From: Anadara kagoshimensis
Taxonomy: Eukaryota > Mollusca > Bivalvia > Arcoida > Arcidae
Assembly (NCBI GenBank): GCA_021292105.1
Contig: CM037857.1
Span: forward strand, 40,772,916 to 40,836,915
Direction of reading: 5' to 3'
Length of the DNA: 64,000 nt
Under the pieces are notes generated by a model, which did no database searches, was not told where the DNA came from, and saw only the letters and a program-made list of their open reading frames with translations. Made by a program: the position numbers and the translations under genes. Numbering within the stretch: the first letter of the stretch is position 1; each line of letters opens with the position of its first letter. Positions 1 through 64,000 of the stretch are shown one piece after another.

Positions 1-343
1 TTAAGAGTACTTATACCCTTATTCACACGCCACAAATAAACTCGCATACCACCTTGTCCATTATAATGGTGCCGAGACAACCAGTAGAAGCCTACGCCAA
101 GAAAAAAACCCCAAGTTCTCACTTGGAGTCAAGCAGGTCGAACGTGCTTTAAGACAGTTTGGGTTTTAGGACTGATATTGTAACTAATTGACCTTCGCGC
201 TAACGTATTTCTGTAAGAAATGCATAAGGACGTACAGTGCATGTCCGTCAAAAGTTTATCACTAAACTAATGAATTATATATTGCCGAACCAGTAGCATC
301 TCCTTCCCTCGTTGGGGATATATATATCGAATTGTTTTCGACA
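1..343. other. Non-coding flank, no feature seen
   Basis: I see no exon, RNA gene or clear repeat here. It is probably intron or 5' flank of the KY-like gene whose last exon starts at 2214. Confidence 0.4.
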
Positions 344-714
344 GAAGCTATCGGTCTCTATCTATCGGTCTCTATCTATCTATCTATCTATCGGTCTCTA
401 TCTATCGGTCTCTATCTACCGGTCTCTATCTATCGGTCTCTATCTATCGGTCTCTATCTACCGGTCTCTATCTACCGGTCTCTATCTACCGGTCTCTATC
501 GGTCTCTATCTATCGGTCTCTATCTACCGGTCTCTATCTATCGGTCTCTATCTACCGGTCTCTATCGGTCTCTATCTATCGGTCTCTATCTATCGGTCTC
601 TATCTACCGGTCTCTATCTATCGGTCTCTATCTATCTATCTATCGGTCTCTATCTATCTATCTATCGGTCTCTATCTATCTATCTATCGGTCTCTATCTA
701 TCGGTCTCTATCTA
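344..714. repeat. TCTA / GGTCTCTA tandem array
   Basis: About 370 bp of (TCTA)n alternates with a GGTCTCTA variant, giving a higher-order 10-14 bp period (TCGGTCTCTATCTA). Two overlapping plus-strand reading frames stay open (SIYRSLS-like repeats). This is explained by the lack of stop codons in the repeat unit, not by coding function. Confidence 0.95.
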
Positions 715-889
715 CAGCCGAGCTTCGACTCCTGTTTTAGTATTCTGCACATTACTACACTGTAAACTGTACCAGGCAGTATCATAGTTACACAATCAGT
801 TTTAGCGGCATCCCCATGAACGTGATGTATATTTAAGAAATCTTTAAAAATTCAATATTTATAAATGTTATATTATCGAATACATATAT

Positions 890-1352
890 TTTATCAATAT
901 GTTCTACTTTATCAATATGTTCTATTTTATCAATATGTTCTATTTTATCAATATGTTCTGCTTTATCAATAAGTTCTGCTTTATCAATAAGTTCTATTTT
1001 ATCAATAAGTTCTATTTTATCATTATGTTCCTGTTTATCAATATGTTCCTGTTTATCAATATGTTTTATTTTATCAATATGTTCTACTTTATCAATAAGT
1101 TCTGCTTTATCAATAAGTTCTGCTTTATCAATAAGTTCTATTTTATCATTATGTTCCTGTTTATCAATATGTTCCTGTTTATCAATATGTTTTATTTTAT
1201 CAATATGTTCTACTTTATCAATATGTTTTATTTTATCAATATGTTCTACTTTATCAATAAGTTCTATTTTATCTATATGTTCTACTTTATCAATATGTTC
1301 CACTTTATCAATATGTTCAACTTTATCACTATGTTCTACTTTATCAATATGT
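890..1352. repeat. 18-bp minisatellite, open on both strands
   Basis: About 25 copies of an 18-bp unit (TTTATCAATATGTTCTAC and variants). Higher-order variants such as AAGTTCTGC and ATGTTCCTG recur in blocks, so part of the array grew by duplication of multi-unit blocks. Because 18 is a multiple of 3 and the unit lacks stops, it reads as HIDKVE repeats on the minus strand (about 833-1363) and NMFYFI repeats on the plus strand. Nothing outside the array supports a gene. Confidence 0.95.
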
Positions 1353-1877
1353 TTTATTATCACATAATTACGTTACAATTTTCAGTATTGTCATATACCA
1401 ATTTTTGAATGTATTTGATGATTAAATTAAAAAAATGGTATATGACAGTAAGAGAAAAACCAAAGGCATTGTTCAAGTCCAAAACAAGCAACGCGCGATA
1501 TATATGAAAAAAAACCCTATCAAAAGCCCAAATTCACCCTAACGTAACAATTACGTACAATTACAGATTAACATTATTTGATTACAATAACAGATAATTT
1601 TTTAACGATCGTTTAACATTACTATATATATTGGGTCACTGTTAACTTGCTTCAAGTTCTTCCTTCAAAGAAAATTCGAAATGGTTAATGTTTACAAACA
1701 TCACAACATCGATCTCTTCAAACTCAAATAACACTATTTGTAAGAAATGTCAAATGACTCATCTGGTTTATCTAAATTTCTTAGTTTATCAGAAAGTAGC
1801 ATTTATCATAATATGCTTGAATGCAAAATATACAACTTATAATTATCAGTGACAAAATAAAAAAAAATTATAGTCTA
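1353..1877. other. AT-rich non-coding spacer
   Basis: AT-rich sequence with no supported exon. Probably intronic to the KY-like gene that resumes at 2214. Confidence 0.4.
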
Positions 1878-2118
1878 GACTGAGAAATATCGCGATGAAA
1901 CTTATCACGCACTTGACTGAGAAATATCGCGATGAAACTTATCACGCACTTGACTGAGAAATATCGCGATGAAACTTATCACGCACTTGACTGAGAAATA
2001 TCGCGATGAAACTTATCACACACTTGACTGAGAAATATCGCGATGAAACTTATCACGCACTTGACTGAGAAATATCGCAGTGAAACCTTTTTAATCACGC
2101 ACTTGACTGAGAAATATC
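1878..2118. repeat. 37-bp tandem repeat, about 6.5 copies
   Basis: The unit starts GACTGAGAAATATCGCGATG and continues through AAACTTATCACGCACTT, 37 bp in all. The first five copies are almost identical, which implies recent amplification. The sixth has an insertion (CAGTGAAACCTTTTTAATC) and the last is truncated. Each unit contains the palindrome ATCGCGAT. The array lies about 95 bp upstream of the splice acceptor of the KY-like exon. Confidence 0.95.
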
Positions 2119-2201
2119 AAACAATACGTCATTGTTTCCACAATAAAAACAAATGAGAAATACTTATTGACCCGTTTTAACATTTTTTAATTTGATTTCA
2201 A

Positions 2202-2213
2202 TTTTTATTTTAG
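2202..2213 (+). promoter_or_regulatory. 3' splice acceptor of the KY-like exon
   Basis: TTTTTATTTTAG immediately precedes the exon, after a T-rich tract from about 2175. It fixes the exon start at 2214 and explains why the reading frame opens there without ATG. Confidence 0.8.
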
Positions 2214-2759
2214 GTGAAAATAACTTTCAAAATGGATAAAGGCAGACCAGTGAAAGTAACAGGAAACTTACTGAACGCGTCCGACAACTCGGACTTCTCA
2301 AATCTTATTTTTACTCAGACCCAGGGCGATACTATCAGCTATTTACTTCAAATTCCATCAGAAGGATATTACAAGATGCAAGTATACGCCCTACCTTTAT
2401 CAGACGACAGTAAAACTTTACAAGGGGTGTACAACTATTTGATCAAATGTGAACGGGCAACATCTTCCGTTTTTCCATACCCAAAACAATATGCCCAATG
2501 GAAGGAGGGGTGTTATTTATACGAACCAATGGTATTGCATGATTCCCCCGGCAACGCACGATTCAAAGTTTATATCCCAAAGGCAAGGGCTGTTGCTGTT
2601 ACTTTCAATGAGGAATGGAACCATCTAAATGATACCGGAAATGACGTATGGGAAGGTACCGTTGTTCTGGATAAATCGAAGGGTTCAAAGGTTAAACTAA
2701 ATGCAAATTTCAGCGGAGAAGAGGCAAAATACTCCACTTTGTTAGAATATACATTGTAA
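2214..2759 (+). CDS. Kyphoscoliosis-peptidase / hillarin-like protein, C-terminal exon
   Basis: This is the last coding exon of a KY/hillarin family gene. The family is cytoskeleton- or muscle-associated with a transglutaminase-like core, and this part is the Ig-like KY-specific C-terminal region. The sequence shows a polypyrimidine tract and TTTTAG ending at 2213, then an open frame from GTG (Val, not a start codon) for 181 residues to TAA at 2757-2759. Family-like blocks are SEGYYKMQVYALP near residue 49, DDSKTLQGVYNYLIKC near 64, and YPKQYAQWKEGCYLYEP near 89-105. The catalytic Cys/His/Asp core is not in this exon and must lie upstream of the window, because no further exon was found in 1-2213. 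Codon usage is more balanced than in the surrounding repeats. Family assignment is by motif recognition only. Confidence 0.85.
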   Translation: MKITFKMDKGRPVKVTGNLLNASDNSDFSNLIFTQTQGDTISYLLQIPSEGYYKMQVYALPLSDDSKTLQGVYNYLIKCERATSSVFPYPKQYAQWKEGCYLYEPMVLHDSPGNARFKVYIPKARAVAVTFNEEWNHLNDTGNDVWEGTVVLDKSKGSKVKLNANFSGEEAKYSTLLEYTL

Positions 2760-3257
2760 TTAACTGTGAATTGCAAATTAGAACTATTGTTTTTATGTAG
2801 CGAGCAAACTGTACCCATAATATTTAGTAATTAACAAACTTTAGTTCGCATTTATACTTCTTCCAAGTGTTGAACTCGTTATTACCACGTTACGTTGGAC
2901 CAGTGTCGTTGTCATGCCAGATGCATATGAACTCTATTTTGCAGATAGACTGATAAAACAAGGAATTTTTTTTAATGAAAATCACAATACCCAGCAAGGC
3001 CACCGTTATGTATTTTTCGTAGAATTAAATGCAGACACAATTTATTTGCTGTTTTGTTCTGCTTTTAAAATAAATTTTAATTCGGTAAAATCAAACTTTC
3101 TATGGTTTTATATTTTACGGTTTTGGGACAGAGAACTAAATTGTATGTAAAAGATCTACATCAGTACTTGTATTCATTAAGAACGTATATAGGATATACA
3201 AAAATACCTGTCATCCATTTATACAATTTCATTAATCTTTGCATGATTTGTAGATCT
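2760..3257 (+). other. Probable 3' UTR of the KY-like gene
   Basis: Non-coding sequence after the stop codon. AATAAA at 3069-3074 is a candidate polyadenylation signal about 310 bp past the stop. The short open frame at 2914-3150 has no family features and is probably chance. Confidence 0.5.
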
Positions 3258-3272
3258 TGTTCCGTCTAAGAG

Positions 3273-3610
3273 TGAGTGAGTAATGGTGTTTAACGTCCCA
3301 GTCAAGAATATTTCACTTATATCGAGACGTCGCCAGCTAAAGGCGAAAGTGCAGAAATTTTGCCTGTGCGTTGCGCTTATGGCATTATACAGCAGGGTTC
3401 TTTAGCGTGCCAAGCCCACCGTGACACGGGACCTCGTTTATTTTAAGTTCCCATCCGAAAGAACCGTGACTTTCATTTCGTAATGCCGAGTGCTTGGCGA
3501 AAGAACAGTCACTACCCACTTTCAAGTCTTGGGTCAGACCCGGCCGGGGTTCGAACCCACGACCTCCCACTTACGAAGCGAGCACTCTACCAACTGAGCT
3601 ACCGCAGTGG
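3273..3610 (-). mobile_element. tRNA-headed SINE with perfect 15-bp target duplication
   Basis: Read on the minus strand, the element begins CCACTGCGG, then an A box (TAGCTCAGTTGGTAGAG), an anticodon-like arm CTCGC-TTCGTAA-GTGGG, and a B box (GGTTCGAACCC), all within the first 75 bases. About 260 bp of body follows, ending in a CTCA-type tail. The flanks TGTTCCGTCTAAGAG at 3258-3272 and 3611-3625 are identical, so the insertion is full-length and fairly recent. Known bivalve SINEs such as RUDI have this tRNA-plus-body layout; assignment to that family is inference. Degraded copies lie at about 25256-25495, 28466-28517 and 51262-51435. Confidence 0.93.
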
Positions 3611-3649
3611 TGTTCCGTCTAAGAGAATTTTATACAACAATACAAGCTA

Positions 3650-3766
3650 TTTACAGATAAATTGTTGACGCAGGGATATTGCAAGCCTATGTATGCCTAT
3701 CAAAGTCCTCAAAAAGTTTCAATATTGTGGATAAGTATGAAGTCCCTCTATCCTTATTCTGGATAT
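3650..3766 (+). mobile_element. RT-element 3' fragment (coding tail)
   Basis: The sequence matches the end of the RT ORF seen at 24600-24741 plus 31539-31632 (TTGACGCAGGGATATTGCAAGCC, then AAAGTCCTCAAAAAGTTT). It stops at TTCTGGATATATC, where a minus-strand copy begins head to head. Confidence 0.75.
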
Positions 3767-4125
3767 ATCAAAAACAAACATACTAATCCATGTCCGAATC
3801 ACAATCCAGAAGCAAAGTAAAACTTTGGAACTGACAAGTTAGGTTAGACACGTTAACTTCCAACAGGGAAGTGAGGCCGGGTGCTCCGGAAGGGTAAGCA
3901 CCTCCTGTTTAGCTAGCTACACCCGCCACGTGTGTGAAAGGAACATGGAACTATGAGACGTCAAATATATCCAGGGCAATCCTGGACACAGAGACATCAA
4001 ACTTATCAACAATACTGTGATGACGGCCATAAAACTTTTTGAGGGCCTTGATAAGCTTAGGCTTGCAATATCCCTGAGTTAACAATTTATTTGCAAGCAG
4101 TCTACTTCGTTGTACAAAGTATATT
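3767..4125 (-). mobile_element. RT-element, 5'-truncated 3' end
   Basis: On the minus strand this contains the C-terminal RT codons (GCCCTCAAAAAG, ATTGTTGATAAGTTTGATG, CTGGATATATTTGACGTCTC, TAG). The shared 3' UTR follows: CACGTGGCGGGTGTAGC, CAGGAGGTGCTTACCC, GAGCACCCGGCCTCACTTCC, TTTGCTTCTGGATTGTGATT, AGTATGTTTGTTTTTG. It is one of about fifteen such copies in the window. Confidence 0.85.
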
Positions 4126-4177
4126 TAACGTCCCAAAATTCCTTGTTGATTTTATCCTAAATTAATATAACATGCGT

Positions 4178-4345
4178 AGAAGATGTAGCTAGCTAAACAA
4201 GAGTGCTTATCTTTCCCGAGCACCCGGCCTCACTTCTTTGGTGGAAGTCCACGTGTTTCACTTAATTTATTAATTGTCAAATGTTTAACTATTGTTAAGG
4301 GATTGTAATTTGGTCATAGATTGATATGTTTGTTTTTCATAAGGT
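4178..4345 (+). mobile_element. RT-element 3' UTR fragment
   Basis: GTAGCTAGCTAAACA, GAGCACCCGGCCTCACTTC and GATTGATATGTTTGTTTTTC match the 3' UTR of the abundant RT element. No coding part is present. Confidence 0.7.
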
Positions 4346-4987
4346 ATACAATCTATTGGCTTTCATTGTCATGACTTCAGAGAGTTAATTTTGATTTGAT
4401 AAACGTTTTGAGGTCCCTGACAATATATTTTATATTTGATCACTTTATTGAAAGTTTTTTCATGTCAAAATCCATGTACAAGCTTAATGCGGTAATTGTG
4501 TCTAAAGCAATTGTTTTGTGCCAGACATTGCGTATGTTAGATCTGTTTGTTACTTGTTAGTAAATATTAAAGTAAAAAAAACACTTTGGCAAAACAAGGT
4601 AATGCTTTTATAATTGCGGTACGTCCAGGGTAAACCTGTACAGTTTCCTACGTTCTCCTGTTACTACATAGCGGATGTTAATGTACGGATGTTAATGTAA
4701 TTGAATAATTTATCAAACTAGAAACCCCTTATTTTGGTTTGGGTAATTACTACAATTGGTAAAACTCATTCAGGATTTCTCCGCTGTTCTATAACGGGGC
4801 ATCTTGTATAAGTTAAGAAGTAACTTGCTTGGTAGCAAAACTCTATTACAAAGAATAGAAAATTCCAACATGTCATCTAAACCTTGTTAGTCAAGTAGTA
4901 TGAGAGCGAAATTATCTGGATACTATTCTGTCTATATTGCAAGGATATGCTTTTAAGAACTTTAAATGTTGATTTTTCATGTGGCGT
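4346..4987. other. Unassigned non-coding sequence
   Basis: AT-rich; no supported gene. Short fragments may be decayed repeats, but I cannot place them. Confidence 0.4.
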
Positions 4988-5115
4988 TGTAGCTAGCTAG
5001 ACAGGAGGTACCTGCATTTTCCGGCCTCAGTTCCTTGGAGGAATTCCATGTATTTAACTTAATTTGGCAAGTTTTGACTTTGCTTTTAAAATTTTTTATT
5101 TGGACTTAGGCAGGT
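4988..5115 (+). mobile_element. RT-element 3' UTR fragment
   Basis: GTTGTAGCTAGCTAGACAGGAGG, CCGGCCTCAGTTCCTTGGAG and AAGTTTTGACTTTGCTTTTA follow the order of the RT-element 3' UTR, strongly diverged. Confidence 0.65.
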
Positions 5116-5304
5116 ATTTTTGGATTTATTTTCAAAAGAACGTAAAATGTTTTAAATATCAGCTTATCTAAGTAGAATCAAAATGGTAAAAAAAAACCTT
5201 AAGATTTTTTGGCTGACTTTAGGGTCATTATTGAATTATGGCAAGTTTACTACATCTGCAGAAAGGACCTCGGGGTCGATTAGTGTGTGGTTTAATATTA
5301 GTCT

Positions 5305-5570
5305 CTACTAGGGGCAAATTTACTTACATAAGTAAAATTTGCGTATATGCAAAGTTGTTTCTTACGACAAAATTTGCTTATGTGAGTAAATTTACACATG
5401 AGTAAAAATACTTGGGTATGCAATTCTCGCCGTATAAATGGGACTTAAAACGCTTCTTACAACCTAAAGCCCCATTTATACGGCGAGAATTGCATACCTA
5501 AGTATTTTTACTCATATGTAAGCAAAAACATATTTTGGTTTGCGTTCATACATAATTTATGTACCATAAG
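5305..5570. mobile_element. Palindromic MITE, family A copy 1
   Basis: Inverted arms at about 5400-5443 and 5470-5514 (GGTATGCAATTCTCGCCG ... CGGCGAGAATTGCATACC) sit inside further GTAAATTT/AAATTTAC inverted motifs. No coding capacity. A second, partly rearranged copy lies at 6775-7015, which supports a mobile family. Element ends and TSD are not clear. Confidence 0.65.
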
Positions 5571-6774
5571 TAAATTTGAAGTTTTCAACAAATTTTGGAT
5601 AATTTTCATTCTGAACATTGAACAGTTTAGACTTGATTATCAGATAAGAAAGTTTTCTTACTATTTAAGCACCGATTTGATACTGAGGTATTATAATGAC
5701 AGTTCTACTTGGTGATCCAGCATATCTGTCATATACCAGTTTTTGAATTAAATCATAAAATACATTAAAAAATGTTAATATATGACATATCCTTTAAAGA
5801 CTTGTTTTCTCAAGCCTTATAAAACAAACAAACACAATCTTACACCAGTGCAGAGCACATTTATATACTGTCAAGTTAGGGTAGAACGACACTGGATCTT
5901 CGATCTCTTTGGGTTGCTTGAAATGCCCATTGTGATGTTTGCAAAAAAGGATTGATGTCCATGTCGTGTTTGCTTGTTCTGTAAAAGGAGCTTGTGTTGT
6001 TCCTCATAACATATATCAGATATTTAGATTAGCCCATGTCTCCTAAAACCCAGTCTGGCCCCCAAAACGTGTACACATTTTAGGTATTTATAACATTAAA
6101 ACATCTTTTTTTAACTGAACTGGACCCTTAACTCAAATTAGTTAAGCTTCATCCCTGAATATGAAGCTGCAAATTAATTCTTTAGGATGGGTCGAATGTT
6201 TTTATTGAACTTGATGGTGAAAATTATTTCAGTGACGTTGAAGATGATGATGCTTGTAATATTTGCTCTCCCAAAACACTTCGTGACGACATGGCATCTC
6301 CTTTCATGGACAATTGATTGTCAAATTTGTAAAAGTAAATTTTCTTTACATTCTGTGGTTGGCTTTTGTTGCTCAAACACTTTCTCTTTGAAAACTAGTA
6401 AACCGTCAAATTTTGGTGACAGTTTGTCACTAGTTTTTGTGCTTTTGTCAAATAAAACTATTTCAATTACAACTTTTGATCTTTATTGGATAATTATTAC
6501 AAATCAATGAGGTTAATAGTGGTTGGCTTCTTTAACCGCTATGAGTTAGATCCCCGATTGTAACACCATATGTGGTGAGTGGGTTGGCACATGTTGCAAT
6601 TGGTTAGGTCAATGTCAATACAATGTATCAGTGGACAACACTAACAAACAGTTTTTTCTGGTACAAGACAGATTACAAACACCCATAATCACTTCTGCAC
6701 CACATGGACCTGAATGAACATTAACCCATAGAGATAAATAACCTAGCAATAATAAGTCTATGTGTTAAAAATTA
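5571..6774. other. Unassigned non-coding sequence
   Basis: No exon with splice sites or recognisable domain. A 107-codon open frame at 6187-6510 has no family features and AT-driven composition; treated as chance. Confidence 0.4.
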
Positions 6775-7015
6775 TGTGAGTAAATATTACTGTGCGTTCA
6801 TACGACACTGTAGCAAAATTTGCATACCTAACTATAAAATACTCACATATTATAGCAAATTTGCACTTGGTCCCTACTAGGTGCAAATTTACTCACATGA
6901 GTAAAATTTGCGTATATGCAAAGTTGTTCATACGACACAATTTGCATATGTGAGTAAATTTACATATGAGTAAAAATTACTTAGGTATGCAATTCTCGCC
7001 GTATAAATGGGGCTT
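6775..7015. mobile_element. Palindromic MITE, family A copy 2
   Basis: Shares CTACTAGGTGCAAATTTACT, GTAAAATTTGCGTATATGCA, GGTATGCAATTCTCGCCG and CCGTATAAATGGG with copy 1, but lacks the second half of its hairpin. Its own inverted motif AAATTTGCATACCTAAC lies at the left. Confidence 0.6.
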
Positions 7016-7116
7016 AAGAATGCGCCCGTACTTTAATATACATTAAGAAACTTGTCGGTTCGTCTGGCGAAAGTCGGTGGTTTCTTAGTGCATTGTTTTT
7101 CTCTCCAAAACCAGAG

Positions 7117-7317
7117 AATTGACGGATCGCCGGCCACGCCCACAATGGTCCGACAAAGGACGCCATCACGGTACCAAAGCAGCGTCACGGCAACTAATGA
7201 CGTACTAGTATCAGTAACGTCATTAAACGGCGCCGAGTTTTCATTCATTTTGCGTGTTATTCAAGCATGCCAGACCTTTGTCGGAACATTGTGGGTGTGG
7301 TCAGCGATACGTCAATT
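7117..7317. mobile_element. MITE family B copy 1 (CAATTGACGTATCGCC termini)
   Basis: Terminal inverted repeats of about 45 bp run AATTGACGGATCGCCGGCCA ... CAATGGTCCGACAAAGG and, inverted, CCTTTGTCGGAACATTGTGG ... CGATACGTCAATT. Length is about 200 bp with a GC-rich centre unlike its surroundings. A second copy, inverted in its core, is at 39629-39825. Overlapping open frames here are by-products. Confidence 0.8.
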
Positions 7318-7596
7318 GACCGCCTCGATATATGTTACGAATTTTCCTGGAGCGTTAAAGCAACAATATCCCGCTCACCTGTTAATTACAACTATACCTT
7401 TTGGATAATAAGTGAGCCAGTTAGTAAAATAAACAGGGGTCAACATCCAAACAAAAAGGATCCAAAGATGTCACCAACTATAAATATGTATAGTGACGGT
7501 TTATCACGACTACTGTGGTTTAAGGATTTAGGTTTTAGGGTCTGAGCTGAAGGATCTACCCATCTAAACTAGTTTTTACGAATAAGAAAAAGAAAT

Positions 7597-7602
7597 TTTA
7601 TT
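7597..7602 (-). terminator. PolyA signal of copy A
   Basis: AATAAA on the minus strand, 67 bp after the stop codon at 7670-7672. The same spacing is seen in copy B. Confidence 0.65.
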
Positions 7603-7669
7603 GCTTTACAAAGCTTTTACATTTATTAACAGGTGAAACAAACGTAAAAGTGAGTGACTGATATAACGG

Positions 7670-7853
7670 CTAATTATACATTCTGCAACAACAGTAGTTT
7701 GGACCACAGTGGTCAGCTTTCCAAGTACATCCACCCTTAAAATATCTGTACACAGACATAACTGGTTTTCCTGCATCTGGTTGTATGTGAGTATGGTTTG
7801 GTTTTAGGACGTTAATTGTCTTTGAAATTAGGTACGCGTCAAAACAATCAAAC
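7670..7853 (-). pseudogene. Copy A exon 3 (C-terminal cysteine cluster)
   Basis: Follows TTTTTAG and completes the split AA|G lysine codon. It encodes FDCFDAY, PDAGKP, YRYFKGGCTWKADHCG and YCCCRMYN, then TAG at 7672-7670. It is one codon longer than copy B. Confidence 0.85.
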
Positions 7854-7929
7854 CTAAAAAAAAAAATAATAAAAAAAAAAAAATAGAAAGTAAATATTTA
7901 TCGTTCAAGAACCTTTTATTAATTAAATG

Positions 7930-8172
7930 AAAATCAATGTCCGTATCACAATCCGGAAGCAAAGTGAAAACACTGAAGCTGACAAATCAATAAAACACAT
8001 AAACTTCAATCAGGGACGTGAGGCCGGGAACTACGAAAGGGTAAGCACTTCCGGTGTAGCTGGCTACAACCACCACGTGTGTTCTCAAAATTGAAAGTGA
8101 AAGGAACCTGGGACTATGGGACATAAAAAATATCCAGGGCAATCCTGGACACGGAGACATCTTGCATATCAA
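7930..8172 (-). mobile_element. RT-element 3' fragment in intron 2 of copy A
   Basis: The minus-strand order is CTGGATATTTTTTATGTCCC, AGGTTCCTTTCACTTTC, ACGTGGTGGTTGTAGCC, GGCCTCACGTCCCTG and TTTGCTTCCGGATTGTGA. Diverged copy of the abundant 3' end. Absent from intron 2 of copy B, so it was inserted after the gene duplication or lost from B. Confidence 0.8.
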
Positions 8173-8415
8173 AAACAATTCAAATATTTTTAAAAAACAA
8201 AAATTAGTTTTTTTTTCTTAAGTTAAAGTTAGGGTAAGTTTGTAGTTCATTAGAAATCAAGCAGTTGTCTCAGCGTTTCGGCAAAAATTTCGCTTTTAAG
8301 TATACACTTTTTGCACATTGTTTCAAATTAAGACTTGAAAACTTGAAAGTCTGTTGTTTATTCCATTTGAAATTAAAAAGTAAAATTTAGCCTGATCAGT
8401 ACAATTTTTACTTAC

Positions 8416-8645
8416 TTTCTTCTCCCGTAGTTTATCATTCTAGACATAGTAGGTTTAGCTTTCCGACAGATATCGTCACACCTTGGTGCTGTCCCTCTTC
8501 CACCTCCACAATTCCTTCTTACAGCAAAAACATACGACGGCCTGTCAGTGACAGAGGTACACATAGACTGTTGCCATCTCATCAAAATAATTCAGTGCAT
8601 AAAATGGTGCAGATCCATATGTTATAGCGACACAGCTTATGATAG
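8416..8645 (-). pseudogene. Copy A exon 2 (carries the +1 frameshift)
   Basis: Bounded by a T-rich acceptor ending AG (8646-8647) and the donor GTAAGT (8410-8415). It encodes the signal-peptide end, then a segment with SMCTSVTDRPSYVFAVRRNC and a CxxxC (RCDDIC) motif once the frameshift at about 8570-8574 is passed. Confidence 0.85.
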
Positions 8646-8708
8646 CTAAAAAAAAAAACAAATGATGATAACACATATGGTGACATAAATTAATGTAATT
8701 TGAAAATT

Positions 8709-8713
<5 letters not shown>

Positions 8714-8751
<38 letters not shown>
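8714..8751. repeat. (GA)n microsatellite
   Basis: Uninterrupted GA run of about 38 bp in intron 1 of copy A. Confidence 0.95.
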
Positions 8752-8753
<2 letters not shown>

Positions 8754-8894
8754 GTTTTCCAGCCGCCCTCATACCCAAAAATTGTAGGTGTTTTTGTTAA
8801 TTTCGTTAACTTTTCGTTAAGGAATATTTTCATTAAAAAAAATATTTACATCTTTTCATGATAAAGGAAAAAAAATGTGTTTATAAGTACAACA

Positions 8895-8895
<1 letters not shown>

Positions 8896-8933
<38 letters not shown>

Positions 8934-8934
8934 A
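8896..8934. repeat. (AAAT)n microsatellite
   Basis: About ten AAAT units in intron 1 of copy A. Confidence 0.95.
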
Positions 8935-11900
8935 AAGAGTAAAAAAAAAGATTATGACTTTTGATTTAAATGAAATTATATGGTGTTGAAACCAGTGTCA
9001 GTGACACGCGGTTTCGCTGAAAACTTGTCAGTAAAAAGTTTCAAATAAAGATAGCTTTAATGGTTTTCTAGCTAAATACACAATTATCTTTCTTATACCA
9101 TTTAGAAGCAAAATGAAGTTCCCTCCTTTCAGAGACAAAGAATAATTGAAGTGTCTGAAAAACAACTTTTTTCTACATGTAAAAGGTAGAATAAGAAAGA
9201 TTTGAGTTGGATATAGAAAAGAATTCTTTAAATTAAATCTAACTAAATAACTAAAGTTAACTAAATAGATCCAGTTAATAATTCCTTTGAAATATTTGAT
9301 ATTCTGGAAAAATGTTTGTCTGAGAATTGACTAAATAAGTAACATTATTTTCAGAGTCTAAACGAGGACGTATTTTCCTGCGGCTGAATTATATAAAAGG
9401 GGGTAACTGTGTCTTTAACAATAATAATTCGAACAATTATTGTGCTAGATTTATTTATTTGTTTGTCCAACCGAAGAACTCGTATATCACAATACAGACA
9501 TTCAAGTTCATAATCAAATTACAATCCAAAAAGAACAAGGTATGTCACCTTGGTAATAAGTAACAAACGGTTTTTGTTTAAGCTGAAACCTTAATTTACT
9601 TGGCAAAAATATTTCTTGGTTTATTTTACATTTGATGAAAAATCAATAAATGCATGTATTTTAAGAATAATTTTTGAAGAGAAATGTGTCAAAAATAAAA
9701 CTTCCAGAATTTTACATATATTTTAACCGATTTACACCTAGTCCAAGAGATCATGGCTAAAATCCGGGTGAACGAGGCCAAAAGGTTTGAGGGTTGATTC
9801 TTGTAGGAAAATGTCCCTAGTTACTGAAAACCCATTTCTTACGCGTCAAATCGTTTCCGATTTTTTAATCAGAAACAGTTTTTGAAGAAAAGCCTCTGCA
9901 AATGTTAAATTTTGGTAAAAAATAAAAATTCCAGATTTTGAAGCATTTTGTGGCAAAAACAACACAAAAATGTTCATTCTATCTTTCATTGTGGACACAT
10001 GATAGATTAAAATGCAAAACATCCTGACAGTTTTCCGATTTTGTGTCAAAATTTTAAAATAAGCGATAAAATCGATGCTGTAAACTGCGTTTTTATCATA
10101 TCTACCGTCTTTCGATTCTTGTAAATCTGTTGTTTATGCATTAAATATGACAAACTATATATTTTTATAAAGCCTTGGTAGTGCTGTAGATAAAAATGTT
10201 ACAAAACTTCGGAAATATGGAACCTTAATACCGTAGCAAATTATTATGTTTCCCCTACCCCAAAAATACGAAAATGTCAAAAATTCATTATTTTGGCCCA
10301 TGCTTGCCGATAAGTGTTTAAAACAAATCATTATTGTTTGTTACATCTCCCGTCTGTTCCCGACATATTTATAAAACAATTATATGTAGAGTGCTTGGTG
10401 ATTTTATATGAAAATTTGCACTTTTCATGTAACAGTAGTTTGGAAAATGAGTTTTCATTAAATCATTTGTACTCTACTTCTTGTAATTTTGTTATATAGG
10501 CATTGAATCTCGAGATTTATATATTTCTGTATTGCCATGGTACATTTGAGTCTAACAACATAAAAACTATCGGAAATACCGAAGTTTATAGACGAAACGG
10601 ATAAATTTATTTCCCCTACCCCAAAATTGAAAAACATGTGAAAATCCATTTTTATGCAATATATGCCGATTTGTGTTTCTAATGAAGATTTCGAGCAAAA
10701 GTACCCGCAACAATGATAAAACAAGCTTCGAGGATTTTAAATATTTGTGAAATGCTTTAGCTTAAGGACAGATAGGACTAACTAATATAATAAAATTGCT
10801 TATTTTATTCATTTATATGTAAAATGCTGTAAGAAAAAAGGAGCTTTGCCTCTTGTATTTTTGTTATTTAGGCATTGAATCTCGACTGTTATCTATTGAC
10901 GTAATTCCTTGACATATAACAGTCTAATTACACCAAAAACTGTCGGAAATAGCAAAGCTTGTAGATGAGGCGAATAAATTTATTTCCCCTACCCCAAAAT
11001 TGCAAAAAATGTGAAAACCCTGTTTTAGCCAATATGTAACAATTAGTATTTCTAATGGAAGTTTCAAGCAAATGTGCATGTAAGAATGGAAAAAGAAGCT
11101 TGAAGGATACAAAATAATTTACAAAATGCATCATTTCAATGGCAGATTGGTCTAATTATTCATAGAAAAATGCCTACTTCTTTCATTTTCAATTCAATGT
11201 GCTATGGCAAAAAAGAATCTTCGCTGTTTGTATTTTTGTTATATAGGCATTGACTTTCAAATATCAGATATTGATTCAATGCGCTTACACTAAAATCATT
11301 AAAAACATGAAAATATTTCGGAAATGTCAATTTTGGTAGCTGTCATGAATCAATTGATTTCCCCGTCTCCAAAATATGAAAACATAGAAACCCTCTCCAG
11401 GCTAAGAAGTCATAGCTTACCTTTTTGCATTAGAAGAAGAAATAAAAAAAATTGTCATATGAATTCACAAAAGGGTATACTAGTATTTGAGGCATGTATG
11501 CAAATAATAGTACAAATGTAAGTGAACGGATATGTTTTCAGATTTGGTAAAAAAGCAATGTCATGAACCATATGCATGCGTTTAAATTCTACTCTGTATT
11601 CATAGAATGACAAGAAGAACACTAGCAATTCGGTAAATTACTATACTTGAAAAGTTACAGTATGAATGCCGCATTTAAGTTAAGAAACATACTAGATCAC
11701 AACTACAAATATAGAATACAGGGTCAAGTATGGAAAGTGAGGGTGAAAGGCACTGAATTTTATGTTGAACCACATTTGAATAAAACACATCGTAACTATT
11801 AAAACAACGACTGGACCCTCTGGCAAAAGACTAAAAGTCAACTGATAGAAATCCAAAATATTTGCAAATAAGACAATGCGCAAAAATAATTGTGTAAGTG

Positions 11901-12244
11901 TTACGCACTCTAAACATTTAAAATAATCAACACTTTGTCATTTGGAAGGCAGTGTCAGTCAGTCTTTGGACAAATCCTTAAAATCATCTTCAAAATTACA
12001 AACCATTTACTTGGACATGCATATAAATCTACATCCTTCCTCTTAAAATGATTAAAGACACATTAAGGTGACACAGGTCTGTTTGTCGAACAGTACCTGA
12101 TGGGATGGCAGAGAGTGGTTACTATGATCAGCTCTTCTTTGGTTTCTGTTAATCTCTAACAATAAATTGGTTTGTTCAATTTCCTTCCAAACGGTCTGAA
12201 TTGAAATGACTTTTCTTGTTACTACTTTCACTCTCAATTTTGAT

Positions 12245-12350
12245 TTCACATGTGGTGACAGGAGGCGGTTACCCTTCCCGAGCACCCGGATTTTTCCCCT
12301 GCCAATGTTTACGTGTTTAACTTTGCCAGTTTTTTAACTTCGTTTTTGTT
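12245..12350 (+). mobile_element. RT-element 3' UTR scrap inside the foldback loop
   Basis: ACAGGAGGCGGTTACCCTTC, GAGCACCCGG and TTTACGTGTTTAAC match the 3' UTR order. Short and diverged. Confidence 0.55.
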
Positions 12351-12712
12351 ATTGTGATATAATAATTATGTTTGTGTTTATGTTTACTGATTTACACAGC
12401 GCATTTAATCAGTTCTCTATTGCCTCAATTCAAAAATGTTTTTTTATAACATTGATCTCTTTCTATTTGTCAGTTGAACACTTTACTCATATCATCATAC
12501 CCATTCTTCCATCGATCTTTGCAACTCCGGTAATGTTAGCAATTCACTTTTTCAATCCGTCCTTTGCTGTCCATATCTACTTATTTTAGCTAAAACATAA
12601 GTATCTACGGGGTTTATATTCTCAATCCGAAAGCATTTCTTATATCCGTGATTCTCCTTTTTTCTGGTTTTCTATGACATATTATTCGTGATTATATGGC
12701 AAAAGAAGTTTA

Positions 12713-13213
12713 CTAAACCATATTTGTTATTACTAAAACCCCGTTTATAAAAGATTGCAGCCACATTTTACATAACATTGCAACTTTTTCTATTGTCATC
12801 ATTTTATTAAGAATTGACCTAATGTACAATTTCAGTCTCTGCTCAAAAACTTGTATTCTTAAAAGAACGTGGCACTGGGCACCTGGTAACAGGCTTAAGG
12901 TTGAAAGGTGTCCAATACCACTTTGTTTTATCATTATAATATGGCCAGGCCATTTGTGATGTGATAGCTATTAATAATTCCTTTAAAAGATACAAAGATG
13001 GAGTTATTGGACATAGAAATTTTGTCAGTTTGAAGTGAAATTGAAAATTTTACGGAGTGTGCAGACTTTTTAAAATAAGATTTAATGGAGACCGACAATG
13101 TACATTAGGTCACTTCAAAATTAAATGATTCCACAAGAATAAATTGCAAAGTTTTGTAAAATGTGGCTACAATCTTTGATAGACGGGTTTTGGTAATAAT
13201 GAATATGGTTTAG
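12713..13213. mobile_element. 0.5-kb hairpin MITE nested in the foldback loop
   Basis: Inverted arms of about 110 bp run CTAAACCATATTTGTTATTA ... GACCTAATGTACA (from 12713) and, inverted, TGTACATTAGGTC ... TAATGAATATGGTTTAG (to 13213). The arms are roughly 80 percent alike and non-coding. TSD not resolved. Confidence 0.8.
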
Positions 13214-13417
13214 AAAGCTCATGGATCTGATTGAACTTTATCGAATGGAGATATGTCTTATAAAACCCAATAGCTTTATATAAAACCATAACCAGAAATG
13301 CCTTACACTAAGTTTTACCATATTTTAATATTATGTTTCACTAGAGATGACATTATTTGCAATTATTATTTTATAGTATTAGGTTGTTCGAAAAGATATG
13401 TGTATTCTTAATTTTTC

Positions 13418-13550
13418 ACACGTGGCGGGTGTAATTGCTAAACAGGAGGTGCTTAAGGAGCACCCGCCAAATTTGCTATTTTGGAAGATTTTACTTTTGT
13501 GGGGATTGTGATCTTGACAAGGATTGGTATGTTTGTTTTTGATTTTCAAG
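13418..13550 (+). mobile_element. RT-element 3' UTR scrap inside the foldback loop
   Basis: CACACGTGGCGGGTGTAAT, AAACAGGAGGTGCTTA, GAGCACCCG and GGATTGGTATGTTTGTTTT are in the expected order, with a short deletion. Confidence 0.65.
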
Positions 13551-14954
13551 TTTAAATATGAATATTTCATAATTTCTTTCCTTAATTTAAAAAAAATCAT
13601 TTTGCTATGACTTTGAATCATTAAAACATAATTGTTGCATGGACACTTGCTTAAAACCTTCACCAAAAGCATACATGGCCTAAAAAGTTTTTTTCACACT
13701 TTTGGGGTAGGGGAAATAAATTTATTGGCCTTATTTACAAGCTTTGCTATTTCCGACAGATTTTGGTGTTATTAGACTTTATATGTCAAGGAATTACGTC
13801 AATAGATAACAGTCGAGATTCAATGCCTAAATAACAAAAATACAAGAGGCAAAGCTCCTTTTTTCTTAGCATTTTACATATAAATGAATAAAATAAGCAA
13901 TTTTATTATATTAGTTAGTCCTATCTGTCCTTAAGCTAAAGCATTTCACAAATATTTAAAATCCTCGAAGCTTGTTTTATCATTGTTGCGGTACTTTTGC
14001 TCGAAATCTTCATTAGAAACACAAATCGGCATATATTGCATAAAAATGGATTTTCACATGTTTTTCAATTTTGGGGTAGGGGAAATAAATTTATCCGTTT
14101 CGTCTATAAACTTCGGTATTTCCGATAGTTTTTTATGTTGTCAGACTCAAATACCATGGCAATACAGAAATATATAAATCTCGAGATTCAATGCCTATAT
14201 AACAAAATTACAAGAAGTAGAGTACAAATGATTTAATGAAAACTCATTTTCCAAACTATTGTTACATGAAAAGTGCAAATTTTCATATAAAATCACCAAG
14301 CACTCTACATATAATTTTTTATAAATATGTCGGGAACAGACGGGAGATGTAACAAACAATAATGATTTGTTTTAAACACTTATCGGCAAGCATGGGCCAA
14401 AATAATGAATTTTTGACATTTTCGTATTTTTGGGGTAGGGGAAACATAATAATTTGCTACGGTATTAAGGTTCCATATTTCCGAAGTTTTGTAACATTTT
14501 TATCTACAGCACTACCAAGGCTTTATAAAAATATATAGTTTGTCATATTTAATGCATAAACAACAGATTTACAAGAATCGAAAGACGGTAGATATGATAT
14601 AAACGCAGGTTACAGCATCGATTTTATCGCTTATTTTAAAATTTTGACACAAAATCGGAAAACTGTCAGGAAGTTTTGCATTTTAATCTATCATGTGTCC
14701 ACAATGAAAGATAGAATGAACATTTTTGTGTTGTTTTTGCCACAAAATGCTTCAAAATCTGGAATTTTTATTTTTTACCAAAATTTAACATTTGCAGAGG
14801 CTTTTCTTCAAAAACTGTTTCTGATTAAAAAATCGGAAACGATTTGACGCGTAAGAAATGGGTTTTCAGTAACTAGGGACATTTTCCTACAAGAATCAAC
14901 CCTCAAACCTTTTGGCCTCGTTCACCCGGATTTTAGCCATGATCTCTTGGACTA

Positions 14955-15819
14955 ACCATATTTTGATATTTGTAAGCATTGGAAGTTTAGCCTTGGACGC
15001 ATTTTTGACACCCAGTTTTGAATAGTGATGTTCTTCCTAAAATATACATCCGGTATAAGCAAAAAGTCACGAGCTTGATCACATATCACGAAGGTATGCA
15101 ACTTGAAAATATTTAAAGTTTTGTTGTATGTCAAAAACTATTACCTGGGTTGATCTGTAGGTAAATGATGTTTTCAGAGGTGATAAACTATCAAAGAAAA
15201 TAAGATTTCGAGAAAAATTGAAATAAATCGAGATTTGAACTTATGTCCTTCATGTTATAAAGCAACCTCGACCCTCACTAGGTCACCATAGCAGTTAACA
15301 TTTGAAGTGTTAAAGTGCAAAAAGGACATTGTTTTCTCGTCAGAGAACCATGTATTTACAACTCGTACTGATGTCCTTGTGAAATTGTGAAAATATTGTC
15401 AGATATTTTATTGCAAAAAATTGCCTGTCCGAGAACAATTTGAAAATTATTATAAAAGTCGGTGAAATCCATCATTTTTTTGTATTTTGGTTTATTAGAG
15501 TGACCGTAAAATGTCATTCAAATGTATTCTTGCAAACTCTTAAAAATTTAAATCTAATATATTTTCGTTTAAAGTATTTTTATTTGTAGATATTTATTTT
15601 TCACAAAAAAAATCCATGGGATAGAAAATTATGATTTTTGACGAGTCGATGCATAAAAACAGAATTGGTAAAACAACGATACATTTGGCCCAACGAATGG
15701 CATTAGACAGGATTTTTGACAAATATTTTGAATTTTATCAGAAACTTTAGCGTTTTATAAAGTTTTAAGAGCGAAGTAAAACGAATAAGTATTTCAAAAA
15801 ATAAAAATATCTCACTTAC
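14955..15819. other. Intron 1 of copy A, homologous to intron 1 of copy B
   Basis: The stretch from about 15230 (GATTTGAACTTATGTCCTTC) and 15620-15780 (TTATGATTTTTGACGAGTCG) aligns with 22797 and 23137 onward in copy B. The gene duplication therefore included introns and not only processed mRNA. Confidence 0.7.
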
Positions 15820-15844
15820 CTGTGACCACCAATACGGAAGTCAT
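15820..15844 (-). pseudogene. Copy A exon 1 (start of signal peptide)
   Basis: ATG at 15844-15842 starts MTSVLVVT plus one base, then GTAAGTG. It differs from copy B exon 1 (MTSILSFV) at only a few bases. The start was chosen because it gives a signal peptide when joined to exon 2 (...AIISCVAITYG). Confidence 0.8.
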
Positions 15845-15916
15845 GTTCTGAAGTAATCAAAAGGATTTTAATATGCAAACTAAATTGACTTTACTTTTAG
15901 TCTGTTTTAGTCTTTG

Positions 15917-15926
15917 TATTTATATA
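15917..15926 (-). promoter_or_regulatory. TATA box of copy A
   Basis: TATATAAATA on the minus strand, about 73 bp upstream of the ATG. The same motif stands about 62 bp upstream of the copy B ATG, so the core promoter was duplicated with the gene. Confidence 0.65.
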
Positions 15927-17289
15927 AAACCTAAAAGATGCCTATCAGTTTATACAATTGTAATTTATAACTTTTTCCGAGAATATAGGATTCAGCAATT
16001 TTTTTCAGTAACAGCAGGATTTTTATTATGTTTGATCAACGTAATCACCGCATGGTGGAGGATTTAATTAACAAAAGTGTCTAATATTTGATATATTACC
16101 AAAAAATGCGATAAACTTGTTTGAATACGGTCATGTAACCAGTTCCTGAACAAGACATCCTATTTCTCCAGTAAACACATCCGTGAATAATAAAATCTGA
16201 AATATTGGGTTAAGAACACGTAGTCTCTATTTGAAAAGTATATATACAATGGTAATGATGTTGAATGTATTTGGGTTTCATTTCAGTACAATTAATGCCG
16301 TTAACTAGGATTTATTTTCGATTTAAAAAATGAACGATCACAAAACGTAGTTTTACGCAATCTGATCGGATGATAGTTTGCTACAAAATATACTGCAACG
16401 TGATGAAAAGTCCATGTCAATAAATGTTATATCGATATATTTATTGATTCATGTATTTATTTTAATTAAAATGTAAAATTATGAGTTGACAAATCAAAGT
16501 CAAATTCACAACATAACTACAAATCTAAATTTGTAAGAAATGTGAAATATTGTTGAAAGTATGACATCTCTGTCTTCAATAAAAACCCTGTATATATTTC
16601 ACGTTCCATAAACTAGTAAGACAATGTTCTTTTCTTATAAAGTTCGTCAGTTTAAAAGTTTTGACTTTGCTCTGGGATTGTGACTTGAACATGGATTGAT
16701 ATGTTGTTGTTAGATTAAGATGCAACTTTTTTATTTGCTTCAATTAAGTCGACGAGTTCTATGGACAAAACAAATAATTAACACAATAGCATATATTTTT
16801 GTCGTTGTGATTTTGTAGGTTTTTTGCATTAGGAAAATTCATGATTTATGGGAGAAGAACAATATAGATACCGTCGCCAGTTGCAAGAGAAAAAGAGTAA
16901 ATTTACTTAAAAGTCAAAGTAACAGCAAGCTATATTTCTATTTTTTAAGTGATTACGATCAATGTCAGGTGTGTTATTTGATCTTGTGGATAGAAATAAC
17001 GTAAACACAAAAGGTAACTATAAAATATATTTTTATACCAAGAGTAGTTTTTAATCAGGTATATATAACTTGTTAAATGAATTTATGATAAATAAAAGTT
17101 TGTCTATCTGAATGTGCTTGATAAATATTCAATCTTTTCTCACATTCAAAGTATTTGATGGTTTTGCAGTTTGTGTTATTGTGGCTTGTTTTTTTAAATA
17201 CATGTTTTAGAATGAAACACAAACTATAGCATCCCACGCACAGATCACAATTTCTAACGGTAGGTATAAATGAAATACAAATACATTAA
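15927..17289. other. Unassigned non-coding sequence
   Basis: No gene supported. About 16605-16720 (AAAGTTTTGACTTTGCTCTG, GGATTGATATGTTG) looks like another decayed plus-strand scrap of the RT-element 3' UTR. Confidence 0.4.
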
Positions 17290-17800
17290 TCCTCAATGAA
17301 AGTAAAATCTATGAAAAACAAACTCAAGTAAAGTAAAAACGTTGAAAGTAGCAAATTTAGTTGAGCACGTCACGAAAGTTAGACCGGAAGTAAGACCGGG
17401 TGCTCCGGAAGGACAGACTCTTTCCTTTTAGCTACATATATCCGCCACTTGTGAAATCAAGATTGAGAATGAAATAAACATGGACGTCAAATATATCTAG
17501 AGTGATTTTGGATACAGAGGCACCATGCTTATCAGCGACATTGTGATGACGACCACGAGACTGTTTCGGTACCTTGATGAGACTTGGGTCGTATTATCCT
17601 TTGGTCATCAATTTGTTTGTAAACAGCTTGCCTCGTTGTATTAGATTCCTATAGCTTATCAACTGTAAATGAATACACCATTAGCAGGAGTAGCAAATAT
17701 ATTGCTGCATAGAAAAGGATAGTTGGCAATAAAAGATTAAAGACATCACGTTTTTCAAACAGTTACGAAAACTGGGAAATTGAAGTTTAACACTTAAAGT
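17290..17800 (-). mobile_element. RT-element 3' portion, diverged
   Basis: Minus-strand matches run from the 3' UTR (GAGCACCCGGTCTTACTTCC, ATGTTTATTTCATTC) through the RT C-terminus. They continue into upstream codons near 17660-17780 (TATTGCCAACTATCCTTTTC, ATGCAGCAATATATTTGC), so this copy reaches further 5' than most. Many frameshifts. Confidence 0.75.
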
Positions 17801-18422
17801 TCAACAAGAGGAGTGTCTTTGTCATGTCATACTATCAGAAACAGTTGAACCCTATTTGATATGATGACTGATAGACCACAATAATGTTCAAAATGAAAAT
17901 AGAGTAATCGCTAGCCAGCAGATATTTCGGATGAATTTTGCATTATTTATAAAGGGGTTTGAAAAATATATTTCAACAAAAAATGGTTAGGTCCATAAAA
18001 ATAAAAAAAGTCATTTTTGAGAAGAAAATGTTAATCTCAATTATGATAATTTATCGTTGTAGTTTCTGTGTGTATTATGTCAAGGGGAATAACTCTGTAT
18101 GTCTTGTCATATTATTTTGTATGTAAGAGTTATGTTTCTTGTATGAGCATGCGCAGTTGCTAAATAAAAAGAGCATGGTTTACGAAGCCGATTGTTTTGT
18201 GTTCAATCACGTTTTATCAGGAAACAGATCCAACAATCGTTCGATAAATTATCTCTTAAATTTGTCTGTATTAAAATCAAGTGAATGTATAGTTCGCAGT
18301 TTAACTTATATACAACAGATTTGTGAAATGCACTTCCAATGAAGGTATGATTAACATATTTATGTGAAGTGTACGCAGCCCGGTATGGCTATCAAATTTA
18401 GACACACAACAGCTTACTATGC
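17801..18422. other. Unassigned non-coding sequence
   Basis: No domain, splice-supported exon or clear repeat was recognised. The 67-codon open frame at 18139-18342 has no supporting features. Confidence 0.4.
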
Positions 18423-18426
18423 TTAA

Positions 18427-19413
18427 GGGTCATCTAAATAGGAAATTCAAGTGAAAACAATTTCGTTAAAAAGCGTGAAATAGGGGTATAATTATGAAAT
18501 TACCTACACAAGTGTGGAGATTTTTAAACAAAAATACAGAAGGAATTGATAATTTAAGAAATTTTAAAATATTTGTTGCATTTTTTAAAGAAAATTGTGC
18601 AAAAATACACGTGTTGGAGAAAATAGCTTACACCTTGAATAACAATTTAATTTTAAAAAAATGAAAAGATATTAAGACAGTCAACATCATAGAGCAGTGC
18701 AAAGGGGCCAGAGTTTGTTAAAAAAATACGAGGTTTTTGAAAACTCGACAATTTACGGTTGAGGTTATCTACGATTTATTTTCCTTGTAAAAATGCGTTT
18801 ACAAGGCGTGATATTTACATTCTAAGGCCACTACTAATCCAAAATACAACAGGTCACTAAAAGTGCACGGTCACCCAATACTGTTCTATTTAAATTGAGG
18901 TAAATATTGTTTGGTTTCAACAATGTTGAACTATATAAAGCCGAATATGCCTCAGCAATAATCAAGTAATATTCAAATTTAGCTTTTATAATCTTCCCTT
19001 GGATCGTTGGTAGCCTTAGAATATAACTATCACGCCTGGTACACGCATTTTTAAAAGGAAAACACAACATAAAAGACCTCAACCGTAAATTGTCGAGTTT
19101 TCAAAAACCTCGTATTTCTTTAACAAACTCTACCCCCTTTGCACTGCTCTATGACGTTGACTATCTTAATATCTTTTCATTTTTTAAAATCAATTCGTTA
19201 TACAAGTGTAAGCTATTTTCCCCAACACGTGTATTTTTGCACAATTTTCTTTAAAAAATGCAACACATATTTTAAAATTGCTTAAATTATCAATTCCTAC
19301 TTTATTTTTATTTATAAATCTTCACACTGTTGTAGGTAATTTCATAATTATAACCCTCTTTCACGCTTTTCAACCAAATGGTTTTCACTTGAATTTTCCT
19401 ACTTAAATGACCC
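18427..19413. mobile_element. TTAA-flanked foldback MITE, 987 bp
   Basis: TTAA at 18423-18426 and 19414-19417 flanks inverted arms GGGTCATCTAAATAGGAAAT ... and ... ATTTTCCTACTTAAATGACCC. Arms are about 340 bp each (18427-18767 and 19076-19413), with several indels but long matches (CGTAAATTGTCGAGTTTTC; TTTGCACAATTTTCTTTAAA). The loop has no transposase. TTAA duplication is typical of piggyBac, Kolobok and some Sola elements; the GGGTCAT end does not decide between them. Confidence 0.85.
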
Positions 19414-19831
19414 TTAACTTGCGATTGGTATATTGTTATCCATCTTCGCGTATTTTTGTGGTGTAGATGTGCGTTCACAATCTGATTAAGGTTGCGGAAT
19501 TCGATAAAAGTGTTGTCAAAAGCACTGGATATCCCACCGCCTAAATACAAACACCTAATCTGGCATTAAAAGATTTGTCATTTCGCTGGCAGAAGCTTGG
19601 TAGTTTGGTAACTGTATTTCGGATTCTTCCACAAAACGAGGAGTGATAATATGTATGTGAGAGAACCTTGATCAGATTGTGAACGCACACCTACTCCTCT
19701 TTTAATATCGCCAAACATATTTAAAAATGAGTGAGCTAGGAATTGAAATGAACCGGTATTTCCTAATAAAAATGAAATTTGATTAACCCTCAAGCAATTA
19801 AGGATACAGGAATATCACCAAAGATTATTTG

Positions 19832-19960
19832 TACATTATTATGTTTTCATGAGGGACCTGTGCTACTATAGTATTGTCTTGGGGAGTATTGTGCTCCCAA
19901 CTATACTCCCCAAGACAATACTATAGTAGCACTGGTCCCGAAGGAAGACATAATAATGTA
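19832..19960. mobile_element. Near-perfect hairpin, 129 bp
   Basis: TACATTATTATGTTTTCATG AGGGACC ... GTCTTGGGGAGTAT pairs with ATACTCCCCAAGAC ... GGTCCC GAAGGAAGACATAATAATGTA, with a loop of about 16 bases. The 37-bp inner arms are almost perfect. Probably a tiny MITE or hairpin insertion; transcription of it is not shown. Confidence 0.75.
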
Positions 19961-20733
19961 TTAGTGCATTCTAATCATTGATCAATGGCCATTAAATTTA
20001 CAGACAAACATTTAGACATAAGGCAGTTCCAATTGTGTAGTGTACAATCTGGTCAGAAATGAATTTGTCTGGGTCCTCGTAGCCGAATCTTGAAACCACG
20101 TTTGTTTACAAAATTGCGTTCCCAAGGTGGCGCGTGCAAAAAGTATTCTATCCGTCTGGAAAAACAATAGTTACTTGCTGTCAACGGTACTATACTCGTT
20201 GCTAAGGACAGACAGAAACTATACAAAATAGAGTACATATACATTTCTAATCAATTTCTTACAATTTATCATGTGATGTACTAAATTTGTATAGTACAAG
20301 CTTAATCCACGCAGTTGGTACCTACAGTGATACGTTGATGATTCCGGTTATACTAAATTACATATTATACCAGTGTTTATTTTACAGCACCATACGGCAG
20401 TTATGGCACACAATTTCCAATCAGTAGTGCTTTGACTTAGATTGGGAAACCAAACCTTCTTAAAAGGGATGAAAATTTCCAAAAGGTCCAAAATTTCACC
20501 AAATTTAGCTTAGGCAATACATTGATGAGGAAGTAAACTTTAGTTTTTGAAGATTTAACAAATTTTACCAGCAGGAAATTTAGAATAAAAAATCAAGAAG
20601 AATCCTGTCTCATTCAGTCAGAAAGCTAGAGCATGCAGGATAGGAGGCCATTCCTTCTTATAGTGTTGTCTAGCCGACTCCACACTAGAAGATTCAACAA
20701 AAACGAAAAAGAAGAAATATAACTTTATATTGT
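19961..20733. other. Unassigned intergenic sequence downstream of copy B
   Basis: No gene or repeat recognised with confidence. Confidence 0.4.
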
Positions 20734-20739
20734 TTTATT
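20734..20739 (-). terminator. PolyA signal of copy B
   Basis: AATAAA on the minus strand, 58 bp after the stop codon. Conserved in position with copy A. Confidence 0.7.
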
Positions 20740-20797
20740 GACATAAATTTTGTATCAATTTAAACACGAAATTGATAATAGGTAACTGATATAGCGG

Positions 20798-20978
20798 CTA
20801 ATACATTCTGCAACAACAGTAGGTTGGACCACAGTGATCAGCTTTCCAAGTACATCCACCCTTAAAATATCTGTACACACGCATAAATGGTTTCCCTGCA
20901 TCTGGTTGTATGCTAGTTGGGTTTGGTGTGAGAATTGCATGTTTTTTTCCGATATTGTAAGCATCAAAACAATCGAAC
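20798..20978 (-). CDS. Copy B exon 3
   Basis: Acceptor TTTTATTTTAG ends at 20979. The exon completes the lysine codon AA|G, then FDCFDAYNIGKK ... GGCTWKADHCGPTYCCCRMY and TAG at 20800-20798. Confidence 0.87.
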
Positions 20979-23302
20979 CTAAAATAAAATTAAAAACATG
21001 GACAGAAAATTTTGATCATGAGATTTAAATATCAGTTTAAAACATTCGTTTGTATAATAATAATAATAATAATAATAATACATGTCATGTACACTGTTGT
21101 AGTGTAATATTTTGTCTAGTCCTACTTAAATTACTGTACGTTTAGAACTGACCTTGTTTCTACATCCAATGTTAATGACGAGTTTAAACAAACTTTGTTT
21201 TACTATTGCTTTATTAGAAGTCAAGCAGTTGTTTAGCTTTTTTGCCATTGGCGAAAATTACGCTTGAGTGATTTACACTTTTAATCGTTTGCAAATTAAG
21301 ACATATAGAAAGCGATTAAACGTAAAACGAATTTAAATTTTTTAATAAAAATCACAAAAATGCATAGTAAAAATATCTTCAATTCTTTAAAAATAACGGT
21401 GTGATACGTGATAATTTAAACAAAAATTATGTTATTTATTCCATTTTGAAACCATTAAACGAATTCCTACGCTAATCTGTTCAATTGTTGACTTACTTTG
21501 TTCTCTGATGCTGAATCATTTCAGACATAGCAGGTTTAGCTGTACGACAGATAGCGTTACAAGTTGGCGCTGCACCTTTACCACCTGCACAATTCCTTCT
21601 TACAGCGAAAACATACGACGGCCTGTCGGTGACGGAGGTACACATAGACTGCGCCATCTCATCTAAATAATTCATTGCATAGTATGGTGCAGATCCATAT
21701 GCCATAGCGACACAGCTTATGATAGCTAAAATAAAGAAATAAAAAATATGGCCTTTTGGTAACTGTCAAAAATGATTTTTTAAACAAAGAGAGAGAGAGA
21801 GATAGATAGATAGAGAGAGAGAGAGACAAGGAGAAAGGGAAAGAGACATAGTCTGGATGTTCTCTGCGGTTGTGTTTGCGTAAATAAAAAATAAATGGTC
21901 ATGGATGTGTTCCGCCCACCCCCCCCCCCCCCAAAAAAAAAAAAAAGAAAAAAAGAATGGGGATGCGTTTTTTGTTTCTCCCTGCTTAGGTTGACGTATG
22001 TCAATACAATGTGTTTTGAATGCATTAGGATCTCGAATTTTAAGTATATAAAATGTATAAAAGTAGACATTTTTGCATTTTTTTCAATTTTTTTGATTTG
22101 CTTTCGTTGAAGCACAGAGATTATTGAGCAAATCTTTACATCCATAATTGTCATTTTTCAACCTATGTCAGGGAAACTAAAATGTGTTGATTTGCATAAC
22201 ACTTCACTAAGAAATCATGAAAAATGATATCCTGGATTTGTTAGAAAACAACCAACATTTGACTCTCATCTGAATTTCTTGTCACTTCGCTTTCGATAGC
22301 GGAAAAAGTTTTCCCATTTATCCTATATTCTCTGTGTTTTTTCAAAAACCCTCGTGATAAATTTCATTTTGAAACCTTCGAACAAAGTAATGCGCTTCCG
22401 AATCAAGATATCAGTTGATCAGTTCCTAAAATCTGGTTTTTTCCAAAAATATATTTTAAGTAGTGTATATTAGTATGTTTGTTTTTGATTAGATTTACAC
22501 AATTTATTTTAATAATAAAATCATAACGAAAAAAGCATTTATTTCTCGTTTAACAACAGGAGTTCCTCTCATTTAAGATTATATCTAAGAGTGTAAATGC
22601 ATGTATTTTACTAAAACCAGCTTAGGTTATACACGTTTATGATTAAGGTCAAAACTATAGTTACTCGACACAAAATGAGGATCGTATTAATATGCCAGTG
22701 ACTCCACATTATTTCACATGTGATGAAAACATTAATAGATAGTATAAATAATTTGGAAAGTCATGGAAACATAGATTTCTAGAAAAGACAAAATGGGATT
22801 TGAACCTATGTACTTTATTTTATAAGCGACTTCACCACGCATTTGCTAATCACAGAGTTATGTTGGAGGTGTTAAAGTTTAATCAATGGTTTTTTTTTCC
22901 GCAGTTTTTAAAATTTGACCTTTTTCTCATCGGATTACCACTTTTTCATTATATTGTGAAAATATGGTACTACTCGAGTACCATTTGTAATTTGTTTTAA
23001 AAGACGAGAAATTAATCATTATTATATTTTGGCATAAAATGACATCATAAAATGTTACACTTAGAACCTTGCAGAGGATCTGACATTATTATATGGATAA
23101 ATTCCGATGAAACGCTCATACCTTAATAGGACAGAAAATGATGATTTTTGAAGAGTCAATGCATAGAAAAATCGGATTTTATTACAAAAAGACATGTTGA
23201 AGTTAACAATCGAAACGCATTTGACAAAAACTAAAACCTTTACCATTTCTATGAGGTAAAAAGTATCAGGCACTTACCTACGAAACTCAATATGGAAGTC
23301 AT
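20798..23302 (-). CDS. Secreted cysteine-rich protein, copy B (intact, three exons, 144 aa)
   Basis: Minus-strand gene with exons 23278-23302, 21497-21725 and 20798-20978 (25+229+181 nt = 145 codons). Introns have GTAAGT donors and AG acceptors, phases 1 and 2. The product starts MTSILSFVAIISCVAMAYG, a good signal peptide, so it is probably secreted. The mature part (about 125 aa) has ten cysteines: SMC, RNC, PTCNAIC, FDC, GGC, DHC and a CCC triplet near the C-terminus, so up to five disulphides. Basic residues are frequent (VRR, QRTK, GKK). The spacing recalls secreted defence or matrix peptides of molluscs, but I do not recognise the family and assign no function. Paralogue copy A lies about 5 kb away in the same orientation. 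Strong conservation between copies in exons against diverged introns indicates selection on the protein. Confidence 0.88.
21055..21080. repeat. (AAT)n microsatellite in intron 2 of copy B
   Basis: About eight AAT/TAA units. Confidence 0.9.
21497..21725 (-). CDS. Copy B exon 2
   Basis: Acceptor CTTTATTTTAG before 21725; donor GTAAGT at 21496-21491. It supplies the rest of the signal peptide, the MAYGSAPYYAMNYLDEM segment, and four mature cysteines including CNAIC. Confidence 0.87.
21787..21831. repeat. (GA)n/(GATA)n microsatellite in intron 1 of copy B
   Basis: GA repeats interrupted by GATAGATAGATA, followed by a C11 and A-rich run at about 21919-21945. Copy A intron 1 also has a (GA)n near the equivalent position (8714-8751), so the microsatellite was probably in the ancestral intron. 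Confidence 0.85.
23278..23302 (-). CDS. Copy B exon 1
   Basis: ATG at 23302-23300, eight codons plus one base (MTSILSFV, G), then GTAAGTG. A short first exon encoding half of the signal peptide is common for secreted peptides. Confidence 0.82.
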
Positions 23303-23363
23303 CTTTTAAAATAACTTTACCTTTAAACTGAATTATCTTTGCTTTTATTGCTTTTACTCTCTG

Positions 23364-23373
23364 TATTTATATA
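23364..23373 (-). promoter_or_regulatory. TATA box of copy B
   Basis: TATATAAATA on the minus strand, followed by ACAGAGAGTAAAAGC. About 62 bp upstream of the ATG. Confidence 0.65.
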
Positions 23374-23399
23374 AAACAAACAACCCATTTTATCCAATG

Positions 23400-23865
23400 G
23401 AATTGTCTTTTTAGGCTTTCCATGAATATAACGATATAAATTTAGCATAATGTTTGTGGTTTGTGGTTTTTATTTTATTTTTTATCAACTTTATAACTTG
23501 ATGTTACGAAAGCTTATTAAGGTCATATATAACGCGAAATAAAGGCGTAATACAAACACATTGATTATAGTTTGAATTCTTTTAGACATTCTAAAGCAAC
23601 TGCAAGTGAATAACTCCTTGATCTATTCATGGACAGAAATGTCATTTAATCATTTTTAAATGTTGGCGATTACCAATTGGGCAGGAACTAAGTGTGTATT
23701 GCCAATGTTTACTAAACCGTCTTCAGTACTCAAGGATCCAGAAATGAAGGCAATTCTAACAGACTAATGTTACCAAAGACGAAGTTCTTTCCAACCATGG
23801 GGGAGTTCTCGGTATCAATCTTAAAGAGGAATATCTTGACAAATTTTGACAATCGCCAAAGATGG
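23400..23865. other. Upstream region of copy B, unassigned
   Basis: No clear regulatory motif beyond the TATA box. The last 150 bp may be the decayed 5' part of the RT element that follows. Confidence 0.35.
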
Positions 23866-23869
23866 TCTT

Positions 23870-24741
23870 CAGACCTATTCAGAAAAAGTATATTCTACAT
23901 CTGGAATCAACCAAATGCTTGAACATCTTGCTTCTAATACTTTAACTAATGTAAAAAATAAAAAAAAAATTGATTTACCACCATCCTTCATTCTAAATTG
24001 AAAGAACGTCTTAAAGAAATTATTCACTTGTCTTTTTTTTTTACAAAAACGGAAAGCCAATATACAAATATCTGGTGCTGAATATGGATTCTGGTTATTT
24101 TGTCAAGCACCATACGGATTCCAAACAAAAATATACTGAAGATACCATCAACAAAATGTTGGAGTTTTTGATAGATAACATATTTGTTGTGTTTGGTAAT
24201 ATGGTTTCTTTTAGCAAACAATCGGTATACCAATGGGTACAAACTGTGCAACATTGGTTGCTGATTTGTTTCTTTATTCTTATGAAGCACAATTTATGCA
24301 GAACCTTGTTAAATCTGGAGAGAAGACTGTCGCCAAATCATTCAATGAACATACAGATATATAGATGACGTTCTGTCTCTTAACAATCCTAAATTTGGAG
24401 ACTTTGTAAATGTCATCTATCCTAGTGAGCTTGAAATAAAAGACACGAATGATTCCTCAAGTTCTGCTTCATATTTAGACTTATACCTGAATTATGACGC
24501 ACACGAAAGGCTACATTTGAAACTTTATGACAAACGTGATGATTTCAATTTTTCTATTGTCAACTTTCCTTTTTTATGCAGCAATATACCTGCTTCTCCT
24601 GCTTATGATGTATTTGTTTTCCAATTAATATGCTATGGTAGAGCTTGTTCCCACTACGGGGACTTTGTACAACGAAGTAGGCTGCTTGCAAATAAATTGA
24701 TTGACTCAGGGATATTGCAAGCCTAGGCTTATCAAGGCCCT
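23870..24741 (+). pseudogene. Reverse-transcriptase element, RT domain (frameshifted; 5' half of split copy)
   Basis: Plus-strand RT fossil and the longest copy in the window of the family that supplies the many truncated tails. Motifs in order: EFLIDNIFVVFG near 24140, GIPMGTNCA near 24227 (in another frame), ADLFLYSYEA near 24263, catalytic YIDD in YRYIDDVLSLNNPKFGD near 24355, PSELEIKDT near 24425, YLDLYLNYDAH near 24475, and YGRACSHYGDF near 24640. At least two frameshifts and several stops separate these blocks, so it is dead. The ORF is broken at 24741 by the 24742-31538 element and resumes at 31539 (ALKKFYDRH). The RT resembles Penelope-like elements in motif style; no GIY-YIG domain follows, so the class is inference. 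Confidence 0.8.
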
Positions 24742-25255
24742 TGTGGGACCCCTATATGTAGTAACTACCACAAATGTAGTAACTGTCACAAATGTAGTAA
24801 AATAGTGTCACATATGTAGTAACGAACCACAAATGTAGTAAATGTTGGTCACAAATGTAGCAAAATTTTACCACAAATGGAGCAACAAAATTTTTACCAC
24901 AAATGTAACAACTTAATGTTACTACAAATGTAGTAAATTTAAAAAATGATAAAATATATATATTTTTTCAATATGGGTAATATTTTGGCTAGTGTTAATT
25001 AATGACAAGCACTTTCAGATTTTTCAGTTCTAAGCTACTCATAACGATGTGGAATGTTACTGTTCATGTTCATGTGATCAGTCATTTTCAGCTCTGACAA
25101 GGCTACTACAAGAAAGTCTCGAGATGATTTTCACGTCCCCAGTACATTTATCAGTCGCCGCTTCGAAGAGATCTTTTTTTTGTCACACTCCCATATTTGA
25201 TGGGTTGAGTTTCATTTATTGGTTATGGTTTGTTTATTATTCCACTTTCAGGAAG

Positions 25256-25495
25256 GTTATTTCCGTGTGTGGAAGATCGTGGGTTCGCAACCCGGGCAGG
25301 GTCTGACCAAGATTTAAAAATGGTATTTTAAAATGAAACCCATTAGAGTAATTTGAAAAAGACCCTAAAACCAGGGGTGGCGCGTTAAAGAACACTAGCG
25401 CATTCCATTGCACTCCATGGGTCAAACTTTCTGTCACTTCGCATATAACTGATGAAGTCTTGATATAAGTGGAACATTCATGTTAACGTTCTAAG
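25256..25495 (+). mobile_element. Degraded SINE, plus orientation
   Basis: The tRNA head is mostly lost. The B-box region GATCGTGGGTTCGCAACCC and GGGTCTGACCAAGA start the match. CGCGTTAAAGAACACTAG and TTGATATAAGTGGAACATTCATG follow in the same order as in the intact SINE at 3610-3273. Confidence 0.7.
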
Positions 25496-25502
25496 TAACA
25501 AC

Positions 25503-27890
25503 ATGTTACTTAGAAAATTTAGGCAGACTAGATCAGATGTTGATCTCGCTGCATTTAAACTATCTCGCAATCAATACAAAGTTATATGTAATGAAAAACG
25601 AAAACTATACACAGACAATATGGTCTTCAAATTGGGTAAAAGTATGAATGACTCAAAAGAATTTTGGTCGTTATTAAAGTCTGTCTCAGGTGGCCAGCTT
25701 GCGCGAACAAACCCAATTGATATAAATGATTGGGTTTCTTATTTTAGTGACGTCTTAAATAGACCGACTACCGATGCTACTTCTCAGTGTCCTAGTGACA
25801 CTTGTAATGATATACCATCAGAGCCTCTATCAGATGAACAGCACAGGAAGTGATAGAGGCCGTAAATACTCTCAAACGTGGTAAATCGGCAGGTCCAGAT
25901 AAAATTATTCCCGAATTTTTCATATACGGTTTAGATTCGTTTTTAAGTATTATGTCAAATTGTTTAATAATTTTTAGCAGTGGCATGTTTCCAGATTGCT
26001 GGACTAAAGCAATAATTATACCTTTACACAAAAAAAGATCCCTGTCTGACCCTCAAATTATAGAGGGATATCCCTAAATAATATTTTTTGTAAATTTTTT
26101 ACAACAATTGTACATAGAAGATTGAGTTTTTGGGTTGACATTTACAATACAATAACTGAAAGCCAAGCTTGTTTTAGCATGGTTATTCTACCCTAGATAA
26201 CATTTTTATTTTACAAACTGTTACACAAAAATATTTATGTGAGAAAAAGGGTAAATTATATGCTGTCTTTGTAGACTTTAAGCGGGCGTTCGATACTGTT
26301 GATAGGAACAATATGTTTCAAGTATTAAGGCATAGAGTGTGGGGGGTAACCTATACAGGGTAATTCAAAATATGTATAAAAATGTTAGTTGTTGTATTAG
26401 AAGCGGGTCTTTGTATTCAGAATGTTTCAATGTATCTCTAGGTTTGAAACAAGGTTGTGTTTTAAGTCCAATTTTATTTTCGATGTATATAAATGAGTTA
26501 TATGAAATGATGCAAAACATGGAAATAGGGGTATACAGATGATCCCTGATTAACAGAAATATTTATGTTGCGTTGCAGATGCTATCGTAATGTTTTCAGA
26601 AACTGTTAGTGGTTTACAGATTCAATTAGATACTCTTAAAATGTATTGTAATGAGTATAAGTTAGATGTTAATCTCCAGAAAACGGAAATTGTTGTTTTT
26701 AAAAAGGGTGGAAAATTGTCTAAACATGGGAACTGGTGTTATAATGGAATGATGTTAAACACAGTAAATTGTTACACTTACTTGGGTATGGATTTTTCAA
26801 GGCAGTTATCATCATATGAAATGGTTGCACCATTAGCTAAAAGGGTAAAAAAACTGTATCTATTTTATTAAGGTCACTATATAAATTAGGGAATCTGCCT
26901 TCAAATGTATTTTTTAGAATTTTTGACACAAAGATATATCCAATATTAATGTATGGGTCAGAGATATGGGATTTTCAAAAATATGATGTGCTAGAACATA
27001 TACAGTATTATACATGTAAACGGTTTTTAACAGTTAATTTAAATGTTAGTAATATTGCTGTTCTCTCTGAATGTGGGAGATTACCTTTATATATATTTAC
27101 TGCCAAACGTGTACTTACTTTTTGGTTTAAAATTTTAAGTTTAAGTAATAAGAGGTATGTTAAGAAAGCTTATAACATGTTATACTTTTTTGATAGTAAT
27201 GGAAGAGAAAATTGGGTTACAAAAATTAGAATTTTGTTGTGTACCACTGGTTTTGGGGAGGTTTGCATGTATCAGGGGGTTAATAACATAAATTTATTTT
27301 TAACAGTATTTGTGGAAAGAATGAAATACATATATCTACAACAATGGTACAGCGATATAAGTAGTAAACCAAAGTTAAGAACATACAAGGACTTTAAAAC
27401 TATTTTAGAACTAGAAGTTTATATTGATGTAATCCAAATAAGTAAATTTAGGCACGCACTGGCACTTTTTAGGGTAGGTTCTTCTAATTTGGCAATTGAA
27501 AAGGGTAGGCATATTGGTATAAAAAGGGAGGATAGGTTATGCAGATTTTGTAATTTAAAATGTATGGAAGACGAGTACCATTTTGTACTTATTTGCAATG
27601 CCTACAATAATATACGACATAAATACATTTCTTTAAAATATTTAAAAACCCTACATATCAAAAATTTATTATTCTTATGTCGTCAAAAAATATTACTGTT
27701 GTAAGAAATTTAAGTATGTATATATATTATGCATTAAGAAAAAGGTCTATGTAAAATATATTTAGTTAGTTTGAAAATATTACGTATTATTCACATTTTG
27801 TCATTTATATACCGCCATTGATTGTAACTTATTGTGATATGGGCCTGAGGCCTTTAGTCAATAAACATATATTTATTTATCATTCAATTA
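25503..27890 (+). pseudogene. Non-LTR retrotransposon (LINE), RT to 3' end, inactive
   Basis: Frames in order: 25503-25853 pre-RT region; 25850-26077 with KSAGPDKIIPEFF and WTKAIIIPLHKK (RT fingers); 26339-26542 with LGLKQGCVLSPILFSMYINEL (palm); 26590-26871 with the thumb segment YCNEYKLDVNLQKTEIVVF and YTYLGMDFS; 26949-27704 with MYGSEIWDFQ and a C-terminal CRFCNLKCMEDEYHFVLICN (CCHC-like). The catalytic YADD box reads VADA at 26572-26583, so the second catalytic aspartate is lost. Several frameshifts separate the blocks. The 3' end has GGGCCTGAGGCCTTTAGTCA then AATAAACATATATTTATTTAT. No endonuclease domain is present, so it is 5'-truncated. It lies within the left arm of the palindromic element. 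Confidence 0.9.
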
Positions 27891-28465
27891 ACGGATCGAT
27901 ACTCTTGCAAATTAGACATGACGTCCGATCGACAATGACACTTGTATATTTATCAAAAGTCTTAAAAACGTGTAACCTTTGTATAAATCAAAATAGACCG
28001 TTTGTAGTGCTTTAATTGATACAGAGTGATCAGATGACTTCGTGTGCGTGTGTTAGGGGTTAGATGCGTACATAACTAGACAATAACAAAATAAAAAAAA
28101 TCTGATAATGGCTAAACTATGAGAACCATCACTTAAAACTTTGAAAACGCCAAATTGCTAATTATGTTGGTTTTTTTTTGGCGGGGGGGGGGGGGGTGCA
28201 TTGTTCATCTAGTTGGTCAAATTGCAATATTCAACAGGCAACTGGACACCCATAGCAATGCAAATCAAAAATAATAGGCTAAGAATTTAGTAACAAAATA
28301 AAACAATCTGGAATCGTTTTGAACACTTCCGTTTAATTTAAACCGCAGACAAAAGAGAAAACCTTAAACAAGTACCACACTATGATCTGTCTCTAGCGGA
28401 TTGGGTACGGAACTAGCCTGTGAGAAGTGCACTTAAACACTAAGCAGAGTACAAGAGTTGAGAGT
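27891..28465. other. Junction and left arm of palindromic element
   Basis: From about 28090 the sequence is inverse to about 30915 down to 30590 (GATAATGGC, ACACCCATAGC, AGGCTAAGAATTTAG, ACACTATGATCTGTCTCTAG). A G14 tract at 28184-28197 matches a C-run at 30865-30875 in the other arm. 27891-28085 has no assignment. Confidence 0.7.
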
Positions 28466-28517
28466 TGAGTAATAGTGTTTAACGTCCCAGTCAAGAATAT
28501 TTCACTTATATCGAGAG
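28466..28517 (-). mobile_element. SINE 3' fragment
   Basis: TTGAGTAATAGTGTTTAACGTCCCAG ... ATTTCACTTATATCGAGA (read on plus) equals the 3' end of the minus-strand SINE at 3273. Absent from the right arm, hence a later insertion. Confidence 0.75.
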
Positions 28518-29284
28518 AATAAAAATCAGCAAATATTACAAAAACCTTTGTGAGGTTGGTCATACATATTCCAAATCAAGTGTAGTCATTATCGTAAAAA
28601 CGTGAATTTCAGCGAAGCAAAATGAAACGTGTACTTGATCTGTAACACATTGTGGTAGACCTACATGCCAAATCAGTTCAATATGTGCAAGATTTTACGA
28701 AACAAAAACTGCAGAAAATTGTTATTTCAATCAAATTATCAAAGACAATTGCAAAGGATCGGATTCGTAGCAAAACAAAACGTTAACTTGATCTGCAACT
28801 CATTGTGGTTGACTCGCATTCAAAAACCCAGCCTAGTATCTGAAAGTGTTTAAGAAACAAAGCGGAAAACTTATAATTGACTGATGGGCGGACGGAGGGA
28901 CCGACCAATAGCATTATACTTCTTACATCTTAAGTTTCGTGGAGAATAATAATAAATACATGTACCCTACTAAAATCTACCAAAATACAGAAAACCCAGA
29001 AACTTAAATTTAAAAACTGAACTTTATATGTACTTCACAAACCGAGGCATAATGAAAATAAGAGGTCAATTGGCATTATCGCTCATCGCATAATACATAA
29101 CATACATACAGGGGTAACACCCTTATAAGGATTTTCAGATACTAGTAGTTATTTATTACATTTATATTTGAATTACTTGTTAATCATTTTGTAATGTGCC
29201 GATTTATGTGACACTAATAGTTTTCAAGTAAAAAAAATACCAGCAAAATTAACAATTTATACATATATTTTTCTTTGGTATTTT

Positions 29285-29400
29285 GGTATTTAATAAAGTC
29301 ACTTATATCGGAATCAGAGCCACTTCTATCAGGTTAAAAGTCACTTCTAACGCGTTTAAAGTCACTTCTATCCGAACAACAGTCGCTTCTATCGGGTTAG
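29285..29400. repeat. GAAGTGACTTTAAC-type minisatellite, left of centre
   Basis: About five 25-30 bp degenerate units (AAAGTCACTTCTATCGG). Mirror of the array at 29632-29870. Confidence 0.8.
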
Positions 29401-29631
29401 AACGTACCTTAAATGTTGGTTTCTAACGTTCAGATTTCAAAATTTTCGTTACTACATATAGCGTTTTTCATTTACTACATTTGCGGTAACAAAAATTGTT
29501 ACTACATTTGTGGTAGCGGTCGTTCCTTCATTTGTGGTTCGTTACTACATATGTGACACAATTTTATTACATTTGTGACCGTTACTACATCTGTGGTAGT
29601 TACTACATATAGGGGTCCCACATACCCTCTA

Positions 29632-29870
29632 ACCCGATAGAAGCGACTGTTATTCCGATAGAAGTGACTTTAAACGTATTAGAAGTGACTTTTAACCCGA
29701 TACAAGGGAATTCTATCCCATAGAAGTGGCTCTTATTCCAATAGAAGTTACTTTGAACACTATACAAGTGACTTTCAATGCGTTATAAATGACATTTAAC
29801 CTGATAGAAGGTCTGAATTTTATCCTGATGGAAGTGGCTCTGAATCTGATATAAGCGACTTTATAAATAC
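29632..29870. repeat. GATAGAAGTGACTTT minisatellite, right of centre
   Basis: About nine degenerate 25-30 bp units (CCGATAGAAGTGACTTTAAA). Longer than the mirror array on the left, so the two arms have gained or lost units independently. Confidence 0.85.
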
Positions 29871-30422
29871 CAAACTTTCAAACAAAAATATGTGTATACA
29901 TGTATATTGCTAATTTCGCTGTCATCTACTAGTAATCCAGATATAAATGTAATAAATAACTACTAATATATGATAATCTTTGTAGGGGTGTTACCCCTAG
30001 CACTCTACGTATATGCTGTATTATGCGATGAGCGATGATGCCGATCGGCCTCTAATTTTCATTATACTTAGGTTTCTAAAGTACATGTAAAATTCAGTTT
30101 TTAAATTTAAGTTTTGATGGGTACTCTGTATGTTGGCAGATTTAAGTAGAGTATTTATTATTATACTCCACGAATCTCAAGTTGTAGAAAGGATAATGCT
30201 GTTGGTCCGTCCCTCCGTCCGCTCATTAGTCGTTGTGTTTTCCGCATTGTTTCCTAAACACTTGCAGATACTAGGGTGAGTTTTTGAATGCGAGTCAACC
30301 ACAATGAGTTACAGATCAAGTTCATGTTACATTTTTCTCCGCTGAAATTTACTTTTTTACAGTAATGACTGCACTTGATTTGGTCCAATATGTAGGATAT
30401 AGTTTTTTTTAATATTTGCTGA

Positions 30423-30426
<4 letters not shown>

Positions 30427-30474
<48 letters not shown>
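30427..30474. repeat. (CT)n(GT)n microsatellite
   Basis: CT run followed by TGTGTGTG, in the right arm only; the left arm has no counterpart near 28520. Confidence 0.95.
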
Positions 30475-31538
30475 TGCATTTACAATACTTCATAAATATC
30501 GTTATTAAAGTATATGAACTGCATTCTATTCGACATACTGTAAAATATAACGCCTGTAATCATATATATATATATCTTGTACCCTGTTTAGTGTTTAAGT
30601 AAGTGCACTTTTCACAGGTTAGGTGTGTACCAAATCCGCTAGAGACAGATCATAGTGTGGTTACTTCTTTAAGTTTTCTCTTTTGTCTGTGGTTCATTAA
30701 ACGGAAGTGTTTAAAACGATTCAAGATTGTTTAATTTTGTTTCTAAATTCTTAGCCTTTATTTTTTAACTTGCATCGCTATGGGTGTTCAGTTGACTATT
30801 GCGAAATGCACCTATATGTACCTATTGTAGATTGCAATTTAACAGAGAAGATAAACAATCCAACCCCCCCCCCCCAAAAAAAAAAGGGATGATAAGCAAT
30901 TTGCCGTTAGCCATTATCATAATCTTTTATTTCGCAAACCCGATCAGCCACACACCAAAATTACCTTTCGCGACGGAAAGTCGAATAATAAACAACCCAT
31001 AACAAATAAATAGAACTCAACCCATCAAAGATCTTCGAAGCAGCTTCGATGTTCTGGGGACGGGAACTTCATTTCCGGATTCCCTTGTAGTAGCCTTGTC
31101 ATAGCTGAAAATGACTATGACTTCACATGAACATGAACCGTGACATTCCACATCGTTATGGGTAGCTTAGAACTGAAAAATCTACTTGCATTTGACTCTG
31201 CCTGAACTTGGTTGAAACCGAGGCATAGTATGGGTTGGGGGTTTCATTCCTAAAATTACCCTACAAACATTCCTTAAATTACCTGACAGAGAAACCACAG
31301 CGCTTGTCATTAAATAACATTGGCCAAGATATTACCCATTTTGAAAAATATGTATATATATTCTTCATTATTTTTTCAATTTTACTACATTTGTGGTAAA
31401 ATTGAGTTGTTACATTTGTGGTAAAATTTTGTTGCTACATTTATGGTAAAATTTTGCTACATTTGTGACCAACATTTATTACATTTGTGACATACCTTAC
31501 TACATTTGTAGTTCGTTACTACATATAGGGGTCCCACA

Positions 31539-31835
31539 GCCCTCAAAAAGTTTTATGACCGTCATCCAAGTATTGTTGATAAGTTTGATGTCTCTGTATC
31601 CAGGATTGCCCTGGATATGTTTGACGTCTCATAGTTCCATGTTCCTTTCACACAATTTTGATTACTCACGTGGCGGGTGTAGATAGCTAAACAGGAGGTG
31701 CTGACCCTTCCGGAGCACCCGGCCTCACTTCCCTGGTGGAAGTTCATGTGTCTAACCTAACTTGTCAATTCCAAAGTTTTTACTTTGCTTCTGGTTTGTG
31801 ATTCGGATATATTTTAGTTTGTTTTTGACGTAAAT
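31539..31835 (+). pseudogene. Reverse-transcriptase element, C-terminus and 3' UTR (3' half of split copy)
   Basis: Continues the RT frame from 24741: ALKKFYDRHPSIVDKF, then DVSVSRIALDMFDVS and TAG near 31630. The standard 3' UTR follows (CACGTGGCGGGTGTAG, AAACAGGAGGTGCTGACCC, GAGCACCCGGCCTCACTTCC, TTTGCTTCTGG, TTTGTTTTTGAC). The tail is open and has the best-preserved C-terminal codons in the window. Confidence 0.85.
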
Positions 31836-31930
31836 GGCAAAACAACGAGAATATAGAACGAAATATCCCGATGAATAGGCTAAATATCGAGATGCCCAAA
31901 TTCTCATTAAAAATATTTAGGGAATATTTA

Positions 31931-32130
31931 AACGACTTAATTATCTCGTTTAATCGACTGAGTATTTCGTTTAAATGACATAATTATCTCGTTTTAACGT
32001 TTAAAGAGGACTTTCGTTTAAACTACTTAACTATCTCGCTTAAACGACTTAGTATCTCGTTTAAACGACTTAATCATCTCGTTTAAACGACTTAGTATCT
32101 TGTTTAAACGACTTGTTTTCTCGTTTAAAT
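31931..32130. repeat. 21-bp minisatellite built on CGTTTAAACG
   Basis: About nine units of ATCTCGTTTAAACGACTTAGT with variants. The unit core CGTTTAAACG is palindromic, so single strands could fold between any two units. Confidence 0.9.
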
Positions 32131-32616
32131 GACTTAATATATTTTTACTAAATGGCACTAACAAGATTTCGTAGATACTATTGTAATTTTTATAGGAAGA
32201 CTGAAAACTTATTACAATTTATCAAAATAACATTTTCGGAATAAAAATTCAATTTTTTAATAAATATTATTATGTTTACCGCACTGATTGCATAACAGAT
32301 TTTTTTTCGGACATGTGCCCTTTTGTAGCTACCACTTCATATATAAAGATGTTGGCGTTCAGGAACTAAACTGTTATAAATTATCTCTGGTAAGGTTTTT
32401 AAAACCACAAACTGTCTGACCAACTCCAAAAACGTTTCAAAATGCACCAAACGTTTCCCTAGATCCGGCTGTAACAGAGTACAATAATCACAAAAATTAA
32501 CCACATAAACAAAGCAATTAATCACAGTTTATGCTATGTCTTTGTGCTTTTTGGCCTCAGATAAAATTACATCATGCCGTGTTATATTTGCTAATGTGTT
32601 ATATAATATGGTAATA

Positions 32617-32925
32617 TTAATCATTTGGAGCATATATATTTATCAATGTTACTCTCATCTTTTCAATAGGCAGGTCAACTGCTATATAATTCCCATTATT
32701 ATCTTTTTTAATTTGGTGTATATTATACTCAAAATTATTATTAAACAAAATGCCTACCCCTCTTGAGTTTGATGTAACTGAATTTAAAATAATTTCTCCA
32801 CCCCATTCTGATCTTATTACCCAATGTAAATTGTCTACCAAATGAGTTTCTTGTAAACAGTATATGTTATATGATTTTGACCTTAGGAAGTTCAAGGTAA
32901 TATTAATCATGCGATCTAGTTCCGT
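32617..32925 (-). pseudogene. LINE endonuclease fragment (APE type)
   Basis: A minus-strand open frame of 97 codons has the start of an apurinic-like endonuclease: LRSKSYNIYCLQETHL (catalytic Glu in QETH), GGEIILNS, SRGVGILFNN, and VTLINIYAPND. It ends abruptly at 32617 and no RT follows, so it is a fragment. The style suits L1/Tx1-type LINEs; that is inference. Confidence 0.85.
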
Positions 32926-32999
32926 ATCTGTTTAAAATGGCGGAATGTTGTGTTGTCTAAATAAGTAAAGCAAATGTGTGTTACGCTTGGCTAAATACG

Positions 33000-33690
33000 C
33001 TGTTCTATGAACTTTCTGGCTTCCTCTCGTACATGACGTTCTATCTCTTAACAATCCTAAATCCTGCTACATATTTTGAATCCCACCTCATTTGTTATTC
33101 CCTCGTAAAGCTACATTTGAAGCTGTTTGACAAACGTGAAAATTTGTTTTGTCAACGTTCCTGTTCTTTGCAGCAATATACAGCCTAGCCTGCTTTAATT
33201 GTATACAAATTGTGTTTTATCCATACTATTTGAACCTGTATATAAAGGCCACTTTTACTGGTTCCTTTGGGTGTCCTTTATAGAAGGTTCTATTGTATCT
33301 GCTTCTTTTGCTTATGGAGAATTTGTTTCACAATTAATACCTTATGGTCGAGCTTGTACTCACTATGGGAACTGTTTCCAGTGATGCGAGTTGCTTATAA
33401 AAAAATTGTTGACGCAAGGATATCGGGTCCCTAGGCTTATCAGGGACCTATAAATCGTGGCCGTCATCACAGTACTGTTGACGTCTTTGTATCCAGGATT
33501 TTCTTTGATATATTTGACGTCCAATAGTTCTATGTTACTTACACTATCAATTTTTCTTAAACACGTGGTCAGCTCGATAAAGGGCAGGTGCTTACTCTTC
33601 CTGAACACTCGACGTCATTTCAATAGTGACAGTTCAAAGATTGAGCTTATTTGTCAGTTTCAAAGATCTTGCTTTTGCTTTGGAATGAAT
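33000..33690 (+). pseudogene. RT-element 3' copy, split by a MITE
   Basis: GACGTTCTATCTCTTAACAATCC (YIDDVLSLNN region) starts the match, then a deletion. AAGCTACATTTGAAGCTGTTTGACAAACG follows, then the MITE at 33181-33294, then GTATCTGCTTCTTTTGCTTATGG, TATGGTCGAGCTTGTACTCAC, the RT C-terminus and the 3' UTR. Frameshifted throughout. Confidence 0.8.
33181..33294. mobile_element. 114-bp MITE, TA duplication, in an RT-element copy
   Basis: CAGCCTAGCCTGCTTTAATT at the left, inverse GTCCTTTATAGAAGGTTCTATTG at the right, TA on both sides (33179-33180, 33295-33296). Removing it rejoins the host RT sequence. Related to the MITE at 51013-51193 (shares CTGTATATAAAGGCCACTTTTACTGGTTCC, inverted). Confidence 0.8.
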
Positions 33691-33699
33691 TAGTATGTT

Positions 33700-36600
33700 T
33701 TTATAAGCATGTAGCAATGAAAGTCATTGGGATAATACATCTTAAAACAAGGATAAAAAATTATATAAATTTGCTTGCTGAAGTAAGCATTTAACGGTTC
33801 AGTTTTCTACTCCTTACCCATTAGTAAAATAACGATGATGGTGTTACTTGCAGTAATGAGAGATGATTTAAAAAAATAACAATAAAAAACCTCGAGTTGT
33901 GTCCCTTAGCACACTTAATAATATGTCTTAATTTAAAAAAATGTCGTGAACATCTAAATTATTACTCATATATGCGTATTTCCTATATCTTCCAGTTTGA
34001 GACTTTTGGCATTCATAGGACAATAAATGCCAAACGACAACATCACTGCGTTTGAATAATATTATTTGCAATACACATTCCCGTGAAACTACAAACTTGG
34101 CTGTCCCCGTGTTCCCAGGTGGTTGAGATATCAGATGCTTTTGTATTTGTGATGAAGTCGTTTTTCAACTTCACGATGGCTATCGGAAGTTTTCGTGTGT
34201 AATCCGGAAATTTTCATCAAAGAATTAGATAGTTCCTCTAATGCGTGCTGCAATTTTTTCAGGATCATTGGACATGCATTTGCGTCCGTTCAGTGGATGT
34301 GTACTGAATCAAAGATGGTATTTGCGAGGTCATATACAACTAGGTCACGTAGTATACGTATTACGCAGGAAACATTCGCGAGACTCTTGCACACGTGTTC
34401 AATTTCGTAGTCAAAACGCTCGGAAATATAATCGCAGAGTTGAAGGCAAATCAAACCTAAAAATGAATATCCAGAATTTAAAAAAAATGTTTACTGAAAA
34501 TATAACAATCGAACTATCGCCCATTATTCAGTCTGACATTCATATTGACTGTAAACGCCATTTCGGTAAATGTATTACTTTTCTTGGTATCACACATTAC
34601 CCTGGATATATTTGTCGTCTTAAAAATCTTTTACTTCTCAGTTCTGTGGATATTGTAGGTAACTATAGAAGTGGTTCCTTCTCTTCTGAAGGATCAAGTC
34701 TAATCTCCCTATCAGTTTTCAAATTTTTGTTGTTTTAATCTTGGTAATTGATAAATTGAGGGTAAAGCATAAACATCACATGTTTCTATGGTATTCTTTG
34801 ATTAAGTGAGACACGGACAAAAATGAATCTTCCATAGATAGAGAAGTAGTATTACACTACAGAAATTATACCAGATGGATTTAAACACCTCGATTAAATA
34901 TTATTACAATCAAAGACATATGTTAATGTTTATAAAATCACGCTAATGGAATTTTCTTGTCTTTCTTATTTGCCTTTCTTATTTGAAAATAGCACCTCAA
35001 AAATTCACCTGAGATCAGAAGGGATAATAATGAACGGTGCAGAAGAGGTATTACATTATGACACAGAAAATTGTACAATATGGATAGAACTCGATAAAAC
35101 ATTGTAACAATCAAAGACATATATTATATGAGCTATTGAACAGATATTATATGGTTATTGAACTGATATTGTAAAATATTGTCTCGAGTTGACTGGATAT
35201 TTGCACGGGCTTGCGAGTCATGTGACAAAGCCTGCAATATGAAATATTAGATTTCTTTGACTTACTTGTACTGTCATACATGAAAGGGCTAGCGATAGTA
35301 AATTGTAACATGTTTTAATCATGTTAAAAGTTATGATTTTATGTATATTCAGTTCTGTCTTTCAATCTGTTTGCAGAATATATATAAATCAATAAAAAAT
35401 CCATACGACGACTTAATTAAAAGAATCACATTATATAAATATTACATTTCTGACAGGATGACAATATGTACTGGCACCCTGTCAGACATGTTATATTTAT
35501 TTTATTACACCGAATGTTTGTTTTATTTTATCAATACATTATGTGCATCCTTTGTCTTTAGTGATGTCTAGATACCAATTTTTATCCAATTTATCGACCG
35601 GGAATGCATATGGCACAATGGTGATCAATTTATTCATGAGCTAACAATCACGTGATCGTGATTCATTAATATTCATAAGCATAGTTTTGAACGCGCCGCC
35701 ATTCAAACGTGATGCCGGTCACGCAAATTATCCATTTTTTATCTTACCCGGGCCGAAAATTGTCAAGTCTTCACAGGAGAAGGGCATTATATTTTAGTGG
35801 AAGAATTTCCGTAGTTACCGGCTTCATCAGCAAATCGAGTAAGATCATTAGTTTTAGAATTGAAATTGTGCTTCGAACTTGCAGAAAATGTAGATTTTGA
35901 ATTAAATTAACATGTTTTATAATGAGAACTCAATTATAACACGCTTCGGATTTTTAATTTGAAAGGGCCGGTTTTTTTAATTAAGTAAATTTATGTTGTT
36001 ACCACCCAAACAATGCCAGGCGGTGTACAGTCAAAGTATGTATCAGCAAATTAATTTTATCCTACTTGTGAGAAAACTTGTACAGGACCAATTTATCATC
36101 ACTGGTCTATATAAAGTCATTTATATTTCAACCATATCATGAATCCAATATTGCCGCTATGCAAATTAACAAACTGATCATGATTTTGCCATATGGCCTC
36201 AAATCCACAGTCATTTGAGCCAATAAATTTAAGAAACATATCTAAGGCTCTGTGATAAAGCCCTGGACGGCTATGTAGTAATAACAAGGAGATCTGTTCT
36301 TTATAGTGCTTTAAATTTATTCTTGTTGTAAACTGATGTCCTCTGTAGTTCATGGTGTCTTGTGCTGTGTCTGTGTGTAGATGTCCAGGTGTGTGTTCAG
36401 GTATGATGCGTGTGTGTGTGTGTGTATCTAGCATGCGACAACTTATATACTCTTCTGTTAGATAACAAAAGGGAAGAGCATGACCTAACCTTTTACCAAA
36501 CATCATGATTTGTAAGATCAATTCGACAAAGGTGCATACATCATGTAATGTCCAGGCTGTACGTTATTGAATAATTGCCTAGAGGTAAAGCTTCGCCTGA

Positions 36601-37430
36601 CCATTGACCTGAGGATGACCTGAGTAATTAACCTTATATAAATTATAGCCGAAAGTACAATTTTGTAAACCAGAAAATATTTGGATTTATTTTTATATAA
36701 TTTCTTATATCATTACATACGTTCTATGCCCTTCTCAAAAAATAAAATTATTAGATAATTTGATTTTTTGTAGAGAATAGAAAGTATTTGTTTAGTTGAT
36801 GCAGAGTCTTTAGACTCTAACAAATTGCCAAGACAGTCATTGTCAACCTCGCCAAACATCACCCGTTGTTGTTACAGACGAATGTAAACAATATCAATAA
36901 CAATGAGACGCTTGTCGTAAACACAACTGAAAACATGTTTTGTTCAAAGCGCAGACGTGATCCAGTGAAGGGAGGCGACTCGAACAAAAGTACTGTCACA
37001 TAGTCACGCGCATCTCTATGTGACATTATACATTTTATGTGACAGTACAAATTGTTACATAGCTCTTATCCAATGAAATTGTTAGATTTTTACATAAGGT
37101 GTAATAATATGAAATATTCACTATTGCTTTCATGCCTGCCAGAAATCATCAGATGAATGATTAACGTCGCTATGACGTCACAATAAAAGAGGAGAAAATG
37201 ACGTCGTGTATCTTACTCAAGGCCATTTACCAATGTCCCACATTAAGTTTGGGTTTAAATTTCTGAATAAAAATGTTTCCTTGCTTGAACGTTTAGTACT
37301 ATCCTTGTCTCCTGGTTTATAAAAAGGAAACACTGTAAATGACTGGTTTCCGCACATCTTCCTTCATCCAACAATTAAGTTTACGATGGAAACCAGCAAA
37401 AACAACTACGCAAGCTGCTTAGAAATGAAA
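33700..37430. other. Largely unassigned, lower repeat density
   Basis: 3.7 kb without a recognised element. The open frames at 34241-34738 (165 codons) and 36117-36521 (minus, 134 codons, with a THTHT stretch from a GT microsatellite at about 36409-36425) have no motif I know. An exon of an unseen gene cannot be excluded. A purine/pyrimidine mix, CpGs and CACGTG occur near 35650-35720. Confidence 0.35.
37173..37206. promoter_or_regulatory. Paired CRE-like motifs
   Basis: TGACGTCA at 37173-37180 and TGACGTCG at 37199-37206, 26 bp apart. Consensus sites for CREB/ATF factors; no adjacent transcription unit was identified, so function is open. Confidence 0.3.
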
Positions 37431-37535
37431 TATTGACTCAAGGATATTACAAGTCTTACTTTATCAGAGCCCTCAAACAAAATATGACCGTTATTACAAT
37501 ATTGTGGATAAGTATGATGTCATTGTTTCAAAAAT
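37430..37535 (+). mobile_element. RT-element C-terminal fragment
   Basis: TTGACTCAAGGATATTACAAG, TATCAGAGCCCTCAAACAAA and ATTGTGGATAAGTATGATGT follow the RT C-terminal order, ending near AAATTACCTTGGA. Confidence 0.7.
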
Positions 37536-37792
37536 TACCTTGGAAATGGATTGGTGTTTTTCTTGATTTTGTCTTGTCTGACGGTTAATGCTAGTGTCGA
37601 ATCAATATCACTTTCATCCTGTATCTCATGGTTTGAGTCAAAATCACTGTCAATCTCCTCACTGAAATTGTAACAGTAATGATCATTATCCGATTTAGTA
37701 TTGTTAACTAAAATTTCAAATTTACTTGTACTGTCATTGTTTTTAAAGTCATGGTTCTTATTTTTCCGCATGGTTGATCCAGAAGATTCCAT
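37535..37792 (-). CDS. Short acidic open frame, unknown
   Basis: Eighty-five codons from ATG at 37792. It is rich in Asp, Glu, Asn and Ser, with SKFEILVNN near residue 23 and SEEIDSDFDSN near 44. FEILxN followed by an acidic stretch is seen in N-terminal parts of some LINE ORFs, so it could be a LINE ORF1 remnant. I cannot confirm this, and no partner domain lies nearby. Confidence 0.25.
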   Translation of the reverse strand: MESSGSTMRKNKNHDFKNNDSTSKFEILVNNTKSDNDHYCYNFSEEIDSDFDSNHEIQDESDIDSTLALTVRQDKIKKNTNPFPR

Positions 37793-38224
37793 GTTTTATC
37801 CCTCGACATGAGCGGGAAGGTTTTGACTACTTTGCCTGATAGAATTGGAGAGAATTGTGTTGTATGACACAAGTAATAGTGCCGAAACACCGAGTTCATA
37901 TCGAAAAACCAAAATACATGTATTCACACATTTTGTGCCGATGACCTAGTCCAGCACATTAATTTAAACAGGTAATGCATTCACCAATGCATGTCAAGCC
38001 TTAGATTACGAAGCCATCAAGCTATTTCATTTCGTTATGCTTATGGAATTTTAATTTCATTGGGTTTATTTACATGTACTGATGGAATTTATAATGTTAA
38101 ACTTATGTTATTACTTGTGAAAACATCTTAATTGAAACCATTGATAGGTAAAAGTACTTTGGTCTTAAAAGAAAGTCTGCTTGAAGAGTCCTAGATTGAT
38201 TAATGGTAAAATGTAAGTGCTGGT

Positions 38225-38420
38225 GAATTTTCTTTTATGTTTTACTAGACTGTACGATACACTTGTCTGTCCCATTATGGATTATGTTGCAGCCGTATAG
38301 GACACAAAAATGTACTTGTATAAAATGAATTTATACAATTCAGTATATGTTTTACTTTCCGTAGGGAGATACTCATCAAATGAAGCTATTTCCATTCTAA
38401 AACGACAGTAAGTGGTAATT
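38225..38420 (+). pseudogene. LINE post-RT fragment
   Basis: Plus-strand codons read TRLYDTLVCPIMDYVAAV, then (after a frameshift) a GRYSSNEAISIL-like block. This matches the YDxLVxPIxDYGAAVWG and VGRYxPNxAI pattern of LINE post-RT regions. Heavily decayed. Confidence 0.6.
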
Positions 38421-38969
38421 TCTAACTAGTGCCAATGGATAAACATTGCAGAAATCGAACAAAGAACTGATAAAATGCATCAATACGTGTTTTAAAATAG
38501 TGATTTTTAAGATTAGTATAAAAACAAAATATCTTGTTTCTTTAACAGATCATACACCTACGGCCTCCGATGTAACCATACAACAATTTTACTTACCGGT
38601 AAAGTATCTCAGGTCATAGAACAAAAGACCGCACTGGCTATGCCGCAATATACATGTATCTAGCATCCTTTTTCTTATGCTGTATCTAGTTTTTTTTTCA
38701 AAAATTATTGTAAAAGGTCCATTTTAATGCAAATTGTTTGCCACTCCAGTTCAGCATATTTGTACGAAATGTTAAAAATTACCAAGTGATAAGAGCTTTT
38801 TATGAAACATAAACCCTCCTTCTACCCAGATATTTAAAAGACATATCGTGAGATTGTTATATATCACATATAAAACATGTTTCACATATTCTAAAATATA
38901 AAGTTTTTTGAAACTCATTTCATACTCCATATTATCTATCATGCCAACGACGTACACTGGATGTTTCTT
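38421..38969. other. Unassigned non-coding sequence
   Basis: AT-rich, no supported feature. Confidence 0.4.
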
Positions 38970-39530
38970 TTATCCAGGCGAGGAAACATTCAAAAACAAA
39001 CATACTAATCCATGGCCGAATCACAATCCAGAAGCAAAGTAAAACCTTGGAAGTGACAAGTTAGGTTAGACACGTGAAAAAGAACATGGAACTATGGGGC
39101 GTCAAATATATCCAGAGCAATCCTGGACACAGAGAAATGAAAATTATCAACAATTCTGAAATGAAGGTCATTGATAAGCCTAGGGTTGCAATATCCCTGA
39201 GTCAACAATTTACTTGCAAGCAGTCTGCTTCGTTGTACAAAGTCTCAATAGTGGGAACAAGCTCTACCATAACGTATCAATTGGGGAAACAAATACACTA
39301 TAAGCAGGAGAAGCAGGTATATTGCTGCATAGAAAAGGAAAGTTGACAATAGAAAAATTGAAGTCATCACGTTTGTCCTCAAGTTTCAAATATAGCCTTT
39401 TCTGGGAAAATATGAAGGAGAACTTGAGGAATCAGTCGTATCTTATATTTCAAACTCACTAGGATATATGGCATTCACATTCTAAATTTAGGATTGTTAA
39501 GAGACAGAACGTCATCTATTTATCTTTTTG
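38970..39530 (-). pseudogene. RT-element 3' copy with internal deletions
   Basis: On the minus strand it begins with AGATGACGTTCTGTCTC (IDDVLSLNNPKF region, near 39520) and passes TATTGTCAACTTTCC, GCAGCAATATACCTGC and TATGGTAGAGCTTGTTCCC. It then reaches the C-terminus and a 3' UTR lacking the GAGCACCCGG segment (deletion near 39070), ending AGTATGTTTGTTTTTG. Confidence 0.8.
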
Positions 39531-39628
39531 TTGAGTTGAATGATTTGACAAATTGTATGGTGTTATATTGTTTTGTGTTACAAATCATGAAACCAAATCG
39601 GGTTTTATTTGTCTTCATATTAACAAGG

Positions 39629-39825
39629 AATTGACGTATCGCCGGTCACGCCCACAATGTTTCGAATAAGGCCCGGCATGCTTGAATAACACATATGAAG
39701 AATGCAAACTCGTCCTGAATTGTGTCATGACACTAGTACATCATTAATTGACGTGAAGCTGCTTTGGTACCGTGATGGGGGCCAGTGTCGGAACATAAAA
39801 GGCATGGACGGCGATACGTCAATTG
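39629..39825. mobile_element. MITE family B copy 2
   Basis: AATTGACGTATCGCCGGTCA ... GGCATGCTTGAATAACACAT, and the inverse GCGATACGTCAATT at the right. The interior (AAGCTGCTTTGGTACCGTGATG) is inverse to the copy 1 interior (CATCACGGTACCAAAGCAGC), so the two copies lie in opposite orientation. Confidence 0.8.
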
Positions 39826-40089
39826 CATACAAACATAGTTAACGTATAAAAAGCGAGAAGCGTCTGAGCAACTGTATATGAAATAAGCGAATATTATAAT
39901 TTGAATGAATTATGACAGCCTTAAATGCTTTACAATATATGTAAGTTCTTAAATACTCAAAAATAACAATAGCGTTAAAAATAAAACGGAATTGAAAATG
40001 TTACCTGAATAATGCATTACTAGTCTCGTTATAAACATATGAAATAAATATAAAATAAAGATTTATTAATTGTAAATAAAGAAGTGTAA

Positions 40090-41080
40090 TGAAAAAGTTG
40101 GCTGTGTAGAATAAAAGAAATAGAAAAGATCCTTGATTCGTTGAAAAAACGAAAACTGACACTTTTTGGAAAATGTCAAATTATAAACACACTAGCTCTA
40201 TCAAAAATTTTATATACTGCGTTACCAACAACGACATTGTCAAACAAATTAACACAATTATATTTGGATTTCTTTGAAAAAAATAGGATAGAATAAAGCG
40301 TCAGACACTTATAGGGAGAGTTTATCAGAGGTAGTGATATTACGAACATTGAATCCAGATTTAAAGCGCTGAAAGCTGCTTGGGTTACCAGAATAGTTGA
40401 AATGAATCATAGCTAGAAATTGATGTTGCAATCAATTTTAGATAAACAAAATATCGATATTTTTATGTTTCATTAATGACAGAAACAAACGGATCTCGCC
40501 TCAGTGTTTTATAAACACGTTTTTGTGTCGAAACAAAGGTAAAATCAAAATTAGAATTATTTTCAAATATAGAATTTTTAGCGTTACCAATATGGCACAA
40601 CGAACTCTTTGTTGAAAAAGGTAAAACATTGTATTTTACAAATTGGGTTAAAAGTCATATATTGTATGTAACAGATTTATTCGATGACGATGTTAAGTTC
40701 AAACATATAGAACAATTCAAGGCAATATTTTTAGAATATGTAGATTCTTTTGATTTCAGAATTTGTCCATCAGTAACTTTTAGCAAGAATCGAAAAGTTT
40801 TATTTGCAAATAGACTTTTTGATATTGTTGATCGTAAGACATCGAAATTTGTCGAAAAGAAATTCAAAGAACCCTATATGCAAAAAGCATGGTTAAATAT
40901 GTTCCAAAAAGTAATAAAATGGGAAAATGTTTATAAACATCATTTGCGATAAAACAATTGCTATCAAATAATAAATATGTTAGCAAATGGAATCCTGATG
41001 TAGACAAATATTGTCCCGATTGTATTGAGATTAAAGACAGTTGTCATTTGAATTTTAGCTGTGCAAGTTTGTGATATTTG
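40090..41080 (+). pseudogene. LINE C-terminal fragment (L1/Tx1-like style)
   Basis: Decayed plus-strand codons read KRKLTLFGKCQIINTLALSKILY near 40150-40215, FKALKAAWVTRIVE near 40360-40400, and a 107-codon open frame at 40629-40952 (FTNWVKSHILYVTDLFDD ... PYMQKAWLNMF). They follow the post-RT order of L1/Tx1-type LINEs (SLFGKxxxIxTLALSKxxY, xKxxWxxR). Multiple stops elsewhere. No RT palm is left in the window. Confidence 0.65.
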
Positions 41081-41360
41081 GATAAAATTTGGAAAATCTC
41101 TTGGCAAGATATTGTAATCGGGTATAATGAAAATGTTTCCCCAAATAATATTATGTTGAATAATTTTATCTCCTTTGTAGTTTGCAAAATTACAAAATTA
41201 AAATGAAAAACAGAATTGATAAAAAAGTAGGTCATCGTAAATATTTAATAAAAAACTTAAATATTATTTGCTACAATTTTACGAAATATAAAAAAAGCTA
41301 ATTGCAAATTCAATTATAACTGTTTCAAAATAGCAGCTGAAGGTCTATAACTTAATTTCA

Positions 41361-41612
41361 ACTAATGACTACATTTTCATACTTGTATAATTTTTCCCGG
41401 AGGTATTCAGTAGGAACGCCAAAGCCACTGGCGTAGGGATTCATTAAAATTTGTGAACTTGCAAAAATAGAATAAAATTGGTCAAAAAATGGCGAACCTT
41501 TGGACGAGGCAAAATCGGGAATTGTGTTCAATATATCACCGGAGGTTATGACCAGGGTTATAACATAAAAAAAACAGAATATATGAAACTCGTTCACAAC
41601 TACTTTTAACAA
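41361..41612 (-). CDS. Unassigned open frame, possible exon
   Basis: Eighty-four open codons on the minus strand without an upstream ATG (an in-frame TAA precedes it). A hydrophobic stretch (FHIFCFFYVITLVIT) is followed by a polar segment (SGDILNTIPDFASSKGSPFF). It might be an exon or a repeat-derived frame; neighbouring sequence at about 41795-41860 is related to 45660-45745, which favours repeat origin. Confidence 0.15.
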
Positions 41613-41639
41613 TTCCGGTTACATTTTAATATCGTAATT

Positions 41640-44400
41640 CAGAGATAAAAACGAGTCACTGACTAAAATTCAAAAAAATTTTCTTCACAAGATTCCTTCC
41701 CATTTATTACAAAGCGCGTGCACCAGAATTATTTTTATATCAAAAGAAAGATTTTTTTTTGCAATGTACAATTTGATATATAATTCATCAAATAATTTTC
41801 TTTACACAAAAAGTGTCAAGTTTTAAAGGCGAAAAAAATCGCCGTCAGTCCGGATTCTTGGGTACGGGTCGGGTCCATTTTCCATCTAATTTGACCTAGA
41901 AATTTTGTAAGTACTGCTTCCTAGCTGTGTATTATATTTAGTTTGGACACACAAAAGACACAGAATGGTATTTACGATTGAAATAAAGTAAGTTTATGTT
42001 ACAATTATCATCTTTTTCGTCAGACTTCTCATAGAATTTGCCGGATTTTAGGGCCTACTTTCAGTCTCTATGGTAAAACTCGGCAATATGCCGCTTCGAT
42101 CGTTCATTTCACAAATTAAAATTCCATACGACAACCACATGTACAAATTCTATGTTGATTGACCACATACGGTGAATTATAAGTGTTAGTTGACTTATGG
42201 AATTAATAATAATAGATAAACCCGTTTATTTTGGGTATGTAATTTGGGGCTCAGGGGCTGTTGAAGGCCTGTCACTTCTAAACTGTTGCAACCTTTGCTT
42301 TGTGGTTTTCAGTCATTACAAGCTGATATTAATCACCTGGTCACAAAATCAGTAAAGTTGAAAGTGAGCTTCAAGTGAAATATTCTTCCAAAGACAAAGG
42401 CAGAGTGTATTTTACTTTGAAAATATGCCCTGTACATACACTAATTAGCATAACAAGTACATGATATTTATAAACTTTGGCTTGACCAGTTGACCTTTTT
42501 GACATGCCTATACTTTTTCAGTTTGTACACCAGATTGACAATAACTAATCTTAAATTTTCTACAGATAAATGCAATAATGTTATTAAACATTGCTGGATA
42601 AGCTTTTGTCAATTAAACAAGGACATGAAAGTGAAGATACAATATTCCAAAGTTTTATGTCTGAAAAAAATTTATATTGTCCCTAATTTAGTTATTTGTT
42701 TAAAAATTTTAATTCTGGTTTGTCAGTCAACTGTTTATGTTTAAATATAACAAAAAATGATAAATTCGTTAAAATTATTTAGCTAAAATATCCAAATGAA
42801 ATGTGTTAAGCTGGGTGTTGTCTAATGTTAATATTTCACCTAGACTGAAATAAGGTGCCTTTCATGACCTAAAATGATTTCCTTTTAGCTCAAATATCAA
42901 ACCCCATTTCCAAGAGTGATTTCTGTGTTTTAAAGCAGTTACAGCACTCAATACAATACTCAGATATTGGCTAAATATTTCAAGGTCATAGCCATTTGAG
43001 TAAAGCAAGTTGATTCACTACATCAATCTTGTAACATACACAGGTTTTTACTTGAGGTCTCACTACATAATGGGATACATGCAGTTGAAAAGCTTACACT
43101 TGCAACATTCAAGTTGAACCAACCAGCAACAAACCATAAAAATCATAGAAAAATGGAAAACAAAAGATAATGTCACTTAAACAGCCAGTTTGAGACCACT
43201 GATTATAAAATTCCCAAAATTATAAGGTTAGTTCTTGCACTCCTAACAGAGACATATCTCTGCTCCTAAGAAACTAAGAAGTCAACTTAAACCTATTCAA
43301 CTTGTCACTTTACACTTTGCCTAATTCTCTTTGTTTTCACTATGCAAGTAAAAACTATACTGAATAAATTTAAAGTAACAAATGAGGAAAATAATTTCTA
43401 AATCCAAAAGTGAATAGTACAAGACTGGCTAGTTAAGTCTCAAATTCAAAATGTAACCAGTATTAACCAACTTAAATTAAATATGTATACTAAAAAGTTA
43501 CTTATGGGTATATAGTCAGTTTTCAAAAACCCATATTTTCAAATGGAATTGACTTACAGCATAGTCTATCATTGCCTCAAGACTGAAAGGGAGAGACATC
43601 ATATGTTTACCACATATCGTTAAAATAGCTTCCATGACTGAACCATATAAAAACCAAAAAAAGTTCAAAGTAAAACAATCTTCTTTTCCTCCACAAGTAT
43701 TGGTTTCCAAGTTTCCAAGGGGGTGGTGTTGACTTTTGAAACAGTTCCATACATATGTGCAATGTGTGTTGTTATTGTATTTAATCTGGGTAGATGTAGG
43801 TGAGGGTAGTAGAGAAACAGGTGTAGTTCTACTGCCAGCTGGTCATTATTGTGCAAGACTTTATGCAAATTAATTACCTGATATGTTCAATTTTACCTGT
43901 CCATGCTGTGGGGTGAGAGTTGGTAGCAGACCATGTGCTGAAAAGGCCATGTGTGGATGGTCATTTTTTTATAAAGAATGGTCAGACATTTTTAAATTTG
44001 AGTTTAATATTTTGTCTGTGTGGCTCTAAATTTATATATGATTAAAACATTTACATCTGTGTGGTGAAAGTATTTGCATTGACTGAAATCATTGACCAGT
44101 TAGGGATAGTATAAGATTTTCTTACTATATTCAGAGGTGTCAGTGTATAAAACATTATGTGTACATGTTTCATGGAGCAAGTGATAGTTACATATAGTGA
44201 ATAGCTGGAGGGTTTTTTTCTGATGTTTCCAGTGTTTCTGTGAATATTGTTTGTGTTTTGGTACCATGGTGATGTGTATATTATCATAAAAAGTCTATGG
44301 TAGCCCTTATGTGCCATGAACAATAAAAATGTAATGGATGTTATGGACATGTGATTTGTGCATGTATATGGACAGTGTCTGGACATGTGAACATTAGGTA
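41640..44400. other. Unassigned, relatively unique sequence
   Basis: Few recognisable repeats. A candidate minus-strand exon at about 43551-43632 reads (YG)SVMEAILTICGKHMMSL, followed by SLEAMIDYA, between a CAG acceptor-like site and GTAAGTC. An alternative acceptor with a good pyrimidine tract (CTCTCCCTTTCAG) lies inside it. No family recognised, so it stays a candidate. Confidence 0.3.
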
Positions 44401-44401
44401 T

Positions 44402-44492
44402 GTACAGTACTGTACTAGAACTTTTATTGCCAGATATATATTTTCACAAAAAATATATATCTGGCAATAAAAGTTCTAGTACAGTACTGTAC
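44402..44492. mobile_element. Near-perfect 91-bp hairpin
   Basis: GTACAGTACTGTACTAGAAC TTTTATTGCCAGATATATATTTT pairs with its exact inverse around a loop of six or so bases. Almost no divergence, so it is recent or kept intact by folding-based repair. Probably a minimal MITE. Confidence 0.8.
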
Positions 44493-44627
44493 ATTATATT
44501 ACAATATACTATATATTATTTGTTTTTCTTAATAAATTTTTGTTATTTAAATCAAATGTATTTAGTTTACATAATTTGAACTTCACAAGTCATTTATCCA
44601 AACCCACACAGTTGTGACATTTATATA

Positions 44628-44811
44628 CAGTAAAACCTCGTTATAATGCCCCTCAATAACTTTGCCACCTCGCTTATTGCCACACTATTTTGAAGTCCCA
44701 AAATCCATTTTGTTTATGTTTTTCTTTATGGGCCTCCCTCGATTTATTGCCAACCACCTTTATAATGCCAAAATTTGACTGAACAAATGGTGGCGATGAA
44801 TCGAGGTTTTA

Positions 44812-44814
<3 letters not shown>
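44628..44814. mobile_element. pogo/Tigger-type MITE, TA duplication
   Basis: The termini CAGTAAAACCTCG and CGAGGTTTTACTG are inverse and flanked by TA (44626-44627, 44815-44816). Internal ATTGCCACAC / GGTGGCGATGAATC segments extend the similarity. The CAGTxAAACCTCG terminus is characteristic of pogo-like Tc1/mariner elements. At 187 bp it has no transposase. Confidence 0.85.

Positions 44815-44895
<81 letters not shown>
44815..44895. repeat. (TA)n microsatellite
   Basis: About 40 TA units with two AAT interruptions, starting at the TA target site of the adjacent MITE. Confidence 0.95.
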
Positions 44896-44900
<5 letters not shown>

Positions 44901-45220
44901 TTTACTGAATAAATAGCCACACACCCAAACATACACACATGGACAGTCAATAACACTACAGATACACTTGTTTCAAATGTTTTGTATTGTGAGGCTTGTT
45001 ATATATAATGTACTTGACTTTGTAATAACATGACATCCATCAAGCCTGAAATCTGGTATTTTTGTAAAATTTATGTTACCACTCACTTGCTAATTACTCT
45101 GGTAATCTAGCTGCTTATTATAGATAAATAACTCCTTGGAGAATATACTGGTTGCACGATTTTGCCAGGCAGCCTACAGATTTTATACCCCTTCGATTGT
45201 GAAGGTTATAACTTATGTTG

Positions 45221-45278
45221 GTCTCTCTCTCTCTCACACACACACATACACACACACACACACACAAGAGAGAGAGAA
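45221..45278. repeat. (TC)n(AC)n(AG)n microsatellite
   Basis: TCTCTCTC, then ACACAC with one interruption, then AGAGAGAGAG. Confidence 0.95.
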
Positions 45279-45399
45279 AATGCAATTAAAGAGACAACTC
45301 TTGATAGCGTTTGCATGCAGGTTTTGCCATTCAGGCAACCGATCAGGGTTTGGATTATATTACTTTATCAAAGGATTTTAATTGAAAACTTGTAAAACA

Positions 45400-46140
45400 T
45401 GGCGATTTAAACATACGACTTATTGATTCTCCGAACCGGTATCGCGTGAATATAATTTCAACATGTTGTCATGTCATTTCCAACTTGACATTGGTACATC
45501 GATCGTCGCTGGGGCAGCCATATTTGTTTACATTGACAACTAAATGTACCATCCAGATTTTCGCTTTATTAAGGTATTTACACCTGATGCACCAGAAAGA
45601 TTTTAGGTTTAATTTAATTTGGGATGTGTTATTGTATGTTGTACAAAATAGCGAGCGATAATTTTCTTTACACAAAAAGTGTCCAAGTTTTATAGATTGA
45701 CAAAAAATTCCTGGTGTTTCTGACCTGACATCAATTGGCGTCAAGAAATTGTATATTTTTTGTGGATAATAATATTGTATCTCAAATTTAAACTCAAATG
45801 TCAAAATATTGATAATTCCGACATATAATTTATTGGTATACAATGCTCAACTATGTTTAGTAATGTTATGTCATCAGTTTAAAGACTGGGCACTTTTTCG
45901 GCCATGACACACTTGTCAAAAAGTAATCCCAATTTTGAAATCGGCGGAAGGATAAAAAATTGTAAAACCGAAACACAATTCTCGGAAAAAGCCGGGTTGG
46001 CGTTCCTACTGATTCATTTGTCCTTAATTCTTTTTTATCACTATATCTAGTTATTATTATCATTATTATTTTTGCTGAACATGTGCCGTTTTAAGTTTTA
46101 CATGTGTACTATCATCACCAATTCTATAGAATTGTATACA
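45400..46140. other. Unassigned; part shared with 41.7-41.9 kb
   Basis: TTTTCTTTACACAAAAAGTG and CACCAGAA... landmarks (about 45585-45745) recur at about 41708-41855 in the same orientation, so a dispersed repeat of a few hundred bp is likely. A 124-codon minus-strand frame (45469-45843) crosses it and is not credible as a gene. Confidence 0.45.
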
Positions 46141-46144
46141 CAGT

Positions 46145-46420
46145 ATTATGATTCCCCACCATCATAGGTGGGGAATCATATTGTTTACTTTCTGTTTCTT
46201 CTTATTCTTATTATTATGATTCCCCACCACCGAAGGTCGGGAATCATATTGTTTTTGTTCTGTTTCTTCTTCTTCTTCTTATTATTATTATTCTCTCAAG
46301 ACCATATGCTGATGCATATCTCGGGAACAGCTTGATGGATTTAGATGAAATTTGGTACCAATAATCTGTTGTCTGTGTAGATAATCAAGACGTGTTCATT
46401 TTCGTTATCTTAAAGGTGGG
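46145..46420. repeat. Dispersed repeat with duplicated hairpin head
   Basis: Two direct copies of TATGATTCCCCACC ... GGTGGGGAATCATATTGTTT (46149 and 46216), each a short hairpin followed by TTCTGTTTCTTCTT and ATT repeats. A conserved body follows (CATATCTCGGGAACAGC, GATGAAATTTGG). The GGTGGGGAATCATA motif recurs at 48128 and 48580, so it is a family in this genome. Confidence 0.65.
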
Positions 46421-46975
46421 TGAGTGGTAGTAAATTGTTCAATTAAATACGTAGTTAAATACCCGGGGAAACCAATTCTGAATGGATAGATGACCTCCAA
46501 CGATGTGTATTGCGCATTGAATCACGATTGTTAATCAATAAACTTTTCAAAAAAATATTAAATAAACATCACAAAGGGTAACTTTTATTATATTTTATTT
46601 TGGATTTTACAATAATTCCGAGTCCATCGGTGTTTATACTGTCTGACGACATCGGGAGGGCACCTGGGTATACGTATATCCTCAGGCAATGTCGACACGC
46701 TCCAATATTACCTGGATCTACCTGTCCATAATTAGAATGTCTTACATTCACACCTAAGACAACGATCTTAATCAACTCATTCTTTAAGACCAGTCGTTAA
46801 TTACTGTGTTTATTCAGTGACACTCGCCGAATCAGAGGCCTAAGAGGGTATCTAAGAGTTTTCTTATTCAATGAAATTCATTGAAAACGTCATTTTCTAT
46901 GCCGAAAAGGCCTTCCAATGTACGATTTTTCTCAACCGAAGACCTTAATTCAAATCTACTTTAACTTTCAAAGAA

Positions 46976-47265
46976 ATTTAAAAAAAATAAACTCCAGGTA
47001 TTGTTGAGAATTTTATAGATAATAATAAGATAAAAACTAACGACAGCATGATTTTTCATATCGCAATATATTTCGAATACACAGTATTCCTTATCAAGCT
47101 TACATTTTAACTAACTGAAAATTTAAAAAAAATAAACTCCAGGTATTGTTGAGGATTTTATAGATAATAATTAAAAAAAACTTACGACAGCATGATTTTT
47201 CATATCGCAATATATTTCGAATACACAGTATTCCTAATCAAGCTTACATTTTAACTAACTGAAAA
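46976..47265. repeat. 145-bp tandem duplication
   Basis: Two copies starting ATTTAAAAAAAATAAACTCC (46976 and 47121), differing at a few positions and one short indel. Confidence 0.9.
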
Positions 47266-47399
47266 TTACAAATACAAGATATATGTATAAAACATTATTT
47301 ACAGACTATACAATGTAATTATACAAAAGTGTCACCTGATTAAGTTAAAACCCAATTAGGGCTTAGCCTAAGGGTTATTTGAACACATTCAATAAGAAA

Positions 47400-47830
47400 G
47401 TTGTCCCATTACCCGCTAATTGTTTATTTAGGGTAGGCCTTTCATCTTTGATATGTAAAGCCTCAAGGATCACCAAGTCAAAGTCTAAATTAACCTTTGT
47501 TCGGAGTTTTGAAACACTTGGTGATCCCGTACTTTTTACATCTCTTACAATTTTCTACATGATTGAATATGACACTACCGGTTTTATTATGTTCAGTAAT
47601 GCGTCTCTGAAGGATTTTTTTAGTTTTACCTACATAGGTGCAATATGAAGAATCATGCTGTCGTAAATTTAAAAAAGTAATCAAGGTATGATTTGTTTTT
47701 AGTTTACCAGGTCGGCGCGGTACAAATGTACTTCATACACAACTGCCTTTAGAATGTAACAGTTCATCAAGGCAATATATACACAACATTAAAAACGCAT
47801 GTGACGTGAAAATCACAAAATTTACCTGTT
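47400..47830 (-). pseudogene. GIY-YIG endonuclease fragment of a Penelope-like element
   Basis: The minus-strand frame (about 47830 to 47490, one stop near 47725) carries FLNLRQHDSSYCTYVGKTKK, ILQRRITEH (catalytic Arg region), and a terminal SVIFNHVENCKRC cysteine pair. YVGKTxxxLxxRIxEH is the GIY-YIG core that closes Penelope-like retroelements. The RT part is not nearby, so this is a fragment. Confidence 0.75.
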
Positions 47831-48339
47831 GATTAATAACTAAACAACAACATCTCTTGTTCATTTAATGTTTTATTCAATCTTGTAATTCATAATATAT
47901 GAAGGGCCGTAACTTTGATGTAAGACTACCTGCACATGCAGGTACCCGACTCGACTAGTGTATTACGTCAAATATTGTATGTGCCAAAAAGTACCCTTTT
48001 TGGCGACACAGAAATGGAATTGGCAACAAAATTTTAAAACTGGCGATTTCCTTGGCGACAGACTTTCACAACTCAGCGCTAACCCTGCTAGGGTCATTTC
48101 ACCAGATATATGCCATAAATTATTTATGGATGGTGGAGAATCATACGTAACTGGTATCCCAGTTACAATGTGATTATTAAGCTAGTTATGACATTTTAAT
48201 TATACAAAGCCAATGATTTCACCAGTGAGTTTAATCCAATTTGTGACCGTCAAAAAAGTCCTCTCGAGCATGAAATCTTGTAAATGAACAATTTAATTGG
48301 ACAAATCAAAGTAATAGATCTGTACGGGTGCAGGAAAAA

Positions 48340-48465
48340 CGTACCCATGCCATAACGTACCCTACCAGAACGTACCCATTTTTGGACGAAACGCACCCAC
48401 ATTTTTACCAAAACGTACCCATACTAGAACCTACCTACCAAAACATACCCGCCAAAACGTTTTGT
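48340..48465. repeat. AAAACGTACCCAT degenerate minisatellite
   Basis: About seven units of 14-20 bp with the core ACGTACCCAT. Confidence 0.75.
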
Positions 48466-48639
48466 CTATAACCCATCTGTACAATACAAAGTCAGCCAAT
48501 ATAAAAGTTAAAGTCAAATGTACTTTTTAAAAAAAACAGACATATTAGATGTTTATTTTAGATATGTATAGTTTGTGGATGGTGGGGAATCATAAGTAAC
48601 TGGCATCCCAGTTACAATCTCAAGTTATTATTATTATTT

Positions 48640-49060
48640 GTTTACCAAAACAGCTTTAGTTGGATGATGAACATTGCAGATATTGTTGTAGGTAGGGGAT
48701 GAACCAATCTAGGACCTGCTCTGCTCATCATTCAATAAAGCAGAAATCCCATTATTATTATTAATATTATTATAACTATTATCATCATTATCCACAATGC
48801 TTTAGTTGGATGATGAGCATTGTAGGTAATAGTGTAGAAGAGGTCACCAAATCACTATTGAGAAATGCACTGCTCGTCATTCAATGAAGTAGATGATCCA
48901 TTATTATTATCATTATTATCATTATTATTATTATTCATTTTCATTATTCATCAAACAAAGCTTTAGTTGGATGATAAGCATGGCGGATAATATTGTAGTT
49001 GGGGATGACCCAATCACTTTTAAGACCTACTCTGCTCTTCGTTCAATAAAGCAGGTATCC

Positions 49061-49094
<34 letters not shown>

Positions 49095-49095
49095 T
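48640..49095. repeat. ~155-bp tandem trimer with ATT tails
   Basis: Three copies (from about 48643, 48792, 48952) of a unit with GCTTTAGTTGGATGAT, CTGCTC(A/G)TCATTCAAT and AAGCAG. Each ends in (ATT)n. Copies are about 80 percent alike. Confidence 0.85.
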
Positions 49096-49684
49096 AATAC
49101 GTTCGTATATGTAATGTCATAGTTAACTTCTGTATCTATTCATTAGTTTATATATATATTTCACAATTACTACACATCATGAGGTGTGAATTGTTTTCTT
49201 TGTTACGGATGGTTTATTACATGTCAAACATAACATTGGAGTTCTCAGAATTTAATGATCAATGTCTATGAAATATAAAATGAATTCTTGATGTTTATTT
49301 CCATTAAATAAAGAAAAGAAGAAAAACAATCCTTCATCAACATGTTTCAAAAATGATATATGATGGAGTAGCGTTTTTTATATTTTCAAATACAAGACGT
49401 ACACGCTGATCACTCGGCCATTATTAACCACAAGAACACTCTTGTAGGAATAAAAGCAATACCTATAAGACGATCGTAGATGAATGAGGGTGTATAATGC
49501 AAGTCATTGAAACAGTTCTGATAAATATTTCTCGAACCTTCATACAATTGTATGTAACAAAAATTAAAACATCCAAACAACATTATATTGTCTTTAAGCT
49601 TTTTTTGCCATCACTGTAAAATTAAAGTGAGACATAATAACTTCCCTCTATATGGTATCTGTTTTTTACATTATACTACAGAAA
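49096..49684. other. Unassigned non-coding sequence
   Basis: No supported feature. Confidence 0.4.
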
Positions 49685-50240
49685 AAACATACTAATTCAT
49701 ATCCAACTCACAATTCCCAAGTTTCTTGCGTTAATCCAGCTACATCCGCCTTGTGTGCATTTACAATAGAGAATAAAAGCAATATGGAACAATGAGACGT
49801 CAAATAAATCTCAGTTAATTTCAATTTGATTGTACAGAGACATCATACTTATCAACACTATTGTGATGACGGTAATAAAACGTTTTGATGGTTTTGATAA
49901 TTCTTAGCTTGTAATATTCCTATGTCAACATTTTAAATCTTAGCTTGTAATATTCCTATTTTAGCATTTACTTTGTAAATAGTTTGCTTCGTTGTTTACA
50001 GTAACTGAAGTGGGGAAAACTCTACAATAACAAGAGAAGCTTGTATTAAGCTCTGTAGAAAAGGAAAATTGGTACTTGAAAAATTGAAGTCATCACGTTT
50101 TTCATACAGCTTCAAAAGGCTTTCGGTGGTGTAATAAGAATATAAGAGGTATAGGTCCAACTATATGCAGACACAAAATTGAAGAATCAGTCAAATATTT
50201 TATTTCAACCCAACTTCGATAGATGATATTCATATACTTT
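49685..50240 (-). pseudogene. RT-element 3' copy, decayed
   Basis: Minus-strand order: RT C-terminal codons near 49840-49900 (ATCAAAACCATCAAAACG), TTCCATATTGC, then the 3' UTR to AGTATGTTTTTTC near 49690. Upstream codons at 50000-50240 include TTCTACAGAGCTTAATAC and TTGGTACTTG-related segments. Confidence 0.65.
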
Positions 50241-51012
50241 CAATATTATGGATAATAAAAAAGATAAATTGGCCACAATTTTCTTTTCAGATTTATTAAG
50301 GTTCTTTATAAACTAATGTAATGTGTGTCAATAATTCTATTTTTTGCGTTGTTGGGTTTTAAGTACATTTGTATGTGGACGTTATATTGATATTGATCCC
50401 TATATACTTTTTTCACAGGAAGTTTGGCGTATCGTTAATTTCTTTAATGTACATATTTATATGTTAACAATACATTGTTTATTGAAGATTTGTTCTGTAA
50501 AGATCACAACGTGTACTCTATGGTTTTAAAAAGAAATTTAATTGTAAAATGAATCCGTAGCCGAGAATAGTTGAAGTTTTTAAATATTTCTGTAAAACAT
50601 ATTGGTTAACACTGCCAACTTTAATTGACAAAAAGTCCAATTCCACTTAATTGAAATTCACAGTATGTAAACTCCGGTGTACACGTTACGGACGCTGGGA
50701 TCGCCGAAGCGAAGAAAAAGCGAACAGTCGTCCAGTGACAGTATATTGGCAGCTAGTAAGTTTTCTTGTATACATTTTCTGTGCTGGTGATTCTAGATAG
50801 TGTACGCCTAGTTGAAAGAATGAACGCCTAACAGGGATTTAAGTGGAAAAATATGTACGCCTAGCGTTACAGAAAATTGTACAATTGTTTGCTTCACATT
50901 GTTCTTAAATAACAGGATGAAAAACTCTTCATAACTTTATGCTAATATCTAGGATGTATGCCATTTAAATATCTAAGGCTTGCGTCATTATATAATCAGA
51001 AGTTATTTTATA
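50241..51012. other. Unassigned non-coding sequence
   Basis: No supported gene. The stretch 50690-50870 is locally less AT-rich, with ACGCCTAG repeated (GTACGCCTAGTTG, AACGCCTAACAGG, GTACGCCTAGCG). Confidence 0.4.
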
Positions 51013-51193
51013 CAGCCAAGCCTGTTTATAAAGACCACCAACTGGAACCAGTAAAAGTGGCCTTTATGGACAGGTGACGTTTATATATACAGGTTCAAAT
51101 AATATGAAAAAAGAACAGTTGGAATGCAATTCTATTGGCCTTTATAAGCAGGTGGCCCTTATATAGAGGTGGCCTTTAAGGCAGGTTTGACTG
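51013..51193. mobile_element. 181-bp MITE with TA duplication
   Basis: CAGCCAAGCCTGTTTATAAA and the inverse TTTAAGGCAGGTTTGACTG end the element, with TA on both sides (51011-51012, 51194-51195). Interior GGCCTTTATGGACAGGTGAC. Same family as 33181-33294. Confidence 0.85.
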
Positions 51194-51261
51194 TACTTTT
51201 TTAAAAGCAAAAAAATACATTATACATTATAATGATAATAAAATAGACTGATTGAATAAGA

Positions 51262-51435
51262 TACGGTTTTATGTCCCAGTCACGAATATTTCACTTATAT
51301 TGAGACGTCGCCAGCTATATGTGAAGCCATAGAAAATTTGTCCCTTGCAGTGCGCTAAGGACAATGTGCAGGTGTCATACCTGCTGTGAGATAGAGGAAC
51401 GGATTTTAAGGTCTAGGTCTTTACCAAAGGATCCG
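51262..51435 (-). mobile_element. Degraded SINE body
   Basis: TTTTATGTCCCAGTCACGAA, ATATTTCACTTATATTGAGA and GACGTCGCCAGCT match the intact SINE in the same orientation. The head with tRNA boxes is missing. Confidence 0.75.
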
Positions 51436-51439
51436 GTGA

Positions 51440-52720
51440 CTCTATGTCAACTTTATCGACTTTGAGAAAGCGTTTGACTGTCTTAACAGGGAAATTCTAT
51501 GGAAACTCCTGGACAGCTACGGAGTACCAAACAAAATTGTCACTCTTATAAAGAATATGTATGAGGGAATGAAATGCCAGGTTGTACAAGATAGAGACAC
51601 AAGTGAATAATTTGAAATGAGATCAGGTGTTAGGCAAGGCTGCTTACATTTACCTTTTCTTTTTCTTTTGGCCATTAACTAGATCATGAGGGAGGGAATC
51701 AAGTTCAATCAACATCAGAGAAAAGAAACGGAATCCACTGGAATTTAACAAACCAACTAGAGGACCTGAATTTTGCTGACGATCTAAGATCAAGTTTAAT
51801 CAACATCAGTGAAAAGAAACGGAATCCACTGAAATTTAACAAACCAACTAAAGGACCTGGATTTTGCTGACGATCTAGCTCTTCTTTCTCATATTCATGA
51901 CAAAATGCAAGATAAAACATCCATATTAGTTGAAAATACAGCAAAAACAGAACTTCGTATAAATAAGGAAAAGACCAAAATCATGAGAATAAATAAAAAA
52001 ATAATATCAATAATATTGAAATAGATAACACACATCTTGAAATTATAATCTTTATTGTATATCTTGGAAGTGTGGTTAATAACCTTGGAGGAACAAAAGA
52101 TGACGTGATAGCAAGATTAGCAAAAGCATGCACTGCATTTGGCATGTTTCGAAAAGTCTGGAAATCAAGACAGATAACAACTAAGACTAAGCTCAGGATA
52201 TTCAATAGCAACGTCAAATCAATCTTGCTATATGGCTCAGAAACATGGAGCCTCACAGTCAACAACATCAACAAGCTTCAGATATTCATAAACAAATGTC
52301 TGAGATCCATCCTTCAGATATGGTGGCCAAACAAAATCACAAATGAAGATCTTTTGCAAAGAACTAAACAAACATCTTTTGTTCAAGAAATAAAAAAGAG
52401 AAAGTGAAAGTGGTTAGGTCACACACTGCGCAAAGGCAAGACCGACATCACATGCCAAGCCCTTCAATTAACACCTCAAGGAAAAAGGAAAAGGAGAAGA
52501 CTAAGACTTACATGGAGAAAAGCACTGGAGAAGATGTTAGAAAAAGAATATACATGGAACAACATCCACCAACTAGCAAAAGACAGAAGAATATGAAGAA
52601 AAATTTTCAGTGGCCTATACGCCACTGGGGAGTGAAAAAAGCTAAAGTAAGTCAAGGTCGAGGAAAAACATTTTACCCTTGTAAATGCTGGAGGATCGAC
52701 CTTTAGGGCCACAATTTGAC
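51440..52720 (+). pseudogene. LINE RT and C-terminal region (RTE-like), inactive
   Basis: RT palm codons (FIDFEKAFDCLNREILWKLL near 51450; GVRQGCL near 51625) precede a 91-bp tandem duplication (about 51697-51787, 51788-51878) that doubles the FADD catalytic segment. AKTELRINKEKTKIMRI follows near 51940. A 111-codon frame at 52072-52407 has GGTKDDVIARLAKACTAFG and KLRIFNSNVKSILLYGSETW. The C-terminal block (KWKWLGHTLRKGK near 52405) lies in the next frame. The YLG...DVxxRI...LLYGxETW layout suits RTE/related LINEs. Several frameshifts; not functional. Confidence 0.87.
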
Positions 52721-53655
52721 CCTTCGGTTAGGCGTAGGTAACTAAGAAAATAAGTGCGTTTCAATTCTAATTACTATACTCAATCTACATTGATTTTGTA
52801 TATATATTCTTTTAGAGTATATGGACCAAAAATGTATAGAAATCGAATAAAAATAAATTAAGTATACTTTTTTTTCTGATGATTTTTGAACCCTAATCAA
52901 TCGTGTTACATATAAATGGATTTGTTTGGATATTTTTAAAAACTCTCAGTCTTAATTTTAGAAATGAAAAAATAAATATTTAATTTATCTTTAGTATTGG
53001 TGGCAAAATTTTCACCATTTTTCATTCAAAAACGCTCAGGTTATGGAATATTAATTCCGACCCTACTTTTTGTTTAAAAAATAATTTTGTAAAATTTACG
53101 TTAACGAACAAATCAATTGTACATCCCTCCCCATATTAGATAGTGAATGTAGTTTGTAATATATCTAATTGAAAATATTAGTTCCTTCTTGTGAAAAAAT
53201 TCCAAAATTTTGAACTTTTTCTCCTTTTTTTGTTTCACATGTTTACGGAGTGGAATGACATATTGGTATTTTACGGCGCTGTCATGTTAGCATTACCATG
53301 GTAACGAATGTACATTTGAAACAAAAAAAAACAAAAAGATTTTATTATTAAAGTAATACTATTGACAAAGGTAAGAATTTCAATTTTTGTGGCAAATGCA
53401 TGAGAAATTTCTTTGATAGAAATATTCAGATCTTGTAAAAATATATAATCTCTGTATATGTTCTGATTTAAGAGATGTAATCGCGTTTAAAAAATTTTCT
53501 GTAAAAACACAGAATAGTAAATCCTTAATAACTTAAAGAATAATTGAGATATTCATGTTAAATTATTATGTTATTTTATTAAGTCATGATGCTTTCGAAA
53601 ATCTGAAATATAATTTTTGCGCATCAGAATCCATTTTTCCCAGTAACCGTCACAT
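52721..53655. other. Unassigned, very AT-rich
   Basis: No supported feature. Confidence 0.4.
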
Positions 53656-53659
53656 ATAT

Positions 53660-54225
53660 TATTAGCTAACCTGGCAAAAGCCAGCGTGAGCTTATGGTAT
53701 GATGTAGCGTGTGTATATGCGTGCGTGCGTCCGTTCGTACGTGCGTCCGTAAACTTCACTTAAACAACTTCTTCTCCCGAACCACTCGACAGATTTTGAT
53801 GAAACTTGGGTGGCATCATCCACGAGAAATGCCATTTAAAGTTTGCGAAAATTGCTGACCTTGACATTCATTCAAGGTCACAATCGTTGAAAAAATGACC
53901 GTAGGTGTAAAATCACTTTAATGACTTTTTCTGATGAACCGAAAGACATAGAAACCCCAAACTGAATATACATAATCAGTATGAGAAGTTCTACAAAGTT
54001 TGCAAATAAATTTGACCTTGGCCTTAGGATCAAGGTCACAGTGACCTTACATGTAAAAATACTATAATGACATCTTCTTACGAGCCAAAAGTTCTATGGA
54101 CATAAAACTTCAGACATAGAACCAGTATGTTGAGTTCTACAAAGTCTGTGAGTAGATTTGACCTTGATTTTAGTTTAAGGTCACCGTGACCTTGTATTCA
54201 AAAATGCTAAAAATTACTTTTTCTA
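53660..54225 (+). repeat. Molluscan AAGGTCA-rich dispersed repeat
   Basis: GTGAGCTTATGGTATGATGT, then GTGCGTCCGT runs, CTTCTTCTCCCGAACCACTC and GATTTTGATGAAACTTGGGT. Repeated TTGACCTTG / AAGGTCACAGTGACCTT motifs follow, about every 60-100 bp. I recognise this arrangement as a common molluscan repeat from memory, not from a search. AGGTCA and TGACCT half-sites are nuclear-receptor-like. Confidence 0.7.
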
Positions 54226-54449
54226 GTGATGACAAAAATCATTTTCACCTACAGCTGTCCATTATTTAATGAATGGGGATTTAAAGCTGTATTTTATTTC
54301 CACAAAGAAGCGCAATGTTTTAAGTTAGAGAGAATCTTCAAACTGTTCATTCTGTCAGAGGAAAAAAAATCGCTTCTATTAATTCTTTCTCTCACAGAAT
54401 CAACAGGTTTTGGCTTCCCTCTATAACAGAATATACTTTGTAAGCTATA
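54226..54449. other. Unassigned
   Basis: Transition between the AAGGTCA repeat and LINE sequence; a 66-codon open frame without known motifs. Confidence 0.35.
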
Positions 54450-54922
54450 TCGCTTTGTATATCGGTCCAGTAAACATGCTTTTAATGTGTGAATAGATTC
54501 ATGACTTGACAGTCTGAGTCTAACCAGAACAGTCTTATATTTATCGCAATCTAATATATTCAGATACTTTTCAGTTTCTAATATGGTTTTAACTTCCTTA
54601 TAAAAATCAAGTTTACTTTAACTTTGGAGAGAAAAATTTCATTCTTGTATATAAATATCTTTTACTTTTAAAATAAATAAGCTAATAAATAGATCAAAAT
54701 CTCCCACCCCTTGACACAACAAGACATAATTAAACCCATACCTATTTAGTAGTTATACACAAATAAAGGAAATCTTCCAGTCTCACCAAAAACTGCTACT
54801 ATAGGTGTACTAGATTTGACATGTAACAGCCTTTAATAAAATTTGTTTTGGACAGATTCAATACAATTTGAGGGTTCATAACCCTAGATTTCAGACCATA
54901 TGTGATAATTGGGCACACCATA
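54450..54922 (-). pseudogene. LINE post-RT region (3' half of a LINE split by an 8.7-kb insertion)
   Basis: The minus-strand frame reads YMVCPIITYG immediately after the insertion edge at 54922, then TNFIKGCYMSNLVHL. Further 3', KLDFYKEVKTILETEKYLN and VLVRLRLSSHESIHTL lie near 54610-54490. These match LINE blocks that follow the RT thumb (MVxPIxxYGSEIWG; FRLSSHxL). The 5' half is at 63654-64000. Confidence 0.8.
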
Positions 54923-55650
54923 TAGTCAGGGGGCAGATCCCAAAATGTGACACCCCTAAACTTTTTGTAAAAAGCAGGAAACATAGTGGATTTTATTGCC
55001 CTGTATGTACTTAGTCAGGCTAGGTATGTTTCCACCTTGACTTTTCCCGTTTAAAAAAAATATGACTGCCAATCCAAGATGGCCTCCAAAAAAGATGATT
55101 TAAGTATAAAAATTCAATATCAAATCAACCGCTTAACCATTTAAGTTGAGATTTGGTATTTGATCAATTAAATATTTTTACTAATTTTTCATTAATAAAA
55201 ATTGGTTGTAAAATTCAATATGGCAGCCAATCTTAAGATGGCCGACTTATAATCATTGCATTTCATTTTAAATCAAATACAACAAAGGATGACATTATTT
55301 TATGACATAAAACCAATGTATTGTATTTAATATATATGTCCTTAGTTATGCTAGATATGTTTCCATCTTGACTTTTTTCCGTTTAATGAAAATATGGCTG
55401 CCAAATCCAAGATGGCCACCAAAAAGATAATTTTAAAATTGAAATTCAATAACAAATCAACCGCTTAACCTTTGGAGTTGAAATTTGATATTTGATCAAT
55501 AAAATGTTTATACTAATTTATCACAAAGAAACTGTGGTTGTAAAATTCACGATGGCCGCCATTCACAAGATGGCCGACTTATAATCATCGCGCTGCATTT
55601 TAAATCAAAAACAACAAAAATGTCATTACTTTATGACATAAAATTAATGT
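54923..55650. repeat. Left subterminal arm, two ~320-bp units
   Basis: Units start near 55009 (ACTTAGTCAGGCTAGGTATG) and 55331 (CCTTAGTTATGCTAGATATG). Each has GTTTCCA(C/T)CTTGACTTT, CCAAGATGGCC, CAATAT(G)GCAGCC and AAGATGGCCGACTTATAATC. The inverse arm is 63000-63653. Confidence 0.85.
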
Positions 55651-56075
55651 CTGTGTTTGTTACACATTATGTGAAAATATTATCAGTTATGGTCTCTAAA
55701 CTTATTTTATGCAATTTAAATAATATATACGAAGTTTTCAAGTTTTCAATAAATAATATTTGAATTAATTAAATCGATATGACTTTTGACGTTTGCAATA
55801 AAAATAGTCCTCTCGCTCATTCAGACATTCAAAAATGTCCAACAGCAACATGAGTAACATCCACAAGCACCTTGCAGCAAAATATTCTATAAGTATATCC
55901 CTTATATTTATTATATAAGTATGACCAGAATATAACATAATTACCCTGTTTAACAATTCAACAGCTATAAATATAGGATTGAATAACAATCTTTAATTTC
56001 CTAAACATTACTTGTACAAAAAAAAACCAATACAATAACAAAAACATCTTCATCGCTACAAAGGATAAGCGTCTT
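55651..56075. other. Spacer within the 8.7-kb element
   Basis: AT-rich; no coding or repeat assignment. Confidence 0.4.
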
Positions 56076-57621
56076 AGACTAGGCACATTTTCAGAAAATG
56101 TGACTTGAACCGGCATTTTTTAGTAAAAGTTGGTAACATCTTTTTCTAACCTAATTCGAGGGTGCTGAATTCGAAAATGGCGGATACCAAGCTGAATTTT
56201 GAGTTTTTGAACCCATAATTCAAAAAACAAAATGGCGGCTAAAATTAATGGTGAATCAATGCAAAAGTGATACTTGGGTTGACAAATTTTGATAAAAGTT
56301 GGTAACATGATTTATTTAACATAATTTGAGGATGCCGAATTCAAAGATGGCCGATACAAAGCTCAATTTTGAGTTTTTGAACCCATAATTCCAAAATCAA
56401 AATGGCGACTTAAATTTATAGTATACGAATGCAAAAATGTTCATTGGGGTGGCAAATTTAAGTAAAAGTTGGTAACATGCTTAATTTCACATTATTCTAA
56501 TTTTCTAAATTTCAAAATGACAGATTTCAAGCTAAATTTTTAGTTTCTTTACCCATAATTCCAAAAACAAAATGGCGACTAAAATTGATGGTGTACTGGG
56601 TCAACGCAAAATACATGAAATATGTTACTTGGGTTGACAAATTTTGGTAAAAGTTGGTAACATGCCTTATTTAACATAATTCGAAGGTGATGAATGCACA
56701 AATGGCGGATACCAAGCTAAATTTTAAGTTTTTGAACCCATAATTCCAAAAACAAAATGGCGACTTAAATCCAGAGTGTACCAATGCAAAAAATGTTACT
56801 TTGGGTGGCAAATTGATGACATGCTTTTGAAATATAATTTTGAGAGTTAGACTAGGCACATTTTCAGAAAATGTGACTTGAACCGGCATTTTTTAGTAAA
56901 AGTTGGTAACATCTTTTTCTAACCTAATTCGAGGGTGCTGAATTCGAAAATGGCGGATACCAAGCTGAATTTTGAGTTTTTGAACCCATAATTCAAAAAA
57001 CAAAATGGCGGCTAAAATTAATGGTGAATCAATGCAAAAATGATACTTGGGTTGACAAATTTTGGTAAAAGTTGGTAACATGATTTATTTAACATAATTT
57101 GAGGATGCCGAATTCAAAATGGCCGATACAAAGCTCAATTTTGAGTTTTTGAACCCATAATTCCAAAATCAAAATGGCGACTTAAATTTATAGTATACCA
57201 ATGCAAAAATGTTCATTGGGGTGGCAAATTTAGTAAAAGTTGGTAACATGCTTAATTTCACATTATTCGAGTTTTCTGAATTTCAAAAATGACGATTCCA
57301 AGCTAAATTTTTAGTTTCTTAACCCATAATTCCAAAAACAAAATGGCGACTAAAATTGATGGTGTACTGGGTCAACGCAAAATACATGAAATATGTTACT
57401 TGGGTTGACAAATTTTGGTAAAAGTTGGTAACATGCTTTATTCAACATAATTCGAAGGTGATGAATGCACAAATGGCGGATACCAAGCTAAATTTTAAGT
57501 TTTTGAACCCATAATTCCAAAAAAAAATGGCGACTTAAATCCAGAGTGTACCAATGCAAAAAATGTTACTTTGGGTGGCAAATTGATGACATGCTTTTGA
57601 AATATAATTTTGAGAGTACTA
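56076..57621. repeat. 773-bp tandem duplication, each with ~185-bp sub-units
   Basis: GACTAGGCACATTTTCAGAA begins both copies (56076 and 56849), which differ at only a few percent. Inside each, four diverged 150-190 bp units carry AAAGTTGGTAACATG, AAAATGGCGGATACCAAGCT and TTTTTGAACCCATAATTCCA. The duplication is much younger than the sub-units. A partial inverse copy ends at 60935 (TTTTCTGAAAATGTGCCTAGTC). Confidence 0.92.
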
Positions 57622-59700
57622 AATTCAAAACTTGCAAAAGTCATTCAGAAGGTAAAGCTTAACCCATAATTCCAAAAACAAAATGGCGACTGTTACAATT
57701 TATGCATATAATTTCACAGTGTTATTGAAGTTACATGTTTAGCAAAAGATGGTACTTTGTTCTTTTTAACATTTCAGCATAACTTGAGGTTGCTAAATTA
57801 AAATGGAAGAGGCTAAACTGAAGTTTAAATGTTTAAACCCAATTTAAAAAACTTCTAAAAATAAAGTGGAGGTTATAATTAAGTGTTTGTTCTTATCTGT
57901 GCCTTTTGCATATTGCACTGATGAAATCTACATGATTAAATTAAGTTCATGACCAAAACTATACTAAAACACTGCTTTATTCAGATCATGGCGTGAAATT
58001 AATAAATTGTCAAAATCGAAACTTGTGTTTGAAATGCAGAAAGAGCCTATTCAATAACAGTCTTTTATATAGAGTTTACCACATGTTCTAGCAAAATAGT
58101 ATGTAGAACCCTTTGTTGTAAATGTCAAAATACCAAATTGAAATGGTTTGAACTTTGCCGGTAACTATATTTTTCAACATAGTATTAGTCTCTATACAGT
58201 TTTGCCAGCGGTGTTTAAGGAACTCAATGTAACTTTTAAAGAATTCATTTTCTTTAAAAGTCAGAACGTCCTCCAATAAATATATATCATCGTCATCTGA
58301 CTAGAAAACTGGGTAAAGTAATATAAATGACCGTTTTCAGTGTTGGAAATAGACGAAAGACTGATGTGCAAGCTTAAGTAATAAACTGGCCACTCAATCA
58401 ATTTAAAATCTAAAGCCACAATCGTTAATTGCAGTCAAGGTAATGGTAGCATTGTGCTAGTGGGCCAAGACACGTTTACTGAGTTTTCCACAACATTTGA
58501 GTGGAATATTTTTGCGTAACAGCCTCACAAGTAATACAAATAATATGACATTTATTTTTTGTCCCTTTTGGAAATAATCTACCACCAGAATACCATCAAT
58601 ATCTAAGTTAACCGTTGTCATAACCTTTCCAGATGATGGAACAGTCTTTCTCTGCCTTAATTGGTGAAGGTGAACCAGGGTGGTTTCATTGTTTAGACTA
58701 TTTTTTAGGCTCTAGGATGCTTTACCTCCATAGTAACAAAGCTCGTACGGGAGCTAGCAGTATCTACTACTAAATATTTTAATTAACACGCGTCAAAGTG
58801 CATCTTGTTTGCTTCTGATTAATTGCCAGAAACCCTACAGGCTCAAAGCTTTCTCATTGCAGGATGTCAGAATGAAGTGTATTCTTCTTTGTGAAATGTG
58901 AAACTCATTGCAAAAACAATTTTTCTTTTTGAAAGGATTTCTCAGAAATAAGCAGCCAATGTTTGTTTTGGCTACCATGAATGAAAACCAAGCTCTATTG
59001 ACCATTTTTGGGTTGCAACAATGGCATGCCTACCAGGACTGGGGTCATCATTTATGTTCTGCCGTTTATTATCCGCCAACCACTTTTTACTATTGCCTAT
59101 TAAGGGGCATCTTTCCTTGTGTTGCTTTCATATCAGTATGGATTGCCTTAGGTGCTTAACCGTTCTTGTGCAAATATTGAATCCTGCTCTTTCACAATTT
59201 TTTACATTTGCCAAGTCACAAGGCTTATTTACTTTGGAGTAATACCTTGTTGATATTAACTTACAAAACGACACTGGTCTTCGGATACACAATCAGGAAA
59301 TAGAGGGGTTGAAAAGGGACATCAACGCTTATCTCCTTTTTAACAGAAGGCTCACGACATATCATTCAACCCGCATACTTCTTACCAGTTTAATAAAACC
59401 AAGTGTAGTGTTGCTTTTGCTATAAGTTAAATATCAAACTTTACAACAACATTTTGTAATGCAAGTTCACATTTTTAGCAAAAAGTCAGCTAAGAGTTGC
59501 TCGGTGATGACTTAGCACCTCTAAATATGTTTTGAATGCTAGTTTAGTTATATCTACTTGGTTCTTCCTCTGGTAAAAAAAATCGTAAGCATTTGGTGCA
59601 AACACAGATTTCGGTTTTGTAAGCTATTTCATTCACATTCTGGTCTACATAAATCAGTGTTTCAGCATGTTATGTGTCATACTTAATTCAATTCATTCAA
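57622..59700. other. Central part of the 8.7-kb element, unassigned
   Basis: One further AAAATGGCGAC unit near 57680. An open frame at 58908-59159 (83 codons, LQQWHAYQDWGHHLC near residue 36, hydrophobic C-terminus) has no family I recognise. Otherwise nothing. Confidence 0.4.
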
Positions 59701-59805
59701 ATAAACAGAAACATACAGTCCCATGTTCAAAAAACAATCCAGAAACAAAAGCAAAAACTTTGAAAACTGGCTAAAGTTAAATATGTGAACTTTGTCCAGG
59801 ATATT
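59701..59805 (-). mobile_element. RT-element 3' UTR scrap
   Basis: AATAAACAGAAACATACAGTCCC, AACAATCCAGAAACAAAAGC and TGAAAACTGGC match the extreme 3' end of the family on the minus strand. Confidence 0.6.
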
Positions 59806-59817
59806 ATAAGTTATGTA

Positions 59818-59913
59818 CAGGGCTTTGGCAGGCTACACGGCCCCATGTAGGGGCCCCGTCAAAGATTATGCGGCTTATGGTACATTCGGCCGTGTAACCT
59901 GCCGAAAGCCCTG
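59818..59913. mobile_element. 96-bp MITE, TA duplication
   Basis: CAGGGCTTTGGCAGGCTACACGGCC and the inverse GGCCGTGTAACCTGCCGAAAGCCCTG are flanked by TA (59816-59817, 59914-59915). GC-rich against its AT-rich surroundings. No coding. Confidence 0.85.
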
Positions 59914-59920
59914 TATAGTG

Positions 59921-60153
59921 TTTTTGTCACCCTTCAAAGTGTTACCAATTGGATCTTACCACTTCGTATTTTGTATGACTAGATCGTATGTTGTCGCCAT
60001 GTTTGTTTACCGTAACTAGACGTCAACGATGTACGAGTTACTTCCCTTTTACCGCTAAACGTCGCGTGCGTTCATTTCCGAACATAGTTCTATGTACCCC
60101 GACAAGTTACCCAATCAGCTTGCGGGAAATTTCTGTCGGAAGGGTGACAAATA
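59921..60153. mobile_element. Candidate MITE with TTTGTCACCCTTC ends
   Basis: TTTGTCACCCTTC (59923) and GAAGGGTGACAAA (to 60151) are exact 13-bp inverse ends around 200 bp of non-coding sequence. TSD uncertain. Confidence 0.6.
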
Positions 60154-60769
60154 TATATATAGCTTTTTTCATAATGATCTTTGTCGCTAGGCCACCTGAG
60201 ACGAAGGCTGACTAGCATGCCAGATCTTTTAATTTCATAAATATCAAACCATCTTTTTCAGAGTTATTGCCCCTGAAAAATAATATTTCATTTTGCTGGT
60301 TTTGTGACTATTTAATTGAAAATTATTAGTGTTCTATAAGCGCAATGCATTAAAAAACACGAACATGCAAGCTAAGTAGCAATGTTTGTAAAAATATGAT
60401 GATCCATAGAGGAGATGTTACCCCTGGAGTATAATTTTTTGCGAATTTGTTTTTTTACCATATTTGTTTTAAAAAGTATTATAAATAAAAGCACCAAGTT
60501 GCAAAAATAATCAACATGCCAAGATCTAACTCCATAGCAAATTTTGTATATGATAATCAACGAAGATGTTGTTGCCTCTAAAATTTCAGTATCTTTTAAA
60601 TGTTTTCAGGTGAGCAATAAGGCCCATGGACCTTTTGTTTAAAATTTCTGCTCATTAACACCCAAATAAGCCTTGGAATATTACAATATTTGATTAATAG
60701 CAGTTTCTTGCTACTAAAACAACTTCTGTATCAACTTTTACGCAAAAAAAATTGATTTTGGCGGCCATT
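60154..60769. repeat. Dispersed repeat ending GGTGAGCAATAAGGCCCATG
   Basis: The 3' landmark TTTCAGGTGAGCAATAAGG ... CATGGACCTTTTGTTT near 60604-60640 is a sequence I associate with common bivalve repeats. The body upstream (TTATTGCCCCTGAAAAATAA, GTTACCCCTGGAG) is diverged. Confidence 0.5.
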
Positions 60770-60935
60770 TTGTATTTAAATTTTGACCTACTTAGAGCAA
60801 TTTTTCAGCTTGGTATCCGCCATTTTCGAACTCAGCACACCCAAATTAGGTAAGAAGGATATATGGTTTACTTTTACTAAAAAATGCCTCTCCCGCTTTT
60901 AAACGACGTCTTTTCTGAAAATGTGCCTAGTCTAT
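60770..60935. repeat. Partial inverse copy of the 56-kb unit
   Basis: GCTTGGTATCCGCCATTTTCG, TTTACTTTTACTAAAAAATGCC and TTTTCTGAAAATGTGCCTAGTC are the inverse of the first 120 bp of each 773-bp repeat (56076). Confidence 0.85.
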
Positions 60936-61849
60936 CTGACCATTATCTGTTTCTTTGGCTTCTCTCGCACAAAGAACAATTCTTATATCTGCCTCTTTAT
61001 GATTTGCTCAAAGACCTGATTTATCTCGCCCTGTACTCGAGAATGTAGTATTCGCATCCAAAAAACCCTAACCAAACCACCGTCTGCTTGCCATACACCT
61101 TTTTTGTTTATCTCATTTGATATAAAACTAAAAAATCAGATTCACTCTTTATTCTCGTCAATATGTACCGTATATTGAATTATTCCAAATTTCAACTTTC
61201 CATCTCTATTCTGCAGTACATGTATTGTTCTTTAAATCGAATTATTCTCACCAGTTCTTGCTGGCTTTAATGCTCTATGATTGTGATTTGTGGATGGATT
61301 GTTGTGTTTTTGATTTATGTTTTTCTTGTTAGACTTTATAGAGTGCTCAAAATACCAATCAAACAAAACATCACAAAACATCTACTCTATCAGTATTCCT
61401 GAAATGACATTTTGTGCTGCAAATCTACAAAGTTGTCAAAGTTCTGTGCAATGGTGTCTCTCGAATGCTGTTAACCAATGTCATATTCTCTATTATAGTA
61501 CACATCTTTATACCTTTTTCTGAACATTTCTGGATTAACTTTTTCTACACCAGATGTTTGTTGATTGGTCGTAAACTACCTGATGATGTTACTTAGACTA
61601 CAGTTGCGTCTTTTTGTCCAGTTTATCACCTTTACCTCCTTTCATTGGCACAATGATATTATTTAGCTATTATTGTTTTAATTTTTGAAACTCCATAATG
61701 CTATATAAAGACCTGTACGATAATATATATTACGACATTGGTTAACAGCATTGGAAAACCACAATATGCACTTTGAAGACTGTCTCGCAGCAACCACAAA
61801 GTATCGTTTTAAACAATAGTGTTAGAGTAGATTGTTTGCTTTAATAAAG
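60936..61849. other. Unassigned part of the 8.7-kb element
   Basis: A scrap near 61270-61320 (TTGTGATTTGTGGATGGATTG) may be RT-element 3' UTR. Open frames at 61317-61596 have no motif. Confidence 0.35.
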
Positions 61850-62165
61850 GCTTGAACATATCAATCTATGTCAAAATCACAATTATGAAGCAAAGTAAAA
61901 ATCTTGAAACTTTCAAATGAAGTTTAACACGGGAACATCCACCAGGGAAGTCAAAACAAGTGACTTGGAAGGGTAATTGAGCACCCACACTTTTTATAGT
62001 GAAAGGAACATGAAACTTTGGAACGCCACATATCCATGGTATTTTCGGATACAGAGTCACCATACTATGTTGTGATATAAAACTTTATGAGGGCCTTGAT
62101 AAGCCAAGGCTTGCACTATCCCTGCATCAACAGTTCATTTGTTAGCAGTTTGCCCCGTTGTATAA
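61850..62165 (-). mobile_element. RT-element 3' copy inside the 8.7-kb element
   Basis: Minus-strand order: AACTGTTGATGCAGGGATAG, TTATCAAGGCCCTCATAAAG, the C-terminal codons, GTTCCTTTCACTATAAAAAG, then the 3' UTR ending near GATATGTTCAAGCC. The Cys/Gly-rich GAGCACCCGG segment is mutated. Confidence 0.75.
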
Positions 62166-62999
62166 ACATTTAAAGAATGAAGAAAAAAGATAGAATTTCA
62201 TGTTGCCTGAGAATTTGAACAAGTTTATAAATATGAGAGAGAATAAAGCTTAATTGTGCAAACTATAAATAGGCAGACTCAAGACTTGTTCCTTATGCCG
62301 AGTGAGATGAATAGAATAACGGATAATGATCAGATGTTTGTATTCTCTTGGTTTTGTTTCACAACTAAACATCAAGGTTTCAGTGAGTATTAGAGCAATT
62401 AAGAAACCAGCGTCAATAAGAAATATCAGATGAATAACCATTTAGATCTGTTGGTATTTGATCAACATACAGTGATTGAGCTTCCAGCATGGGAAGTGTT
62501 CAAACAAATTGCAGAGCTTGAAAACTCTGAACTGAAAGCTTATGGATATACGATAAAGTCGGCAATGCTGTTATCAAGTGTAGATTCCTTTGTTTGTAAT
62601 CTATTTCAAACTACCAACCCTCAACAAATACCTTCATGAACTTCACTGTTATATTTTCCGTCATTGCCACATAACGTGCCAAGATACGTTCTGGTCATGC
62701 ACATTAAACACATTAATCACCAGGAAATGGTTTGGAATCTGTGTTTAATTTCTCAGTAAAACTATCATTGTGAGCAGTTGGGAAATTTACCTACAATATT
62801 TATGAATGTGGAATTGTTGAATCTTTGTGCAGTTTAATTATTGTGAAAAATACATTCTACTTCACAGTTGTTTGTAGATGTGAATCATGCTGGTGTAAAA
62901 GCTTTTGGAGGAGTCAGTTAACTAGTATATATATTAACAAATGCAATATATTGGTTTATTGTATTAAAACAATGCAGCGCGATGATTATAAGTCAGCCA
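62166..62999. other. Unassigned; one open frame
   Basis: A plus-strand frame at 62430-62639 (69 codons, ELPAWEVFKQIAELENSELK near residue 17) has a balanced composition but no known motif and no visible splice context. It could be a captured exon or chance. Confidence 0.3.
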
Positions 63000-63653
63000 T
63001 CTTAAGAAATGGTGGCCATATTGAATTTTACAACCACAGTTTGTTCATGAAAAATTATAAATTTTTGATTGATGAAATATTAAATTTCAACTTAAGGTTA
63101 AGCGGTTGATTAGTTATTGAATTTTAATTTAAAATTATCTTTTTTGGTGGCCATCTTGGATTTGGCAGCAATATATTCATAAAACGGAAAAAAGTCAAGA
63201 TGGAAACATACCTAGCATAACTAAGAACATATATATTAAATACAACTAATTAGTTTGATATCATAAAATAATGACATCCTTTGTTCTATTTGATTTAAAA
63301 TGCAGCACATTGATAATACGTCGGCAATCTTGAAAATGGCAGCCATATTGAAGTTTACAACCAATATTTATTGACAGAAAATTAGTATAAATATTGTAAT
63401 TGATCAAATACCAAATTTCAACTTAAATGGTCAAGTGATTGATTTGATATTGAATCTTTATACATAAATTATCTTTTTTGTGGCCATCTTGGATTGGCAG
63501 CCATATTTTCATTAAACGAAAAAAGTCAAGGTGAAAATATACCTAGCGTGACTAAGTATATATTAGGTAATAAGACCCACCATGTTTCCTGCTTTTAACA
63601 AAAAAGTTTAGGGGGTCAATAAAGAGGCTACTTTTTAAGATCTGCCCTGACTA
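63000..63653. repeat. Right subterminal arm of the 8.7-kb element
   Basis: Inverse of 54923-55650: AAAAAGTCAAGATGGAAACATACCTAGC, GGTGGCCATCTTGGATT and GCAGGAAACATGG (inverse) are in order, two units as on the left. Confidence 0.85.
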
Positions 63654-64000
63654 ATACAGTCAAACAGATACAATGCATCTTTCAGGTTTACATTTTACAT
63701 AGTTTCAAATTTCTGTAACGTAAAAGAACCTTTTTGTGTTGCTATAAATAAAACTTTTTTTTACACATTTCCCAACTACACTTGCTACTTAAGTACATTC
63801 CTAGATACGTATATTCTGATACTATCTCGATGTGACTACCTTTATACATCCATTTCTTAATTTGTTTAACTTTACCTCCTCTTCAAAATACAACTATTTT
63901 GGTTTTGTCTAGATTTATCTTCAGTCTATACTTATTACAAAATGAGCTAATGATACCGAGTTGACGCTGTAGATTTTTTATAGTCTGCGAAAATAACAAT
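63654..64000 (-). pseudogene. LINE RT thumb region (5' half of the split LINE), runs off the window
   Basis: The minus-strand frame from the window edge has LQRQLGIISSFCNKYRLKIN, then DKTKIVVF with an in-frame stop, VSEYTYLGMYLSS, and (after a frameshift) NLKDALYLFDC up to the insertion edge at 63654. These are standard LINE RT palm-to-thumb blocks. The continuation is at 54922 downward. Confidence 0.85.

Follow-up and report, generated by a model that had tools for sequence, protein, structure and literature searches.

Probable myticusin-family genes, one intact and one with a broken frame, in a duplicating array of Anadara kagoshimensis

Two genes (copies A and B) in the 64,000-nucleotide stretch of Anadara kagoshimensis DNA analyzed here (the window) likely belong to the myticusins, which are defence peptides of molluscs; we assign this reading a probability of roughly 0.75. 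They would encode secreted, cationic peptides in arrays that duplicate and decay, with an antimicrobial action predicted from homology. The first-pass annotation had called the family unrecognized and left it without a name; it can be named as myticusin, with copy B aligning to myticusin-1 of Mytilus coruscus (sequence from a table in PMC5484132) at a pairwise E of 9e-14 and with 10 of 10 cysteines in register.

Copy B, on the minus strand, has three exons and is intact, with a product of 144 aa, as had been proposed. Its features are as follows:

23364-23373, minus strand, TATA box TATATAAATA, 71 nt upstream of the ATG
23302-23278, minus strand, exon 1 (25 nt), start of the putative signal peptide, ending in phase 1
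21725-21497, minus strand, exon 2 (229 nt), remainder of the putative signal peptide and mature cysteines 1-4
20978-20798, minus strand, exon 3, mature cysteines 5-10 including CCC, with a TAG stop at 20800-20798
20739-20734, minus strand, polyadenylation signal AATAAA

Both introns are of the GT-AG type, the first (1.55 kb) in phase 1 and the second in phase 2, and the junctions originally given for them (23277/21726 and 21496/20979) have the correct coordinates in the sequence. The N-terminus is hydrophobic, judged by eye, in copy B and in eight further complete models. In copy B this stretch appears to be a signal peptide, with a cleavage site likewise placed by eye, and it contains Cys 13. 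The ten mature cysteines already reported for this product (37, 54, 64, 68, 88, 127, 134, 139, 140, and 141) include the CCC triplet. Counted from the assumed cleavage, the mature part is about 125-126 aa long, and the peptide has a net charge of +8. Copy B is presumably expressed as a precursor whose signal peptide would be cleaved to leave a mature peptide of about 125 aa; this would be secreted and cationic, and the ten invariant cysteines would probably form five disulfide bonds.

Identity between copy B and myticusin-1 is only 31% over 113 aa (31-34% across alignments), which might suggest that a small secreted protein has come to look like myticusin through a chance or convergent cysteine pattern. 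A search of the genome with myticusin-1 could be read in the same direction, as single exons matched weakly (best E 5.2e-4, and 0.33 for exon 2 of copy B). We consider convergence highly improbable, however. The alignment score of 138 was reached by none of 2000 shuffles in which the cysteines were held fixed (mean 37, SD 7, maximum 77), and 14 of the 15 exon matches to myticusin-1 at E<=10 fell inside loci found independently with copy B. The fifteenth, C12:33479381, lacks the family motif and was set aside as a chance match. Sequences on contigs C4, C5, and C16 are, moreover, intermediate. A comparison of myticusin-1 with 12 distinct mature sequences of this genome (13 in all) shows no variation in the ten cysteines or in nine further residues, and the blocks AQ...C and CGP(N/T)(Y/F)CCC are kept.

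Searches of Pfam, NCBIfam, and PDB with copy B, and of Pfam and PDB with family alignments of two or eight sequences, returned no significant match; one of eight members scanned matched Pertussis_S1 in Pfam at a chance-level E of 0.18. Bacterial collections gave 16 pattern matches and viral collections 20, none of which could be confirmed as a relative. CRASP of Achatina achatina, which the accessible part of its report (PMC4596865) describes as acidic and predicted to be all-alpha, is a secreted molluscan protein with ten cysteines, as is copy B. We rejected this identity for copy B, since the spacing differs by eye and CRASP is described there with two enclosed-bond pairs and without CCC.

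Copy A lies on the same strand as copy B and has the same plan, which agrees with the first-pass description of three exons, matching intron phases, TATA box, and polyadenylation signal. Its features are:

15917-15926, minus strand, TATA box TATATAAATA, 82 nt upstream of the ATG
15844-15820, minus strand, exon 1 (25 nt), phase as in copy B
9739-14954, no strand assigned, fold-back repeat in intron 1, with arms at 9739-10919 and 13779-14954 whose pieces are 97-100% complementary
8645-8416, minus strand, exon 2 (230 nt), frame lost after ...FDEMA
7853-7670, minus strand, exon 3, open in its own frame
7627-7622, minus strand, polyadenylation signal AATAAA, with a second AATAAA at 7602-7597

The introns of copy A occupy the same positions as those of copy B, with intron 1 extended to about 7.2 kb. 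Exons 2 and 3 of copy B match copy A at E values of 7e-68 and 6e-48, so their likeness is not due to chance. The exons had been described as near-identical around diverged introns; the divergence of the introns stands, but exons 2 and 3 are 82-86% identical. With a dS of about 0.31 over the codon pieces and a second intron that is hardly alignable (about 50% identity), A and B are old duplicates.

The single additional base noted earlier in copy A was borne out, as its exon 2 has 230 nt where 11 of the 15 close copies have 229 nt. Whether copy A is freshly broken, as was claimed, is less settled. The frame break is the sole lesion seen: the splice sites and the stop codon are preserved, as is exon 3. 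The dN/dS of copy A is 0.31 against locus L042 and 0.47 against copy B (0.17-0.18 for its codon pieces against cluster 1). The lack of other lesions and the low ratio against L042 fit a recent break, and they also fit a gene that is no pseudogene at all, the one-base difference then stemming from an error in sequencing or assembly or from an allele that segregates. We regard this last reading as possible but doubtful. Three further close copies (L032, L040, and L041) have exon 2 lengths that likewise break the frame, and L043 is missing a splice donor, so decay, as seen in this same assembly, appears to be common among the close copies. Copy A is an older paralogue of copy B that was probably broken recently.

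The two genes were first presented as a tandem pair. They are neighbours, but they belong to a set of 19 family loci found by a genome search with copy B, and A is not the closest copy of B. The 15 close copies form two clusters that share a contig, and the four distant copies lie elsewhere, on C4, C5, and C16. Splice sites fall at the same two places in all 19 loci (by script or by eye, with exon 1 left aside on C4, C5, and C16). The nearest relatives of copy B are L042 and L043, 0.13 and 0.35 Mb away; dS between B and L042 is 0.06-0.07, against 0.31 between A and B. In the assembly, 10 of the 15 close copies appear intact and five appear broken, which supports the birth-and-death evolution of an expanding and decaying secreted, cysteine-rich family that was suggested initially. 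Local duplication would enlarge the arrays, and frameshifts or splice-site losses would take members out of them.

Defence, one of several roles put forward at first, is the likeliest function judged by homology to myticusin, and an antimicrobial action of the window peptides may be inferred on the same grounds. In the accessible literature, myticusin-1 (104 aa, 10 Cys) is reported to affect Gram-positive bacteria more than Gram-negative bacteria or a fungus, and myticusin-beta to be antibacterial and antiprotozoal. Expression in mussels is reported there to peak 36 h after exposure to heat-killed E. coli. A point against this reading is that 12 of the 13 genes have no NF-kB-like motif within 800 nt upstream; copy B has one inverted site.

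The myticusins of Mytilus also include myticusin-alpha and myticusin-beta; the comparison was made with myticusin-1. Besides the ten mature cysteines in register, copy B and myticusin-1 have in common that they are small secreted peptides (secretion being predicted for copy B) with an early MAQSxC motif and a late HCGPx(Y/F)CCC motif. Copy B is about 20 residues longer, although length cannot serve as a criterion for myticusins with a single reference sequence. Nor does charge define the family, since myticusin-1 has a net charge of 0, whereas the window subfamily ranges from +8 to +14. The C4 copies, L046 and L047, share the splice positions of copy B and have ten and eleven cysteines, respectively. 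L046 is 37% identical to copy B, and its cysteine spacing (15,5,3,19,30,4,4,0,0) is nearly equal to that of myticusin-1 (16,5,3,21,30,4,4,0,0).

These differences leave room for another account, in which the cationic, long-loop subfamily of the window has a scaffold homologous to that of myticusin but is secreted for a different purpose (a wound or shell matrix, a coat for gametes or eggs, signalling, or defence against parasites), the antimicrobial role belonging to the Mytilus-like C4 copies. The longer loops of the subfamily (9, 38, and 6, vs. 5, 30, and 4 in myticusin-1) and its charge would fit this, as would the fact that both C4 copies group with myticusin-1 of M. coruscus and not with copy B (support 0.90). 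The CRP-I genes of Mytilus edulis, likewise clustered, cysteine-rich, and secreted, with many pseudogenes, are described as unlikely to be antimicrobial in the accessible part of the report (PMC10138031), which shows them to be a separate peptide family (C-C-CC-C-C, knottin fold) for which we claim no homology. Myticusin is also among the transcripts raised in mussel mantle under acidification. According to the accessible part of one mussel study, it rose after sham injection with sterile seawater and not in infected animals, which was read as a response to injury. We nonetheless think another job unlikely: the subfamily retains the ten cysteines and both conserved blocks, and antimicrobial peptides are usually positively charged.

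Open reviews, in their accessible parts, list myticusins under Mytilus, and one states that no known antimicrobial peptide is homologous to them. The novelty here is modest, with myticusin already named from Mytilus in the open literature and a family of 19 loci now placed outside that genus. In the genome, the big defensin VpBD of Venerupis had no good counterpart (best E 0.09), and mytimacin of M. galloprovincialis matched at only 35-40% identity; this speaks against Mytilus but is no proof, both being variable gene families. COX1 matches were seen on C4. The family supplies intermediates for defining myticusins by their fixed residues (ten cysteines, AQ, and GP), loop differences, and array turnover, and it makes concrete B-type and C4-type peptides available for comparison of activity.

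We suggest, tentatively, that the myticusin family has a longer history in molluscs than listings confined to Mytilus imply, and that it is represented here by a cationic, long-loop subfamily in arrays with arms-race-like recent sisters. If so, amino acid change between recent sister copies would equal or exceed silent change, as an arms race would predict, and individuals would each have a particular combination of working copies and broken ones. The close copies as a whole are under constraint, with dN/dS of 0.11-0.16 between the two clusters. The ratio for B and L042 is 1.2-1.5, with dN not significantly above dS for this pair (Fisher p 0.48). It differs from the ratio for A and B (p 0.047) and from that for the between-cluster pair B and L034 (p 0.0003), in which synonymous sites are near saturation.

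Both genes lie at the positions given in the first-pass annotation, with these exons among them:

Copy B exon 1: 23302-23278, minus strand
Copy B exon 2: 21725-21497, minus strand
Copy B exon 3: 20978-20798, minus strand
Copy A exon 1: 15844-15820, minus strand

Copy B has two GT-AG introns, the first in phase 1 and the second in phase 2, and encodes a 144-aa product whose ten cysteines lie downstream of a putative signal peptide, as had been described. Copy A shares this layout, and the position of its first exon gives an intron 1 of about 7.2 kb. Its exon 2 measures 230 nt rather than 229 nt and the reading frame is lost past ...FDEMA, in keeping with its earlier description as broken. The two copies are 82-86% identical in exons 2 and 3 and about 50% identical in intron 2, with a dS of 0.31. 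This region also holds two fold-back (inverted) repeats. The arms of the one within copy A intron 1 (window 9739-10919 and 13779-14954) are about 1.2 kb long, 97-100% complementary in pieces and contain internal sub-repeats; it is perhaps a young fold-back mobile element. The other lies between copies A and B (window 18443-18842 and 18999-19396; 88% complementary).

Sequence searches of Pfam, NCBIfam, and PDB gave no significant match. The family name came from a literature text search using CGPNYCCC-type motif strings, which led to a table in PMC5484132 that includes Mytilus coruscus myticusin-1. Copy B aligns to this peptide with 31% identity across 113 residues (pairwise E 9e-14) and all ten cysteines in register. 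When cysteine positions were fixed and the remaining residues permuted, none of 2000 shuffles scored as high as the real alignment (138, against a shuffle mean of 37 and a maximum of 77); the likeness therefore exceeds that expected from a common cysteine count. By this alignment and control, the family that the first-pass annotation could not name is a known one, myticusin.

Searching the assembly that contains the window (1.115 Gb, 36 contigs) with copy B returned at least 39 exon matches at E ≤ 10. Grouped by position, these gave at least 19 loci, all counts being lower bounds:

11 loci: C1, 35.69-35.98 Mb
4 loci (A, B, L042, and L043): C1, 40.78-41.14 Mb
1 locus: C16
1 locus: C5
2 loci: C4

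The 15 loci of the two C1 clusters are referred to as close copies. The same search with Mytilus myticusin-1 gave 15 matches at E ≤ 10, 14 of them in loci found with copy B; the remaining match, on C12, lacked the family motif and was rejected. Each match covers a single exon and is weak when taken singly: the strongest, on C4, has 37% identity and E 5.2e-4, and copy B exon 2 was matched at E 0.33.

Family members end exon 1 in phase 1 and exon 2 in phase 2, at splice sites located with a script or by inspection, exon 1 being sought in the C1 copies, and these places are unchanged in frame-broken copies. A TATA-like box, scanned with a loose pattern and without a shuffle control, lies 71-82 nt upstream of the ATG in all 13 close copies examined (A, B, and L031-L041). 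An alignment of 13 distinct mature sequences, namely myticusin-1 and 12 from 15 loci of this genome (L043 included; A, L032, L040, and L041 excluded), shows no variation at the ten cysteines or at nine further columns (A, Q, A, R, A, P, Y, G, P). The C4 copies (L046 and L047) share the short loops of myticusin-1 and cluster with that peptide at a support of 0.90. In the window subfamily the loops are longer and the net charge is +8 to +14; the charge is +5 and +2 for the C4 copies, +2 for the C16 copy, -1 for the C5 copy, and 0 for myticusin-1. At L031 (C1:35682500-35688500), the TATA box and exon 1 are doubled (at 2734 and 3173) ahead of a single gene, which has one additional mature cysteine.

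Exon 2 is 229 nt long in 11 of the 15 close copies and has a frame-breaking length in the other four (A, 230; L032, 227; L040, 227; L041, 228). The exon 1 donor of L043 (C1:41139000-41148600) is AT, not GT; its exons 2 and 3 are intact, with a coding part identical to that of L042. These lengths and this donor thus leave ten close copies that look intact and five that look broken, as read from one assembly alone. L042 and L043 are the closest relatives of copy B. The pairs L035/L039, L036/L037, and L042/L043 show zero differences across the 402 coding nt compared, and their adjoining intron and 3' pieces are 98.2-100% identical. These duplications are recent, and that of A and B is older. Near-identical recent duplicates together with broken copies make visible the birth-and-death evolution proposed earlier; a published parallel is the CRP-I cluster of M. 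edulis, for which about 50 genes and pseudogenes are reported (PMC10138031). A minisatellite (48 bp × 24 copies; L035 3829-4981) adjoins a cluster-1 gene.

Between the two C1 clusters, dN/dS is 0.11-0.16 in one computation and 0.12-0.18 in another, low ratios indicating that the protein is constrained; values inside cluster 1 span 0.17 to 0.61. Copies B and L042 differ by 25.5 non-synonymous and 4.5-5.5 synonymous changes, none touching a cysteine, and their dN/dS of 1.2-1.5 does not exceed 1 significantly (p 0.48 by Fisher's test). This ratio differs from that of A and B (p 0.047) and from that of the between-cluster pair B and L034 (p 0.0003), the latter comparison being weakened by silent-site saturation between clusters.

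Myticusin-1 is reported as a 104-aa peptide with ten cysteines, more active against Gram-positive than against Gram-negative bacteria and a fungus (PMC5484132), and myticusin-beta as antibacterial and antiprotozoal (PMC10608444). From the published work on function and expression, the product of the genes described here is probably a secreted, disulfide-bonded cationic defence peptide, and by homology may have antimicrobial action. An NF-kB-like site was absent from 12 of 13 upstream regions, which counts against an antimicrobial reading. In mussels, heat-killed E. coli is reported to bring myticusin expression to a peak at 36 h (PMC7551771), and expression is also reported to rise in animals injected with filtered seawater, not in infected ones (PMC6401078). 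Tabulated means for M. coruscus mantle are highest under acidification plus shell damage and lower under shell damage alone, the latter not different by the table's letters (PMC10639161).

The low identity of this genome's matches to Mytilus peptides (35-40% for M. galloprovincialis mytimacin, 37% for the best myticusin-1 match) suggests that the genome is probably not that of a Mytilus. Myticusins are tabled under Mytilus spp. in PMC12466427 and appear under M. coruscus, without homologues among known antimicrobial peptides, in PMC10608444. Passages retrieved from open-licence PMC literature placed no myticusin outside Mytilus, save the text of PMC12466427, which treats mussels and oysters jointly. 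The genes described here belong to a known family, with a lineage-specific subfamily and visible birth and death, and should be useful to workers on molluscan antimicrobial peptides.

Elsewhere in the genome, a 38-kb stretch at C9:50550706-50588245 contains four macin-like matches, 35-40% identical to mytimacin of M. galloprovincialis and three of them interrupted by a TGA; they are perhaps a further clustered defence-peptide family. On C4, a contig of nuclear size, four matches to cytochrome oxidase 1 (C4:4487676-4537603) contain in-frame TGA codons and reflect either a nuclear insertion of mitochondrial DNA or a join in assembly. The window itself has an ORF with a KY-like immunoglobulin-like domain at 2214-2759 (PF23265, E 7.8e-17) and one with DUF6451 at 51997-52407 (E 7.6e-17), the latter a possible retroelement remnant.
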